NCBI GenBank assembly: GCA_000372785.1
Contig: KB889757.1
Location: 62,001 to 126,000, forward strand
DNA from: a gamma proteobacterium SCGC AB-629-P17
GTDB taxonomy: Bacteria > Pseudomonadota > Gammaproteobacteria > PS1 > Pseudothioglobaceae
Direction: 5' to 3'
Length of the DNA: 64,000 nucleotides
The notes under the pieces are model-generated. The model worked only from the letters and a program-made list of their open reading frames with translations. It was not told where the DNA came from and ran no database searches. Shown piece after piece: positions 1-64,000 of the stretch. A program made the translations under genes and the position numbers. Position 1 is the first letter of the stretch; each line of letters opens with the position of its first letter.

Positions 1-424
1 CAAATGACGTCAAACTTTCACCAGTCGTTGCAGTGATGCCGACATTGGTTTTATTGATATGGCATAGCTTGGCAATACTTTTTTTCATTGAATCAATTTG
101 GGGTGAAATTTTCGGTTTTAAACATTCGATAGCGATTGCTATGTGGCTAATTTTCCAATCTCCTAAGTCATCAAGCGCTAGCTTTAAAAAGTTGCTGCTA
201 TCAGTCACACCTTCTTGACAAAGTTGATCGGCGACCGAGCCAAGTATATTACGACCTGTAATGCTCGAAATGGCATTTGTTATCGAATGCAATACCACAT
301 CGGCATCGCTATTACCTTTGAGTCCTATAGGATGGTCAAGCTTAATGCCAGCCAGTATTAAAGGTTTTCCTGGTGCTTCTTCAAATGCGTGAGAGTCTTG
401 TCCGATGCCGGTTTTTGCTGTCAT
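1..424 (-). CDS. ispF: 2-C-methyl-D-erythritol 2,4-cyclodiphosphate synthase (3' end outside window)
   Basis: IspF closes CDP-methylerythritol 2-phosphate to the cyclic diphosphate in the cytosolic MEP isoprenoid pathway. Reading leftwards from 424 the protein starts MTAKTGIGQDSHAF, with the DSH metal-binding pair at residues 9-11. Next come a conserved SDADVVLHSITNAI segment with the third metal ligand (His) and, near the window edge, GITATTGESLTSF, the TTGE-type substrate-binding motif. About 141 codons are visible. The family is usually near 157-160 residues, so only a short C-terminus is missing. The start ATG overlaps the ispD stop as ATGA (421-424), so the two are translationally coupled, as in many gammaproteobacteria. 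Confidence 0.95.
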   Translation of the reverse strand, partial: MTAKTGIGQDSHAFEEAPGKPLILAGIKLDHPIGLKGNSDADVVLHSITNAISSITGRNILGSVADQLCQEGVTDSSNFLKLALDDLGDWKISHIAIAIECLKPKISPQIDSMKKSIAKLCHINKTNVGITATTGESLTSF

Positions 425-1119
425 GATTTATTAAAGTAATAATTGGCTAATTTAAGGTCGTCTGAGTGGGTAATTTTAATGTTGCTTTTTGAGCTTGATA
501 CAATCTTTATAGAATGCCCTAAACGTTCAATCGCCTCTGCCTCATCTGTAATGTGATCGTTATCTTCGACCACCTTTTCTAGGGCTTTCTTTAGGAGTCC
601 AATTCGGAACATTTGTGGAGTTTGTGCTTGGTACAATTTGTTTCGTTCAATTGTTCTTACAACATCCTCATTGCCCACCTTTTTTAATGTGTCAACAACT
701 TCTACGGCAAGAATACCGCCAATAGGGTGGTTTTGGAGTTCATTTATTAATCTTTCTACGTCTTCTTTTTTTATACAGGGTCGAACCGCATCATGTACGA
801 GCACCCAATCATCTTCTTTTGCAAATTCAATTAAAGTGCTAAGCGCATTTAATACAGAGTGAAAGCGTTCTCGACCTCCCTTTGCAGTGGCAAGCAATTT
901 TGGGTGGAGGCAATAAGGTGAAGTCATAAAATATTTGTCATTATCTGAGATGGCGACAACACAGCCAGATATCTGATCCATATCTAAAAGAGTTTCTAGG
1001 CTTTGATCTAGTATGGTTGAGCCGTTCTCAAGTTTTAGATATTGTTTAGGAGTGTCTGTATTCATGCGTGAACCTGTGCCACTGGCTGGAATGATTAAGA
1101 AACAATTATCATCATGCAT
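421..1119 (-). CDS. ispD: 2-C-methyl-D-erythritol 4-phosphate cytidylyltransferase
   Basis: IspD transfers CMP from CTP to methylerythritol 4-phosphate, the third step of the MEP pathway. The 232-residue length is normal. The N-terminal nucleotide-binding loop IIPASGTGSRM (about residues 9-19) is followed by TPKQYL with the conserved Lys. HDAVRPC near residue 110 is the DAVRP signature of the family. It lies just downstream of ftsB (45-base gap) and overlaps ispF by four bases, giving the common ftsB-ispD-ispF order. Nothing looks truncated. Confidence 0.97.
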   Translation of the reverse strand: MHDDNCFLIIPASGTGSRMNTDTPKQYLKLENGSTILDQSLETLLDMDQISGCVVAISDNDKYFMTSPYCLHPKLLATAKGGRERFHSVLNALSTLIEFAKEDDWVLVHDAVRPCIKKEDVERLINELQNHPIGGILAVEVVDTLKKVGNEDVVRTIERNKLYQAQTPQMFRIGLLKKALEKVVEDNDHITDEAEAIERLGHSIKIVSSSKSNIKITHSDDLKLANYYFNKS

Positions 1120-1164
1120 GGCAGCTATGAAATCCTTTTAGGAGTAAGAAATTAATGATCTTTA

Positions 1165-1524
1165 TTATAAAGTAGACTCACTAGACTCTGCTGCATTATC
1201 AGTTTCCACAGCTGTGTTGATTTGATAAAACACCTCACCGTCTTTGACGAGTCCATATTTAAACCGTGCCTGTGATTCAATTAGGCTCAAATCTTCCTCA
1301 GTGTAGCCGTCAATTTGCTCTTGTAGTTGTTTATTGTCGTTTTGCAATTGTTTATTGGTCAATTCAATGTCTGCAATGGTTTTTTGTTTTTGAAAAATGA
1401 CGTTGGGAAAGTCATTAACCAATATATTTTGCTTCACTAGTGAAAACAATATCAGAATTAGTATTAACGAGATTTTGTATTTAATAACAAAACCAACTAC
1501 GCCTTTATGAGTGTCATTTTGCAT
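1165..1524 (-). CDS. ftsB: Cell division protein FtsB (DivIC family)
   Basis: FtsB is a small bitopic inner-membrane protein that joins FtsL and FtsQ in the divisome. The 119-residue product has a short positively charged N-terminus and one membrane segment (about residues 14-31, rich in Leu and Ile). A coiled-coil stretch follows (about 43-75, with Lys, Gln and Glu heptads), then the LIESQARFKYGLVKDGEVFYQI segment typical of the family C-terminus. Its place directly before ispD-ispF supports the call. The eno gene that often precedes ftsB is not here; an RDD protein lies upstream instead. Confidence 0.88.
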   Translation of the reverse strand: MQNDTHKGVVGFVIKYKISLILILILFSLVKQNILVNDFPNVIFQKQKTIADIELTNKQLQNDNKQLQEQIDGYTEEDLSLIESQARFKYGLVKDGEVFYQINTAVETDNAAESSESTL

Positions 1525-1562
1525 AAACTTAATTACTAGGGTTCTTGTAATTCTTGATCATA

Positions 1563-1967
1563 TTATTTCAAGGTTGATATCAGGTAAGTTTTTGAGTAAT
1601 AATCATGCAATGGGAGCTTGTGTTGGTTGAAGAATTGAAAAATAAAGCCAATACCAAACAATGAAATGATAGCTAATAAGAACCTAATTAATGACTGTTT
1701 TTGGGTGACATGTGAGCCGTCTTTTTGTATGATTTCAAATTTCCAAGCCCTCATCCCAAGGGTTTGTCTCCCTCTAATCCAAGACATTGAAAAATAAATA
1801 TATATAAGAGGTAAAGTTAAGAGATAGAAGAACAGACTACTGGTTATTGCTTGTTTATTGTTCATAATAATGACCACACCTTCAATAAAAAAAACAAAAG
1901 AAAATACAAGAAAAAAATCGTAGATGATGGAACCTAGTCGACGTAGAAATGAGACATTGGATTTCAT
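1563..1967 (-). CDS. RDD-family membrane protein
   Basis: A small membrane protein of 134 residues with about three hydrophobic segments (roughly residues 12-35, 43-60 and 92-110). It has the RDD hallmarks: an Arg-Arg-Leu pair near the N-terminus followed by an acidic residue in the first helix (IIYDFFLVF), and a GMRAWKFEI segment after the second helix. The family is widespread and its biochemical role is mostly unknown; transport or membrane-linked functions have been suggested. It sits between xseA and ftsB on the same strand with short gaps of about 40 bases, probably in one transcription unit. Confidence 0.75.
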   Translation of the reverse strand: MKSNVSFLRRLGSIIYDFFLVFSFVFFIEGVVIIMNNKQAITSSLFFYLLTLPLIYIYFSMSWIRGRQTLGMRAWKFEIIQKDGSHVTQKQSLIRFLLAIISLFGIGFIFQFFNQHKLPLHDYYSKTYLISTLK

Positions 1968-2010
1968 ATATGTTTTGATAGCTTCATTAATAATGCAAAA
2001 TTAATGGCTA

Positions 2011-3276
2011 CTAATTATCCTCTTTCTTTAATACCTTTGAAGTAACTTTTCCATCATGAAGTTGAGATTTGATAAGGTCTCCAAGGTTTATCCTCTTAGA
2101 TGAAAGTAAAACCTTCCCGTCTTTATCGTGAGTAATGCTGTAACCCCTAGAGAGTGTATTTAGAGGTGACAGTAGGTTAAGTCGGTTGACCTTGTTAGTG
2201 AATTGATTTGCCTGATCTTTAAGAAAATATTCCGCATTATTATGTAGACGAATGTTGAGTTGTTTAAGTTGTGACTGATATAGTTGATGAGCTCTTTTTA
2301 TCTGCCTGACAAGTCGAAACTCATATTCGTCTAGTTTCTGAGCATTCCGTTGCAGTTGTTGACTGGGGTCAACAATTCTAACTTGAAGTAGTTCAAGGGA
2401 GAGCCTTATTTTGTCAAGAGATTGATTGACACTATCCTGCAATTGTTTTCTAAGTTTTGTTGCCTGATTGATTATTGCAAGTCGGTCAGGTGTCGCGATA
2501 ACGGCGGCGGCACTAGGTGTTGGAGCTCTAACGTCAGCTACAAAATCAGCAATAGTTGTGTCTGTTTCATGGCCTATAGAGCTAATAATTGGTGTAGCAC
2601 AGGCAAAAATCTTTCTCGCCAGCTCTTCTTCATTGAAGGACCATAGATCTTCCATTGAGCCACCACCTCTAGCCAATATGAGAACATCGCAGCGTTTATC
2701 ATTATCTGCAATTTGGAGTGCTTTGATGATTTTTTTATAGGCATCTTCACCTTGTACTTTAGTGTCGTAAAGAAGAATATTGGAAAAAGGATATCTTGTT
2801 TTTAGTACGTGGATGATGTCACGAATCACTGCGCCGCTAGAAGACGAGATGACTCCGATGGTTTTTGGGGAGACAGGGAGGTTTTTTTTGTTTTGAGCAT
2901 CAAACAAGCCTTCAGCTTTAAGTTTATTTTTCAGTTGATCAAATGCAATCTGCAGATTGCCAACACCCGCAGGTTCCATTTGTTGCACAATCAGCTGGAA
3001 GTCTCCCCTAAGTTCATAGAGGGTTGGTGCGCCCCTTATTACAACAGACATGCCGTTTTCTGGAGAGAACTGGACTTTACGTTGATTGAGACGAAAAAAA
3101 GCGCATCTAATTTGCCCTTTTGAATCTTTTAGTGAGAAGTAACAGTGCCCGGAAGAGGGTCTGGACAGATTTGAAATTTCACCCTGGACCCAGCAATGGG
3201 GTATGTTTTGTTCAACAGAATTTCGACATAAGTTCAAGAAATCAGAAACGGAGTAGACTTCGTCGAGATTAAACAT
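2011..3276 (-). CDS. xseA: Exodeoxyribonuclease VII large subunit
   Basis: XseA is the catalytic subunit of ExoVII, which degrades single-stranded DNA to oligonucleotides and works with the small subunit XseB. The N-terminal OB-fold contains VQGEISNLSRPSSGH and CYFSLKD. The central nuclease domain has GVISSSSGAVIRDI, ARGGGSMEDLWSFN, ISSIGHETDTTIADF and ADVRAPTPSAAA, all typical of the family, and a coiled-coil-rich C-terminus follows. I start it at the ATG at 3276 (MFNLDEVYSV, 421 residues), preceded by an AAAGG ribosome-binding site. The open frame runs back to 3342, but that extension lies inside smr and is not family-like. It overlaps the 3' end of smr by eight bases. No xseB is visible nearby. 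Confidence 0.95.
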   Translation of the reverse strand: MFNLDEVYSVSDFLNLCRNSVEQNIPHCWVQGEISNLSRPSSGHCYFSLKDSKGQIRCAFFRLNQRKVQFSPENGMSVVIRGAPTLYELRGDFQLIVQQMEPAGVGNLQIAFDQLKNKLKAEGLFDAQNKKNLPVSPKTIGVISSSSGAVIRDIIHVLKTRYPFSNILLYDTKVQGEDAYKKIIKALQIADNDKRCDVLILARGGGSMEDLWSFNEEELARKIFACATPIISSIGHETDTTIADFVADVRAPTPSAAAVIATPDRLAIINQATKLRKQLQDSVNQSLDKIRLSLELLQVRIVDPSQQLQRNAQKLDEYEFRLVRQIKRAHQLYQSQLKQLNIRLHNNAEYFLKDQANQFTNKVNRLNLLSPLNTLSRGYSITHDKDGKVLLSSKRINLGDLIKSQLHDGKVTSKVLKKEDN

Positions 3277-3766
3277 TGCCTTTAAGGTAAACAAATAACG
3301 CTCCCGTGCCGCCCATTTTTTGTGGGCAGGAACAGAATGCAAGCACTTGCGGGTGCTGTTTGAGATAGTGCACTACCTGTGATTTCAAGATTGATAGTTT
3401 TTGATCAGAGTTATACCCTTTGCCGTGAATGATTTGGATAAAACGTTCATTGTCATGGTAATGAATAAACTTTGAAAGAGATTGAAATGCCTCCTCAATC
3501 TTTTGTCCATGCAAATCTATATAGGGTGCATAGCTAATCCTGCCTTGCTTCATTTTTTTTAATGTTTTAGGTGATACACCCGCTTGTGAGTGACTTACAG
3601 AGTCCGAAGCTGATAGGTTGGGTTTAGGTAAATAGCTATAATCTTCAAAAGGCTTATTCCAAAGTTTTTTGTTGTTACAGGCTTCTTCCTTGTCACCGTC
3701 CTTATCGATAGGAATTTGCTGATTGACGGCACTTCTAAATAACGATTTATCATTTTCATCAATCAT
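3269..3766 (-). CDS. Smr-domain protein
   Basis: A 165-residue protein whose C-terminal half is an Smr (small MutS-related) domain, a fold with DNA or RNA nicking activity in several characterised members. Visible are the DLHG motif (YIDLHGQKIEEAF, about residue 84), the IIHGKGYNSD motif (HGxG, about residue 112) and the closing GGTGALFVYLK strand. The N-terminal 70 residues are low-complexity and charged, as in the SmrA/YdaL group. It lies upstream of xseA with an eight-base overlap. The precise substrate cannot be inferred. Confidence 0.85.
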   Translation of the reverse strand: MIDENDKSLFRSAVNQQIPIDKDGDKEEACNNKKLWNKPFEDYSYLPKPNLSASDSVSHSQAGVSPKTLKKMKQGRISYAPYIDLHGQKIEEAFQSLSKFIHYHDNERFIQIIHGKGYNSDQKLSILKSQVVHYLKQHPQVLAFCSCPQKMGGTGALFVYLKGNV

Positions 3767-3787
3767 AATAATGCTGAATTTGATACA

Positions 3788-3812
3788 TAAAAAAACCCTC
3801 TTGGAGGGTTTT
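3788..3812 (-). terminator. Rho-independent terminator after rpsT
   Basis: On the minus strand a perfect nine-base-pair stem (3812-3804 with 3800-3792, three-base loop) is followed by a run of U residues from about 3795 to 3788. It lies between the rpsT stop and the start of smr. It is also partly U-flanked in the other direction, but no plus-strand gene feeds into it. Confidence 0.85.
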
Positions 3813-3816
3813 CATT

Positions 3817-3836
3817 ATAGCAATGATTATTGCTAT
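3817..3836. repeat. Perfect inverted repeat between rpsT and its terminator
   Basis: ATAGCAAT and ATTGCTAT form an exact eight-base-pair hairpin with a GATT loop. It lies just upstream (in rpsT transcript terms) of the terminator at 3788-3812. It has no U tract of its own. It may protect the rpsT 3' end from exonucleases or be a protein site; the function is unknown. Confidence 0.5.
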
Positions 3837-3882
3837 TTAAAGATTAACCTTGAAAAGTCGAGCCAGAGAATAAAGAGGGTAT

Positions 3883-4143
3883 TTATAGGGATTTAATTTG
3901 AGCGCTAAGACGAGATTTTTTTCTAGCGGCTTGGTTTTTGTGGATTAAACCTTTGCTGACAGCTTGGTCTAGGTTTTTTTGCATTGCTGCAAAACCGCTA
4001 ACAGCCTCTTTTTTGTCTCCGGCTGAAATTGCATAAGCAACCTTTTTCACAAAAGTACGAGCTTTAGCTCGGATTTGAGAGTTATGTTTATTACGTTTTA
4101 CTGTCTGTCTTGCGCGTTTTCTAGATCCTGCTGAATTGGCCAT
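3883..4143 (-). CDS. rpsT: 30S ribosomal protein S20
   Basis: S20 is a primary 16S rRNA-binding protein of the small subunit. The 86-residue, Lys/Arg-rich product begins MANSAGSRKRARQTVKRNKHN and ends NQAARKKSRLSAQIKSL, both typical of S20. It is monocistronic: a good promoter lies at 4181-4209 and an intrinsic terminator at 3788-3812. The roughly 30-base leader holds a purine-rich AAAGA stretch before the ATG. Confidence 0.98.
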   Translation of the reverse strand: MANSAGSRKRARQTVKRNKHNSQIRAKARTFVKKVAYAISAGDKKEAVSGFAAMQKNLDQAVSKGLIHKNQAARKKSRLSAQIKSL

Positions 4144-4180
4144 ATTGTCTTTACTTTAATGCTAAATTACAAAAGTCAGA

Positions 4181-4209
4181 ATTATAAAGTCTCAGTACTA
4201 TTAATGCAA
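4181..4209 (-). promoter_or_regulatory. Sigma-70-type promoter of rpsT
   Basis: Minus-strand TTGCAT (4209-4204), a spacer of exactly 17 bases, then TATAAT (4186-4181). Transcription would start near 4174, about 30 bases before the rpsT ATG at 4143. Confidence 0.8.
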
Positions 4210-4227
4210 GTATTTGTTTTCACTTGG

Positions 4228-4833
4228 TTATGCGCCCAAGGAGTTAACGTAGCGAAGAGTTTTTTTCTTGTTAAGCAACAGGTGCCAAGTCCTGCCACCC
4301 TGTGATTTCCATAACGAAACTGCACGGATGCCAGCAAGAAGCAAGGCTCTGATATGGTTTGCCGTATGCCTGTTTGTTAAATAGATCTGCTCACCTCGAA
4401 CCATAATCGTTGGGCTGAGGCTACCTAAGGTATTTTTATAGAGTTCAGCAAGTCTAGCAATTGAGTTACTGTGATGAATGTCAAAAAAATCTTGTTTTTT
4501 AATGTGATCAATTTCCGCCGATATCTGAGTCAGTAATTGAGGTTTTTTCATTAATTTCTTTTCAAGATTAATAAGTGCAGTTGAATAGAGCATGATGTTT
4601 TGCATATTGATTGGTTTCTTTTCGAGTAATGTTTTTAGAGATTCAAAACCGATTCGTAAGTCCTCGGGCGAAGAAAAAATTTCATCGACATCGTCACTCT
4701 GACTGACAATGCTATTCAGGCTTACCTTGTTACTATGGCTATCACATTGCCCAGTAGATGCAAGTTGATGCACTAGGGCAGTTGTTTGAAATATACTTGC
4801 CAATGCTAGAGTTTGTTTTGCTGCTTTATTCAT
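4228..4833 (-). CDS. hflD: High-frequency lysogenization protein HflD homologue
   Basis: A 201-residue protein of the HflD/YcfC family, a peripheral membrane-associated alpha-helical protein known in E. coli for affecting lambda CII; its housekeeping role is unclear. The N-terminus (AKQTLALASIFQTTALVHQL) and the C-terminal stretch IRALLLAGIRAVSLWKSQGG match the family pattern. Strong support comes from position: directly downstream of mnmA with an eight-base overlap, the same mnmA-hflD pairing as in E. coli, where purB follows. purB is not present here. Confidence 0.85.
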   Translation of the reverse strand: MNKAAKQTLALASIFQTTALVHQLASTGQCDSHSNKVSLNSIVSQSDDVDEIFSSPEDLRIGFESLKTLLEKKPINMQNIMLYSTALINLEKKLMKKPQLLTQISAEIDHIKKQDFFDIHHSNSIARLAELYKNTLGSLSPTIMVRGEQIYLTNRHTANHIRALLLAGIRAVSLWKSQGGRTWHLLLNKKKTLRYVNSLGA

Positions 4834-5917
4834 TCGACTTTGATTTGATTACACTTCCACCCAAGCAAACATCACGGTCATAGAAGACAATTGACTGTCC
4901 AGGCGTTATCGCTCTCTGGGGTTCCCTAAAATTAACCTGAATACAGTCGCTATCTATTCCCGTTACCTGACACTCTTGAGAGGCTTGACGATAACGTATT
5001 TTAGCAACACATTTGTGAGGTAGGGCAGGTGACTGATCAATCCAGTGGACACTATCTGCAACAAGTGTATTGTGATAAAGCAATGGATGATCTCCTTGAA
5101 CAGCTAAAATTTCATTTGAATCGACTAACTTATCAGCGACAAACCAAGGTTCAGGGGAGTCGCTATAACCTCCACCGATCTCCAAACCTTTGCGCTGACC
5201 AATGGTATAAAAAGGTAAACCATGGTGGTGTTTAATAAAGCGACCATTCTCATCTACAATATCGCCTTTTTGTTTGGGCAGAAAGGTGGTTAAAAAGTCC
5301 GCAAAAGGTCTTTCTCCGATAAAGCAAATACCTGTAGAGTCCTTTTTTTCCGCGTTGTCAAAGCCATTCTGTAGTGCGATTTCACGTACTTGTTTTTTGT
5401 GTAAATCTCCTAGTGGAAACAGGCTCTGTGAGAGTTGATCTTGGTTAAGTAGGTGAAGAAAGTAGCTTTGATCTTTACTCCCATCAATTCCAGCTTTCAG
5501 TAGGTAGTGGCCATCATTATTGATAATTCTTGCATAGTGACCAGTTGCTATTTTGCTGGCACCTAAGTCCTTTGCATAATCTAAAAATGCTTTAAATTTG
5601 ATTCTTTGATTACACAATACATCAGGATTTGGTGTTCGCCCTTTTTTATGTTCAGAAAGAAAGTGCTCAAAAACATCTTCCCAGTATTCATGAGAAAAGT
5701 TCACTGTGTGAAGCCTGATTCCAAGCTTATCTGCGACTTGTTGAGCATCCGCAAAGTCTTCAGCGGCATTGCAGTATTTATCATCGTCATCCTCATCCCA
5801 ATTTTTCATGAACAAGGCTTCCACTTGAAATCCTTTTTCAAGCAAAACGAGGGCCGCAACAGATGAATCAACACCACCAGACAGGCCGACAATTATTTTT
5901 TCATCAGAAGGGCTCAT
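4826..5917 (-). CDS. mnmA: tRNA-specific 2-thiouridylase MnmA
   Basis: MnmA adenylates and thiolates U34 of tRNAs for Lys, Glu and Gln in the cytosol. The 363-residue protein has the PP-loop GLSGGVDSS (about residues 11-19). The catalytic Cys102 lies in NPDVLCNQRIKF and the persulfide Cys198 in DSTGICFIGERPF. YTIGQRKGL and the C-terminal PGQSIVFYD are also present. It overlaps phoH by four bases (ATGA, 5914-5917) and hflD by eight, so phoH-mnmA-hflD look like one operon. Confidence 0.98.
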   Translation of the reverse strand: MSPSDEKIIVGLSGGVDSSVAALVLLEKGFQVEALFMKNWDEDDDDKYCNAAEDFADAQQVADKLGIRLHTVNFSHEYWEDVFEHFLSEHKKGRTPNPDVLCNQRIKFKAFLDYAKDLGASKIATGHYARIINNDGHYLLKAGIDGSKDQSYFLHLLNQDQLSQSLFPLGDLHKKQVREIALQNGFDNAEKKDSTGICFIGERPFADFLTTFLPKQKGDIVDENGRFIKHHHGLPFYTIGQRKGLEIGGGYSDSPEPWFVADKLVDSNEILAVQGDHPLLYHNTLVADSVHWIDQSPALPHKCVAKIRYRQASQECQVTGIDSDCIQVNFREPQRAITPGQSIVFYDRDVCLGGSVIKSKSNE

Positions 5918-6831
5918 TGTGCTTGATCATAAGCGCTTACAATTCTTTTAACCAGCTGATGCCTTACAATATCTTGGGAGTCTAATTCACAAAAAGTAAT
6001 TTGTTTTATGCTGTCAAGTATTTTCATTGCATCTAAAAGACCAGATAGGCTAGGGTTAGGCAAATCTATTTGTGTTATATCACCGGTAATCACCATCTTT
6101 GAGCCAAAACCCATTCGAGTCAGAAACATTTTCATTTGAGGGATTGTGGTATTTTGAGCTTCATCAAGAATAATGTAGCATTCATTCAAAGTGCGACCTC
6201 TCATAAATGCAAGCGGGGCTACTTCAATGACGTGTTTTTCTATTAATCTATTCACCCTTTCAAAGCCGATAAACTCGTAAAGCGCATCATAAATAGGTCT
6301 CAAGTAGGGGTCGACTTTTTCACTCAGATCGCCGGGCAAAAACCCCAGTTTTTCTCCTGCCTCAACAACAGGTCTGACCAAAATAATTCGTTTAACATTC
6401 GAGCTCTCTAAAGCTTCAACTGCTCTTGCAACCGCTAGATATGTTTTTCCTGTACCAGCCGGCCCTATGGCAAAAACTGCATCATTTTCAATAATAGCAT
6501 TGACATAGTTTTGTTGGTTAGTGCTACGAATATTGATATGTTTGCGACTTGTCTTAATAGTGACCGATTTGGTCGAACCATTACTATTTTTTTGAGATTT
6601 AATACAAAGGTTGATATCACCAGAATCAATAGTTTTACTCTCTGATAGTGAGAGAAGCTCTTGCAAAACACTAAATGCTAATGGCGCATTGTCACCCTTG
6701 ATATTAAAGTCAGAGCCTTTGTTCGAAACTTTTACTTTCAGGCTTTTTTCAATGTTATCGAGGTTTTTATCTAGGGAGCCGCAAATATTTGCTAGCTGAT
6801 CGGAGCTTTGAATATCGAGAGTAAATTTCAT
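5914..6831 (-). CDS. PhoH-like ATPase (YbeZ type)
   Basis: A cytosolic PhoH-family NTPase of 305 residues; YbeZ proteins work with the endoribonuclease YbeY and are linked to RNA and ribosome processing. Walker A is GPAGTGKT (residues 123-130), followed by RPVVEAGEKLGFLPGDL. The Walker B region is CYIILDEAQNTT, and VITGDITQIDLP is a family signature. I prefer the ATG at 6831 (MKFTLDIQSS); a TTG two codons upstream at 6837 is also possible, and neither has a clear ribosome-binding site. In E. coli miaB, ybeZ and ybeY are adjacent. Here miaB is separated by a plus-strand gene and mnmA takes the place of ybeY. Confidence 0.92.
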   Translation of the reverse strand: MKFTLDIQSSDQLANICGSLDKNLDNIEKSLKVKVSNKGSDFNIKGDNAPLAFSVLQELLSLSESKTIDSGDINLCIKSQKNSNGSTKSVTIKTSRKHINIRSTNQQNYVNAIIENDAVFAIGPAGTGKTYLAVARAVEALESSNVKRIILVRPVVEAGEKLGFLPGDLSEKVDPYLRPIYDALYEFIGFERVNRLIEKHVIEVAPLAFMRGRTLNECYIILDEAQNTTIPQMKMFLTRMGFGSKMVITGDITQIDLPNPSLSGLLDAMKILDSIKQITFCELDSQDIVRHQLVKRIVSAYDQAQ

Positions 6832-6912
6832 TGTCAATATTTTACTGCTTTACATAGAAAACAATCGATAAGTTGCATGATTTATTACCTCATTTAATTT
6901 AACATTGATGTC

Positions 6913-7941
6913 ATGAAGAGAGTTAGATTTATCTTAAATGCCTTTTTCCTGCTATTTGTATTATGGCCGTACACTTCTATTGCAGAGAATAATCAATGTG
7001 TATTGCTTTTGTACCACGGCTTTTCAGACGAGGGACCTCAGTCTACTAATACTTCTCCAGCAGTCTTTGAGAAGCACCTAGAATATCTTTACGAGAACGG
7101 CTATAAAGTGCTCCCCTTGGGAGAAGTCATCGAGGGTCTTAAAATGCAAGGAATGTTGCCCAAAAAATGCGTCAGTTTGACTGCAGATGATGGCTTTTTA
7201 TCGCTCTACACTAACGCTTATCCGTTACTCGCCAAATACCAGATGCCGATGTCGGTCTTTGTTTCTACAGAATCTATTGACAAGAAATATACTCTGATGT
7301 TGACTTGGCAACAGCTCAGAGAAATGTCAGACCTTGTAGATGTTTATAACCACAGTGTGAAACATCTTCATTTGGTTGAACAGAATGTTGAAGTAGTGCG
7401 AAGTGAAATTACTCAAGCACAACAAAGAATAGAGCAGGAATTTGGTGTTGAAGAGAAGTTTTTTGCTTATCCATACGGTGAGTTTGATGAGGAGACTTAT
7501 CGTCTAGTAAGTGATCTTGGTTATGTCGGTTTTGGACAACATTCCGGTGCCATAAGCAGAAACAGCGACTTTTTGAATTTACCAAGATTTTCGATGTCTG
7601 GACCCTATGCAAAAATGGACAGCTTTACTTTAAAGATTAAAACATTGCCCATGCCAATTGAAATCGAAGAACCGCAATCTCTACTTATTTATGAAAACTT
7701 CAAACCATCCTTAACTCTGACCTTTTCTCGCGAGTTGACGAACAACGAAAAACGACAATTTTCCTGTTTTGTGTCGGGTCAAGATCAGCCCGAGTTGATA
7801 TGGCTAGATTCTAATAAGGTAAAAGTTCAAGCTAGAGAGTCGCTGTCAAAGGGTAGGAGTCGTTATAACTGCACAATGCCATCGAAGGAGGCGGGGCGAT
7901 ATTACTGGTATTCAAAGCTTTGGTTAAGGCTAAGCAGTTAG
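6913..7941 (+). CDS. Secreted polysaccharide deacetylase family protein
   Basis: A 342-residue exported protein with an N-terminal signal peptide (hydrophobic residues about 5-20, likely cleavage after SIA at residue 24). The NodB-type domain shows YHGFSDEG, the TADDG motif (residues 90-94; the usual form is TFDDG) and NHSVKH (146-151), the metal-binding His motif that is often SHTxxH. YPYG (186-189) follows. Family members deacetylate N-acetylated or O-acetylated sugars; the substrate is not predictable. The C-terminal 100 residues (from about 240) resemble a small beta-domain with no recognised motif. It lies alone on the plus strand between phoH and miaB, divergent from phoH, and its stop overlaps the end of miaB by four bases. 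Confidence 0.85.
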
Positions 7942-9260
7942 ATAAGCTCTCCCTGTAGAGAGTTGGCGAAACCTTCGGTAATTTTTACTGAGACTAATTG
8001 GCCAATTAGGTCCTCATTGCCCTGAAAGTGGGTGGTACGCATATTTTCTGTTCTACCTGATAAAGTACTACCTTTTTTTGAATGACCTTCTACAAGAACT
8101 TTTTGGATACTGCCGATCATTGATCTAGAGATTTCTTCAGTCTTCTCATTGAGTTTATCTTGTATAACGGCAAGTCGTTGTTTCTTGACTGTTTGATCAA
8201 CATCATCGGGAAGACTTGCTGCAATCGTTCCAGGTCGTTTTGAATAAATAAAACTGAAGGATTTATCAAAGCCCATCTCATCGATAAGCTTCATTGTATT
8301 ATTAAAATCCTCTTCAGTCTCTCCAGGAAAGCCAATAATGAAATCTGAGGATAAAGAAATGTCGGGTCTAATTTCTCTAAGTCTTCGAATCTTTGATTTA
8401 TATTCAATCACGGTATGGCCGCGTTTCATTGAACCGAGTATTTTGTCTGAGCCACTCTGGACAGGTAGATGTACATGTGAAACAAGCTCAGGCACTTCGG
8501 CATAAGTTTTGATTAAGCGATCACTAAACTCAACGGGATGAGAGGTTGTATAGCGGATACGTTCTATACCTGACACTTGCGCAACGATAGCAATAAGGAG
8601 CGCTAAATCAGCGATTTCCCCATCATCCATAAGGCCACGATAGGCGTTAACATTCTGTCCTAAAAGGTTGATTTCTTTGACACCTTGTTCTGCCAGAACT
8701 TCGACTTCACAAATCACATCGTTGAAGGGACGGGAAATTTCTTCACCGCGTGTATAGGGAACAACACAAAAGGTGCAATATTTACTACAACCTTCCATCA
8801 CAGAAACGAATGCAGAGGCACCATCAGCGTGAGGTTCGGGTAGATGGTCAAATTTTTCAATTTCTGGGAAAGAAATATCGATACTTACTTGACTTTTGTC
8901 AAGAGCATCATTGAGCATGTTGGGTAATCGATGTAGGGTTTGAGGGCCAAAAATCAGATCAACGTAGGGTGCTCTTTTGAGTATCAGATCTCCCTCTTGA
9001 GAAGCAACACAGCCACCAACGCCAATCACTAGGTTTGGTTTGGTGGTCTTTAATTTCTTCCAACGTCCAAGTTGATGGAATAGTTTTTCCTCGGCCTTTT
9101 CACGAATCGAGCAGGTATTTACTAAAAGAACGTCAGCTTGTGCAACATCATCTGTCAATTCGAGGCCGTGAGAATGTTTGAGTACGTCACTCATTTTGTT
9201 AGAATCGTACTCGTTCATTTGACACCCAAAGGTGCGGATGTGTAATTTAGAGGGACACAT
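7938..9260 (-). CDS. miaB: tRNA-2-methylthio-N6-dimethylallyladenosine synthase MiaB
   Basis: A radical-SAM methylthiotransferase that converts i6A37 to ms2i6A37 in tRNA. The 440-residue protein has the N-terminal MTTase domain with three cluster cysteines ([30 protein letters not shown]). The radical-SAM motif is CSKYCTFC (about residues 159-166), followed by GQNVNAYRG, and a C-terminal TRAM domain ends the protein. The start overlaps the stop of the upstream mscS gene as TAATG (9258-9262). The 3' end overlaps the convergent deacetylase by four bases. Confidence 0.98.
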
Positions 9261-10297
9261 TATGCTGGCTTTTGGATGTGCAATGTTTGGGTTGGATATG
9301 CGATTTCTGCACCATGATCGGCAATAATGTCTGCTACATCAAGCAATATTTTACCTTTGATTCTTTTAAATTCTGCTCCCTCGGTGACCGTACAGAAAGC
9401 CCAAATCACAAAATCAAGTGAAGAGGCATTGAACAAGTCAAAATACACACGACAAGGTTCTTCGTGATTAATATGTTCATGGTCAGTTAACAATTTCTCA
9501 ACCTTCTCAATAATACTTTGCATTTGTGCAATATCGTCATAACGGATACCGATAACTGCGTGAATTTCACGGTTAGTCATTCTAGAAGGTGTCTCAATAG
9601 GAATAGTTGCAAAAATACCGTTGGGGACATAAATAGGGTTTTTGTTAAAGGTACGAAGACGAGTCATTCTCCAGCCGATTTTTTCGACTACACCTTCTAT
9701 ACTTTTATCCGTTGTCCGAATCCAGTCTCCGGTAGAGAAGGGTTTGTCCATCTGGATCATCAATCCACCAAAAACATTGGCAAGCATGTCTTTGGCAGCA
9801 AATCCCACCACAATACCGCCGACACCACCGAGAGTCAAAATGGAGGACACAGAGTAACCAAAATATTGCGCGACACCAAGAACGATTGCAAAAACAAACA
9901 GTATCTTGATTAGACGGGTGAACAATCTAACGGAGTCTTTATCGACATTACCTTCTTTTTCTAACATAAAGCTTTCAATACTTGATATTAGTCTGAGTAC
10001 TCCCCAGGTCAGAATAAAGATTGGAGCAATGTCTATATATTCAACAACTTTGCCAAGGGTTGAAATTTCAGCCTTCAGCTCGTGTAATGAAAAATATAAC
10101 CAGCCATACCAGATGAGTAACTTTAGGGGCGCCGAGATTGCTTTAATAAGGTAGTCATCTATTTGTGTTTTAGTGACACCAGTATGTTTTTTTATTTGTT
10201 GCAGTATGACGCCTAGTGCAACATGGGCAATAATAGCCAACAATAACAGTACGCCGGTCATCTGGATTGGGGTTATATTTTGGAGGAATTCGTTCAT
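9260..10297 (-). CDS. Small-conductance mechanosensitive channel (MscS family)
   Basis: A 345-residue inner-membrane protein with about four hydrophobic helices in the first 170 residues. The pore-lining helix and vestibule segment that define MscS follow: [28 protein letters not shown] and KPFSTGDWI. After these comes the beta-rich region with [16 protein letters not shown] and VYVPNG-like IYVPNG. These channels release solutes on hypo-osmotic shock. It is coupled on both sides by one-base TAATG overlaps, with the lipoprotein gene upstream and miaB downstream. Confidence 0.92.
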
Positions 10298-10794
10298 TAG
10301 AGGTATTTTAACGGATTAATAGGTTCTTCGTATTTTTTCATTTCAAAATAGAATGGCTTGTTGCCTGTTACAGCAATCACTTGACCTTTCTCGATACTAT
10401 CACCCTCGCTAACATAGATTTCTTGATTTTGATTGTAAATACTATAAAAGCCGTAGGCATGCTTGATAATGATCATTTTTCCATAACTTGTCATTTTGTC
10501 TCCACTATAGACTACTTCTCCTTTTCTGACAGCTCGGACATCTTGACCAAGTACATTATCATAGGTCAAACCTAGGTGATTATTTTCTATTGAGAACTTT
10601 TTGAGTATTTCAGCATTAACTGGAAGAGACCAATTTTTATTGTCGCTTACTACTTTGGCTTTTGAATTGTTTTGATTTTCATCCAATACCTTGTTGAATG
10701 ACTTTTCAACAACAATAACTTGACCTGGTTCATTGGTCAAACAACCTGATAGTATTAAAGATAAAAAAAATATAAAAAAATATTTAGTAGGCAT
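10297..10794 (-). CDS. NlpD-like lipoprotein with degenerate M23 (LytM) domain
   Basis: A 165-residue predicted lipoprotein. I start it at the ATG at 10794 (MPTKYFFIFFLSL), which puts the lipobox LSGC at about residues 16-19; the frame also stays open back to 10821. The C-terminal 100 residues are an M23/LytM fold (ENNHLGLTYDNVLGQDVRAV, GEVVYSGDKMTSYGKMIIIK, GDSIEKGQVIAVTG). The metal-ligand His residues of the HxH motif are replaced (PFYFEMK), and the YxxH His is Asn. It is therefore probably catalytically dead, as in NlpD and EnvC, which activate cell-wall amidases. Position directly after yqaA matches the surE-pcm-yqaA-nlpD order of other gammaproteobacteria, but rpoS does not follow. It ends with a TAATG overlap with the MscS gene. 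Confidence 0.8.
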   Translation of the reverse strand: MPTKYFFIFFLSLILSGCLTNEPGQVIVVEKSFNKVLDENQNNSKAKVVSDNKNWSLPVNAEILKKFSIENNHLGLTYDNVLGQDVRAVRKGEVVYSGDKMTSYGKMIIIKHAYGFYSIYNQNQEIYVSEGDSIEKGQVIAVTGNKPFYFEMKKYEEPINPLKYL

Positions 10795-11362
10795 ACCATA
10801 TCCCCAAAACAACAATAGCAATCAGGACGTATCCTAATCTATCAATATATTTATTTAACCATGCATCGCAACGTTTTCCAAACTTTCTTACAAGAAAAGC
10901 AATCAACAAATAGCGAGCACTGCGTGCGATCAAAGAGAAAATCACAAAAGGCAAGAGAGGCATTGACATCATTCCTGCACTAATAGTGAAGAGCTTATAT
11001 GGTATGGGGCTAAAACCTGCAATTAGAATGATCCAAATTCCGTAGGTGTTAAAGTACTGCTCAGCTTTATGCAATTCCGGTAGATAATTCATTGTGTCTA
11101 ATAATGGCATGATAAGGCTGATTGCATAGATGCCGACATAGTAACCAGCAATTGCGCCTAATACTGAACTTAATGTGCAAATAATTGCAAAGTAGTAAGC
11201 TCTATTCCTACTCTTGAGTGACATAGTCGCAAGCAAGATATCTTGTATAGGATATGGTAGTATCGAAGATTCCAAGAAACTAATTGTGGCCAGCCAAATA
11301 ACAGCAAAACGACTTGATGACCATTCAAGGACTTTATTGTAGAGTGAATAAAAAGGTCTCAT
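10784..11362 (-). CDS. yqaA: YqaA-type DedA/VTT-domain membrane protein
   Basis: A 192-residue inner-membrane protein with five or so hydrophobic segments and the VTT (SNARE-associated) features: FLESSILPYPIQD near residue 30, GAIAGYYVGIYA near 75, and FSPIPYKLFTISAGMMSMPL near 120. The FxPxP(Y/F)K segment is typical of YqaA. Related DedA proteins are linked to lipid flipping and membrane homeostasis. The 3' end overlaps the start of the NlpD-like gene by 11 bases. An unusually compact junction with glyQ follows upstream (14 bases). Confidence 0.85.
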   Translation of the reverse strand: MRPFYSLYNKVLEWSSSRFAVIWLATISFLESSILPYPIQDILLATMSLKSRNRAYYFAIICTLSSVLGAIAGYYVGIYAISLIMPLLDTMNYLPELHKAEQYFNTYGIWIILIAGFSPIPYKLFTISAGMMSMPLLPFVIFSLIARSARYLLIAFLVRKFGKRCDAWLNKYIDRLGYVLIAIVVLGIWYAY

Positions 11363-11376
11363 TCAGAGATCAAAGC

Positions 11377-12279
11377 TTAGTTTTTGTTTTTTAACATTGG
11401 GAAGCCAAGTCGCTCTCTTGATTCGTAATAAGCTTGAGCAACTTTCTGACTCATCGATCTCACTCGGCGAATGAATCGAGCTCTGTCTGTGACGCTGATT
11501 GCATGCCTTGCGTCTAAAAGGTTAAATAAGTGAGAGGCCTTCATGGTTTGTTCATAGGCCGGAAAAGGCAGATCTTTTTCAATGAGCTTTGCGTTCATTG
11601 ATTCGGCCTCATCGAATTGTCTAAAAAGAACCTCAGTGTTCGCAATTTCAAAATTGTATTTAGACTGTTCCACCTCGTTTTGGTGATAAACATCACCATA
11701 AGTCAAGTCTTCTGTCCATGCAAGGTCAAACACGCTATCGACACCTTGAAGGTACATCGCTAGTCTCTCGAGGCCATAAGTCAACTCTCCAGAAATTGGT
11801 TTGCACGCAAGGCCGCCAACTTGTTGGAAATAGGTAAATTGACTCACCTCCATGCCATCCAGCCAAACCTCCCAGCCGAGCCCCCAAGCTCCCAGAGTGG
11901 GCGACTCCCAATTATCCTCAACAAAACGTACATCATGAATTTTAAGATCGATGCCAATCGCTGTTAATGAGGCAAGGTAAAGGTCTTGAATGTCACTAGG
12001 CGAAGGTTTGAGCAAGACTTGGAATTGATAGTAATGTTGCAGGCGGTTGGGGTTTTCACCATAACGTCCATCCCCTGGTCGACGAGAAGGTTGCACATAT
12101 GCAGCTTTCCATGGTTCTGGGCCAATCGCACGAAGGAAAGTCGCAGGGTGGAAGGTTCCGGCGCCGATCTCCATATCAAATGGTTGAACGATAGCACAAC
12201 CTGCATCAGCCCAATAATTTTGTAATTTAAGAATTAAGTTCTGAAATGATGTGTTTGTATCTAGCTCAGATGGGGACAT
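11377..12279 (-). CDS. glyQ: Glycyl-tRNA synthetase alpha subunit
   Basis: The alpha chain of the bacterial alpha2beta2 glycyl-tRNA synthetase, which carries the catalytic core that activates glycine. The 300-residue protein shows [54 protein letters not shown] and the C-terminal [15 protein letters not shown], all characteristic. It stands alone here. The beta subunit glyS is about 17 kb away on the other strand (28826-30862), whereas the two are normally adjacent. It probably shares a transcript with yqaA and the NlpD-like gene. Confidence 0.98.
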
Positions 12280-12363
12280 TAAAATTGATCGAAAAATAAC
12301 AAAAATTTTACCTCAGCGCTAACTCCAGTTGAGTCTTTTAAAAACATTTGTATATTTAAGAAA

Positions 12364-14151
12364 TCAGATAGGTAATGAATTCAGTGGCCAAAAATAAAGT
12401 AGTGTTGGAATACTGACAACGGTAATTAAAATCTCGAGAGGCAGGCCAAGCTTCCAGTAATCGCCAAATCTATACCCTCCTGGCCCCATCACCAGGGTAT
12501 TGTTTTGGTGTCCAATAGGTGTCAAGAAAGCACAGGATGCACCAATCGCAACTGCCATCAAAAAGGTATCCGGGTTGACAGCTAAGGTTTTGGCTACTTC
12601 CACACTAATAGGCGCTGCCACTAGGACGGTTGCAACGTTGTTAAGGACAGCGCTAAGGAGCATCGTAATGATAAGCATTGAGGCAAGAATCGTTACTGGT
12701 GTGGCACCATAGGAAATATTAATAAGGATATTTGAGATTGTCTCTGCGCCACCACTGCTTTGTAATGCCTGACCAATAGGTATCATTGAGCCTAGAAGAA
12801 CAATCACCGGCCAATGTATTGAGCGGTAGATATCAATTTTCGGGATCACATTAGCCGCGATATAGAAAATAACAACCAATGACAGAGCAATAGTTAGGTC
12901 TATATATCCAAGACTCGAAGCGATAATTGCAATCAAGAAAGAAGAGATCGCTAGTGAGGCTTTTTTTCGCTGTGGAATTTGCAAATCACGCCTCTCTAAG
13001 GTAAGACATTCCATCCATTTCACAGCACTTTCTAGGTGAGAACTGTTACCGTGAAGAAGTAAAACATCGCCTGGTTGGATTTTGGTGTTTCTTACGTGAT
13101 GAATAATGGATCTTCCGGCACGAGAGATACCCAAAAGAGATATCTGTCTCAATTTGAGTAGGCTTAATTGGGTCGCGGTTCTTCCAATCGAGCGTGAAAA
13201 TGGCGGAGCAACAGCTTCGATAAGTGAGGTATGTTGAAATTCAAAGTCTGAATCAGAATCACTGATATAGTGAGTTTTTGTTTGTTTCATAAATTCATCA
13301 ATACCCTGCACGGAGCCTTCGAGAATGAGCAGGTCATTAGCATGAATAATGAAATTACGGATAAAACCTTCACCTTCTAGTCGCTCATCGTTTCTAATAA
13401 TCCCTAAAATTGACACATCAACACCCTCACAAACATCATCCAGATACGATAAATACTTGCTGACGATGGGAGATTCCTCTGTAACGAGTACATTAGAGAC
13501 ATACTGTCGTATTTCTTCATTACTATCTTTAAGGTCTGAATCTTTGATTTGAGGTATTAATCGCCAGCCGAAAAGAGCAATAAAAAGTACACCAGAAATC
13601 GCAACAATCAAACCAACTGGAGTAAAGTCAAACATCGAATAAGGGGAACCGAGAACATCTTCTCTGTAGGTTGCTATTACAACATTTGAGGCAGTACCTA
13701 TCATCGTAACCATACCACCTAAAATTGAGGTAAAGGCAAGTGCCATTAGAGTTGTGGAAGGTTTGCGTTTGGCTTTTTGATTAAGCTGAGTGTCCGCTGG
13801 CATTAATATAGCTAAGGCAGCTACGTTGTTTATGATACTGGAGAGACTTGCAGAAATAGTACCCATTAATGCAATATGTGTCTTAACGCCGCTTGTGAAA
13901 TTAGAAAGATTAGAACTAATTAACTCAACTGATCCTGATCGAACCAAGCCTCTACTAATAATTAGCACGAGAGCAATAATTACAACGGCAGGATGACCAA
14001 AGCCGGCAAAAACGCCATGGGTTGGTATAACACCAACAAGCGTACCAGCAATGAGTGCCATGAAGGCTACCAAATCGTAGCGAACTCTACCCCAAATAAA
14101 TAACACTAAGGTAGCTGAAATCAGCAAAAAAACAATCGATTGATCACTCAT
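12364..14151 (-). CDS. SLC13/DASS-type anion permease with two TrkA-C domains
   Basis: A 595-residue inner-membrane transporter. Two membrane halves (about residues 1-185 and 400-590) each carry an Asn-Asn element (SIINNVAALAILMP near 113; AVLNNVATVLVAAP near 515) as in the divalent-anion/Na+ symporter group. Between them lie two soluble RCK_C (TrkA-C) domains, with VDVSILGIIRNDERLEGE and FIIHANDLLILEG, then LSLLKLRQISLLGISRAG and KIQPGDVLLLHG. Relatives of this architecture transport sulfate, dicarboxylates or other anions. In a sulfur-oxidising organism sulfate is attractive, but the substrate cannot be read from sequence. It is a single gene with short gaps on both sides. Confidence 0.85.
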   Translation of the reverse strand: MSDQSIVFLLISATLVLFIWGRVRYDLVAFMALIAGTLVGVIPTHGVFAGFGHPAVVIIALVLIISRGLVRSGSVELISSNLSNFTSGVKTHIALMGTISASLSSIINNVAALAILMPADTQLNQKAKRKPSTTLMALAFTSILGGMVTMIGTASNVVIATYREDVLGSPYSMFDFTPVGLIVAISGVLFIALFGWRLIPQIKDSDLKDSNEEIRQYVSNVLVTEESPIVSKYLSYLDDVCEGVDVSILGIIRNDERLEGEGFIRNFIIHANDLLILEGSVQGIDEFMKQTKTHYISDSDSDFEFQHTSLIEAVAPPFSRSIGRTATQLSLLKLRQISLLGISRAGRSIIHHVRNTKIQPGDVLLLHGNSSHLESAVKWMECLTLERRDLQIPQRKKASLAISSFLIAIIASSLGYIDLTIALSLVVIFYIAANVIPKIDIYRSIHWPVIVLLGSMIPIGQALQSSGGAETISNILINISYGATPVTILASMLIITMLLSAVLNNVATVLVAAPISVEVAKTLAVNPDTFLMAVAIGASCAFLTPIGHQNNTLVMGPGGYRFGDYWKLGLPLEILITVVSIPTLLYFWPLNSLPI

Positions 14152-14297
14152 ATATTAATAATTTTCACCAATGTAGTGATTAATTATAGCTAAATGGTGG
14201 TTTCCCTTATACAAACTTGATTGTACAAAAAATAAAGTATAAATATCGAATATAATGAGTTCAGTAGTTTTTTTCACCAAATCTTGTTGAGGATTAA

Positions 14298-15344
14298 ATG
14301 TCATCTGGTAGTAAAAAAATTGTTGTCGTAGGTATAGTCAGCAATGCAATAGTAACGGTCCTTAAATTTATTTCTGCATTAGTTGCAACATCTGCATCAA
14401 TGATGAACGAGGCAATCCATTCGTTGATGGATACGCTCAACCAGCTCTTTTTGTTGTTTGGATTGATAGCTAGTGAAAAGGAGCCCGACCAAGACTACGC
14501 GTTTGGTCACCATCAAAAGAAGTTTATTTGGAACTTATGGTCGGCAATTGGCCTGTTTTCAATTGGATCAGGTTTGGGTTTATATCATGCCTATCACTCC
14601 TACTTAAAGATGGGCGAGCACGCAACCGAGGCAGCCAGTATAAGCATTTTTAACCTCAATATTTCTGGGATTACATTGATGTTCATAGTTTTAGTTGCTT
14701 CTTTCTTGATTGAGGGTAATGCCTGGAGAGTTGCAATGCGGGAATATCAACAAAGAACCAAGGATATTGATACCACTGTTTTTCGATATATATCTGAGGC
14801 TAAAGATCCGACACTGGTTGCGATGATTCTAGAGGACAGTATTGCCATGATTGGAATTTTTTTGGCAATTATGGGTATTACCCTTTCTTACCTAACTGGG
14901 AATCCTGTATGGGATATCTTGTTCTCTTCCTTGATCGCAGTATTACTTGGTGTTGCGGCAGTTTTTCTGGGTCGAGTAAATATGATTTATTTGTCTGACA
15001 TTCGTCACCTAGAGATAGAAAATTACTTCACAAAAATATGTAGTGAACATAACGAGGTTGAGCTATGTCATGACGTAAAGTCAATAGTGATGGATGAAAA
15101 CAATATAGTGCTCGTTGCTGAAGTAGAGGTTAAGGAGGAGGCATTGATGGACCAGATCAAATTAGATATTGAGCGTGAAAAATCACAAATTTCTGAAAAC
15201 GATGAAATGCGTGATGAAAAATCTGCCGTATATGCAACAGTACGCCGAATTGATCATATCATAGAAAATTTAACGAACCAGCTCCAACAAAAACATCCTC
15301 AAGTGCAATCCGTTACCATAGAGGTCGGAATTTATCAGCCTTAA
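14298..15344 (+). CDS. Cation diffusion facilitator (CDF) family transporter
   Basis: A 348-residue inner-membrane antiporter for divalent metals, usually Zn2+, Fe2+ or Mn2+. The first half has about six hydrophobic segments with the site-A residues: NEAIHSLMDTLNQL (HxxxD) near residue 37 and MILEDSIAMIG near 190. An intracellular loop has FGHHQKKFIWNLWSAIG. The C-terminal cytosolic domain (from about 230) is acidic and Lys/Glu-rich, with a predicted helical stretch. It is monocistronic, with a GAGG ribosome-binding site before the ATG. It differs clearly from the second CDF protein at 32623-33759, so the two are paralogous families and not a duplication. Confidence 0.88.
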   Translation: MSSGSKKIVVVGIVSNAIVTVLKFISALVATSASMMNEAIHSLMDTLNQLFLLFGLIASEKEPDQDYAFGHHQKKFIWNLWSAIGLFSIGSGLGLYHAYHSYLKMGEHATEAASISIFNLNISGITLMFIVLVASFLIEGNAWRVAMREYQQRTKDIDTTVFRYISEAKDPTLVAMILEDSIAMIGIFLAIMGITLSYLTGNPVWDILFSSLIAVLLGVAAVFLGRVNMIYLSDIRHLEIENYFTKICSEHNEVELCHDVKSIVMDENNIVLVAEVEVKEEALMDQIKLDIEREKSQISENDEMRDEKSAVYATVRRIDHIIENLTNQLQQKHPQVQSVTIEVGIYQP

Positions 15345-15398
15345 CTTATAGTTGTGAAAAAAATGTGGGATACCCTCATTTATTGAACTAAAGAAGAC

Positions 15399-16784
15399 TT
15401 AATACTTATAAGTTTCTGGCTTATATGGACCCTCTTTGGGTGTATTGATGTATTCTGCTTGGGCATCCGTCATCTTTGTAAGAACACCACCAAAGCCACC
15501 AACCATTCCTGCAGCAACCTCCTCGTCGAGTTTCTTGGGTAGAACTTCAACGCTTATGTTGCTTAATTTATCTTCTTCCGGCAGGTTCGCAAATTTTTGA
15601 TCAAACAGATACATTTGAGCTAATACCTGGTTAGCAAAAGAGCCATCCATAACGCGAGAAGGGTGGCCTGTTGCATTACCCAAATTGACTAAGCGACCTT
15701 CAGATAACAAAATCAAATAATCATTTTTGTCAGGAGACCTATAGACTCGGTGGACCTGAGGCTTAACTTCGTCCCATTGCCAGTTATCACGCATGTATTG
15801 GGTATCAATTTCATTGTCGAAGTGACCAATATTACAAACCACCGAACCAGCCTTAAGGGTCTCCAACATAGCTGAATCGCACACATTTATATTTCCAGAA
15901 GCTGTAACTACTAAGTCAGTTGTAGATAACAATTCTTTATTAATACCACCTTTTGATCCAGTATTAATACCATCGTTGTATGGCGAGATTACTTCAAATC
16001 CATCCATACAAGCCTGCATAGCACAGATAGGGTCGATCTCGCTAACCTTAACTATCATTCCTTCCTGACGGAGTGATTGTGAAGACCCTTTGCCAACATC
16101 ACCGTAGCCAATTACTAGAGCTTTTTTACCTGCCATTAAAATATCGGTTCCACGCTTAATAGCATCATTTAAAGAGTGTCTGCAGCCATATTTATTATCA
16201 TTTTTTGATTTTGTGACTGAGTCATTGACATTAATTGCTGGAACCTTAAGTTCGCCATTATCAATCATTTCCAGTAAACGATGTACGCCGGTAGTAGTCT
16301 CTTCACTGATTCCATGAATACTATCGAGCATATCCGGGTATTTTTCATGCAGCATTTGGGTCAAGTCACCGCCATCATCTAAAACCATGTTGGCATCCCA
16401 GGGCTTGTTATTTTGAAGGATAGTTTGTTCGATGCACCATAAAAATTCCTCTTCAGTCTCACCTTTCCAAGCAAAAACTGGTATACCAGCTTCGACCATT
16501 GCGGCCGCTGCATGGTCCTGTGTAGAGAAAATATTACAAGATGACCAGCGAATCTCTGCACCTAATGCAACCAAAGTTTCCATAAGGACTGCTGTTTGAA
16601 TAGTCATATGAATACAGCCCAGTATCTTTGCACCCTTTAAAGGTTTTTGTGCGCTGTATTTATTACGAAGCGCCATTAAAGTGGGCATTTCAGATTCCGC
16701 CAACTCTATCTCTTTACGACCATAGTCAGTCAAATTAATATCAGCAACTTTATAGTCGTTATTATCAATTGTTGAATTACTCAT
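15399..16784 (-). CDS. ahcY: S-adenosylhomocysteine hydrolase
   Basis: AhcY splits S-adenosylhomocysteine (SAH) into homocysteine and adenosine with tightly bound NAD, removing the by-product of SAM-dependent methylation. Visible are [44 protein letters not shown], the NAD-binding [13 protein letters not shown], and the C-terminal [18 protein letters not shown] start it at the ATG at 16784 ([10 protein letters not shown], 461 residues), which has an AAAGGA ribosome-binding site seven bases before it. The frame is open back to 16859, but that extension reads through an SAH riboswitch and is not coding. metK lies directly upstream. Confidence 0.97.
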
Positions 16785-16810
16785 TTTGTTTCCTTTAAAT
16801 TGAAAAAAAT

Positions 16811-16870
16811 GAGCGTCGTTATGAATGCCAAGCCTGCTGGAAAGAAAATCCCAATGCAACGCCCCTTGGC
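16811..16870 (-). ncRNA. SAH riboswitch in the ahcY leader
   Basis: Minus-strand leader with the features of the S-adenosylhomocysteine riboswitch. The 5' element GCCAAGGGGCGTTGCA (16870-16855) pairs GCCAAG with CTTGGC (16832-16827) to form P1. An internal hairpin with TGGGA/TTCCA arms forms P2. The 3' element AACGACGCTC (16820-16811) can pair GGGCGT (16864-16859) with ACGCTC (16816-16811) as the pseudoknot helix. The conserved AGGnGCGtTGCa and AACGnCGCTC blocks match my memory of the class. It sits immediately before ahcY, the gene that destroys SAH. In the known class SAH binding raises expression. The RNA would begin at the predicted start site of the promoter at 16878-16886. Confidence 0.82.
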
Positions 16871-16877
16871 AGAATTC

Positions 16878-16886
16878 ATTATACCA
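16878..16886 (-). promoter_or_regulatory. Extended -10 promoter of ahcY
   Basis: Minus-strand TGGTATAAT (16886-16878) is a full extended -10 element. No good -35 hexamer is visible, as is normal for this promoter type. Transcription would start near 16871-16870, exactly where the SAH aptamer begins. ahcY can thus be transcribed independently of metK, whose stop lies at 16905-16907. Confidence 0.7.
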
Positions 16887-16904
16887 AAATCAATCAGAAA
16901 AAAA

Positions 16905-18038
16905 CTATTTTAGCAGATGAGCACGATCGGTTTTTTCCCAGCTAATTGAATCTTCGGTTCTGCCAAAATGACCATAACTAGCGGTTTGTTGGTAGATTGG
17001 TCTTTTTAAATCCAGCATATCAATCAAACCCTTGGGACGTAAATCGAAATGTTTTCTAATTAATTGTTCAATCTCTTGGTTGGACTTTTTGCCAGTACCA
17101 AAGGTATCAACACTGATGCTAGTTGGTTCTGCAACACCGATTGCATATGATACTTGAATCTCACAACGAGTAGCAAGCCCCGCTGCAACAATATTTTTAG
17201 CAACATAGCGAGTGGCGTAAGCTGCGCTTCTATCAACTTTGGAAGGGTCTTTTCCTGAGAAAGCACCGCCTCCGTGACGAGCCATACCGCCATAGGTGTC
17301 CACAATAATTTTTCTACCTGTTAATCCAGCGTCACCAACTGGACCACCGATTTCGAAGTTACCAGTCGGATTGATGTGATACTGGGTTTCATTTGTTAAC
17401 CATTTTTTCGGTAATATGGGTTTGATGATCTCTTCTAACACCGCTTCCCTAAGATCTGTAAGTGAGATGCCTTTATCATGCTGAGTGGAAAGCACCACAG
17501 CATCAATACCAACAATTTCATTGCCATCATAAATACAAGAGACTTGTGATTTAGCGTCAGGTCTTAGCCATGGAATAGATTCGTTTAATAATAGTTCAGC
17601 TTGACGCCTGACAAGTTGATGGGCAAGCATAATTGGTGCAGGCATAAGCTCTTTGGTTGAATTTTCTGCGTAACCAAACATTAGACCTTGGTCTCCTGCC
17701 CCCTGTTCACGGTTTTTACTCTCATCAACTCCTTGTTTGATGTCCTGAGATTGTTTACCTAGTAGGTTTGATATTGAACAGTTGTGACCATTAAATCCGT
17801 ACTCATCTCTATCATAGCCAATGTCAATAATTGTTTTTCGAACCACATCTTCATAGTCAATTTTTGCACCTGTAGTAATTTCACCAGCCAATACAACCTG
17901 GTTGTCTTTTACCAAGGTTTCAATAGCAACACGAGATTCTCTGTCTTGTGAAAGTGCAGCATCAAGAATGGCATCAGAAATTTGATCGCAAACTTTGTCG
18001 GGATGACCGGCAGAAACGGATTCGGAAGTAAATATCAT
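16905..18038 (-). CDS. metK: S-adenosylmethionine synthetase
   Basis: MetK makes SAM from methionine and ATP in the cytosol. The 377-residue protein shows [18 protein letters not shown] (about residues 9-26), [12 protein letters not shown], the [20 protein letters not shown] block, [19 protein letters not shown] and [15 protein letters not shown]. The length is normal. It has its own promoter (18163-18191), a SAM-II-type aptamer (18104-18160) and an intrinsic terminator (18057-18083) in the leader, so it is probably shut off when SAM is abundant. ahcY follows 120 bases downstream behind a separate promoter and riboswitch. Confidence 0.98.
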
Positions 18039-18056
18039 AGCATAGTCCTAAAAAAT

Positions 18057-18083
18057 AAAAAAAACCTGTCTAAAGCAGGTTTT
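18057..18083 (-). terminator. Intrinsic terminator in the metK leader (riboswitch expression platform)
   Basis: On the minus strand AAAACCTG (18083-18076) pairs with CAGGTTTT (18068-18061) around a seven-base loop, followed by a further U-rich run. It lies 18 bases before the metK ATG, where a normal terminator would be pointless, so it is best read as an attenuator. A CTAAAGC segment at 18102-18096, next to the aptamer tail, is complementary to GCTTTAG (18076-18070) in the terminator and could form the antiterminator. Confidence 0.8.
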
Positions 18084-18103
18084 TTCGGAAAACACCAGCT
18101 TTA

Positions 18104-18160
18104 GCTTGTTTTAGCCACTACTGGTGGCAACGCTAGCAATCGGAACAAATCAGCGTGCAG
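18104..18160 (-). ncRNA. SAM-II-type riboswitch in the metK leader
   Basis: The minus-strand leader starts ACGCTGATTTG (from 18156), then CCGATTGCTAGCGT, and ends GGCTAAAACAAGC (18116-18104). ACGCT (18156-18152) pairs with AGCGT (18134-18130) as P1. The conserved TGATTT loop and the downstream GCTAAA are the hallmarks of the SAM-II class, and TTGTT in the loop can pair with AACAA of the tail as the H-type pseudoknot. Genes controlled by this class belong to methionine and SAM synthesis. The predicted transcription start is at the first base of P1. A terminator follows before metK. Confidence 0.78.
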
Positions 18161-18162
18161 TA

Positions 18163-18191
18163 ATTATAGTCTTTGATTTTATTAATGTAAA
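18163..18191 (-). promoter_or_regulatory. Sigma-70-type promoter of metK
   Basis: Minus-strand TTTACA (18191-18186), a 17-base spacer and TATAAT (18168-18163). The start site falls near 18157, the first base of the SAM-II aptamer. The -35 element begins just past the ccmB stop at 18194. Confidence 0.8.
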
Positions 18192-18193
18192 GC

Positions 18194-18859
18194 CTAATCC
18201 AAACTTGTTTTTAGAGCTATAGCACTCACAAAAGGGGATGCCATCAAACTGATTAGCAGTATGCTTGCTAAAAAATAGATCTGTCCATTTATTGGAAGAT
18301 TAAATTGGGATTGAGAGACAGCGCTTGTGGCAAAAATTAAAATAGGTATATAAAGGGGAAGTATCAAAAGTGATAACAACATCCCAGAGTTTTTGATACC
18401 AACAATTAGAGAGGCGCCGATAGCTCCTATTAGGCTTAAACTCGGCGTAGCCAATAACAGCGTCAACATTAAAACATAGATACTCTTATCATCTAGGAAA
18501 AGTGTCATTCCAAGTAAGGGCGACAGCAAGATGATAGGTAGACCGGTTAGTAGCCAATGAGAAATCGTTTTAGCTAACAATATAAGAGGAAGTGAATGAT
18601 GTGAGATGACCATCTGTTCAAGAACGCCGTTGTCATAATCATAATGAAACAGTGCATTAAGTGAGAGCAACACTGAAAGCATACAAGTTACCCAGACAAT
18701 TCCAGGTGCAATGTTTGATAAAGTGTGTGAATCTGGACTCATTGCTAAAGGAAATAATGAAATAGCAATAACAAAAAACAATAGAGGATTAAGAAAGCTA
18801 GATGGATTGCGTAGTGACATCTTTAAGTCTCTTGTCAGTGTCTTGGTAAAGATGTTCAT
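18194..18859 (-). CDS. ccmB: Heme exporter protein CcmB
   Basis: CcmB is the membrane subunit of the CcmAB ABC complex of cytochrome c maturation (system I), which releases holo-CcmE from CcmC. The ATG at 18859 (MNIFTKTLTRDLKMSLRNPS) is chosen because it forms an ATGA overlap with ccmA and gives the typical 221-residue length; the frame is open further upstream inside ccmA. About six hydrophobic segments are visible. The SLNALFHYDYDNGVLEQMV stretch near residue 70 and the LPIILLSPLLG region are typical. ccmC and later genes do not follow; metK does. Confidence 0.92.
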   Translation of the reverse strand: MNIFTKTLTRDLKMSLRNPSSFLNPLLFFVIAISLFPLAMSPDSHTLSNIAPGIVWVTCMLSVLLSLNALFHYDYDNGVLEQMVISHHSLPLILLAKTISHWLLTGLPIILLSPLLGMTLFLDDKSIYVLMLTLLLATPSLSLIGAIGASLIVGIKNSGMLLSLLILPLYIPILIFATSAVSQSQFNLPINGQIYFLASILLISLMASPFVSAIALKTSLD

Positions 18860-19458
18860 AGGTTGAGAATCCTTAGTCCGGGTAATTTGCATTCCTGATG
18901 GGTTGTGAGGATACAAATTCCGCCATCATCACAGTGTTTAGTTATTTGAGTTTCAATCACATTAATGCCATTAGAATCAAGTGCAGTGAAAGGTTCATCT
19001 AGAAGCCAAACTTTAGCTTGAGTAACAAAAAGGGCTGACAAAACAACCCTCCTTTTTTGACCAGCAGAAAGATTTGCGGCATATTCATACTCGAAATTTT
19101 TTAAACCAACATTTTTAAGTGCATTATCAAGCTCCTGATTAGAATTACTATTATTGAGTTGAGTAAGGTAATCAAGATTTTCTTTACAATGTAGCTCAGG
19201 ACTTAAGGCTGGGAGATGACCTAGGTATAATATATCAGACTGGTAATCATAGGAGCCGACCTTGTTGCTGTTAATGGATAATTTGCCAGATTCTGCTGAG
19301 TTGAGTCCAGCAAGTATTTTTAATAGTGATGTTTTTCCAGAGCCATTAGCTCCAGAAATTTTTAGTATTTCTCCAGCATTTAGTTCAAACGAGAGATTGC
19401 TAAAGAGTTCGTTATAGCCTCTTTGACAAGTTAAATCACTAACGATTAATTTTGACAT
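18856..19458 (-). CDS. ccmA: Heme exporter ATP-binding protein CcmA
   Basis: The ATPase of the CcmAB cytochrome c maturation complex. The 200-residue ABC domain has Walker A GANGSGKTSLLK (about residues 35-46), the Q-loop region YLGHLPALSPELHCKENL typical of CcmA, signature LSAGQKRR, Walker B VWLLDEPFTALD and the H-loop TTHQE. It ends in an ATGA overlap with ccmB. bamE lies 79 bases upstream on the same strand. Confidence 0.94.
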   Translation of the reverse strand: MSKLIVSDLTCQRGYNELFSNLSFELNAGEILKISGANGSGKTSLLKILAGLNSAESGKLSINSNKVGSYDYQSDILYLGHLPALSPELHCKENLDYLTQLNNSNSNQELDNALKNVGLKNFEYEYAANLSAGQKRRVVLSALFVTQAKVWLLDEPFTALDSNGINVIETQITKHCDDGGICILTTHQECKLPGLRILNL

Positions 19459-19537
19459 GACATCATTTTAGTGGATTAGTCTCTCGAAGGCGAAAAAACG
19501 TAATCCGTATTAAAACAGTTACAGAAAGTTATTTTGA

Positions 19538-19948
19538 TTATTGATTATCGGTTAAGCCGCCTAGTCCGCTCTTATCAATTTCTGATAGGCCATCTTCATC
19601 AAAAATTAACCTTAAACGATAATGCATCACTTGTTCACCATTGAGGGTTGAATGATGGATATAATCCCATTGATATTGATGAAACGGGTCTATAATGCTC
19701 GGCGACCCAATTAAGTTCATTACGGCAGTCTTAGACATTCCCAATTGAAGCTTTTCAACAGCTTCAATTTCGAGAACAGAGCCCTGCATAATGCTTGGTT
19801 TGTAGGTATCAATAGAAGGCATTGAAAAATCAAGCCAACTTGGCATCGAAAACTTTGGAGACTCAGGCGTTTCAGGAGATTTTAGTAGAGAGTTTGAGCA
19901 GCCACTTAAAATCGTAAACGCAAGCACAATTAAAGTTAGTCTTTTCAT
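19538..19948 (-). CDS. bamE: Outer membrane assembly lipoprotein BamE
   Basis: BamE (SmpA/OmlA) is a lipoprotein of the BAM complex that inserts beta-barrel proteins. The 136-residue product has a signal peptide with lipobox LSGC (about residues 14-17). A low-complexity Ser/Pro linker is followed by the SmpA/OmlA domain (VEKLQLGMSKTAVMNLIGSP, then YQWDYIHH and YRLRLIFDEDGL). It is divergent from fur with a 53-base gap, the conserved bamE-fur arrangement of gammaproteobacteria. Confidence 0.93.
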   Translation of the reverse strand: MKRLTLIVLAFTILSGCSNSLLKSPETPESPKFSMPSWLDFSMPSIDTYKPSIMQGSVLEIEAVEKLQLGMSKTAVMNLIGSPSIIDPFHQYQWDYIHHSTLNGEQVMHYRLRLIFDEDGLSEIDKSGLGGLTDNQ

Positions 19949-20001
19949 CTTTCGCTAAACGATTAAAATATTGATAGGATTTTACCTTAAGGATTTTTTA
20001 A

Positions 20002-20418
20002 ATGGATGCCGAAGATTTAAAAAGTGCTGGCCTAAAAGTCACTTTGCCGAGATTAAAGATTTTGGAGGTGTTAGAGAAATCACCCAATCATCATTTGAGT
20101 GCTGAGGACATCTATCGTGCGCTGATGGAACAACACGAAGAGGTCGGAGTGGCGACAATTTATCGGGTTCTAACTCAATTTGAAGAATCAGGAATTGTTA
20201 ATAAGTTAAATTTTGAAAATAATCAGGCCGTTTATGAGCTCTCTAACGTTGAGCACCACGATCACTTAGTTTGTGTTAAATGTAACGCAATCATTGAATT
20301 TCAAGATGATGTAATTGAGCAGCATCAATTACAAATTGCAAAAAAATACGGCTTTCAACTTACAGATCATTCACTTTATCTTTACGGACTTTGTAAGACC
20401 TGTAAAGAGTCTCCCTAG
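20002..20418 (+). CDS. fur: Ferric uptake regulator Fur
   Basis: Fur is a dimeric metal-dependent repressor of iron-uptake genes. The 138-residue protein has the winged-helix domain (LKVTLPRLKILEVLE, HHLSAEDIYRAL, VGVATIYRVLTQFEESGIV). The metal and dimerisation domain has HHDHLVCVKC, FQDDVIEQHQ, LTDHSLYLYGLCKTC. The EHHDHLVC and LTDHSLYLYG motifs separate it from Zur and PerR. An AAGGA ribosome-binding site precedes the ATG. A zinc permease gene follows 15 bases downstream, so some metal-regulatory coupling is plausible. Confidence 0.95.
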   Translation: MDAEDLKSAGLKVTLPRLKILEVLEKSPNHHLSAEDIYRALMEQHEEVGVATIYRVLTQFEESGIVNKLNFENNQAVYELSNVEHHDHLVCVKCNAIIEFQDDVIEQHQLQIAKKYGFQLTDHSLYLYGLCKTCKESP

Positions 20419-20433
20419 AGACTATTAATAGAT

Positions 20434-21219
20434 ATGGAAGATTTTATTCTTAGAGCGTTAGCCGCCTCTCTAGGAGTGTCAGTAATCGCTGGCTCTCTTG
20501 GATGTTTTGTAATATGGAAACGCCTATCGTATTTTTCTGATTCGATTTCTCATAGTGCCTTATTGGGTGTTGCATTAGGTTTGGCGACAGGTCTTGGCAT
20601 AAATATTGGTCTAGTTATTGTGGGCGCACTGTTTGCAATCCTTATTGTTGTATTACAGCAAAAAGATTTTTGGTCAAACGATGCTATTTTAGGAATTTTC
20701 TCTCACATAGCGCTCTCAGTTGGTATTGTCGTTTTAGGTTTTGTTGGTGATCGAAATACTGATTATTTCGCTTACCTTTTTGGTGATATTCTTTCGATTA
20801 ACAGCCAGGATATTTTTTGGATTTTTTCAGTGATGGTTGTAGTAGTTGCGATTTTGGTGATGAACTGGAGAAGGTTATTGCTATTAACTTTGAATGAGGA
20901 ATTAGCAAGAGCTGAGGGCCTTAACAAAGTGACCTATGAATTGCTATTTATGTTTTTAATTGCACTGGCAGTTTCTGTATCGGTACAAATTGTTGGCGTA
21001 CTTTTGATTACATCTTTACTCATAATTCCGCCTGCCATTGCACGCGTTTATTCAAGATCCCCTCTTGCAATGATTTTTAGTTCTGTCGTTGTTTCCGTTG
21101 TATCTGTCCTATTGGGGCTTTTCAGCTCAATCCAGTTTGATATAGCAACAGGTCCGGCAATTGTAATTACTTTGGGTTTTTTCTTTTTTATTGCCCAACT
21201 GTTACCAAATAAAAGCTAA
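20434..21219 (+). CDS. znuB: Zinc ABC transporter permease ZnuB
   Basis: A 261-residue membrane subunit of the metal-uptake ABC-3 family. The start MEDFILRALAASLGVSVIAG, the SYFSDSISHSALLGVALGL segment near residue 45, and the LARAEGLNKVTYELLFMFLIA and VGVLLITSLLIIPPAIARVYS segments are typical of ZnuB. It forms a two-gene unit with fur, but neither ATPase (znuC) nor binding protein (znuA) is in the window. The stop abuts the stop of the convergent prfA with no base between them. Confidence 0.88.
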   Translation: MEDFILRALAASLGVSVIAGSLGCFVIWKRLSYFSDSISHSALLGVALGLATGLGINIGLVIVGALFAILIVVLQQKDFWSNDAILGIFSHIALSVGIVVLGFVGDRNTDYFAYLFGDILSINSQDIFWIFSVMVVVVAILVMNWRRLLLLTLNEELARAEGLNKVTYELLFMFLIALAVSVSVQIVGVLLITSLLIIPPAIARVYSRSPLAMIFSSVVVSVVSVLLGLFSSIQFDIATGPAIVITLGFFFFIAQLLPNKS

Positions 21220-22308
21220 TCAAAGGGTATCGTTAAGTTCAATCATTTGATTGGTTTGCTGTTCAACAATTAGCGGATCAATAATAGACTCCAAGTCGCC
21301 TTCCATGATTTCGTTCAACTTATAGAGCGTCAAATTGATTCGATGATCGGTGACTCTACCCTGTGGGTAGTTATAGGTTCGAATTCTTTGAGAGCGGTCA
21401 CCACTACCAACCAACTCTTTACGTTGAGTAGCCTGCTCTTTTTGTTGTTCGTATTGCTGCGCATCTAAAATTCTTGAAGCAAGTACTGACAAAGCCTGAG
21501 CTTTGTTTTTGTGTTGTGATCGACCATCCTGGCACTCGACAACAGTACCTGTAGGGATGTGTGTAACTCTGACCGCGGAATCGGTTTTGTTGACATGCTG
21601 ACCGCCAGCCCCAGAAGCTCTAAAAGTATCAATTCTGACATCATTCATATTGATATTCACTTCTTCAATATCAGTCACCTCTGCCATAACTGCAATGGTA
21701 CAGGCAGAAGTATGCACTCTACCTTGTGACTCTGTTTCAGGAACTCTTTGCACTCTATGGGCTCCCGACTCAAATTTAAGTTTTGAGTAAACATTAGATC
21801 CACTAATACGGGCAACGATTTCTTTAAACCCACCATGCTCCCCAATATTTGAACTCATGACTTCCATTTGCCATTTGTTTTTCTCAACATAGCGCGAATA
21901 CATTCTATAGAGGTCACCTGAAAAGATACTCGCCTCATCACCACCCGTTCCTGCACGAATTTCAATAATAATATTGCGTGAATCGTTAGGATCTTTTGGG
22001 AGAAGGGATTTTTTTAGTTCCAATTCAAGTTGCTCCAGTTTGTTCTCACCCGAAGCAATCTCTTCTTCTGCCATCTCTCTTATGTCTTGATCATCCTCGT
22101 TAAGTAATTTTTGTGCAGCATTAATATCATTCAGGGTTGATAGATACTGTTGGTACTGATCATTAACGGGACTTAGTTGGGCGTGCTCAATTGATAGCTC
22201 TCTAAATTGATTTTGGTCAGAGACAACGGATTGGTCAGATAGTAGCGCGTTGATTTCTTCAAGACGCATGGATAATTGCTCTAGCTTTGTAAGGATAGAT
22301 TGATTCAT
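21220..22308 (-). CDS. prfA: Peptide chain release factor 1
   Basis: RF1 ends translation at UAA and UAG. The 362-residue length is normal. Visible are [38 protein letters not shown] (the codon-recognition domain region) and [17 protein letters not shown] with the GGQ loop that triggers peptidyl-tRNA hydrolysis. It overlaps hemA by four bases (ATGA, 22305-22308), as in the common hemA-prfA operon; prmC, which often follows, is absent. Confidence 0.98.
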
Positions 22309-23576
22309 GAGTTATGAATATTAGTAGTTTTTTTTGAAACCGGTACAGAGTCCTTTGATTGTTCAAGACTAATTATTGGGGATTTTTTAATATTTTCAAA
22401 GGTTGTATGTAATAACTTATTAGTTAGCTTGTCCGCTAACTCTTCAACAACTAGATCGGGGTCAGCTCCAGTTTCTAGTTTTTTTATTGCACTTTGTAGT
22501 AGTTCACTCTTAAGCAGATTTGCATGTTCGCGATACTTTCTAATAATTTCTTCATTGGGAATATTATTTAGCCACTCTATGAAATCAAAGCTTTTTTCAT
22601 GAATGATTTCTTCAGCGATAACCTTATCTTGCTCTCTGTTTTCGAGGTTATTGTCAACCACTTGTTGTAAATCGTCCACGGTGTAAAGGAAGACGTCCTC
22701 CAGTTGATTCGCTTCATGCTCAATATCTCTTGGGATAGCTAGATCTAATAACAGCATTGGTTGATGCTTTCTTTGAATTAGAACAGTTTCGATAAGTCCT
22801 TTACCTAAAATTGGAACAGGTGCAGCAGTTGAGGAAATTACGATATCTGCCCGGTAAAGATGTTCAGATAAATGTTTCAGATTGATTGCTTCTGCTTCAT
22901 AAGTAACTGCAATTGCTTGTGCATTTTCTATCGTCCTGTTAACAAAAATCATGCGCTTTACACCTTTTTTATGAAGATGTTGAGCACTTAATTCTATCAT
23001 TTCACCGGCTCCAATTAATAGGACGGTTTGGTCAGCCAAATTCGTAAAAATTTTTTCGCTTAATTTCACAGCGCAATATGCAACTGATACTGGCAAAGCT
23101 CCTATATTGGTATCAGTTCTTACTTTCTTTGCAGTTGTAAAGGCATGTTGAAAGAGTTTTTCAAGGATTTTGTCTAAAGCCCCTTGTTCTTTTGAAAACT
23201 GATAAGCTTCCTTCAGTTGTCCAAATATTTGGGGTTCACCCAGTACTAATGAATCAAGTCCAGAAGCGACACTACAAATATGTTTGATAGCTTCATTGCC
23301 TTCAAAAAAACTCACATATTGTAATAATAAGGAATGTTCAATACCATGAGTAGTTGCCAAAAATTCTGAGAGAACCTCACGAATATTGCCTACATCATAT
23401 GTCACACAAATTTCGGAACGGTTACAAGTAGAGAAGACAACACAAGCCTTAATTCCTGGTATTGACAAAAGTGATGAAATAGCAGGTGCGAGCTCATTTT
23501 GAGCAAACGCTACTTTTTCTCGAATCTCAACGGTCGCTAGATGATGATTAACACTCAGTACTGCTATATTTGACAT
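22305..23576 (-). CDS. hemA: Glutamyl-tRNA reductase
   Basis: HemA reduces glutamyl-tRNA to glutamate-1-semialdehyde, the first committed step of tetrapyrrole synthesis by the C5 route. The 423-residue protein has the catalytic Cys51 in [28 protein letters not shown], the NADPH-binding [17 protein letters not shown] and [19 protein letters not shown] hexamer lies about 35 bases upstream on the minus strand but I see no good -35 element. It is followed by prfA in one transcript. Confidence 0.98.
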
Positions 23577-23678
23577 TCACAAAAGGTTAATAAATTTAGC
23601 TGCCAATTATACAGTGTCAGTGCAATTTTGGCCTAACGATAAGTCTTGCTTAGGTTAATCGTATTTTTTATAAAGTTT

Positions 23679-23707
23679 TTGTTGTAAAGTGATTTGTAAG
23701 CTACAAT
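23679..23707 (+). promoter_or_regulatory. Probable promoter of yjbQ
   Basis: TTGTTG (23679-23684), a 17-base spacer and TACAAT (23702-23707). The start would be near 23714, giving a leader of about 22 bases without an obvious Shine-Dalgarno sequence. Confidence 0.55.
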
Positions 23708-23735
23708 TACTTGTTATATACAAATACCAATATTT

Positions 23736-24155
23736 ATGAAAATAAAACAATTTGAAATTGTATTGCAATCAAAAGAAAGAGGTTTTCACTTAGTTACTGA
23801 TGAGGTATTTGGACAAATTTCAGATCTAGGCCAGGTTAGAACAGGATTGCTTCATTTATTTATTCAACATAGCAGTGCATCGATAAGTATTAATGAACAT
23901 GCAGACCCAAGTGTACGAAAAGATTTGGAAAAATTCTATTCAGAGCTTTGCAACGACAAGCAATATTACACCCACACTTATGAAGGACCTGACGATATGC
24001 CTTCACATGTTAAAGCTTCAATGCTTGGATCAGATGTCACAATCCCAATAACTTCCGGTCAACCGAACTTTGGCACTTGGCAAGGGATAATTCTTGGTGA
24101 GCACCGAATTCGAGCAAGCTCAAGACGAATTATGGCAACACTGATGTATGATTAA
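23736..24155 (+). CDS. yjbQ: YjbQ family protein (UPF0047)
   Basis: A 139-residue cytosolic protein of the YjbQ/UPF0047 family, for which thiamine-phosphate synthase-like activity has been reported in E. coli. Family motifs are GLLHLFIQHSSASISINE (about residues 38-55), YEGPDDMPSHVKASMLG and GTWQGIILGEHR. It is monocistronic, divergent from hemA. The biological role here is not evident from context. Confidence 0.9.
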   Translation: MKIKQFEIVLQSKERGFHLVTDEVFGQISDLGQVRTGLLHLFIQHSSASISINEHADPSVRKDLEKFYSELCNDKQYYTHTYEGPDDMPSHVKASMLGSDVTIPITSGQPNFGTWQGIILGEHRIRASSRRIMATLMYD

Positions 24156-24294
24156 TTGTTAAGAGTTATATTTTCTAATGAATGTTTTATCAAAGTTTCA
24201 TAAAAATTTCATGATTTACTCATGTTTTCTCTATAAATCATAGAACCTATTGGTCTAAAATGAAGCCAATCATGTACTTACAATCTCATCACTT

Positions 24295-25323
24295 ATGATT
24301 GAAGAGGACAGCCTAGTTGGCGGTGAAAATCAAAGTAACGAAGATTTTATGATTTCATCTGTTAGGCCCACCTCTTTTGAGGATTTCATTGGTCAGGACG
24401 ATGTGAAATCTCAGATGGCTTTGTTTATTGAGGCCGCAAAATCACGCGGTGATGTTCTTGATCATTGTTTAATTTATGGTCCACCTGGTTTGGGTAAAAC
24501 AACTCTTGCAAATGTAATTGCAAGGCAAATGCATTCTGGCATTAAGCAAACATCTGGTCCTGTGTTGGAGCGTTCAGGAGATTTGGCTGCGATTCTTACT
24601 AAACTTGAGCCTTTCGACATTCTTTTCATTGATGAGATTCATCGGCTGAATCCTGTTGTTGAAGAAATACTTTATCCAGCTTTAGAGGATTTTAGGTTGG
24701 ATATTCTTGTGGGTGAGGGTGTTGCAGCCCATTCAGTTCAGCTGGACTTACCGCCTTTTACTTTAATTGGCGCTACGACTCGGGCAGGAATGCTGACTTC
24801 TCCTTTACGCGACAGGTTTGGCATAGTTCATCGATTGACTTTTTATGAGATAAAAGATTTACAAGAAATTATTGAGCGCTCTGCATCCATTTTGGATATC
24901 AAAATCAAGAAAGACGGTGCACAAGAAATTGCTAAACGCTCAAGGGGAACTCCGAGGATTGCCAACAGGTTATTACGCCGTGTCCGGGATTTTGCTGATG
25001 TTAAAAATAAGGGTATTATTAATAAAAAAATTTCCCAGGCCGCTCTTAAAACTTTAAAGGTTGATGAAGCTGGGCTAGAACAGCTAGATAGAGATTATTT
25101 GAATCTAGTCATCAATAAGTTTTCGGCAGGGCCCGTTGGTCTTGATACTCTTTCAACGGCGCTAGGCGAGGAAAGGTTAACGCTTGAAGATATGGTGGAA
25201 CCTTATCTTCTCCAGCAAGGCTTCATTATGCGAACACCGCGTGGTCGTATTGCCACAGATCTTGCTTTTTCTCATTTAGGAGTAGTGCGTCATAACCACA
25301 CTCAAGATTTGTATGGAAAATGA
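24295..25323 (+). CDS. ruvB: Holliday junction branch migration ATPase RuvB
   Basis: RuvB is the hexameric AAA+ motor that drives branch migration with RuvA. The 342-residue protein has [18 protein letters not shown], Walker [13 protein letters not shown], Walker [15 protein letters not shown], sensor 1 [21 protein letters not shown] and the winged-helix end [14 protein letters not shown]. The start matches the usual RuvB N-terminus although no clear Shine-Dalgarno sequence is seen. It overlaps ybgC by four bases and begins the ruvB-ybgC-tolQRA unit. ruvA and ruvC are elsewhere in the window. Confidence 0.98.
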
Positions 25324-25724
25324 GTAAGCTGGGTGTCAGAGTTTATTATGAAGATACGGATTCTGGAGGTGTGGTTTATTACGCCAATTATCTAAAATAT
25401 ATTGAGCGTGGTCGTACTGAATTTTTGCGTGAATTAGGTTTCAATCAAGATCAACTAATTGCTCAAGATAATATTTTATTTATAGTACGTTCAATTGAAG
25501 CAAACTATTTATCGCCAGCTTTTCTTGATGATTTAATCGAAGTATATACTGAAATTAAATCTGTTAGCCATGCGAGCTTAACTTTTGCTCAGAAAATAGT
25601 GAATATAGAGAAAAATACGGTATTATTTAATGCGGAAGTTAAGGTAGTTTCTGTCCTTAAAAATAATTTTAAACCTTGTGCTTTGCCGCAAGTTATCCTG
25701 GAGGAACTAAATGGAAGACAATAG
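25320..25724 (+). CDS. ybgC: Tol-Pal associated acyl-CoA thioesterase YbgC
   Basis: A 134-residue hot-dog-fold thioesterase of the 4-hydroxybenzoyl-CoA thioesterase type, regularly the first gene of the tol-pal operon. The [19 protein letters not shown] motif (about residues 9-27) holds the catalytic Asp. It overlaps ruvB by four bases and tolQ by 14. Confidence 0.95.
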
Positions 25725-26382
25725 TTTATCACTCATCAACCTAATATTCAGTGCTGGCCTGGTTGTGCAAGTGGTAATGATAGTGTTGGTTCTAATGTCA
25801 ATTTATTCTTGGACAGTCATCATGTCCAAGAAAAAGGTGTTGGTGGATGCGACAAGCGATATTAAAGACTTTCATCAAAAATTTGAGAGAGAACCTAAGC
25901 TTTCTAATTTATACAAGAGTTTACCACCCCTTGCCTCAGATAGGACAGCAATGGAAGATATTTTAGGCTCTGGTTACAAAGAATTTACTCATAGCAAATC
26001 TACATCGAATCAGTCTCTCATCATGAACTCAGAGAGAGCTTATCGTTCAATGAATACGACGGCAAGTAACGAAATTGATCGACTTGATTCCAGCCTTTCT
26101 GTGCTTGCAATGATTGCCTCATCTAGTCCCTATATTGGTCTTTTTGGAACGGTTTGGGGAATTATGCACTCTTTTATCGGTCTTGCTTCAGTTAAGCAAG
26201 CAACTATCGCAGTCGTAGCTCCCGGCATTGCTGAGGCCTTGATTGCAACGGCTTTTGGTCTTTTTGCTGCCATTCCAGCCACCATAGCCTATAATCGCCT
26301 TGTTTCTCAAGTGGAAGAGATTGGTAATAAGTACACTGCATTTGTAGAAGAATTGTTTGTTATTTTACAAAGACAGCAATGA
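25711..26382 (+). CDS. tolQ: Tol-Pal system proton-channel protein TolQ
   Basis: TolQ forms with TolR the proton-driven inner-membrane motor that energises TolA during outer-membrane constriction. The 223-residue protein has an N-terminal membrane helix (about 12-34) and two more (about 135-157 and 167-190) with ASSSPYIGLFGTVWGIM and APGIAEALIATAFGLFAAIPA, typical of the ExbB/TolQ/MotA family. A strong GGAGG site precedes the ATG inside ybgC. The ATGA overlap with tolR shows tight coupling. Confidence 0.97.
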   Translation: MEDNSLSLINLIFSAGLVVQVVMIVLVLMSIYSWTVIMSKKKVLVDATSDIKDFHQKFEREPKLSNLYKSLPPLASDRTAMEDILGSGYKEFTHSKSTSNQSLIMNSERAYRSMNTTASNEIDRLDSSLSVLAMIASSSPYIGLFGTVWGIMHSFIGLASVKQATIAVVAPGIAEALIATAFGLFAAIPATIAYNRLVSQVEEIGNKYTAFVEELFVILQRQQ

Positions 26383-26828
26383 TCGAATTACCTAAGCGCG
26401 CAAGACCAGGTACTAATGCGGATATCAATATTGTTCCTTATATCGATGTCATGTTGGTGTTGTTGGTTATCTTTATGATGACAACGCCAATTATTGAACA
26501 AGGTATCGAAGTTGATTTACCGGAAGCTCCTGCCACTATGGTTGAGTACGAAGATCAACAACCGACCGTAATCACTATTGATAAAGATGGAAATTATTAT
26601 ATTAATTCAATGATGGATCCAGGTATTGAAGATCCAGGCACCACTGAAGTGGTTTCACTTAATATTGTTGTAAATCAAGTACTTGCAAGAAGAGAAATTT
26701 GGCCAGATATGCAGGTATTTGTTAGAGGTGATGTTGATGCAGATTTTGGTAAAGTGCTTGGAGTAATTGCTGAGTTAGAATATAAAGGTATTGAAAAGCT
26801 CGGCTTTATGACCGAAAATCCTAATTAA
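26379..26828 (+). CDS. tolR: Tol-Pal system protein TolR
   Basis: A 149-residue inner-membrane protein with one N-terminal membrane helix. DINIVPYIDVMLVLLVIFM carries the conserved Asp (about residue 23) that conducts protons with TolQ. The periplasmic ExbD/TolR domain follows, with VFVRGDVDADFGKVLGVIAEL. It is slightly longer than usual owing to a short acidic insertion around residues 75-90. It lies between tolQ and tolA. Confidence 0.96.
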   Translation: MIELPKRARPGTNADINIVPYIDVMLVLLVIFMMTTPIIEQGIEVDLPEAPATMVEYEDQQPTVITIDKDGNYYINSMMDPGIEDPGTTEVVSLNIVVNQVLARREIWPDMQVFVRGDVDADFGKVLGVIAELEYKGIEKLGFMTENPN

Positions 26829-26841
26829 TCGATTTTTGTCT

Positions 26842-28704
26842 ATGAAATTCGTTAACAAGGTATTAGATTTTCTTAAGGGTCTTGTGCCCAGTAAACCTGA
26901 TAAAACCAATAATGAAAAAGACTCTTCAGAGCTTCTTGAAGGAGAAGTGAATAAAGATTCTGCATTCAAAGCTTTAGCTCTTAAGTCAGCTAAATTTATC
27001 TTTAAATATATTAAAAAGTTTGTAATTTTTATCTTAGGTCTTATTCTGACAATGTCACAACCTATGATCAAAATTGCCAAAAAGCATCCAATAGCTTTTT
27101 GGGCAGCTGTTATATTTCATGTGGTTTTATTAACTGGACTATTTTATGCAGATGTTGGTGAGACAATTCAGAAAAAGTCTCCTACATCTCAATCTATACC
27201 TCAATCTGCCCCGATTGAAGCAATAGTGATTGATATAGAAATTATTGAAGCCGAGAAAGAGCGCTTGAAAGAACTTGAAAAACAAAAACAACAAAAACTG
27301 AAAGAACAAGAAAAGCGTTCTGAAAGTGCCAAAGAAAGTCAAAAGATTGCGGAACAGGAAGCTCTTAAGGCCAAGGCAAAAAAAGTTATGGCAGAAATTC
27401 AGCGTGAAGCTGAAGAAGCCAAAGCTAAGGAAGCTGAGATTCTAGCAAAAGAGGCTGCTAAACAAAAAGAAGAAGCTGAGGTAAAAAGAAAAGCTGAAGA
27501 AGTCAAAGCTAAGCTAGCAGAAGAAAAACGAAAGACTGAAGAAGCTAAAACTAAGGAAGCTGAAATTCTGGCACAAGATGCTGCCAAACAAAAAGAAGAA
27601 GCTGAGGTAAAAAGAAAAGCTGAAGAAGTCAAAGCTAAGCTAGCAGAAGAAAAACGAAAGACTGAAGAAGCTAAAACTAAGGAAGCTGAAAAACAAAAAG
27701 ATATAGCTGAAGAATTAGCCCGTAAAGCTCAAATTCGATTAGAAGATGCCGAAAGGAAAACAATAGAAGCGAAGGCCAAAGCAAAAGAAGCTGAAGTTCA
27801 GGCGATTGAAGCGACTGAAATTAAAGAACTCGCAGAAGCAAGATCACTAGAGGCTGAGAGTAAAGCCTTAGAGGCTGAACAACTGGCGCTAGAAGCTGTT
27901 AAGCAAAAGGGAGCAATAGAGGCAAAAGCGAAAGTAGCCGAAGAAAGTGCCCAGAAAGCTGCCAAACTTAAAGAAGAAGCTGAAGCCAAAGCTAAAGAAG
28001 CTGAGGCAAGGGCACAAAAAGCCGCTGAGCAAAAAAATCTGTCAGAAGCTAAAGCTAAAGAGGCTGAAGAAAAGGCAATAGAGGCGGCACGTCAAAAAGC
28101 TTTAGCTGAAGAAAGGGCTCGTGAAGCGGAAGAAAGTGCACAGAAAGCTGCCAAACTTAAAGAAGAGGCTGAAGCTGAAGCTCTTGAAGCCGAAGAAAGT
28201 GCCCAGCAAGCTGCTAAACTTAAAGAAGAGGCTGAAGCCAAAGCTAAAGAAGCTGAGGCAAGGGCACAAGAAGCAGAAGAGCAAAAAAACATAGCAGCGG
28301 CTGAAAGAGCTGCTGAAAAAGAGGCTTTTGAAAAAGAGCAATACAACCGTCTACTTACTCAAGAAGTACAAGCCGAACAAGACCTGGCAAGAACGCTCAT
28401 CATTGAAGATCAACTAAACACATTGAAATCTGCTTATGTTAATAATATTGCAGCAAGGATTAAAAGTTATTGGAATTATCAAGGTGCAGAGGATAATTGG
28501 GGTTGTGATGTCTATGTTCTTCAAGATAGTGAGGGTAATGTAAAAGCTGTTAATATTCAGAAATGTAATGTAGACGATAGTGAAAAGGCGCGTGCATTTA
28601 AGAACTCAATAGAAAGAGCAGCTTATAAAGCATCACCACTGCCTCAATCTCCTGATGAAGCTGTATTTGATAGAGAAATACTCTTTTACTTTAGAGCTTT
28701 ATAG
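26842..28704 (+). CDS. tolA: Tol-Pal system protein TolA, with an unusually long repetitive central domain
   Basis: TolA links the TolQR motor to Pal and TolB across the periplasm. I start it at the ATG at 26842 (620 residues); a TTG two codons upstream is an alternative, and no Shine-Dalgarno sequence is visible for either. Two hydrophobic segments occur (about residues 56-72 and 83-103), whereas TolA usually has one close to the N-terminus. Residues about 125-515 are an Ala/Glu/Lys helical stalk built of repeats, including an exact 105-base DNA duplication. The C-terminal domain (YVNNIAARIKSYWNYQGAE, CDVYVLQDSEGNV, ERAAYKASPLP) is a standard TolA domain III. At 620 residues it is well above the 350-450 common in the family. 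tolB and pal do not follow; glyS does. Confidence 0.94.
   Translation: MKFVNKVLDFLKGLVPSKPDKTNNEKDSSELLEGEVNKDSAFKALALKSAKFIFKYIKKFVIFILGLILTMSQPMIKIAKKHPIAFWAAVIFHVVLLTGLFYADVGETIQKKSPTSQSIPQSAPIEAIVIDIEIIEAEKERLKELEKQKQQKLKEQEKRSESAKESQKIAEQEALKAKAKKVMAEIQREAEEAKAKEAEILAKEAAKQKEEAEVKRKAEEVKAKLAEEKRKTEEAKTKEAEILAQDAAKQKEEAEVKRKAEEVKAKLAEEKRKTEEAKTKEAEKQKDIAEELARKAQIRLEDAERKTIEAKAKAKEAEVQAIEATEIKELAEARSLEAESKALEAEQLALEAVKQKGAIEAKAKVAEESAQKAAKLKEEAEAKAKEAEARAQKAAEQKNLSEAKAKEAEEKAIEAARQKALAEERAREAEESAQKAAKLKEEAEAEALEAEESAQQAAKLKEEAEAKAKEAEARAQEAEEQKNIAAAERAAEKEAFEKEQYNRLLTQEVQAEQDLARTLIIEDQLNTLKSAYVNNIAARIKSYWNYQGAEDNWGCDVYVLQDSEGNVKAVNIQKCNVDDSEKARAFKNSIERAAYKASPLPQSPDEAVFDREILFYFRAL
27460..27690 (+). 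repeat. Exact 105-base direct repeat inside tolA (period 126)
   Basis: 27460-27564 and 27586-27690 are identical over 105 bases, with 21 bases between them, so the period is 126 bases or 42 codons. Perfect identity, including third codon positions, points to a recent tandem duplication. Other, diverged copies of the Ala/Glu/Lys stalk unit follow to about 28310 (three copies of an ESAQ(K/Q)AAKLKEEAEA motif). Confidence 0.9.
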
Positions 28705-28742
28705 AGCTCTAAATGTGCACTATTTTGAAAAAATGTAGTGCA
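28690..28742 (+). terminator. Possible termination hairpins after tolA
   Basis: TTTAGAGCT (28690-28698) and AGCTCTAAA (28705-28713) form a perfect nine-base-pair stem whose loop contains the tolA stop codon. A second perfect stem, TGCACTA (28716-28722) with TAGTGCA (28736-28742), follows. Neither is followed by a U run, so these may be RNA-stabilising or Rho-type ends and not classical terminators. Confidence 0.4.
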
Positions 28743-28825
28743 ATGATCGGTTTCTGTAAAAGGTCTTCCTGATACAACTTTATCTATCCAAATATAAATC
28801 TATACAATAAGCTAAAATATCGGGC

Positions 28826-30862
28826 ATGAAAACGCATGACTTTTTATTGGAATTAGGTACTGAAGAATTACCCCCAAATTTATTAATAAACCTCTCAAAT
28901 TCTCTTAGAGACAATCTTGTTGAGGAGCTTAAGCAATTAGGTATTGAAATAGGTAAGGTAAGCGCTTTTGCCACACCAAGACGTTTGGCCGTCAGTATTG
29001 TCAAAATTCAGAGTCACCAAGAAGATTGCTTGCTTGAAAAGAAAGGCCCTTCAGTGGGCTCACCAGAAAAAGCGATAGAAGGTTTTGCCAAATCTTGTGG
29101 TGTTGATTTAAATAGCCTAGAAAAACGCTCTCTTGGTGGCAAAAAATACTATTTTTTTCATACCAAAGAGGTGGGTCAACCAATTAAAGACTTGCTTCCG
29201 AGTGTCGTTGAAAAAGCAATCAAAAATATTCCAATTACAAGAGCGATGAAATGGGGGGAATTGGATTATTCTTTTGCAAGACCAGTTCATTGGTTGGTGA
29301 TGATGTTGGATGATGAAGTTGTACCCGCAAATATTATGGGATTGGTGAGTGGAAATACTACAAAAGGTCTAAGATCCTCAGATAGTTCTTCTTTTGAAAT
29401 ACCTCACGCAAGCGAATATCAATCATTTATGAGAGAAAAGGTACAAATTGAGGTTGATTTTAATAAGCGCAAGGCAATCATTCGTGAACAAGTTAAGTCA
29501 GTGGCCAAAAATAGTAAGGCTCAAGTTGTTATTGATGAATCGCTACTAGAAGAGGTTTGTGCATTGGTCGAATATCCAAGAGCTTTTTCTGGAAAGTTTG
29601 ACGAAAAATATTTAAACGTACCTGAAGAAGCACTCATATCAGCGATGAAGTCACATCAAAAATACTTTCATATGGTTGATAGTGAAGGTGACTTGTTGCC
29701 ATCATTTATCTCAGTAGCAAATATTGAATCAACGAATTTGAATTTGATTATTCAAGGCAATGAGCGCGTTATTCGTCCAAGGTTGGCAGATTCTGAGTTT
29801 TTTTGGAATCAGGATAAGGCAATAAGATTAGATCAAAGGCTTAAAGGGTTAGGTAGCGTTTTATTTATGAAATCCTTGGGTTCGATGGCTGACAAAGCAA
29901 AGCGGATTGAAAAACTAAGCAAACATATTGCTGGTTTGGTGAATATTGACGCTCAAGCTTGTGCTCGTGCTGGACTCCTATCAAAGTCAGATTTGATGAG
30001 TGAAATGGTTGGTGAATTTGCTGACTTGCAAGGCATTATGGGTGGCTATTATGCACTAAATGACGATGAATCAAATGTTGTTGCAAAAGCCATTAGAGAT
30101 CACTATAGACCAAGATTTGCTGGTGATGACCTTCCTTCGACAAATGAAGGTCTTGTAGTGGCAATTGCAGATAAACTAGATACAATTACAGGGGTTTATG
30201 GCATTGGTGAAGCGCCTACCGGCTCAAAAGATCCTTACGCTTTAAGAAGGCTTGCATTGGGCTTGTTGCGAATACTGTTAGAGGCACAATTAGATATCAA
30301 TTTAAAAACACTGATTGATGTTTCCTTGAATTTGCATTCAAAGGAAGTAGATAGGGAAGCTTCTTCCTCAATATATCAATTTATGATGGAACGGCTGAAA
30401 GCATATTATAAAGATATCCGTGTTGATGGAAATGTTTTTAAGGCTGTGCTCGCTGTGAGTCCAGATTCTCCATTTGATTTTCATAAAAGGGTTGAAGCGC
30501 TCAATGACTTTATTCAGAAAATCGAATCAAAAAGCTTAATTGAAGCCAATAAAAGGATCGCTAATATACTCAAAGATTTTGACGGTAGTGATGTTGAACT
30601 AGATTCTAGATTATTGATAGAGGATTCTGAGCAAAAACTTTTTCAGGCAACTGAGTCAATTGCTAAAAAACTATCTGAACAAAAAGACTATCAAGCTATC
30701 GTGCAATCTTTACTAGAGTTAAAAGAAGTAATCGATACTTTTTTTGATAAAGTGATGGTCAATGTTGATGATATAGAGCTTAGGCAGGCGCGACTAAAGC
30801 TTATAAATCGTGTTAGGAATTTATTTCTGTCTGTTGCGGACATTTCTTACTTATCGTCATAG
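28826..30862 (+). CDS. glyS: Glycyl-tRNA synthetase beta subunit
   Basis: The beta chain of the alpha2beta2 glycyl-tRNA synthetase, responsible for tRNA binding. The 678-residue protein starts [18 protein letters not shown]. It has [10 protein letters not shown], the KKGPSVG region, [28 protein letters not shown], an HD-type domain ([55 protein letters not shown]) and a C-terminal anticodon-binding domain. It is separated from glyQ by about 17 kb and lies on the other strand. It probably forms a unit with dtd, which begins five bases after its stop. Confidence 0.98.
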
Positions 30863-30866
30863 TGAC

Positions 30867-31304
30867 ATGAAGGCTTTAATACAGCGAGTATCATCTGCTA
30901 GCGTCGAGGTTGAAGGACGAATTGTTGGTCAAATTAAGAAAGGAATTCTGGTTTTTATCGGCATTGAAAAACAGGATGAGTTAGAACATGCTGACAAAAT
31001 GATCAATAAAGTACTTTCTTATCGAGTTTTTTCTGACACTGAAGGCAAAATGAATTTAAGTGTTAGTGATATAAGTGGTGGAGTTTTACTTGTACCTCAA
31101 TTCACTCTTGCTGCTGAAACCAGTAATGGCACAAGGGCTGGTTTTTCAACAGCTAAGCCACCATTGGATGCGGAAAATATCTACAACCATATGGTTAGAA
31201 GAGCTAAGGATTTAAGTTCTAATGTTGAAAGCGGTATTTTTGCTGCTGACATGAAGGTTGCTTTGGTTAATGATGGACCTGTAACTTTTCTACTGAAATG
31301 CTAG
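30867..31304 (+). CDS. dtd: D-aminoacyl-tRNA deacylase
   Basis: Dtd hydrolyses D-aminoacyl-tRNAs to prevent misuse of D-amino acids. The ATG at 30867 (MKALIQRVSSASVEV) gives 145 residues, the normal length; the open frame extends upstream into glyS but is not family-like. Key motifs are VPQFTLAAET (usually SQFTL) and NDGPVTFLL (the Gly-Pro motif near residue 137). The usual GxRPxF reads GTRAGF here, a small departure of unknown effect. Confidence 0.95.
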   Translation: MKALIQRVSSASVEVEGRIVGQIKKGILVFIGIEKQDELEHADKMINKVLSYRVFSDTEGKMNLSVSDISGGVLLVPQFTLAAETSNGTRAGFSTAKPPLDAENIYNHMVRRAKDLSSNVESGIFAADMKVALVNDGPVTFLLKC

Positions 31305-31311
31305 ATATTGT

Positions 31312-31662
31312 ATGAACAAATCTATTCAAATTTATGGGATTAAAAACTGTGACACAGTCAAGAAGGCATTAGTTTATTTAAGTGATCATGATGTAAATTA
31401 TCAGTTTATTGACTTTAGGCAAAACCCTATTTCTCAGCAAGTGTTGATAAAAATGGTTGAGTCTGTTGGGTGGGAGTTGTTGATTAACAAGCGTTCAACA
31501 ACTTATCGATCTCTATCTGAAGAAGAAAAAACTAATATCAACTACGATTTGGTATTAAAGCTTCCTACATTGATAAAGCGCCCAGTACTGGTTCAGGATG
31601 AGAATATTATGGTTGGTTTTAGTGAAAAGCAATATGCAAAGCTTATTGATAGGGCAATATAG
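31312..31662 (+). CDS. ArsC/Spx-family protein (YffB type)
   Basis: A 116-residue thioredoxin-fold protein of the ArsC family. IYGIKNCDTVKKALVYL (about residues 7-23) has the single active-site-position Cys followed by Asp-Thr, as in YffB and not the CxxS/C of arsenate reductases. INKRSTTYRSL and IKRPVLV match the C-terminal core with its conserved Arg. Function is uncertain; glutathione-dependent reductase activity has been proposed for YffB. It follows dtd by seven bases. Confidence 0.82.
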   Translation: MNKSIQIYGIKNCDTVKKALVYLSDHDVNYQFIDFRQNPISQQVLIKMVESVGWELLINKRSTTYRSLSEEEKTNINYDLVLKLPTLIKRPVLVQDENIMVGFSEKQYAKLIDRAI

Positions 31663-31687
31663 ATTTCTTCATTTAACAATAAACCTT

Positions 31688-32044
31688 TTACTGACTCTCA
31701 AGTTCTTTTCTCACTTCATCCATGTCGATAGTTTTGGCCTTTTCAAGGAGGTCTTCTAGGTCTGCTCCTGAGAGCGATCCTGGCTGAGAGAAAATACCAA
31801 TACCATCACGAAAAATCATTAAAGTCGGTATGGAGCGAATTCGAAAGTGAGCGCCAAGAGACTGCTCTTCTTCAGTATTAATTTTGGCAAAAGTTACCCC
31901 TTCAACTTTCTCTGAAGTCTCTTTGAAGGTGGGTGCGAATTGCAGGCAAGGTCCACACCAAGGCGCCCAAAAATCAATAATAACAATCTCATTACTGGTG
32001 ATAGTTTCGTCAAAATTTGATTGTGTAAGCTCAATAACAGACAT
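31688..32044 (-). CDS. trxA: Thioredoxin
   Basis: A 118-residue thioredoxin with the classic active site IDFWAPWCGPCLQFAPTF (Cys at about residues 32 and 35) and the cis-Pro region RSIPTLMIFRDG. The ATG at 32044 is preceded by a GAGGG ribosome-binding site eight bases upstream; a longer open frame to 32074 lacks support. The C-terminal ten residues are acidic and extend slightly beyond E. coli TrxA. The gene is divergent from ruvC. Confidence 0.9.
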   Translation of the reverse strand: MSVIELTQSNFDETITSNEIVIIDFWAPWCGPCLQFAPTFKETSEKVEGVTFAKINTEEEQSLGAHFRIRSIPTLMIFRDGIGIFSQPGSLSGADLEDLLEKAKTIDMDEVRKELESQ

Positions 32045-32095
32045 ACATAACCCTCTATAAAAATAAGACAGCATTATAGCTTTAATACTAAAATA

Positions 32096-32124
32096 TTGGC
32101 TTGTTTTTCCTTAACTGATAGAAT
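32096..32124 (+). promoter_or_regulatory. Probable promoter of ruvC (leaderless)
   Basis: TTGGCT (32096-32101), a 17-base spacer and TAGAAT (32119-32124). The ruvC ATG begins at 32131, six bases after the -10 element. Transcription would therefore start at or within a base or two of the start codon. Confidence 0.55.
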
Positions 32125-32130
32125 ACCCTT

Positions 32131-32601
32131 ATGAATATACTTGGCATTGACCCAGGTTCAAGAATTACTGGTTTTGGACTAATTACGGTTAACAAGCTTA
32201 AATTTACTTATGTCAATAGTGGCTGTATCCGTACACAGGGTGATTTAAATGATCGTGTTGTCACGATTTATTCAGGTATTAAAGAAATTCTTGAAAAACA
32301 TAAGGTTGATATTGTTGTTGTTGAGAGAGTATTTATGCGCCCTGACAGGCCAAATCCAGATGCCGCTATAAAGCTTGGTCATGCAAGGGGGGCTGTTATA
32401 GCAGCCGCTGGAGGGCAAGACTTGCCTATAGTTGACTATAGCCCAAATCAAATTAAAAAAACAGTAGTCGGCAAGGGGCATGCTAGTAAAGAGCAAGTAT
32501 CCTTCATGGTGCAACAGTTATTAAAATTAAACAAAGCTCCTCAGGTTGATGCTGCCGATGCATTGGCTGGGGCAATCTGTCATGCCTACCATTCTTTATA
32601 A
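32131..32601 (+). CDS. ruvC: Holliday junction endonuclease RuvC
   Basis: RuvC cleaves Holliday junctions. The 156-residue protein has the RNase H-like acidic residues in MNILGIDPGSRITGFG (Asp7), VVVERVFM (Glu) and the C-terminal VDAADALAGAICHAYH (two Asp). It is isolated from ruvA (41 kb) and ruvB (24 kb). No Shine-Dalgarno sequence precedes the ATG and the best promoter places the start site on the ATG. Confidence 0.98.
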   Translation: MNILGIDPGSRITGFGLITVNKLKFTYVNSGCIRTQGDLNDRVVTIYSGIKEILEKHKVDIVVVERVFMRPDRPNPDAAIKLGHARGAVIAAAGGQDLPIVDYSPNQIKKTVVGKGHASKEQVSFMVQQLLKLNKAPQVDAADALAGAICHAYHSL

Positions 32602-32622
32602 GTTTTCTGCTTATTGTGATTT

Positions 32623-33759
32623 TCAGCTAAAGTAAACTTTGACCTCACCAAAACCCGGTAGTTTTGCAACGATATCTGAGAGTTGAGTATTGATTTCTAT
32701 GGCGCTATTGTTATTCAAATAATCAAGCGGCAAGAAAAAGTCCACTAAAATTTCGCCTTCTAAATAATGCAATTGAGTTCGCTCAAATTCATAAGTACAG
32801 TCTTCTGACTTTAGTGTTTGTTTAAGGATCTTCAAAGCTTGAGCTCGTTCTGGCAGGTCTTTGTAGGGGGCGTCATCTTTTTCCTCATCATTTTCAGGGT
32901 CGATATGAACCGTGACATCATCCAAACCTTCAATACATTCTTTTGCAACTCGCTCAACGCTGACACTAATGATATGGCCCTCACTCACCGATAGAAAAGG
33001 ATTAACTTGAACATGAACATCAGCTGATTTTTTATGTCCAACTCTTCTTGTTCTTAGTGTATGGACGCTATTAACTCCTTTGATGTTAGCTAATGCTAAG
33101 TGTAATTTTTTGATGTCTTCATCATCAATCGAGGTATCAACTAGTTCCTTGGTTGCTTCGAATCCAAGTTTCCAGCCGATATAGATAATCATGATGCCTA
33201 CAATAATAGCTGCTGCGCTATCAAGATAAAAGTAACCATTGACAGCACCAACAATACCAATAATAACAACGACCGAAGAAAATGCATCTGAACGATGATG
33301 CCAGGCGTTAGCTTTCAGCATTTCAGAATTAATGTTTTTTGCAACTTTAACCGTATACCAGTACAAAGCCTCTTTGCTAGCAATAGACAAACCTGCAGTT
33401 GCAATTAGCCAACCTTCATGATTCAAGGCGCCAGCGTTTGTAAGTCGTCCCATAGCATCAAAAATAATTGCTGTACCAATAATCGCTAGAAATATGCTTA
33501 ACCCGAGAGTTGCCACAGTTTCAAAACGTTCATGGCCATAAGGATGTTCCTTGTCTGGGGCTTCTCCAGCTTGCTTGGCAGCATACCAAGTCACCCAGTC
33601 TGTGAGTAAATCAGAGAATGAGTGGACACCGTCAGCAACCAAAGCGCCGGAATTTCCAATAACACCAACAATGACTTTGAAGATAGACAGTAAAAAATCG
33701 ACTACAGCGCCTACGATAGTAACTTTTTGACTTTTATTGGTACGAGTAATCGAATCCAT
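32623..33759 (-). CDS. Cation diffusion facilitator (FieF-like) transporter
   Basis: A 378-residue inner-membrane metal/proton antiporter. Site-A residues are in ALVADGVHSFSDLLTDW (HxxxD, about residue 43) and WHHRSDAFSSVVVIIG (HxxxD, about residue 152). The intracellular HPYGHERFETVATLGLS loop is typical of FieF and related efflux proteins. The C-terminal domain includes VDTSIDDEDIKKLHLAL and HTLRTRRVGHKKSADVHVQV with His ligands. An extra 80-90 residues at the C-terminus go beyond FieF (about 300 residues) and hold a partly acidic region. It is likely to export Fe2+ or Zn2+. Confidence 0.9.
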   Translation of the reverse strand: MDSITRTNKSQKVTIVGAVVDFLLSIFKVIVGVIGNSGALVADGVHSFSDLLTDWVTWYAAKQAGEAPDKEHPYGHERFETVATLGLSIFLAIIGTAIIFDAMGRLTNAGALNHEGWLIATAGLSIASKEALYWYTVKVAKNINSEMLKANAWHHRSDAFSSVVVIIGIVGAVNGYFYLDSAAAIIVGIMIIYIGWKLGFEATKELVDTSIDDEDIKKLHLALANIKGVNSVHTLRTRRVGHKKSADVHVQVNPFLSVSEGHIISVSVERVAKECIEGLDDVTVHIDPENDEEKDDAPYKDLPERAQALKILKQTLKSEDCTYEFERTQLHYLEGEILVDFFLPLDYLNNNSAIEINTQLSDIVAKLPGFGEVKVYFS

Positions 33760-33824
33760 TGTTGATTAGAGTTATTTTGGTTTTATCCTTATTTTAAGTT
33801 ATCTGATTATGAATGAGAGTTAAA

Positions 33825-35894
33825 CTACCTGTTCGTAGTTTCAACAACTATATTGTATCCAGGTAGTGCATCCAGCAATTGTTTGCCATAGAATTTTGTT
33901 CTCAGACGATTATCAAAAATTGTAATCTTACCTGTATCGGTTTCTGATCTGATAAGTCTGCCGCAAGCTTGAATCAGTCTTAATGAGGCATCTGGCAAGG
34001 AAATTTCCATAAATGGATTTCTGTTTAAAGATTCAAGGTAGGACTGTGTGGTTTTTTCAATCGGTGAGGTAGGCACACTAAAACGTAATTTCGCAATCAT
34101 AACATGATTTAGATTATCACCCTTAAGGTCAACTCCTTCTGCAAAACTATCTAAGCCAAAGATAACACTGCCTTCACCATTCTTGCGTTTTTCAATGTGC
34201 TTTTCAAGAATACGTTTTTTACTATATTCACCTTGAACCAACAACTCACACTCTATTGTTTTCTCTACTAAGTCAGCTACCATTTGCATTTGATTGTTGG
34301 AGGCAAATAATACTAGAGTTGCAGCTTCTTTATTTATGCGTTTACTAAGCTCCCTAGAAAGTTCTTGGGTGTGTTCAAATACCTCAGAAGGACTTGCTTT
34401 AACGTTAGCAACTATAAAGTTAACTGATTTATGATCAAAGGGTGAAGCCAGCCGAAGATATCGGTTTTCTTTTTCTTGTAGGCCTAACTGTTGATTCATT
34501 CTATCGAAACTCCCAAGTGAAGTAAGGGTCGCAGATGTAAAAATTACACCCGCTGCTTTTGACCATATAAGACTCTCAAGATGATTTGAGACGTCAATTT
34601 TTGCTGTATTGAGGTGATAATTTTTTTTCTTGTTTGATAGTTTTGATTCCACAATCCAATTGCTGGTTGGAGGGGTGTTAGTATGAGTACTTTGCGTGAA
34701 AGTATTTAAAAGAGAAACAATAGAAGAAAGATTTTGGTCGTTTTGACCTATTATATTATTGAGATTGTCTATTGTTGTTTGTTTAACGGTATTCCTTTTG
34801 CAATAATCCTCCCAGTTATCTTTCTGATCTAAAAAATTACCAAATGCGATATTAAAAATACTTAATAATTTATTACATAAATTAGACACATCGCTTGAAA
34901 CTCCAGACATATCAAATAAGTAAACATCATCTAAATATTCGAAATTAGTAATAACTTCAATAAGTTCGCTAATAGCCTCATCTACCTTCTCAATGTGATT
35001 CTCAGATGTCTTTTGATTCGTGATTTTTAAAATCTGCTCGATTGCACTTTGAGATTGACGAATTGACGTTTTCATAAATTCAGTACTGGCATTTATTGAA
35101 AAGTGAGCCAGCGCTTTTTGAGAAACATGGTGAGCCTCGTCAATAACGAAAATACAGTCATTAACCTCAGGTAGAATGTTATTTCCATTAATAATGTCAG
35201 CCAAAACTAGATCATGATTGGCAATAATTACGTCGGCTTGAGAAACTTTTTTTCGTGCTTTAAAAAAAGCACAATCATTATAAAACTCACAATTTTTGGC
35301 AGTACAAGTAAATCGGTTGCAAGCAACTTTTTGCCAAAGTGAAAAATCTGGTGGACTTTCAAGGTCATCAATCTCTCCGCTCCAACGGGTTGATGAATAG
35401 TTTTCGGTCATTTCACTTAGCTTATCGATTTGGTATTGGCTTGGTGGTTCGTCCCAAAGTAAGGCGTCTTCAAATAGTGCTTGAGTATTTGAATTTTCCT
35501 CGGTAAGGTTGATTAAGTTTCGAATGCAAACATAGCGAGATCGACCTTTAGCTAGGGCATATTCAAATTCTACAGAAGAGTATTTTTTTGCTTCAACGAT
35601 GTCTTTATATAGAATCTGTTCTTGAAGGGCTACATTAGCACATGCAATGATCAGCTTTTTCTTGTTGGTCTTGGCAATTGGAAGGCAACTAATCAGATAG
35701 GCCATTGTTTTGCCAACGCCGGTGGGAGCTTCAACACAAAGAATTGGATTTGATTTAGGATATTCGCCAGACAGTGTTTTTGATATCTCAGCAATCATTT
35801 TATTTTGCGAAGAACGATTACTAAAATTAGGTAGTTGGATTTTCGCCGCTTCAAATGAGGACCGAATCTGTTTTTTAATTGCTGAAGTTAGCAT
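33825..35894 (-). CDS. DinG/YoaA-type ATP-dependent DNA helicase
   Basis: A 689-residue superfamily 2 helicase of the XPD/DinG group that unwinds DNA 5' to 3'. Walker A is EAPTGVGKTMAYL (about residue 55). The iron-sulfur domain cysteines appear in RYVCIRNL and ACNRFTCTAKNCEFYNDC. Walker B is FVIDEAHH. The C-terminal helicase domain has IFTSATLTSLGSFDR, FGLDSFAEGVDLKGD and IQACGRLIRSETDTG. DinG resolves R-loops and secondary structures; YoaA acts in repair. I cannot choose between them. It follows ispB by nine bases. Confidence 0.9.
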   Translation of the reverse strand: MLTSAIKKQIRSSFEAAKIQLPNFSNRSSQNKMIAEISKTLSGEYPKSNPILCVEAPTGVGKTMAYLISCLPIAKTNKKKLIIACANVALQEQILYKDIVEAKKYSSVEFEYALAKGRSRYVCIRNLINLTEENSNTQALFEDALLWDEPPSQYQIDKLSEMTENYSSTRWSGEIDDLESPPDFSLWQKVACNRFTCTAKNCEFYNDCAFFKARKKVSQADVIIANHDLVLADIINGNNILPEVNDCIFVIDEAHHVSQKALAHFSINASTEFMKTSIRQSQSAIEQILKITNQKTSENHIEKVDEAISELIEVITNFEYLDDVYLFDMSGVSSDVSNLCNKLLSIFNIAFGNFLDQKDNWEDYCKRNTVKQTTIDNLNNIIGQNDQNLSSIVSLLNTFTQSTHTNTPPTSNWIVESKLSNKKKNYHLNTAKIDVSNHLESLIWSKAAGVIFTSATLTSLGSFDRMNQQLGLQEKENRYLRLASPFDHKSVNFIVANVKASPSEVFEHTQELSRELSKRINKEAATLVLFASNNQMQMVADLVEKTIECELLVQGEYSKKRILEKHIEKRKNGEGSVIFGLDSFAEGVDLKGDNLNHVMIAKLRFSVPTSPIEKTTQSYLESLNRNPFMEISLPDASLRLIQACGRLIRSETDTGKITIFDNRLRTKFYGKQLLDALPGYNIVVETTNR

Positions 35895-35903
35895 TAAATG
35901 AAA

Positions 35904-36875
35904 TTAAGAAGTTCGATTCAGTGACAATTCACATAGTAGTTTAAGAGCTGATCGATATTCAGAATCCGGAATATCTTCTAATGATTTTAGAGCTTGTTGT
36001 GATTCGTTCTGTGCAATTTGTCGAGTAAATTCAAAAGCATTGACACCGCAAAGAATATTGACAATGTTATCAATGTTTGATGCGTCTGCCGTTTTAATTG
36101 CATTTTTCAGAATCTTATTTTCTGCACCAGAGGTTTTTTCGAGAGCATAAATCATGGGTAAGGTAATCTTGCCTTCTGATAAGTCATCACCCACTTCTTT
36201 TCCTATTGTTATCGGGTCTGATTCGTAGTCCAGGGCATCGTCAATAATTTGAAAGGATTTTCCTAAATGAAATCCAAAGTCACCAAGTGAATTAATCGTC
36301 TTTTTTGAAGAATCAGATAGAAGTGCACCTATTTTGCAAGCCGCTTCAAATAGACAAGCAGTTTTTTGCTCAATAACGTTAAAGTACTCTGTCTGAGAAA
36401 CGTTAGTATTTTTGATATTTAATAACTGTAAGACCTCTCCCTCTGCTATCTGGTTTGTTGTTTTTGAAAGGATTTTCATAATTGCCATGGAATTAGGTTC
36501 TACCATGATTTCAAATGCCCTCGAGTAAAGAAAGTCGCCGACCAATACACTGGGTGCGTTGCCCCATAATTCATTAGCTGTATCTTGGCCACGACGGGTT
36601 GTTGACTCATCTACCACGTCATCATGAAGAAGTGTTGCAGTATGAATAAGCTCAATCACAACAGCCATTGCGTGATGGTCTTTACCCTTATAGTTTGTAG
36701 CTCTTGCAGAGAGAAGCAGTAGTAAGGGTCTTAAGCGTTTCCCACCTGAGGCAATGATGTAATGGCTCATTTGATTAATGAGGCCAACATTTGAATTTAA
36801 ACGCTCAATTAAGACTTCATCCGTCTTCTCCATGTCGCTCTTCATTAGAGTTTGAATGTCGCTGTAATTTTGCAT
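35904..36875 (-). CDS. ispB: All-trans polyprenyl (octaprenyl) diphosphate synthase
   Basis: IspB makes the long isoprenoid side chain of ubiquinone or menaquinone. The 323-residue protein has the substrate-binding LLHDDVVDESTTRRG (first Asp-rich motif, about residue 80) and FQIIDDALDYESD (second, about residue 210). GGKRLRPLL near residue 40 and KITLPMIYAL complete the family pattern. It lies between rlmE and the dinG-like helicase with gaps under ten bases. Chain length cannot be read with certainty, but octaprenyl is usual in gammaproteobacteria. Confidence 0.93.
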   Translation of the reverse strand: MQNYSDIQTLMKSDMEKTDEVLIERLNSNVGLINQMSHYIIASGGKRLRPLLLLLSARATNYKGKDHHAMAVVIELIHTATLLHDDVVDESTTRRGQDTANELWGNAPSVLVGDFLYSRAFEIMVEPNSMAIMKILSKTTNQIAEGEVLQLLNIKNTNVSQTEYFNVIEQKTACLFEAACKIGALLSDSSKKTINSLGDFGFHLGKSFQIIDDALDYESDPITIGKEVGDDLSEGKITLPMIYALEKTSGAENKILKNAIKTADASNIDNIVNILCGVNAFEFTRQIAQNESQQALKSLEDIPDSEYRSALKLLCELSLNRTS

Positions 36876-36881
36876 AAGGAT

Positions 36882-37499
36882 TTATTTTAACTGACTTGCA
36901 AGTAGATAAACTTCTTTAGACCTGGGGCGAGAAGCTTTTGGCTTAATGATTGAAACTTTTTTAAAAACTTTTCTTGCATTTTTAACATAGTCATCAAAAC
37001 CATCACCTTGAAAAATTTTCACAATAAAGTGCCCATTTTTTGATAAAGTTTTAACAGCTAAATCTATTGCGAGTTCAGCTAGGTAGATTGACTTTGGCTG
37101 ATCAACAGAAAGTTGTCCACTCATATTAGGTGCCATATCAGATAAAACTATATCTATCGAACTTCCTTTAGTTAAAGTTATCAACTCATCATAAACTGAT
37201 TTTTCAGTAAAGTCTCCTTGAAGAAAATTGACTCCACTAATTTCATCGATTGACAAGATATCGCTAGCAATTACTTGGCCAGATTTACCTACTATTTTTG
37301 CAGCAACTTGAGACCAACTACCAGGTGCTGCACCTAGGTCTAATATTTTGTCTCCTTTGTTGATAATTTGACTTTTTTCTATAATTTCAAGTAACTTGTA
37401 GGCTGCTCTTGATCTGTAACCTTCTTTTTGGGCTTTTTTTACGTATTCATCAGTTAAATGCTCATGCATCCATCGACGTGAACTTCCTTTTTTTGCCAC
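36882..37499 (-). CDS. rlmE: 23S rRNA 2'-O-methyltransferase RlmE
   Basis: RlmE (FtsJ/RrmJ) methylates U2552 of 23S rRNA in the 50S subunit, using SAM. The 205-residue protein has [13 protein letters not shown], the SAM-binding [15 protein letters not shown] (about residues 53-67), [13 protein letters not shown] with the catalytic Asp and [10 protein letters not shown] with the catalytic Lys. It begins the rlmE-ispB-dinG unit. The usual partner ftsH is not in the window. Confidence 0.97.
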
Positions 37500-37667
37500 A
37501 ACTAAAAAATATTAATAAAGTATTGAAGTTATTTTATAAGAGTAAAGCTTCTAGCAAGCTTAAATTGATTTTGAATGTGTTAAAGTTACGCCCAACAATA
37601 TCAGAATTCGCAAAATATTAATAACTGCAAATCAAAGCAAAAGGGCAAGAAATTAATAAAATCTTCA

Positions 37668-37696
37668 TTGTTATTTCATTTTTATGAATATATAAT
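37668..37696 (+). promoter_or_regulatory. Promoter of the RND pump gene
   Basis: TTGTTA (37668-37673), a 17-base spacer and TATAAT (37691-37696). The start site would be about 24 bases before the ATG at 37727. The rest of the 227-base gap from 37500 holds no coding or RNA feature I can recognise. Confidence 0.65.
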
Positions 37697-37726
37697 CAGC
37701 CTTTTTGTATTTAAAAATAGTTTTTT

Positions 37727-40700
37727 ATGGATTCTATTTTAGATTTTTTAGTTCGTCAAAAAAAGTTTGCTCTCGTATTTTCTTTTGCTTTTATTGCAAT
37801 TGGTGTTTTGTCTGTGGTTGGGATGCAGCGAGATCAGTTTCCAGCAGTAGATTTTGAAATTCTAGCTGTAACGACAGCCTATCCTGGAGCTTCACCTGAG
37901 GATGTTGAGAAGAGTGTAACCAACGTAATTGAAAATGAGCTATTAAGTGTTAGTGGAATTAAAGAGATTACTTCTACCTCTCGTGAGGGAATTTCAAGCA
38001 TCATTGTCACCCTTGAGGCTGATTTAAAAGATGTTACAACGGTCAAAAATGATGTTCGAAATGCTGTTAATCGAGTTAAAAGTTTCCCTGAAGAGGTTAC
38101 AGACTTACCTCAGGTGCTTGATTTTAACGTAACTGAATTTCCCATAATTACTATTAATATTGATGGTGCAAATAGTGATTATGCCCTCGCCAGGCAAATT
38201 ACAGATGATCTTGAGACAGCTCTTCTTAAGGTTAAAGGTGTAGCTTCTATAGATAAAAATGGTTATTTAGAGAGTGAAATTCAAATTAAAGTTGACCCCA
38301 CAAAACTTGATAAATATAACATCTCAGTTAATGAGGTTATATCGGCGATTTCAACTCGAAATGCTCGCTTCACCGTTGGTGGTAATAATCAAGAGAGTTT
38401 AGAAAAAAATATAGTCATTTTGTCAGAATTTCAGAGTATTGATGAAATTAAAGATGTTGTTATTAAGTCTATCTTTGATGGGCCAGTTATTAGATTAGAT
38501 GATATAGCCAATGTATTTAGAGGGGAAGAAGAAGAAACCTCCATCACAAGAGTCAATGGAACCAAGGGTTTTGTTCTGCAAGTCAAAAAACAAGATCAGG
38601 CAGACATTATTAGGACAGTCAAAAGAGTCAGAGAGCGGGTTTCAGAATTACAAGTGAATTACTCCGACAATATAGATATTTTTTACACAGATGACTCCTC
38701 TGAAGCAGTTGCAAATAGGCTCAATATAATTATTAAAAATGGTTATATAGGACTTGCTTTAGTATTAGTCGTCCTGGGAGCTTTTCTTTCACTTAGAACT
38801 GCTTTTTGGGTTGCTGTAAGTATTCCAGTGACACTCCTTGGAACAGTATTTGGCCTTGGTCTTACAGGTAATACAATAAACTTAATATCTCTTTCTGGAT
38901 TTATTCTTGTGTTGGGTATTGTTGTCGATGATAGTATCATTATTGCTGAAAGTATTCACCACTATAAATCCAAGGGAGGCGACCTATATAAAAACGTCGT
39001 AATGGGGTTAAAGCGAGTCATTATGCCTGTTGTAACGACAATAATTTCAACCATGCTTGTTATGTCTTCGTTTTTTCTCATGTCAGGCATTTTGGGTAAG
39101 TTTATCTACGTTTTACCAGTCGTTGTTATTTTTGCTCTTGGTATATCTTTTTTAGAAATTACTTTCGCTCTACCGGCACACTTGTCAACAAATAAAGTCG
39201 GAAAACAAAGGACTTGGTTTATACCTGTAGAAAATTTTTACAATAGATTCATGCACTATGCCTTGAGGTGGAGATATTTAATTGTTCCTCTATTTATCGC
39301 TTTGCTTGTTTATACATCATTTTTTGCATTTAAAAATATTCCTTTTAATTTGTTTCCTTCTAGAGGTGCAACCGTAATTTTTGCAAATATTGAAGCACCA
39401 AATGGTAGCTCTGCAGCCTACACTGAAAATATAGTTATTGATGTTGAGAATATAATTGTTAACGAAATAGGCGAAGACCTTGATTCTTTTACGAGCACTA
39501 TTGGTAGCTACTTCACAAATGTTGCTAACATTGAAATTGCATTAACTCCAACAAATGACAGAGAGAGAACTGCTGAAGATATGGAAGAAAAACTTAAAGC
39601 CTTAGTGGAAAATGTTGAGGGCGCTGAAAAAATTAATATTTCTTTATTAAGGCCCGGACCACCACAAGGTGAAGACATTGAAATTACCCTTGTAGCTGAA
39701 AATGATGCTCAACGAAATTTAGCAGCAGATAAGCTTGAAGAAATATTGAAATCAATTGATGGTGTCGATAATATCAATCGTAATGATGAGATTGGTAAAC
39801 CCCGAATAGAAACTGTACTTGATTTTGATGAAATGGCTCGACTAGGGGTTGATTATCAGTCGGTTTATCGCCATCTTCGTACTGCTTTTTCTGGCTCCTA
39901 TGTAACAGACGTTACGATTGCTGGAAAAGAAGAAGATGTAAGAATCTATATAGGCAGTGAAGACTATACAGAGAACTTTATTAAAAATACTACTGTCAAA
40001 AATCGTCAAGGCAACTCAATACCAATGAGCAAATTTTCTACTCTTCGAGAGATTAAGGGTGAGCCAGACTTTAACCATTTTGACGGGGATCGATCAATCA
40101 AATTAACTGCAAGTATTGCCGATGGACGCCCGAAGAAAAAACCGAGCGGGGTAGATCAAGATCGAAACTTTGATGGGGATCAATCAATCAAAATGACATC
40201 TGATGAGGATCAATCAATCAAAAGAGGGCCATCAAGAGGGCCACCACTATCTAAGACGGCAATATTGGCAATGGTTCTAAAAGAACTTAATGCACCAGTT
40301 GATTTTCCTCAAGTTTCTATCATAACCTCGGGTGGAGCGCAAGAGTCGATTGAATCCTTGCAAGATTTTCTCAGGGCTTTTGTTGTAGCTATTGTTGGTA
40401 TTTTCCTTTTGCTCGCAATACTCTTTAATTCTTACTCACAACCCATGCTTGTATTGGCTGCTGTCCCATTTTCTTTGATAGGCGTTGTGTGGGCTTTTTA
40501 TTTTCATGGAGAGCCGCTGAGTTTCTTTGCTCTAACAGGCTCATTAGCTCTGATGGGAGTTATTGTTAATGACTCCTTGGTTATGGTAAGTCATCTGAAC
40601 TACATCAAGCAAAAAAGTGCTCAGTTAGAAGACAAAATAGTTTGGATTGCTAGAGGTTCTAGGGACCGCCTTAGAGCAGTAGTATTAACAACTCTAACGA

Positions 40701-40909
40701 CAATGGCTGGCGTCTTACCGCTTGCTTATGGTATCGGTGGTACAGATGTATTTTTACAGCCTATGGTGCTTGCTCTTGGTTATGGGTTAATATTTGGAAC
40801 AGTATTAACTTTAATTCTTCTACCTTGTATGTATCTGATGAATTATGACTTTATTAATATGCTCGGAAGAATTAAAATAAGGTTCTCTAGAAAGAAGATG
40901 GCTGTTTAG
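37727..40909 (+). CDS. RND-family efflux permease with a repeat-containing insertion
   Basis: A 1060-residue inner-membrane proton-driven efflux pump of the AcrB superfamily. It starts MDSILDFLVRQKKFALVFS and has periplasmic porter repeats after TM1 and TM7. TM4 carries GIVVDDSIIIAESIHHYK with the proton-relay Asp pair; the late helices include SLALMGVIVNDSLVMVSHLNY and TTLTTMAGVLPLAYG. About residues 790-842 hold an insertion built around three copies of a D(G/E)D(R/Q)SIK decapeptide. Neither a membrane-fusion protein nor an outer-membrane channel gene is adjacent. The substrate is unknown. The stop abuts that of the convergent ruvA. Confidence 0.92.
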   Translation: MDSILDFLVRQKKFALVFSFAFIAIGVLSVVGMQRDQFPAVDFEILAVTTAYPGASPEDVEKSVTNVIENELLSVSGIKEITSTSREGISSIIVTLEADLKDVTTVKNDVRNAVNRVKSFPEEVTDLPQVLDFNVTEFPIITINIDGANSDYALARQITDDLETALLKVKGVASIDKNGYLESEIQIKVDPTKLDKYNISVNEVISAISTRNARFTVGGNNQESLEKNIVILSEFQSIDEIKDVVIKSIFDGPVIRLDDIANVFRGEEEETSITRVNGTKGFVLQVKKQDQADIIRTVKRVRERVSELQVNYSDNIDIFYTDDSSEAVANRLNIIIKNGYIGLALVLVVLGAFLSLRTAFWVAVSIPVTLLGTVFGLGLTGNTINLISLSGFILVLGIVVDDSIIIAESIHHYKSKGGDLYKNVVMGLKRVIMPVVTTIISTMLVMSSFFLMSGILGKFIYVLPVVVIFALGISFLEITFALPAHLSTNKVGKQRTWFIPVENFYNRFMHYALRWRYLIVPLFIALLVYTSFFAFKNIPFNLFPSRGATVIFANIEAPNGSSAAYTENIVIDVENIIVNEIGEDLDSFTSTIGSYFTNVANIEIALTPTNDRERTAEDMEEKLKALVENVEGAEKINISLLRPGPPQGEDIEITLVAENDAQRNLAADKLEEILKSIDGVDNINRNDEIGKPRIETVLDFDEMARLGVDYQSVYRHLRTAFSGSYVTDVTIAGKEEDVRIYIGSEDYTENFIKNTTVKNRQGNSIPMSKFSTLREIKGEPDFNHFDGDRSIKLTASIADGRPKKKPSGVDQDRNFDGDQSIKMTSDEDQSIKRGPSRGPPLSKTAILAMVLKELNAPVDFPQVSIITSGGAQESIESLQDFLRAFVVAIVGIFLLLAILFNSYSQPMLVLAAVPFSLIGVVWAFYFHGEPLSFFALTGSLALMGVIVNDSLVMVSHLNYIKQKSAQLEDKIVWIARGSRDRLRAVVLTTLTTMAGVLPLAYGIGGTDVFLQPMVLALGYGLIFGTVLTLILLPCMYLMNYDFINMLGRIKIRFSRKKMAV
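40080..40223 (+). repeat. In-frame imperfect repeats in the RND gene
   Basis: Three related units share GATCaATCAATCAAA with a preceding GAtGgGGAT. Unit 1 is at about 40081-40104, unit 2 at 40171-40194 and unit 3 at 40201-40223. Unit spacings of 90 and 30 bases keep the frame. Unit 1 corresponds to the strand normally present in RND pumps; units 2 and 3 and the intervening Lys/Pro-rich text look added. An AGAGGGCCA direct repeat follows within 40221-40245. Confidence 0.8.
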
Positions 40910-41503
40910 TTATTTATTCTGAAGAGCTAGACGGATTAACTGTTCTGTTGAGAGGTTCTGGTCGTCGATTGCTGAAATCATTTTGTTGGCCTCTTTCACC
41001 TTAAATCCAAGAGATTGTAGTGCCGCTAAAGCTTGCTTTGCATTTGGATTAGAACTCGTTTTATGATGCATTGTTGAAGTTGAAGCGTTAACCAATTCCA
41101 CCTTATCAAGCCTATCTTGAAGTTCAACTATAAGTTTCAGTGCTGTCTTTTTTCCAATCCCAGGCGTTTTTGCTAAAAGATCTGCATTTTCACTAATAAT
41201 GCAATCAACAAGAGACGATACCGAAAGATGCGAAAGTATGGCGAGTGCCACCTTAGGGCCAACACCATTCACTCTTATTAGTTCCCTAAAAATGTTTTTT
41301 TCATCCTTTGATATAAAGCCAAACAATGTGTGTGAGTCCTCTTTGATACTCAAATGAGTGTAAAGTAAAATGTCTTCAGATGAATTGTCTAGTTGGTAGA
41401 AGGTAGACATAGGACAAAGCAGTTCGTAGCCAATACCAGCAACCTCTAAAAGAATTTCTGGAGGATTCTTGCTAATAATTTGACCTTTTAATTGACCAAT
41501 CAT
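40910..41503 (-). CDS. ruvA: Holliday junction DNA helicase subunit RuvA
   Basis: RuvA binds the four-way junction and loads RuvB. The 197-residue protein has the N-terminal OB domain ([27 protein letters not shown]), the helix-hairpin-helix elements [14 protein letters not shown] and [16 protein letters not shown], and the small C-terminal RuvB-binding domain ([18 protein letters not shown]). It overlaps leuD by four bases (41500-41503), an unusual partner, and abuts the convergent RND gene. Confidence 0.97.
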
Positions 41504-42114
41504 AACCAGGGAAATTTTTTAAAATGTTCAGACTCAAATACACGAATCTGATTCTCATACTGCAAAGTTAGACCGATATCATCTAGACCATTGATGAGTC
41601 TTCGTTTTCTCTCAGCATCAACTTCAAAATTATAGATGTTGTCTTCTGTTTTAACACTTTGTTCTTCTAAGTTGATAACAATTTCACCTCGGTATGCAAA
41701 TAAAGCATCTACAATTTCGCTACTTAAAACAATTGGTAGAATGCCATTCTTAAAGCAATTATTGTAGAAAATATCTGCAAAACTGGGCGCAATAATAGCA
41801 CGAAATCCGAAATCTTCCAATGCCCATGGAGCATGCTCTCTAGACGACCCACAACCAAAGTTCCTTCTCGTTAAAAGGATTTGAGCACCTTGATATTGTA
41901 GATCATTTAAAACAAAGTCAGTATTCACTGGGCGCTTAGAGTTATCCATGCCAACCTCACCATGATCGAGATAACGCCATTCATCAAACAAGTTAGGGCC
42001 AAAACCACTACGCTTGATTGACTTTAGAAATTGCTTTGGAATGATTGCATCAGTATCAATGTTGGCTCGATCGAGTGGCATAGAGATGGAAGTTAGAGTA
42101 CTAAATCTTTTCAT
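41500..42114 (-). CDS. leuD: 3-isopropylmalate dehydratase small subunit
   Basis: LeuD is the swivel-domain subunit of isopropylmalate isomerase in leucine synthesis. The 204-residue protein has [16 protein letters not shown], the [20 protein letters not shown] loop and [10 protein letters not shown], all characteristic. It follows leuC by two bases and overlaps ruvA. leuB, often the next gene, is not here. Confidence 0.97.
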
Positions 42115-42116
42115 AA

Positions 42117-43514
42117 CTAAACCCCTGAAAGATGACCTGCAATAGCACTTGCCGCGGCAATTGCTGGGCTAACTAAATGTGTAAAAGACCCCTGACCTTG
42201 TCTACCTTCAAAGTTTCTGTTTGAGGTGCTTGCGCATCGCTCACCTACTTCAAGCTTATCTGCATTCATTGCCAGACACATTGAACAGCCTGGTTCTCGC
42301 CACTCAAAACCAGCATCAGTAAATATTTGATCAAGTCCCTCAGCTTCAGCCTGTTGCTTTACAAGGCCTGATCCGGGAACAACCAGTGCAAGTTTAATGC
42401 CGTTTGCAATTTTCTTGCCTTTGGCAACTGCGGCAGCTGATCGCAAATCTTCAATTCGTGAGTTTGTACAAGAGCCAATAAAAACTTTATCAATGTCAAC
42501 AGAACTCATCGAAGTATTGGGCTTTAAATTAATATAGTTTAGAGCATTTCGAATACTTTCAGCTTTGACAGGATCGTCTTCCTTTTCAGGGTCAGGCGTT
42601 GAGCCATTGATGTCGACTACCATTTCTGGTGAGGTCCCCCAAGTTACTTGTGGCTTAATAAGGGCAGCATCTATTAAGATTGTTTCATCAAAATAAGCAT
42701 CCTTATCACTATGTAGTGTTTTCCAATATGCAACAGCTAAATCCCACTTTTCTCCTGTAGGTGTAAATGGTCTTCCTTTAACATATTCTATGGTCTTGTC
42801 GTCAACAGCAACCATACCAACCTTTGCACCAGCTTCGATTGACATATTACACAATGTCATTCTACCTTCGATACTCAAGTTCTCAATTGCTGAGCCACAA
42901 AATTCAATGGCATAACCTGTAGCACCTGCTGTGCCAATTTCACCAATCACATAAAGTGCAATATCTTTAGCGCTGATATGCTTTTCTAAATCTCCATTCA
43001 CTTCAATTTTCATATTTTTAGCTTTACTTTGCCAAAGACAACCTGTGGCAAGTACATGCTCAACCTCTGAAGTACCGATACCAAAAGCAAGCGCACCTAA
43101 TGCGCCATGAGTTGTGGTATGCGAATCACCACAAACAATACTCATACCAGGCAGAGTCGCCCCCTGTTCTGGCCCGATAACATGGACGATTCCTTGACGG
43201 ATATCATTCATTTGAATTTCATTGATCTCGAAGGTTTCACAATTTTTGTCTAAAGTCTCAACTTGCAATCTCGAAACTGGGTCGTTAATACTACTAACAC
43301 CTTTAGACCTTTCAGTTGTTGGGACATTATGATCGGGCACTGCTAAGTTGGCTTTATTTCGCCAAAGCTTTCTTCCTGACATTGTTAGACCCTCAAATGC
43401 CTGCGGAGAGGTCACTTCGTGAATAAGTTGGCGATCAATATAAATAAGAGTGGCGCCATCTTGTTCTCGAACCACGTGTGCACCCATTAGTTTGTCATAG
43501 AGCGTTTGAGCCAT
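42117..43514 (-). CDS. leuC: 3-isopropylmalate dehydratase large subunit
   Basis: LeuC carries the 4Fe-4S cluster of isopropylmalate isomerase. The 465-residue protein has [20 protein letters not shown], the cluster cysteines in [13 protein letters not shown] (about residue 348) and [11 protein letters not shown] (about 408 and 411), and [14 protein letters not shown]. It starts the leuC-leuD-ruvA unit. No leader-peptide attenuator with Leu codons is seen in the 135-base upstream gap (43515-43649). Confidence 0.98.
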
Positions 43515-43649
43515 TATTCCTAAGCAATACTTGATAAAATGACCATTTTACAGTGCTAAATTAACCCGCAATATAGAAATATGGAACAAGTATTTACGTT
43601 ACTACATAATAGATTTTTTCTTTTTTTTAGAACTTAAGGTCTTATATTT

Positions 43650-45422
43650 ATGTGCGGTATTTGTGGCCAGTTTCGCTTCGACTCAAAAAATGTTTCTTCA
43701 AAGTCTCTCACTATTATGATGTCTAAAATTGCTAGAAGAGGGCCAGACTCTAACGGTCAATGGCTTGAAGGTAAGATTGGTTTTGGTCATCAACGCTTAA
43801 GTATTATTGATTTATCAAGCCATGGCAACCAACCAATGGTGGATGAACTTCTCAAGTTAACACTGGTTTTTAATGGAACCATCTATAACTATAAATCACT
43901 TCGTAGTCAGTTAATCGGCAAAGGTTATTCCTTTTTTTCACATTCAGACACCGAAGTCATCATCAAGTCTTACCATTACTGGGGCGAAGATTGTGTCGAG
44001 TATTTGGATGGTATGTTTGCCTTCTGTGTGTGGGATAAATCTAATGAAAAGCTGTTTATTGCCCGTGACCGAATGGGCATCAAGCCTCTCTACTATAATT
44101 TATCCAATAAAGCATTTACTTTTGCTTCCAATTCACAGGCTTTATTAACTCAAGAGCTTGACAAAAGTGTTAACCCTCTCGCCCTTCAGCAGCAACTTTC
44201 ACTTCATGGAGTTGTGCCAGCTCCAAATACGATTATAAGTGGTATTCAAAAAGTGAAACCTGCAACAGCTATAACAATAAATACAAAAGGCTTATTGAAA
44301 GAAAAAACATATTGGCATCCTAACGCTAATAGATCTGAAAGAAACCTTTCAGATAACGAATACGTTGAGAAAGCCCACGAATTATTAACTGCAGCTGTTA
44401 CAAAAAGAATGGCTGCGGCTGATGTGCCTATTGGTGTTTTGTTGTCTGGTGGTCTAGATTCCTCTCTGCTTGTAGCACTACTTAAAGAAGCTGGCCATGA
44501 AGATATTCGCACCTTTTCTATTGGATTTGAAGATATGGACAATGAAGTTGGCAGTGAGTTTGAGTATTCAGACCAAATCGTTTCAAAGTTTAAAACCCAG
44601 CATCAAAAATACGTTGTTAGCAATGCAGAGGTATTGCCTAGGTTGTCAGAAGCAGTAATGAATATGGCTGAACCCATGGTAGGTCAAGATGCCGTCGCTT
44701 TTTATTTACTTTCTGAACAGGTATCAAAGCATATCAAGGTAGTTTTGTCTGGTCAAGGTGCAGATGAAGCCTTTGCCGGCTATTTTTGGTACCCAAGAAT
44801 GGCAGCTGAGAAGGGCGATGAGATTGAAAGATTTTCCAAACACTATGTAGACAGACCCTATGAAGAGTATTTGCAGGCTGTAATGCCAACTTACCAAGGC
44901 GATAACCATACCTCCAACTGGTTAAACAAAGAGTTTGCAAAAACGGGAGCTGATTCCTTTATTGATAAAGTTTTTCGTACCGACATCACTAAACTAATTG
45001 TTGATGATCCAGTTAAACGGGTAGATAACATGACAATGGCCTGGGGGCTTGAAGCACGTGTACCTTTTCTAGATACTGAGCTGGTTGAGTGGGCGTTAAA
45101 GATGCCAGCAAACTTAAAGATGAAACAGGAGGGTAAGTACCCACTAAAGAAAATCGCAAGAGAACTTCTTCCCGGTTCAGTAATAGATCGAAAAAAAGGC
45201 TATTTTCCGATGCCAGCTCTCAAGTATATTCAAGGTGATTTCTTAGAATTTATGTCTGATATACTTACATCTAGTGCTTGCCTCAATCGAGGTGTATTTA
45301 ATCAAAATTATGTCAACAAAGTTATTAATTCACCTAGAGACTATATGACCGCTTTGAATGGCTCTAGGCTTTGGCATTTGGCATTATTTGAGTTTTGGAT
45401 GCAAATTAATGTAGATAGGTAA
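43650..45422 (+). CDS. Asparagine synthase-type amidotransferase, probably N-acetylglutaminylglutamine amidotransferase
   Basis: A 590-residue class II glutamine amidotransferase. Cys2 ([10 protein letters not shown]) is the N-terminal nucleophile. The glutaminase domain continues with [18 protein letters not shown] and [14 protein letters not shown]. The synthetase domain has the ATP pyrophosphatase loop [13 protein letters not shown] (about residues 263-275), [37 protein letters not shown] and [18 protein letters not shown]. These last segments resemble the enzyme that amidates N-acetylglutaminylglutamine, a dipeptide osmolyte. Its usual GNAT-ligase and peptidase partners are not adjacent; rnhA follows five bases later. 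Ordinary AsnB is the alternative. Confidence 0.75.
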
Positions 45423-45427
45423 TACTT

Positions 45428-45865
45428 ATGGAAAAAATCGTTATCTATACCGATGGTGGCTGCCGTGGAAATCCAGGTATTGGTGGTTGGGGTGTTTGGT
45501 TGCGTTACAAAGACAATGACAAAAAATTAAAGGGCGCAGAGTTAAATACAACCAACAATAAGATGGAACTCACGGCGTCTATAAGAGCATTGCAAACTCT
45601 TAAATCAAACGACATTACGGTCGACTTATATACTGACTCCAAGTATGTTATTCAAGGTATCAATGAATGGATTGAGGGTTGGAAAGAAAAAGGTTGGAAA
45701 ACTGCCAACAAGAAGCCGGTTAAAAATGTTGATTTATGGAAGGAGTTAGATGCTCTTAATCAAAAATTTTCAGTTACATGGTATTGGGTGAAAGGACATA
45801 GCGATGATCCGGGTAATGACATGGCAGACCTTTTAGCTAACCAAGCTATGGATGAAATTAGTTAA
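45428..45865 (+). CDS. rnhA: Ribonuclease HI
   Basis: RNase HI cuts RNA in RNA-DNA hybrids. The 145-residue protein has the four catalytic acids: [11 protein letters not shown] (Asp), NKMELTASI (Glu), LYTDSKYV (Asp) and GNDMADLLA (Asp). The basic handle [19 protein letters not shown] is also present. It overlaps the convergent DUF455 gene by four bases. Confidence 0.97.
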
Positions 45866-46686
45866 GTTTTATTATTTCTAGTTGTCTCAAGGTAATCTAA
45901 TTCTGCCTGACTAAAGTTTGATAAAAGCCTTGCTTTTTTATTAAAGGGTCCCCGTAAATTGGAGCCGATATGTTTTTTGATAAGTGAGTCAAACGTTGAG
46001 ATGGGGTCGAGTTTTCGTTCACTACAAAGATATTGATACCAGTAGTTGCCAATCTTGACGTGGCCAATTTCATCACGGTAAATAATATCTAGGATTTCAA
46101 CCATTTTGTAAAAGTTAGAGTCCTTAAATTTAGTTCTAATACTTGGTGTCACATCTAAACCACGCGCCTCTAAAACCCTTGGTACTAAAGCCATCCTAGA
46201 TAAGACATCGTAGTCAGTGTCTACCGTCATTTGCCATAATCCATTGTGTGCATCAAAGTCACCATACTGGCAACCAAGTTCTTGAAGATAATTACTGAGA
46301 AGTGAAAAGTGAACGGCCTCCTCGTTAGCAACTTTTAACCAATCAAGGTAATACTGAAGAGGCATATCTTGAAACCGATAAACAGCATCAAGCGCTAAAT
46401 TAATGGCATTGAATTCAATATGGCAAATTGCGTGGATATTTTTTATCATACCGAAATCTGAACGATCACGTTTAGGCGAAGTCTGAAAATTAACCAACTT
46501 AGGTTTCAAGGGTCGACCAGGCATCACAATTTTTTTGACACTTAATTTAGATTTTAGATCGCGTGATTTAATTTGATGCTTATTAAGTTTTTGCGTTAGT
46601 GATATTTTTTCACTAACGTCAATACACATCAGAGCATCGAAGGCGAGTTTAAAAAGTTGCATAAGTTTTTGGAATAAAGTTAACAA
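45862..46686 (-). CDS. DUF455 ferritin-like protein
   Basis: A 274-residue protein of the DUF455 family, with a ferritin-like di-metal helical bundle related to MiaE-type monooxygenases. Candidate metal ligands are in [40 protein letters not shown] (ExxH) and [16 protein letters not shown] (ExxH). The actual reaction is unknown. The N-terminal 60 residues are Lys-rich and poorly conserved. It follows ratA by 12 bases. Confidence 0.85.
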
Positions 46687-46698
46687 ACTCCAATAATT

Positions 46699-47130
46699 TT
46701 AGCCATATATTTTTTTAGCTCTTGTAACAAAGGCATCTAGCTGTGAATTGGCAATTTTTGTAAAAATGGGAGAAAGACTCATATCAAGGAGTTTTGATTT
46801 GAATTTAAATTTTAGATCTAAAAAAACTTTTGCAGCATTTTCACCCAATGGTTCGAAACGCCATTCTCCAGAAAGATGTTCAAAAGGGCCGTCCAATAAC
46901 TGCATTTCTATTAATCGAAAAGGTTTCAATTTGTTAAGTGTACTAAAGGTTTGTTTTAGACCTCCCTTATTAATCTGAACTGAGGCAGTGATTTGATGAT
47001 CAGATTGATTTAAAATGGAAGCACCTTCGCACCAGTTTAAGAATTGAGGGTAGTCATTGATATTGTTGACTAACTCATACATCTGCTTAGGTGAGAATGG
47101 CACAATTGCGCTTTTGGATATATGATGCAT
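46699..47130 (-). CDS. ratA: RatA/Coq10-type START-domain protein
   Basis: A 143-residue SRPBCC-fold protein. In E. coli RatA has been described as a 50S-binding toxin, and eukaryotic Coq10 relatives bind ubiquinone. The start [20 protein letters not shown] and the [15 protein letters not shown] and [18 protein letters not shown] segments are typical. I use the ATG at 47130, the normal family start; an upstream extension lies within smpB. Its start codon overlaps the smpB start codon on the other strand (CATG, 47128-47131). Divergent ratA-smpB is conserved in gammaproteobacteria. Confidence 0.9.
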
Positions 47131-47605
47131 GACAAAAAATAAGAAAGATAATTCAAATACCATTGCTTTAAACAAAAAGGCAAGGCATGACTATTTTATC
47201 GAACAAAGCTTGGAGGCAGGTCTAAGTTTGAAAGGTTGGGAAGTTAAAAGCCTGAGAGATAATAAAGTGCAAATAAAGGAAAGCTATGTCATTCTAAAAA
47301 ACAATGAGCTCTATCTTTTTGGTGCTCATATATCACCACTCAATTCAGTTTCAAGTCACGTTGATCCTGACCCAACAAGGACAAGAAAGTTGCTTCTGCA
47401 TCGACTTGAAATTGATCGATTACGAGAAAAAATAACACAGAAAGGATTTACCGTAGTTCCTTTAAAGCTTTACTGGGCCAGAGGAAAAGTGAAAATAGAA
47501 ATTGGTCTTGCGAAAGGAAAAAAAGCCTATGATAAACGTCAGACCATTAAAGACAGGGATTGGAAAAGAGACAAGGAGAGAGTTCAAAAAGACATCAATC
47601 GGTAA
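47129..47605 (+). CDS. smpB: SsrA-binding protein SmpB
   Basis: SmpB carries tmRNA to stalled ribosomes. The 158-residue protein has [36 protein letters not shown], the HIDPDP-type [39 protein letters not shown] and a basic C-terminal tail ([13 protein letters not shown]). The ATG overlaps that of ratA. No Shine-Dalgarno sequence is visible because the upstream text is ratA coding sequence in reverse. No tmRNA gene is seen nearby. Confidence 0.97.
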
Positions 47606-47786
47606 AGTTATAAATATTTTTTTGTAATTATTTTCAATTAACTTTATTTTGATAGTACAATGATTTCTTAGATCTAGCGTTGGAGGCAGATTGGTTTTTT
47701 TGGTTCTTTCCTCCTTAAATAGGTGCACACATTACCTCTTTCACTATTTCTAAATTTTTGTCAAACTTCTTTAGGAGAGAATTAAC

Positions 47787-48059
47787 ATGAATAAATCAGA
47801 ATTAATAGATGCAATTGCTGCAGGTGCTAATTTATCAAAAGCAGATGCTGCAAGAGCTTTGAATGCAACAACAAGTGCTATCACTTCAGCAATGGCAAGC
47901 GGAGGCGGTGTTCAATTAACGGGCTTTGGTAGTTTTGTAGTTAGAAGCCGTGCAGCACGTACCGGTCGTAATCCACAAACAGGAGCAACTATACAGATTG
48001 CCGCTTCAAACGTGGCTGCATTTAAAGCTGGTAAAGCATTGAAAGAAGCAGTAAATTAA
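47787..48059 (+). CDS. hup: HU-family DNA-binding protein
   Basis: A 90-residue nucleoid protein. [26 protein letters not shown] is the dimerisation helix pair and [21 protein letters not shown] the DNA-gripping beta arm, both standard for HU. An AGGAGAG ribosome-binding site precedes the ATG and an intrinsic terminator follows at 48083-48106. The 181-base upstream gap (47606-47786) must hold its promoter; a TACAAT at about 47656 is the best -10 but its -35 is weak. Confidence 0.96.
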
Positions 48060-48082
48060 GTTATAAAGATAGACAACATTTG

Positions 48083-48106
48083 AGGCGCTTTAGGGCGCCT
48101 TTTTTG
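48083..48106 (+). terminator. Rho-independent terminator after HU
   Basis: AGGCGC (48083-48088) and GCGCCT (48095-48100) form a GC-rich stem with a six-base loop, followed by a T run. It lies 24 bases after the HU stop. Confidence 0.88.
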
Positions 48107-48145
48107 TTTTTGATATTTAAACTGTTGTAAATAATTTTATTAAAT

Positions 48146-49150
48146 ATGAATAAATCTCCTTTCAAATTTAGTCTAATTATTTTTCTTTTGCTAACTCTAG
48201 TTTTGAGTGTAGCTTATTTCGGAGTTGGTTACTACATATACTCTACGCTTGCAAGGGCTGAGCCAGGCTGTAGTAATGACTGTGTCAACAACCCAAGTAG
48301 TTTTAGAGACAACTCAGAAGAGTCTGATTTTCCATTTGACGAATATCAGGTTGACTACTGGGAGTCGCACCAATACGCAGGTGGTGATGAAGGCATTATT
48401 CTTGATGCATGGTGGCTTCCTATAAAACAAAAAGAGTCTAGTAATGCACCTGTTGTTATTGTTGTTCATGGATTAAGAGTCAGCAAGTATGATCCAGACA
48501 TGTTAACTGTCGCTGGCATGCTCCATAAGGAAGGCCTTAATGTTCTTTTATTTGATTTGCGGGATCACGGTAAATCTACTATTGAAGATGGTAAGGTAAG
48601 TATAGGTACAAAGGAGTATCGTGACGTTATGGCCAGTGTTGACTGGCTTATCGAAATTAAACGCATTGATGAAAAACGTATCGGTATTTATGGTGACTCA
48701 ATGGGGGCTGCAACAGCGGCTATTGCATTTGGTAAGGACGATAGAATTCAATCTTTGGTTTTAGATAATGGTTATCTTGATCTGAAAAAAGTGGTGCGGG
48801 AGGAACTTCATAGGGAGGGCTATCCGACATGGTTAGCACCCGGGGCAATTTGGGCTGCATCTATATTTGGAGGTGAAACATTTCTAGAACCCTCACCTCA
48901 ATTAGCTTTTATTAATCATCTTAATCGACCTATATTTGCAATGCATGGTACAGCTGACACCCGTGTTTTACCTCACCATACTGTTGATATGGAAGTTATG
49001 GCTCAACAAAAAGGAGCTAATTTAATTACGTGGTTTGCAGATAATGCAATACACTCAGGAATAAAGTATATGTATCCTGAGGAGTTTTCAAGAAGAGTGG
49101 TAGAGTTCTTTAGTAAGAGTTTGGAAGTAGAGTTGGCAACTAACAAATAA
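48146..49150 (+). CDS. Membrane-anchored alpha/beta hydrolase
   Basis: A 334-residue hydrolase with an N-terminal membrane anchor (about residues 8-33). The fold shows the oxyanion HG motif VVIVVHGLRVSKYD, FDLRDHGKST, the nucleophile elbow YGDSMGAAT (Ser about residue 186), a late Asp in MHGTADTRVLP and the His in DNAIHSGIKY. The class includes esterases, peptidases and lipases (BEM46/YqkD-like). The substrate is unknown. It is a single gene 86 bases after HU. Confidence 0.85.
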   Translation: MNKSPFKFSLIIFLLLTLVLSVAYFGVGYYIYSTLARAEPGCSNDCVNNPSSFRDNSEESDFPFDEYQVDYWESHQYAGGDEGIILDAWWLPIKQKESSNAPVVIVVHGLRVSKYDPDMLTVAGMLHKEGLNVLLFDLRDHGKSTIEDGKVSIGTKEYRDVMASVDWLIEIKRIDEKRIGIYGDSMGAATAAIAFGKDDRIQSLVLDNGYLDLKKVVREELHREGYPTWLAPGAIWAASIFGGETFLEPSPQLAFINHLNRPIFAMHGTADTRVLPHHTVDMEVMAQQKGANLITWFADNAIHSGIKYMYPEEFSRRVVEFFSKSLEVELATNK

Positions 49151-49223
49151 TTTTAATATTACAATATTATTTTTATTTGATAAAGCTTGATATACTTTTT
49201 TGAATTAATTTACATTTCGTGCT

Positions 49224-50540
49224 ATGACTAAATTCACTCCTTATTGGTGGGACGATCAACCTCCTTATAACAATAGTTCTGAACTACCCTTAAATGCCGA
49301 TGTTGTCATCGTTGGTGCTGGATTTACAGGTTTAAGTGCAGCGGTTACCTTGTCTAAATCTGGGTGCAGTGTTATTGTTCTAGATGCTGAAGAGATTGGA
49401 TTTGGAGCTAGTACAAGAAATGGTGGGATGTTAGGCTCAGGCCATAAAGTTTCTACACAGCAAGCTGAAAGAAAGTATGGGTCTGAAATAGCTGCCCAAA
49501 TACACCAAGAAGCGAATGATTCACTCGCTTTTACAACTAGCTTAATTAAAGACAATAATATTGATTGTGATTTGCAAATTTGTGGCAGATTAAGGACATC
49601 TTGGGTGCCTCAAGATCAAACTAATATGTCAGAAAATCTAGAAAAATTAAAAGCCATCGACTACTTTAATTCTAATATGATAGAGCCTGATTTGATGTCT
49701 AAATCTATAAAAACTGATTTATATTTTGGCGGGCAATATTATCATGATCATGGCGCTGTTCAACCACGTAAATTTCATTATGGACTTTATCAGCTTGCAA
49801 TAAAAGCTGGTGCGCAAGTTTTTGGAAAAAATCCTGTTAAGAAAGTTAATGGAGTTTCTAATGATATTAAAGATGGTTTTAATGTAAGCACTTCTTATAA
49901 AACTATCCACTGTAAGAATGTTCTCATAGCTACGAATGGCTATACGCGAACAAGTTTTTCTAGGTACTTATCTCGACGGATACTTCCAGTGCCTAGTTTT
50001 ATCATTACAACAGAGGAAATTGGTATTGAAAAGGTCCAATCATTAATTCCTGGAGGGCACTGTATAGTCGAAACACGAAAACGTTATTGCTATTATAGAG
50101 CAACCCCATGCGGTAAACGAATCATGATTGGAACGAGAGCTGCTATGCATGCGATTTCAACTGAAAAGGCGTTGCCTATCCTACAAAAAACACTAACAGA
50201 AATTTTTCCTGAGCTTGCAGAGGTTAAAATTAGTCATTGTTGGACTGGATTTACTGGATTTACTTTTAGTATGTTGCCAAACCTTAATTGCAATGAAGGA
50301 ATATATTCGGCAATGGGATATTGTGGTAATGGTGTCGCAATGGCTCCTTATCTAGGTCATAAAGCTGCATTAAAAATACTCAATCCTCAAAAGAGGGTAA
50401 CGGTTTTTGAAGATACAATATTACAGAGTCGCCCTTATTATTTTGGTCAGCCATGGTTTTTGCCAATAGCTAGTGCATATTTCAGAGCTTATGATTTATT
50501 AGATCAATATCGTCGACAAAGATCTTTAAAGAAAATATAA
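49224..50540 (+). CDS. FAD-dependent oxidoreductase (DAO family, PuuB/OrdL-like)
   Basis: A 438-residue flavoprotein. The dinucleotide-binding motif VVIVGAGFTGLSAAVTLSKSG (about residues 29-47) is followed by ASTRNGGMLGSG, a signature of gamma-glutamylputrescine oxidase-type enzymes. The C-terminal YSAMGYCGNGVAMAPYLGH completes the FAD site. It probably oxidises an amine or amino acid; putrescine degradation genes are not adjacent, so the substrate is open. It is monocistronic. Confidence 0.87.
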   Translation: MTKFTPYWWDDQPPYNNSSELPLNADVVIVGAGFTGLSAAVTLSKSGCSVIVLDAEEIGFGASTRNGGMLGSGHKVSTQQAERKYGSEIAAQIHQEANDSLAFTTSLIKDNNIDCDLQICGRLRTSWVPQDQTNMSENLEKLKAIDYFNSNMIEPDLMSKSIKTDLYFGGQYYHDHGAVQPRKFHYGLYQLAIKAGAQVFGKNPVKKVNGVSNDIKDGFNVSTSYKTIHCKNVLIATNGYTRTSFSRYLSRRILPVPSFIITTEEIGIEKVQSLIPGGHCIVETRKRYCYYRATPCGKRIMIGTRAAMHAISTEKALPILQKTLTEIFPELAEVKISHCWTGFTGFTFSMLPNLNCNEGIYSAMGYCGNGVAMAPYLGHKAALKILNPQKRVTVFEDTILQSRPYYFGQPWFLPIASAYFRAYDLLDQYRRQRSLKKI

Positions 50541-50653
50541 CTCAGTAATTACAATTTTTATCGCGTCTATATTTGCCATTTTTAACTCTAAGTATTAGAG
50601 TTTTACTGCAGCATGTTAAAATACCGTCTTTTTAAAATAATTAAGGATTGGTC

Positions 50654-51079
50654 ATGGAACGTACTTTATCAATAATTAAACCTGACGCTGTTGCAAAAAA
50701 TGTGATTGGTGAAATTTACTCTCGCTTTGAGGGTGCAGGTTTTAAAATTGTTGCTGCAAAAATGCTACATTTGGATGAGAATATGGCGGGTGGTTTTTAT
50801 GCTGTTCACAAAGACCGACCTTTTTTTAAAGACCTTATTGCTTTTATGACATCTGGTCCTGTAATGGTTCAAGTTCTGGAAGGCAAAAACGCTGTAGTCA
50901 AACATCGCGAAATTATGGGTGCCACAAACCCTAAAGAAGCTGCCTCCGGAACCGTTCGAGCTGACTTCGCTGAATCTCTAGATGAGAATGCAGTCCATGG
51001 TTCTGATTCAATTGAGAATGCTGCAATTGAAATTGCTTATTTTTTCGATGAAGGCGGTGTTTGTCCAAGGACAAGATAA
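50654..51079 (+). CDS. ndk: Nucleoside diphosphate kinase
   Basis: Ndk equalises nucleoside triphosphate pools. The 141-residue protein starts [19 protein letters not shown]. It carries the active-site His in [10 protein letters not shown] (about residue 116) and the [20 protein letters not shown] nucleotide site. I choose the ATG at 50654, which has an AAGGA site six bases upstream, over a TTG at 50648. It comes just before rlmN, the usual gammaproteobacterial order. Confidence 0.98.
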
Positions 51080-51130
51080 AGTTAAAGCAAAATATTATCT
51101 AAAAAGTCGATTTGAAGGCTATTTTTTCTC

Positions 51131-52213
51131 ATGCTAGAAAAACAAAACTTGTTAGGACTTCCTCAAGAAAAACTCAAAAAGTTTTTTTCTGATCTTGATG
51201 AGAAGCCTTTTCGTACAAAGCAGGTTATGCAATGGATTTACCACCAAGGTGCTGTTAGCTTTGGTGATATGCATAATTTGTCTAAGGACTTAAGGCAAAA
51301 GTTACAAGCCATATCAACAATTGATTTACCAGAAGTGATTACTCTGAATCATTCAAGAGATGGGGTTATCAAGTGGATCATTGAGCTTGGTCAAGAAAAT
51401 CATATCGAAACAGTTTATATTCCTGAAAGGGAGCGAGGAACTTTGTGTATCTCTTCACAGGTTGGTTGTGCGCTTGCTTGTACTTTTTGTTCTACAGGTG
51501 TCCAGGGATTTAATCGAAATCTAAAGAGTCATGAAATCATTGCTCAAGTTTTGATTGCCCAAAACTACCTAAAGAAAAAAGATAAGCGAATTTCAAATGT
51601 GGTATTTATGGGTATGGGAGAGCCTCTCCTTAATGAAAGTGCAGTATATGATGCCTGTGACCTTTTGTTGGATGATTGGGCTTTCGGACTATCGAGAAGA
51701 AAAGTAACGGTTTCTTCGTCTGGTATTGTCCCTGCACTATATAGAATGGCAGACACGATTCCAGTAAGTTTGGCCATTTCTTTACATGCGCCTAGCGATA
51801 AGTTGAGAGATGTATTAGTTCCAATCAATCAAAAATACCCAATCAAGGAGTTGATGCAGGCCTGCCATTATTATATAAATGCAGGAACGCAAGAGAGACA
51901 TATATTTTTTGAATATGTCATGCTTGATGGAGTCAACGATTTACCTGAGCATGCAAAATCTCTAGCAAATTTACTAAAGGGTATTTCTGCCAAAGTAAAT
52001 CTAATTCCTTTTAATCCATTTCCAAAAACTCAATATCGAACCTCAAAAGAAGTTACAATTAATCAGTTTCAAAATATTTTATATCGATCAGGCATTCGGA
52101 CAACAACTAGACGAACAAGGGGTGATGATGTTGACGCTGCTTGTGGACAACTTGCAGGTAAAGTGCTAGATAAGAGTAGAAGAAATGTTGGACGGAATCA
52201 ACTATTATCCTAA
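51131..52213 (+). CDS. rlmN: Dual-specificity rRNA/tRNA adenine-C2 methyltransferase RlmN
   Basis: A radical-SAM enzyme that methylates A2503 of 23S rRNA and A37 of some tRNAs. The 360-residue protein has GCALACTFCSTGVQGF (radical-SAM CxxxCxxC), NVVFMGMGEPLLN, VSSSGIVPALYRM, SLAISLHAPSDKLR and the C-terminal RRTRGDDVDAACGQLAGK with the methyl-carrying Cys; the first conserved Cys region lies earlier. The last 29 bases overlap the next small gene. Confidence 0.97.
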   Translation: MLEKQNLLGLPQEKLKKFFSDLDEKPFRTKQVMQWIYHQGAVSFGDMHNLSKDLRQKLQAISTIDLPEVITLNHSRDGVIKWIIELGQENHIETVYIPERERGTLCISSQVGCALACTFCSTGVQGFNRNLKSHEIIAQVLIAQNYLKKKDKRISNVVFMGMGEPLLNESAVYDACDLLLDDWAFGLSRRKVTVSSSGIVPALYRMADTIPVSLAISLHAPSDKLRDVLVPINQKYPIKELMQACHYYINAGTQERHIFFEYVMLDGVNDLPEHAKSLANLLKGISAKVNLIPFNPFPKTQYRTSKEVTINQFQNILYRSGIRTTTRRTRGDDVDAACGQLAGKVLDKSRRNVGRNQLLS

Positions 52214-52478
52214 AAGAAAAAAACGCTTAAAACTAAAGCTATTTCTGCTGTTATTGTTAATATTAATATTTTTAGGTATCTGGTATTATTTCGAGGATGT
52301 AGAGATTGGAGGCACCCGGTCAACCTCAATTATTATTAGTGAACCAAATAATATTGAGAGCACTGAAGAGTCCATTACTGAGAACATAAAAGAGGTCTCA
52401 TCAACTACAATAATTGACAATAATATTGAGAGCTTAGATGAAGTAATAAAGACTTATGAAGCAAGTACACAAAATTAA
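52185..52478 (+). CDS. Small single-pass membrane protein of unknown function between rlmN and ispG
   Basis: A 97-residue protein I do not recognise. A basic N-terminus ([11 protein letters not shown]) precedes one strong membrane segment (about residues 19-37, [17 protein letters not shown]). A 60-residue acidic, Ser/Thr/Glu/Ile-rich tail follows, predicted to be outside the cytoplasm. The tail contains two NNIES repeats encoded by an identical 15-base word (52347-52361 and 52418-52432). It overlaps rlmN by 29 bases and ispG by 23. In many relatives pilF and rodZ occupy this position, and RodZ also has a single membrane helix and a Thr/Ser-rich tail. It could be a much-reduced remnant without the helix-turn-helix domain. 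The coding status is likely but not certain. Confidence 0.6.
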
Positions 52479-53538
52479 AAGAAGAATCTCCAGTCAAATT
52501 TTTGTCGGTGATGTGGCTATAGGTGGTGGCGCTCCAATCAGTGTTCAAAGTATGACAAACACCAACACTTGTGATATCGAGTCTACGGTTCTTCAAATAG
52601 AGTCACTCGAAAAAGCGGGTGCTGATCTTGTTAGGGTTTCAATACCAACTATGGATGCAGCTGAGGCTTTTAAAGAAATCAAGCAACGTGCTAATATTCC
52701 GTTGATCACAGATATTCATTTTGATTATAGAATAGCACTAAAGGTGGCTGAATATGGGGCAGACTGTCTTAGAATTAATCCTGGAAATATTGGTAAAGAA
52801 GATCGTGTTAGAGAGGTTGTTGCATCAGCAAAGGATCAAAATATACCAATTCGTATTGGTGTGAATGCTGGTTCACTGGAAAAAGATTTACAGAAGAAAT
52901 ATACAGAGCCAACTCCTGAGGCGATGGTGGAGTCGGCATTCAGACACATTGATATTCTAGATAAACTCAGCTTCAACAATTACAAGGTCTCTCTCAAAGC
53001 ATCAGAGGTTTTTATGACTGTATTTGCATATAGACAGCTAGCCTCTCAAATTGAAAATCCACTACATTTGGGTATTACTGAGGCAGGCTCTTATAGGTCT
53101 GGCGCTGTAAAGTCATCGATTGGCATGGGGTTGCTTTTGAGTGAAGGTATAGGCGACACTATTCGCGTATCTCTTGCGTCAGACCCTGTTGACGAGGTCA
53201 AGGTTGGTTTTGATATTTTAAAATCACTTAATCTAAGAAAGAAGGGTGTAAATTTAATTGCCTGTCCTTCATGTTCTAGACAAAAGTTTGATGTCATTGC
53301 AGTTGTTAATGAGCTTGAGTCTCGTTTAGAAGATATTACTGAATCAATTGATGTTGCTGTGATTGGCTGTGTTGTGAATGGACCAGGTGAGGCTAGGGAA
53401 GTAAGTGTTGGAGTTACAGGTGGATCGCCAAATTTAATGTATATCAATGGCAAGACTGATAGTAAAGTAGATAATGAGTCTCTAGTTGATACCTTAGAGG
53501 CTAATATCAGAAAGCGACTCTCTATCTCCAGCGTTTAA
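52456..53538 (+). CDS. ispG: 4-hydroxy-3-methylbut-2-enyl diphosphate synthase
   Basis: IspG (GcpE) is the 4Fe-4S reductase of the MEP pathway. The 360-residue protein has [32 protein letters not shown], the LRINPGNIG segment, and cluster cysteines in [11 protein letters not shown] and [11 protein letters not shown]. The start at 52456 gives the usual length of N-terminus and lies inside the preceding small gene. The last 17 bases overlap the convergent DUF2062 gene. Confidence 0.97.
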
Positions 53539-54007
53539 TTCTTTTAAACGCTCTGTACTTATAAATCAATAGAATAGCTATATATCCTAGGATTGCTGCG
53601 ATAGGAGAAATAATTAATCCTCCAACCCATAGTGCTATAGTGGTTGTGGTCAAATTTTCGAGTATATATTCCACAGTAAATACAAAGTTAGGATCCAATT
53701 CCATGCCCATAATGTAAGAACCCAGCCTATATGTGTAGTAATAAATTGGCACCATGGTGATTGGGTTATTTACCCAAACGAGAGCCATCGAAAGTAAGAT
53801 ATTAGAAGAGAAAACGACAGCAAGCGCCGCTGCTAAAAGTGTGTGAAGAGGGATTGGCATAAAAGCACAAAATAAGCCAATAGCAAAAGCTTTTGAAATG
53901 GTACGTTTATTCCATTTCCAAAGATATGGATCATGTAAGTGTTGATTAAGCCAGCCCAAATTAACATTTTCGCGTTTTGGACTGTATCGTTTTAATGTTT
54001 CTCTCAC
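53522..54007 (-). CDS. DUF2062 membrane protein
   Basis: A 161-residue membrane protein of the DUF2062 family with about three hydrophobic segments (residues about 38-60, 65-80 and 115-140). The family core is seen in [20 protein letters not shown] and [20 protein letters not shown]. The function is unknown. It starts with GTG at 54007 in a TAGTG overlap with the dxs stop, so it is coupled to dxs. Its 3' end overlaps ispG by 17 bases. Confidence 0.82.
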
Positions 54008-55809
54008 TAGCTAGTTCCCACTTTAATCAAGTTTTTTGCGTTTAAACCATACTCTTTATAAAGCTCATTTTGTGAGCCATGCTCAGTTACGATATCTGGG
54101 ACACCTAAGATGTTGAGAGGTGTTTTTATGTTATTTCGTTGCAATAATTCATTTATTGCACTGCCACCGCCACCAGAGGAGACATTATCCTCTATAGAAA
54201 TTAATTTTTTATTATCTTGAGCAATCTCTTTTATTAGTCTTTCATCTAAAGGTTTGATAAATCTCATATCAATAACTGTTGCGTCGATTTCATTGCCAGC
54301 TTCAATGGCTGGATCAAGCATATTGCCAAATGCAAAAATTGCAATGTCACGACCGGTCCTAATGACATTTGCTTTTCCAAACTCTATCATTTCATCAGTA
54401 GTAAACTCTTCAACCTGTGATTTACCTCTTGGAAAACGTATACAAACAGGCCCATTTAATTTATGAGCAGTATTAAGAGCTTTATACATTTCAACAGAAG
54501 AGCTTGGCGCTATTATGACTATATTCGGAATGCATCTTAAAAAACTTAAATCAAAAACACCGGCATGAGTGGCACCATCTGCTCCAACTAGACCAGCTCG
54601 ATCAATAGCAAAAATGACATTTAAGTTCTGTAAGGCAATGTCATGTATGAATTGGTCATATCCTCGCTGCAGAAAGGTGGAATAAATCGCGACAACAGGC
54701 TTTAGGCCTTTGGTTGCCATACCACCAGCTAATGTAATGGAGTGCTGTTCAGCAATCGCTACATCAAAAAAACGATCCGGGAAAGTCGTCGAGAATTTAA
54801 CCATACCTGAACCTTCTGACATGGCCGGAGTAATGCCAACTAACTTTGAGTCATTTCTGGCGGTATTACAAAGCCATTCTCCAAAAACATTACTATAGCT
54901 TGGCAGGTTGCTAGCTGAGCTTGAGGGTGGTGAAATGCCATGAAATTTTGAGGGATGTTTTTCTGCACCTTCTATTCCATGGCCTTTTTTTGTAATAATA
55001 TGCAAAATTCTGGGCTTCTCAAGATTCTTTAAATTTTGTAAAGTTTTAATCATTAATGGGATGTCGTGGCCATCTATTGGTCCAAAGTAATCTAAACCTA
55101 ATTCTTCAAATAAAGTTCCTGGCAGTAGCATTCCTTTTAGGTGTTCTTCAGAACGCTTTGCGAATTTTCGTATACGGGGCAAACTTTCAAGGATTTCTAG
55201 AGATTTTGATTTCATTGTTGAATATATTTTTCCAGAAATAAGCCGAGTTAAATATTTGCTTAAAGCGCCAACAGGCCTTGAAATGGACATGTCATTATCA
55301 TTGAGTATGATTAGAAGGTTAGCATCAGAATCTCCTGCATGATTGAGTGCTTCAAAAGCCATACCGCCAGTTAAAGCGCCGTCACCTATAACGGCAATTG
55401 AGGTATCAATATTTTGTTTTAACTTATTCGAAATCGCTATACCTAGTGCTGCACTTACTGAGGTTGAGGAATGACCTGCGCCAAAAGCATCATGCTCACT
55501 TTCACTTCTTTTTGTAAAACCTGAAATACCGCCTTTTTGTCTTAAAGTTGACATTAAATCTTTTCTTCCAGTGAGTATTTTATGGGTATAGGCTTGATGG
55601 CCTACATCCCAAACAAAAGTGTCATCAGGAGTATCAAATACATAATGCATCGCCAAGGTGAGCTCAATTGTTCCCAAATTCGAACCAAGATGACCACCTG
55701 TTTTCTTTATATTTGCAATTAAAAACTCTTTAATTTCATCTGCAAGTATTTGCAGTTGATCAAAGTCGAGCTTTTTTATATCGCTAGGATTGTTAATATC
55801 TTCAAGCAT
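54007..55809 (-). CDS. dxs: 1-deoxy-D-xylulose-5-phosphate synthase
   Basis: Dxs condenses pyruvate and glyceraldehyde 3-phosphate with thiamine diphosphate, the entry step of the MEP pathway. The 600-residue protein has HLGSNLGTIELTLAMHYVF, DVGHQAYTHKILTGR, the TPP-binding AVIGDGALTGGMAFEALNHAG, DNDMSI, and the pyrimidine-domain FFDVAIAEQHSITLAGGMA and RAGLVGADGATHAGVFD. It is about 20 residues shorter than the common length, with no missing motif. Several MEP genes (ispD, ispF, ispG) are also in the window. Confidence 0.98.
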   Translation of the reverse strand: MLEDINNPSDIKKLDFDQLQILADEIKEFLIANIKKTGGHLGSNLGTIELTLAMHYVFDTPDDTFVWDVGHQAYTHKILTGRKDLMSTLRQKGGISGFTKRSESEHDAFGAGHSSTSVSAALGIAISNKLKQNIDTSIAVIGDGALTGGMAFEALNHAGDSDANLLIILNDNDMSISRPVGALSKYLTRLISGKIYSTMKSKSLEILESLPRIRKFAKRSEEHLKGMLLPGTLFEELGLDYFGPIDGHDIPLMIKTLQNLKNLEKPRILHIITKKGHGIEGAEKHPSKFHGISPPSSSASNLPSYSNVFGEWLCNTARNDSKLVGITPAMSEGSGMVKFSTTFPDRFFDVAIAEQHSITLAGGMATKGLKPVVAIYSTFLQRGYDQFIHDIALQNLNVIFAIDRAGLVGADGATHAGVFDLSFLRCIPNIVIIAPSSSVEMYKALNTAHKLNGPVCIRFPRGKSQVEEFTTDEMIEFGKANVIRTGRDIAIFAFGNMLDPAIEAGNEIDATVIDMRFIKPLDERLIKEIAQDNKKLISIEDNVSSGGGGSAINELLQRNNIKTPLNILGVPDIVTEHGSQNELYKEYGLNAKNLIKVGTS

Positions 55810-55986
55810 TAAGAGTATGTTATAAAAATTATTTTTTTTTAGGAAAGGTGGACATTATACACTTGTCATGTGTAATTTTACTTTAGCGCTAATGTGGTAA
55901 TTGTGTGGTTTTCTTGGTAATTCAAAAGAGTTGAAATTAGTAAACCTGACTAGTAAAATTAAATCTTTATTTTTTTCACCAGAATT

Positions 55987-56937
55987 GTGTTTACTATTTG
56001 CGCTCTATATAAATTTTCTAGGTTGGATGACTTCGACAAAATGCAACGACCTTTGAGAGATTTTATGGATTCTTTAAATGTCAGAGGAACCCTTTTGCTA
56101 GCTAGGGAGGGAATTAATGGTACTATTTCTGGAAGCGATAGCGCGATTAATAAAATCCTTGATTACCTCAATACTGACAATAGATTGAGTGGTTTAGAGT
56201 GTAAGTTTTCTTATAGTGAAAAAGTTCCTTTTAAGCGACTTAAAGTTAAACTCAAAAAAGAAATTGTAACTCTTGGCATAAAAGATGTTGATCCGGCCCA
56301 TTCAGTTGGAACTTATGTTAAAGCCAGAGATTGGAATGAACTGATTAGTGACCCTGATGTGGTTTTAATTGATACCCGCAATAATTATGAATTCGAGATC
56401 GGTAGTTTCAAAGGAGCAATCAATCCAAATACAGAAACATTTCGTCAGTTTCCTAGTTACACTAAAAACAATTTGGAGCAGTATCGAAATAAAAAAATAG
56501 CCATGTTTTGTACTGGTGGGATCCGTTGTGAGAAGTCTACGGCCTATTTAAAATCAGAGGGTTTTGAGAATGTTTACCATTTACAAGGAGGTATCTTAAA
56601 GTACTTTGAAGACGTTGAAGAGGAAGAAAGTCTATGGAAGGGAGAGTGTTTTGTTTTTGATGATAGGGTTGCTGTCAAACATAATTTGGAGTTGGGTCAG
56701 TATGACCAATGCCATGCATGTAGATATCCGATTACAGAGGAAGATAAAATCCATCCACATTACGAAAAGGGAGCGTCTTGTCCACGTTGTTATGGCACCA
56801 AAGACGTTACTCAAATAAATCGATACCGGGAAAGAGAAAAGCAAATTCAACTTGCAAAGGCTCGTGGTGAAGCTCATCTTGGGGATGATGCAAGTAAAAT
56901 AATTACAAAAAAAAATAAAATAAAAAGTATGAAATAA
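55987..56937 (+). CDS. trhO: tRNA uridine(34) hydroxylase TrhO (rhodanese family)
   Basis: TrhO (YceA) hydroxylates U34 in certain tRNAs. The 316-residue protein has the N-terminal acylphosphatase-like domain ([32 protein letters not shown]). A rhodanese domain follows with the catalytic Cys in [16 protein letters not shown] (about residue 177) and [12 protein letters not shown]. The C-terminal zinc-like CHACRYPIT and CPRCYG motifs come next. The start is a GTG at 55987, chosen because it gives the standard family N-terminus. Confidence 0.93.
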
Positions 56938-56958
56938 CTTTTAATTTATGAGGCTGTA

Positions 56959-57549
56959 ATGTTTAATAAAAAAGATATTGTTAATCTAAAAAAAGATATA
57001 GGGATTGTCGTTAATCTCTTAGATAAGGAGCTTACATTGCATACTCGATGGGGTGTTTTTAGTCCTCGATCAATCGATGAGGGTACTTTGCTACTGATGA
57101 GGCATATTGAGATTAATGTTAATGATGTTTGTCTTGATTTGGGTTGTGGATATGGACCTATCGGTCTTGCGTTGGCAAAACATTGCACAAAAGGCGAGGT
57201 GCACATGGTTGACAAGGATTTTGTTGCTATAGAGCTTGCCAATAATAACGCAAAATTAAATAACTTAAGTAATGTAAAAGCATATCTTTCTGACGCTTTT
57301 TTGCAGATTCCTAATGAAGTAAAATTTGACCAAGTTATTTCTAATCTTCCAGCCAAAGTAGGGCGAGAACAGCTCTCAATTATTCTTTATGATGCTCTGG
57401 ATGCATTAAAACCGGGTGGAAAAATTACTGTGGTCACAATTAATGGGCTAAAGGACTTTATTAAAAACAATTTTAAGTCGGTATTTGGTAATTATAAAAA
57501 ATTAAAGCAGGGACAAAAATATATCGTTTCTCAAGCAACAAAGCAGTAA
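56959..57549 (+). CDS. SAM-dependent methyltransferase (small domain)
   Basis: A 196-residue class I methyltransferase of the MTS/RsmC-type family. SAM-binding motif I is CLDLGCGYGPIGLALAKH (about residues 56-73), acidic loop VHMVDKDFVAIELA follows and the catalytic-loop position reads ISNLPAKVG, where N6/N2 methylases usually have NPPF or NPPY. RNA methylation is the likely role, but the target and even activity are uncertain. The gene is single and 21 bases after trhO. Confidence 0.8.
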   Translation: MFNKKDIVNLKKDIGIVVNLLDKELTLHTRWGVFSPRSIDEGTLLLMRHIEINVNDVCLDLGCGYGPIGLALAKHCTKGEVHMVDKDFVAIELANNNAKLNNLSNVKAYLSDAFLQIPNEVKFDQVISNLPAKVGREQLSIILYDALDALKPGGKITVVTINGLKDFIKNNFKSVFGNYKKLKQGQKYIVSQATKQ

Positions 57550-57621
57550 TTAGGGCATGTTTCTTTACATACAATTCAATACTATACTAAAATAGTAGGA
57601 AATTTTTTTTGGAGTATTAAA

Positions 57622-57948
57622 TTGAACGTATTAGAGAAAATTCAAAAGCAAGTTGATAGTGCTGCAATTGTGATTTATATGAAAGGAACTCCTCAATTTC
57701 CTCAATGTGGTTTTTCTGCTCGTGCCGCTCAAACACTAGCTTCCACAGGAGTTGAGTTTGCTTATGTTAATGTTTTTGAAGACCCAGAAGTTTTTCAAAG
57801 GCTGCCTGACTTTGCAGACTGGCCTACCTTTCCTCAAATCTACTTTAACTCAGAATTGGTTGGCGGTGGTGACATCATTGTTGAAATGGCAGAGCAAGAT
57901 ACATTGAAAGCGGCTATGGAAGAGGCAGCAGAGAAGTATGACGGGTAA
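57622..57948 (+). CDS. grxD: Monothiol glutaredoxin (Grx4/GrxD type)
   Basis: A 108-residue CGFS glutaredoxin, which binds a glutathione-ligated 2Fe-2S cluster and takes part in cluster delivery. The active site is GTPQFPQCGFSARAAQTL (Cys about residue 30), followed by ADWPTFPQIYFNSELVGGGD with the cis-Pro and GG glutathione site. It starts with TTG at 57622, decided by a GGAG site seven bases upstream (57611-57614). It is convergent with the ygjP-like gene. Confidence 0.96.
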   Translation: MNVLEKIQKQVDSAAIVIYMKGTPQFPQCGFSARAAQTLASTGVEFAYVNVFEDPEVFQRLPDFADWPTFPQIYFNSELVGGGDIIVEMAEQDTLKAAMEEAAEKYDG

Positions 57949-57962
57949 ATTGTTTATATCAG

Positions 57963-58628
57963 TTATAGACGTCTTAGTTTGTAACCGTTCTTCTTTAGCC
58001 AGTATCTAGAGTCTTTATAATTTGGCATTATGGTTTCGACTTTTTGCCAAAACTTAGCTGAATGATTTTTATGGATAGTGTGCACTAATTCATGCAAAAT
58101 CACATAGTCAATTACTTTCATTGGGGCCATAATTAATAGGTAATTCAGGTTTATATTGTTTTTACTTGAACATGATCCCCAAAGAGTTTTTTGTTCTTTG
58201 ACTCTAACCTGATTAACCTTAAGATTATATTTATCGGAAAAATAACTTAATCGAGGCAGTGCAACTTCTATAAATCTCTTTTTATACCAACTCTTCAGAA
58301 GTAAGCTAATTGTTTCTTTACTTTCATTATTGATGGTAAACATCTGACCATTAAAGGATATTGGTTCAATACTATTATTATCTATTTTGATTTGGTAAAG
58401 GCTACCTAAATAGAGACAATGACTGCTTATATTATCATTCAAGTTATCCTTAAGATGTGCTTTTATTAGCCTATGTTTTTTATCAATCCAGGTAGACTTC
58501 TCAGAAATAAATTTTTGAATTTCATCATACGATACAAAGTGCGGAGCTCGAACAACAAGGTCAGCATTTTCATTGATTGAGAGACTTAATGTCTTGCGAT
58601 TACTACGAATAATTTGGGGAGTTATCAT
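57963..58628 (-). CDS. YgjP-type zinc metallopeptidase (DUF45)
   Basis: A 221-residue protein of the YgjP/DUF45 (WLM-related) family. The zinc motif is YVILHELVHTIHKNHSAKFW (HExxH, about residues 175-190, plus a third His). KTLWGSCSSKNNINLNYLL before it is a family signature. Physiological substrates are not known. It follows purL by 43 bases on the same strand. Confidence 0.88.
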   Translation of the reverse strand: MITPQIIRSNRKTLSLSINENADLVVRAPHFVSYDEIQKFISEKSTWIDKKHRLIKAHLKDNLNDNISSHCLYLGSLYQIKIDNNSIEPISFNGQMFTINNESKETISLLLKSWYKKRFIEVALPRLSYFSDKYNLKVNQVRVKEQKTLWGSCSSKNNINLNYLLIMAPMKVIDYVILHELVHTIHKNHSAKFWQKVETIMPNYKDSRYWLKKNGYKLRRL

Positions 58629-58671
58629 TTATATAATAATTCTTAAGATTAATAGAATACTATTGATGACA

Positions 58672-61600
58672 TTAGTCGACCCACTTTCTAGCATTTTCAA
58701 ACATTCTCATCCACGGCGATCTTTCATTCCATTCATATGGATGCCATGAGTTTTGTACTGCCCTAAAAACACGTTCAGGATGAGGCATCATAATAGTAAC
58801 TCTTCCCGAATCATTACAAAGACTGGCAACTGCAGCTTCGGAGCCATTCGGATTGTGAGGATATGTTTGTGTTGGAATACCTTGATAATCGACATACTTG
58901 ATTGCAATATTACTTATATTTTGTGATGAAGTAAAGTTCGCTCTTCCTTCACCGTGAGCAATAGCAATTGGCATTATTGAGCCAGCCATGCCATCAAAAA
59001 ACAGAGAATCAGAGTGCTGAATTTCAATACTCGTAAAGCGTGCTTCGAATTGCTCAGAAGTATTGCGGTCAAACGAAGGCCAATCTTGAGCTCCAGGAAT
59101 AATCTCTTTGAGATTGGAAATCATCTGACATCCGTTACAAACGCCCAATGCAAAGCTGTCGCTTCTAGAAAAAAATTGACTAAACTCATCTTTGGTTTGG
59201 TTGTTATAAAGAATTGAGTTTGCCCAACCACGCCCAGCACCAAGAACGTCTCCGTATGAAAATCCTCCGCAGGCTGCTATGCCGTGAAACTCTGACAGAG
59301 AGATTCTGCCAGATAAAATATCACTCATATGGACATCGGTTGCGACAAATCCTCCTTGTGTAAAGGCTGCTGCCATTTCAACATGACCATTGATTCCTTG
59401 TTCTCTCAAAATGGCTATTTTAGGTTTTTTTCCAAGATTAATATAGGGTGCACTAATAGACTCATTGATGTCAAATTTAGGTGAAACCATGAGTCCATCA
59501 GAGTATATCAATAATTGTTGATTTTCTGATTCAGCACATAGAGGGTTATCCCTTAATTTAGATATTTCAAATGAAGTAGAAGACCAGTAATTATGTAGAT
59601 TGATACGTTTTTCACTAAATACCAACCTACCTTGCTGGTAAATCGATATAGTGTCAGATTGGTTTATCCTGGCAATATGGTGAATGCAGTCTTTAAGTCC
59701 TGCATTTTCAAGAGCATTAAGAACTTGAGGTTTGTTAGTTTTAGAGACTTGGATGACGCAACCGAGCTCTTCACTGAATAGTTCAGATAAAGGGTCAGAT
59801 GATTCGATATCTAGTCCGCAATGTGAGGCAAAAGCCATTTCTAGTAGAGTTGTAATCGCTCCACCGTCAGAACGGTCGTGATATGCATCAATTAATCCTT
59901 CCTTGTTGAGTTTGTTAATAACTGAAAAGAAATCAGCAAAAAGTTTGGGGTCGTCTAGATCAGGAGTTGATTTTCCAATTTGGTTGAAAACTTGTGCTAG
60001 ACAGGATCCTCCCATTCGATTCTTCCCAAAGCCTAGATCAATCAAAAGTAGCTCTGAATCAATTTTAGTGTTGAGTAGAGGGCTAATCTGAATTCTTGCA
60101 TCAGGGGTCTTTGAAAATGCACTTATGATTAGTGAGAGTGGGGCGGTAACCGATTTTTGCTTACCGTTTTCTTGCCAAGTGCTTCTCATTGACATCGAAT
60201 CTTTGCCCACTGGGATGGTAAGGCCTAAAGCGGGGCATAGCTCCATTCCAATTGCATTGACGGCTTCATATAGCTTTGCATCTTCGCCAGCGTAGCCACT
60301 AGCACACATCCAGTTCGCTGACAGTTTGATGTGGTTGATATCTTCAATATAACCACCCAATAGGTTAGTCAAAGCTTCGCCGACGCTCATTCGAGCCGCT
60401 GCTGGAGCATTACTTAAGGCTAAAGGGGTTTTTTCACCAATCGACATAACTTCACCGTGATAGCTAATATAATCAGATAATGAAATAGCACAGTCTGCTA
60501 CAGGTACTTGCCATGGACCAATCATTTGATCTCTGGCAACGAGTCCTGTAACGGTTCGATCACCGATTGTAATTAAAAAGTTTTTACTGGCCACTGTCGG
60601 TAATCTTAATAGTCGATTAATGGCTTCATCAAGTTTAATCCCTGTGTTGTTGAACTCTGGCTCATTGTTTGCGATAGATTCGACATCTTTGAGTGTTTTT
60701 GGGCTTGATCCAAACAATAAAGACATTTCTATATCAATTGGTTTATTATTAAAGTGTGCGTCTTTTAAGCTTAAATGGGGGTTTTCAGTCGCTTCACCTA
60801 AAATAGAAAATGGTGTCCGCTCTTTTTCACAAATTGCACTGAATAGAGAAACACTTTCCTCCTTAATGACAATAACATATCTTTCTTGAGATTCGTTACA
60901 CCATATCTCCATTGGTGACATTTTCTTTTCATCATTTGGAATATTTCTTAGTTGAAGTTGGGCGCCTTTATTGGAGTCGTTAACGATTTCTGGAATACCA
61001 TTTGAGAGTCCACCTGCACCAATATCGTGAATTGAAACAATCGGATTGTCGTCACCTAAATTTACACAAGAATTGATAACTTCTTGGGCACGTCTTTGCA
61101 TTTCAGGGTTAGCACGTTGCACCGAAGCAAAGTCTAGATCTTCGCTTTGCTCTCCACTCCCAACACTTGAGGCTGCGCCACCACCAAGCCCAATCAGCAT
61201 TGCTGGTCCTCCTAAAACAACCAACCTATCGCCATGGGAAATTGAACCTTTTTCTACGTGGCTTTCTTTAATATTTCCGATACCACCAGCTAACATGATT
61301 GGTTTGTGATAGCCTCTAATTTCATTGTTATGGGTTTGTTGTTCATAGGTCCTAAAGTAGCCACAAGTATTTGGTCGACCAAACTCATTATTAAATGCAG
61401 CTGCACCTATTGGACCCTCTATCATGATGTTAAGTGCAGAGGCAATCTGATTGGGTTTTCCGTAATCTATTTCCCATTCATTTATAGCGTTTGGTATTTT
61501 TAGGTTGGAAACAGAAAAGCCACAAAGACCAACCTTTGGTTTTGACCCTCTACCAGTGGCACCCTCATCTCTGATTTCACCACCCGAACCAGTTGCTGCC

Positions 61601-62511
61601 CCTGGATGAGGTGCAATTGCTGTTGGGTGGTTATGTGTTTCGACTTTCATTAATACAGCTTTATGAGCAATTTTTGATGAGTAAACGCCTTCTTCATTAG
61701 GCTCAAAGTAAGTTGATTCATAGCCAGCCATTACTGCTGAATTATCACTATAAACAGACAATAATCCTTGAGGATTTTGTTGATAGGTGTTTTTAATCAT
61801 TTCGAAAAGTGAAATAGCCTGAACTTCTTCATCAATTATCCAGTCTGCATTAAAAATTTTGTGTCTACAATGCTCTGAGTTCGCTTGTGCAAACATCATC
61901 AGTTCGATGTCTGTTGGGTTTCGATTTAGACTGCTAAACTGATCATATAAATACTCTATCTCATCCCCACTTAATGCTAAACCAAGTTCGATATTCGCTA
62001 TTTCGATTGCAGATTTTCCTAAATGAAGTACATCTATACTTTGGTACTCATTTGGCTCCATCTCATTAAAAAGTATGTCTGCATCTTTTATATTATTGAG
62101 ATATGATTCAGTCATCTTGTCCATAATAATATTTAGAACAATCCCCAACTCTTCGGCTTTAAGTTGACGATTGAAGTGATAATTGATACCACGTTCTAAT
62201 CTTTTAATTTTTTTGAGGCCACAAAGGTGAACTATGTCAGTTGCCTTTGACGACCATGGTGAAATAGTTCCCTGCCTAGGTGTCACTATAACGTTATCAA
62301 CTGAATTGGAAGTATGAATCGATGGAGCGTAATTCAAAAGTTTATCGAGGTGAGAATTGTCTTCAGGATTTAGTCTTGTATCCGACTCAATGAAATGAAT
62401 GTATTCAGTGCACAGCAAACTCAAATTAGGTAGTTTCGATTGCAGTTTTTCTTGAAGAGTTTTAACTTTAAAGTTTCTAAGAGCCTGAATCCCAGAGTGA
62501 ATTGAGATCAT
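58672..62511 (-). CDS. purL: Phosphoribosylformylglycinamidine synthase (large, single-chain form)
   Basis: PurL makes FGAM from FGAR, glutamine and ATP in purine synthesis. The 1279-residue protein is the gammaproteobacterial fused form. The N-terminal domain is followed by the synthetase domain ([38 protein letters not shown]-type text, [29 protein letters not shown]). A class I glutaminase domain follows from about residue 1030, with nucleophile Cys in LGVCNGCQM, His in AHGEGRANF and [12 protein letters not shown]. It overlaps yebC by four bases (ATGA, 62508-62511). Confidence 0.98.
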
Positions 62512-63248
62512 AATTGAGCCATTACCTCATCAGAAATATCAGCATTATGGTAGACCTCTTGAGTATCATCTAAGTCTTCGAGTTTGTCGATAAGCTTCAT
62601 AAACTTTTCGGCGTTTTCTAAATTCAGCTCAATACGATTATCTGGCTCCATAGTGATTTGAGAATGTTCTGGATTCAAGTTTTTGGAGTCAAGAGCATCC
62701 TTTACACTAAAAAAGTCATCTGGGGTTGTTATCACATCAATGGAGCCATCATCATTAGTAATAACATCATCAGCGCCAAACTCTATAGCAACTTCCATAA
62801 TGGCGTCTTCGTCACCTGAAGCAAAACTTATAAAGCCTTGTTTTGAAAACATATAGGAAACAGAGCCATCAGTGCCAAGATTGCCACCGTGCTTTGAAAA
62901 AGCATGACGAACATCAGCAACTGTTCGATTGCGATTGTCTGTCAAACAGTCAACCATAATAGCGGTGCCTCCCAAACCATAACCTTCATAGCGGACTTCT
63001 TCGTAATTTTCTCCATCTAAATCACCTGCGCCGCGTTTAACTGCATTGTCTATGGTATCTCGTTTCATGTTGGCGGCAAGAGCTTTATCTATTACAACAC
63101 GCAAAGAAGGATTGTTTTCGATAACACCTCCGCCCATTTTTGCGGCAACAACTATTTCTTTAATGAGTTTTGTAAAGACTTTTCCGCGCTTTGCATCCTG
63201 GGCACCTTTTCTATGTTGAATATTGTGCCACTTACTATGTCCCGCCAT
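62508..63248 (-). CDS. yebC: YebC/PmpR-family regulatory protein
   Basis: A 246-residue YebC-family protein, known as a transcriptional regulator or as a translation factor depending on the lineage. [20 protein letters not shown] is the invariant start. [21 protein letters not shown] and [18 protein letters not shown] are further signatures. It usually precedes ruvC; here it lies between nadA and purL, with a four-base overlap with purL. Confidence 0.96.
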
Positions 63249-63275
63249 TATTAATTGGTTATCTCCGTGAGTATT

Positions 63276-64000
63276 CTATTGAGTGAATTCGAGCAATCGA
63301 AGGATAGAGTGCTTTGCTTTTTCAATAACTTTATCATTAATTCTTATTTCATTATTACCGGTATTCAATGTGCTTAAGCACTTTTCAAGACTATTCATTG
63401 CCATCCAATCACAATGTGCACATGATTCGCAAGTAGCTCCTTCGCCCATAGTTGGGGCTTCAATAAATTTTTTTCCTGGTGCCATTTCATTCATTTTATG
63501 AAAAATTCCATTGTCTGTAGCCACAATGAATGTTTCTTCAGGTCTAGTAGCTGCTGCCTCTATTAACTGAGTCGTTGATCCAACAACGTCTGCAAGAGCA
63601 ATAACTTCTTTAGGCGACTCTGGATGTACTAAAACTGCAGCATTAGGGTGGTGTTGCATAAGCCTTTCAAGTCCCTCTGCTTTGAAAGCTTCATGGACAA
63701 CACAGGCTCCGTCCCATAAAAGCATGTCGGCACCAGTCTGAGTTTGAACATAGTGACCAAGGTGTTTATCAGGTGCCCAAAGTATTTTTTTACCTTCTTG
63801 GTGTAATTTTTTAACTATTTTGAGGGCGCTACCAGATGTTACAACCCAGTCAGCTCTAGCTTTGACTTCAGCTGAAGTATTAGCGTAAACGACAACAACA
63901 TGGTCAGGGTTGGCATCGCAAAATGCTGAAAAGTCATCGATTGGACAAGAAAGGTCAAGTGAGCAAGTTGCTTGATCATCAAGAACCAGTACTTTCTTTT
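63276..64000 (-). CDS. nadA: Quinolinate synthase A (5' part outside window)
   Basis: NadA condenses iminoaspartate with dihydroxyacetone phosphate to quinolinate, using a 4Fe-4S cluster. Read from the right edge, the protein continues [19 protein letters not shown], then [28 protein letters not shown] and [15 protein letters not shown]. The [16 protein letters not shown] and [13 protein letters not shown] segments come next, and the terminal cluster region is [13 protein letters not shown]. The frame is open through the window edge, so the gene's N-terminus lies beyond. About 241 codons are visible of a usual 340-370. It precedes yebC by 27 bases. Confidence 0.95.

Follow-up and report, generated by a model that had tools for sequence, protein, structure and literature searches.

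The leader of metK, the SAM synthetase gene, in the gammaproteobacterium SCGC AB-629-P17 very probably carries a riboswitch of the SAM-II type. Its form is particular to the lineage, with one additional hairpin (P3), and it would switch metK off in response to SAM. The leader was located on the minus strand of the window, the whole 64,000 nt stretch of contig KB889757.1 that was analysed, and positions are given in window coordinates. A broader reading is put forward only tentatively. The aptamer may be a SAM-II/SAM-V hybrid that became fixed in one family with a two-tier platform, a terminator inside a Shine-Dalgarno (SD) helix, and in several lineages this platform may have been rebuilt as purely translational around an unchanging aptamer core.

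Layout of the metK leader

The features of the leader and of the genes downstream are listed in Table 1. The first-pass annotation of this DNA had described a promoter, an ACGCT/AGCGT stem (P1), a TGATTT loop, a GCTAAA tail and a terminator before the ATG, and all of these were present on the minus strand, the loop as TGATTTG and the tail as GCTAAAG. Its naming of the gene as metK was borne out by the TIGR01034 match. The P3 hairpin (18128-18114) and a helix that would sequester the SD had been overlooked.

Table 1. Features of the metK leader and the adjoining genes, in window coordinates
Feature	Position	Strand	Basis or remark
Promoter -35, TTTACA	18186..18191	-	Consensus scan; genus g1 leaders have equivalent sites
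Promoter -10, TATAAT	18163..18168	-	Consensus scan; same place in nearly all relatives
Aptamer	18156-18095	-	About 64 nt
P1 5' strand, ACGCT	18152..18156	-	Pair counts
GATTTG, expected major-groove third strand of the SAM pocket	18146..18151	-	AUUUG invariant (n = 51); role by homology (PMC6061858)
Pseudoknot P2 5' strand, TCCGATTGC	18136..18144	-	Alignment and pair counts
P1 3' strand, AGCGT	18130..18134	-	Pair counts; L058 has compensated AUGCU/AGCAU
Extra hairpin P3, GCCAC-CAGTA-GTGGC	18114..18128	-	Five of five pairs with two-sided changes in relatives
Tail GCTAAAGCTGG, P2 3' strand and putative antiterminator 5' strand	18095..18105	-	GCUAAAG invariant; complements 18070-18079
GTGTTTTCC, proposed SD-sequestering strand, weak in window	18087..18095	-	Duplex and pairing counts
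CCTGCTTTAG, putative antiterminator 3' strand (terminator 5' arm and loop)	18070..18079	-	Motif also in canonical gammaproteobacterial SAM-II leaders
Intrinsic terminator hairpin and U-tract	18058..18086	-	-10.1 kcal/mol
Shine-Dalgarno region, AGGACTATGC	18040..18049	-	Sequence and pairing counts
metK, SAM synthetase	16905..18038	-	TIGR01034, 584 bits
SAH riboswitch between metK and ahcY	16804..16872	-	RF01057, 48.2 bits, over cut-off
ahcY, adenosylhomocysteinase	15399..16784	-	TIGR00936, 518 bits

The promoter (TTTACA-17-TATAAT) has a 17 nt spacer and matched the consensus at 11 of 12 positions in the scan of the window. The start site predicted 7 nt past the -10 element would coincide with the first base of P1, at 18156. 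The terminator has 11 bp and a U8 tract and ends 19 nt ahead of the ATG at 18038, with AGGA at 18049-18046 (minus strand) ahead of the same ATG. The leader is directly preceded by ccmB and the downstream order is metK, ahcY. An SAH riboswitch was also found at the metK-ahcY junction in ten relatives whose junction was scanned. For the genome bin from which the window comes, completeness is 77% and contamination 5.4%. Contamination is an unlikely explanation of the element because of its synteny and its presence in 51 relatives.

Detection of the element

The first-pass annotation had looked to the Rfam SAM-II model, run with Infernal, for confirmation. No SAM-II match was obtained in the window at the gathering thresholds (36 bits for RF00521, 44 bits for RF01726). 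RF00521 was not listed there and RF01726, the SAM-II long-loop model, gave 14.6 bits, with the loop and tail aligned correctly and an insert placed where the P3 hairpin sits. Neither model exceeded its cut-off in any of the 83 family genomes. The element fails this literal test, and Rfam misses the lineage, because the variant has diverged and carries P3 in addition; the sub-threshold score is a detection limit and not a biological feature.

A covariance model (R2) of 23 sequences, all from other genera and hence out-of-sample for the window, scored the metK leader at 82.8 bits (E 3e-18), the runner-up in the window reaching 11.9 bits. The metK-leader element is more than a chance match. With a 51-sequence model it was found in 74 of 83 family genomes, including 47 of the 49 of high quality. 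One high-quality family genome (G036) has a degenerate metK leader (L054, about 499-558, 13.2 bits), perhaps a SAM-II element in decay or one that has diverged further.

In the class sample, all four family members matched at no less than 79 bits and four non-members matched weakly (26-30 bits). Three of these weak matches are leaders of met genes (metN, metZ and metK), which RF00521 scores at 28-36 bits; the fourth, L075, looks like a chance match. Canonical SAM-II leaders of other Gammaproteobacteria were likewise recovered weakly (18-29 bits) by model R2 and a second model, R1. A scan of named genomes returned 52 pattern matches, 50 of which precede metK while the other two run off the available sequence. 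These came from Candidatus Thioglobus, SUP05, Ruthia, Vesicomyosocius, Thiodubiliella and related records, and the carrier family is that of SUP05/Thioglobus and the clam and mussel symbionts. None of the viral contigs searched matched the element.

Conservation and covariation

metK was found in 86 of 95 related genomes and the leaders were extracted. The element was present in 51 leaders, all with different aptamer sequences. GCUAAAG, AUUUG, GAUUGC and most of P1 were invariant or nearly so in the alignment of these 51 sequences, and P3 was freely variable. P1 was paired in 99.2% of cells, with compensated CG to UA and AU to GC changes, and the pseudoknot helix P2 in 97.8% (n = 51 for both). 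Both pairings, which the first-pass annotation had expected to persist in related metK leaders, are thus retained. Four of the seven P2 pairs never vary and one has a two-sided change; since the P2 core is invariant there is almost no covariation, and the support for this helix comes from conservation more than from covariation. P3 was paired in 94.9% of cells (n = 51) with two-sided changes at each of its five pairs. Double-change cells numbered 70 in total, compared with 20 in shuffles, and slid registers were only 21-48% paired.

The pseudoknot-free minimum-energy fold of the window pairs the P3 region with the tail (CACCAG/CUGGUG). This fold was rejected as the active structure because just 10 of 51 leaders pair these two regions and the other helices are conserved.

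The counterparts of the SAM pocket (the bulged U, two U-A pairs, the A.A pair and the UUU third strand) were invariant in the 51 sequences. The pocket columns, A11, U12-U14, A21-U23 and U71-A74, were mapped by hand via the description of SAM-V and SAM-II (PMC6061858). SAM is the predicted ligand. A separate SAH riboswitch lies in the same operon, and SAH or methionine might be proposed instead for the metK element. This is very improbable, as the counterparts of the SAM-contacting bases do not vary, the regulated gene makes SAM, and SAM-V, with its nearly identical pocket, discriminates against SAH via the sulfonium charge (PMC6061858).

Class of the aptamer

The element shares with SAM-II (RF00521, SAM_alpha) its P1, the GAUUUG loop, the UUGC/GCUAAA pseudoknot core and the A-rich linker. 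The association with methionine and SAM genes and the terminator/antiterminator platform are also common to both, the canonical cases in other Gammaproteobacteria preceding metZ and metK. Unlike RF00521, the element adds P3, falls under the Rfam threshold and has a loop-tail distance of 25-43 nt, whereas the distance from UUGC to GCUAAA was exactly 18 nt in 34 of 35 canonical gammaproteobacterial loci. Because this linker is longer and holds a covarying hairpin, the element is filed, on sequence grounds, as a putative variant of SAM-II that is specific to its lineage and has a P3 like that of SAM-V, and not as a canonical member. The GAUUGC loop and GCUAAAgC tail match best to RF01726, and in the Infernal alignment the additional bases of the element are placed as an insert at the same point, although the element scores only 14.6-27.9 bits against the cut-off of 44. 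This long-loop variant was described from Bacteroidetes and marine sequences (PMC2864571).

P3 is missing from the published SAM-II fold and is present after P1 in SAM-V, and the two pockets are nearly identical (PMC6061858). The presence of P3 would thus favour assignment of the metK element to SAM-V, genuine examples of which occur in the family. RF01826 (SAM-V) was, however, not listed for the window, and none of its matches in the family falls at a metK leader. SAM-V also has a longer lower P2 (consensus GUGC/GCAC) and an SD within P2a, whereas the lower P2 of the element is GC/GC, the SAM-II form, and its SD lies about 45 nt downstream of the tail. SAM-V is a most unlikely class for the element and was rejected, the metK leaders having no RF01826 match; the SAM-II-kind assignment is kept.

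Other SAM-II and SAM-V elements were also seen. Five Thioglobaceae loci (L157, L158, L159, L160 and L162) carry SAM-V riboswitches (37-51 bits) that directly precede a recurrent protein of 169-176 aa starting MSYQNQS; the two members scanned gave no Pfam match. A genome of the window's genus (G016) has a SAM-II-like aptamer without P3 (L005, 1501-1578, minus strand) that scores 31.1 bits, just below the cut-off, and precedes an O-acetylhomoserine sulfhydrylase gene, so that both forms coexist in one genome. At L006 (784-950 and about 1856), L176, L185 and L195-L197, a canonical SAM-II aptamer and terminator come first and a second element resembling SAM-II lies about 95-115 nt further on. This second element, in most cases GATTTAA...ACAACTTGC...GCTAAAGC, receives no Rfam score. 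These tandem loci precede non-methionine genes (N-formylglutamate amidohydrolase, a MoxR-type AAA ATPase and unknowns), and the second element may be a form of SAM-II that serves a different function.

Terminator and antiterminator

At low SAM, the tail CUAAAGCUGG would pair with CCUGCUUUAG in the 5' arm and loop of the terminator, so that the terminator could not form and metK would be transcribed. Bound SAM would instead keep the tail in the P1/P2 pseudoknot and triplex, so that the terminator would fold and transcription would end before metK. The first-pass annotation had proposed an antiterminator between CTAAAGC and GCTTTAG. A pairing of this kind exists, but these 7 bp are too short: the CUAAAGCUGG/CCUGCUUUAG duplex has 9 bp with one U.U mismatch, and CCUGCUUUAG makes up half of the terminator 5' arm plus the loop. 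The intrinsic terminator and the mutually exclusive antiterminator that characterise a transcription attenuator are both found at sequence level.

A CC-N0-3-CTT motif follows the aptamer in 44 of the 51 leaders (14.6 expected). The motif CNGCYTTWG, of the CUGCUUUAG type, was found after the canonical SAM-II aptamer at 15 of 35 loci in distant Gammaproteobacteria (0.6 expected). At the sole variable position of the antiterminator (tail position 76), pairing was found in 26 of 45 cases against 24.4 expected (p 0.27). This covariation is not significant and the antiterminator therefore rests on conserved complementarity. Taken leader by leader, its duplexes reached p <= 0.05 in just 12 of 51.

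Conservation by itself is no proof of switching, and the same features could belong to a constitutive promoter and terminator placed around a conserved structure that does not switch. Such an arrangement is highly improbable given the invariant pocket, the tail-terminator complementarity and the relatedness to canonical SAM-II leaders at other methionine genes. The best reading is the arrangement first suggested for this leader, a SAM-II-type aptamer and a terminator/antiterminator platform before metK, with P1 and the pseudoknot kept in 51 relatives and canonical leaders recovered by the models.

A comparable case is provided by the SAM-II elements of S. meliloti metZ and metA, for which SAM-dependent control of termination or of translation is predicted within one genome (PMC9373788). 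They differ from the metK element in their genes, in lacking P3 and in having no terminator nested in an SD helix. Cellular SAM levels and SAM-II terminated products in S. meliloti move as a termination model predicts (PMC9373788).

Pairing of the Shine-Dalgarno region

Immediately downstream of the aptamer lies a stretch, UUCUUCUU in most genera and GUGUUUUCC in that of the window, that forms a helix with the SD region around the terminator. Duplexes between matched partners had a mean energy of -8.71 kcal/mol, compared with -7.07 kcal/mol for permuted partners, a difference reached in 0 of 5000 permutations. Paired cells exceeded shuffles overall and within each group. Both the permutation and the shuffle tests treat the leaders without phylogeny correction. 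Positions 1-7 of the helix are paired in about 80-96% of cases in the other genera; in the window the helix is weak, with three consecutive pairs and scattered wobble pairs. Since the helix would enclose the terminator in most relatives, read-through transcripts could also be poorly translated. Termination as the sole control of metK is probably an incomplete account, because most relatives also pair the SD sequence.

A strong terminator is absent from at least nine genus g1 leaders. Six g1 leaders have AAGCUAAAG/CUUUAGCUU in place of the terminator, the tail partner being CUUUAGCUU or UUUAGCUU, and in L015, L020 and L028 AAAUCC pairs with GGAUUU at the SD. Some relatives without a strong terminator appear from these pairings to use translational control. 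The same leaders, together with the SD helix found in most of the others, could mean that the SAM-II-like aptamer acts mainly on translation throughout, the post-aptamer stretch sequestering the SD and the terminator-like hairpin being secondary or decaying. This is unlikely: the window has a weak SD helix but a terminator with 11 pairs and a U8 tract, and the antiterminator complement is retained in 44 of 51 leaders. Control by termination is kept as the preferred reading for the window. The platform has apparently changed between control of transcription and control of translation, with the aptamer itself almost constant.

Distribution and significance

RF00521 was found in 117 of 369 sampled gammaproteobacterial genomes at E <= 0.001, with 30 over the cut-off. 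Of the best loci read, the majority lie before metZ-type genes and at least four before metK. SAM-II had been described in the first-pass annotation as mainly alphaproteobacterial, which understates its range in this sample. Sporadic gammaproteobacterial cases were noted in a 2007 survey (PMC2258182), and a 2014 survey recorded SAM_alpha from Rhizobiales and Rhodobacterales only, usually at metY, and listed no metK target for it (PMC4239095). As SAM-II is common in Gammaproteobacteria, its occurrence before metK there is unsurprising in itself. What is surprising is the form with P3, the fact that it is nearly fixed in the family, and the platform with its two layers. No report of a Thioglobus or Vesicomyosocius metK element was found in the open literature searched.

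MetJ was absent from all 83 family genomes. The element would give metK a SAM regulator in an abundant marine sulfur-oxidising family and in its reduced clam and mussel symbionts, all of them without MetJ. The set of leaders forms a natural series for change of the expression platform under a fixed aptamer. With a SAM-type switch at metK and a SAH switch at ahcY in one cluster, both ends of the SAM cycle are apparently read by RNA.
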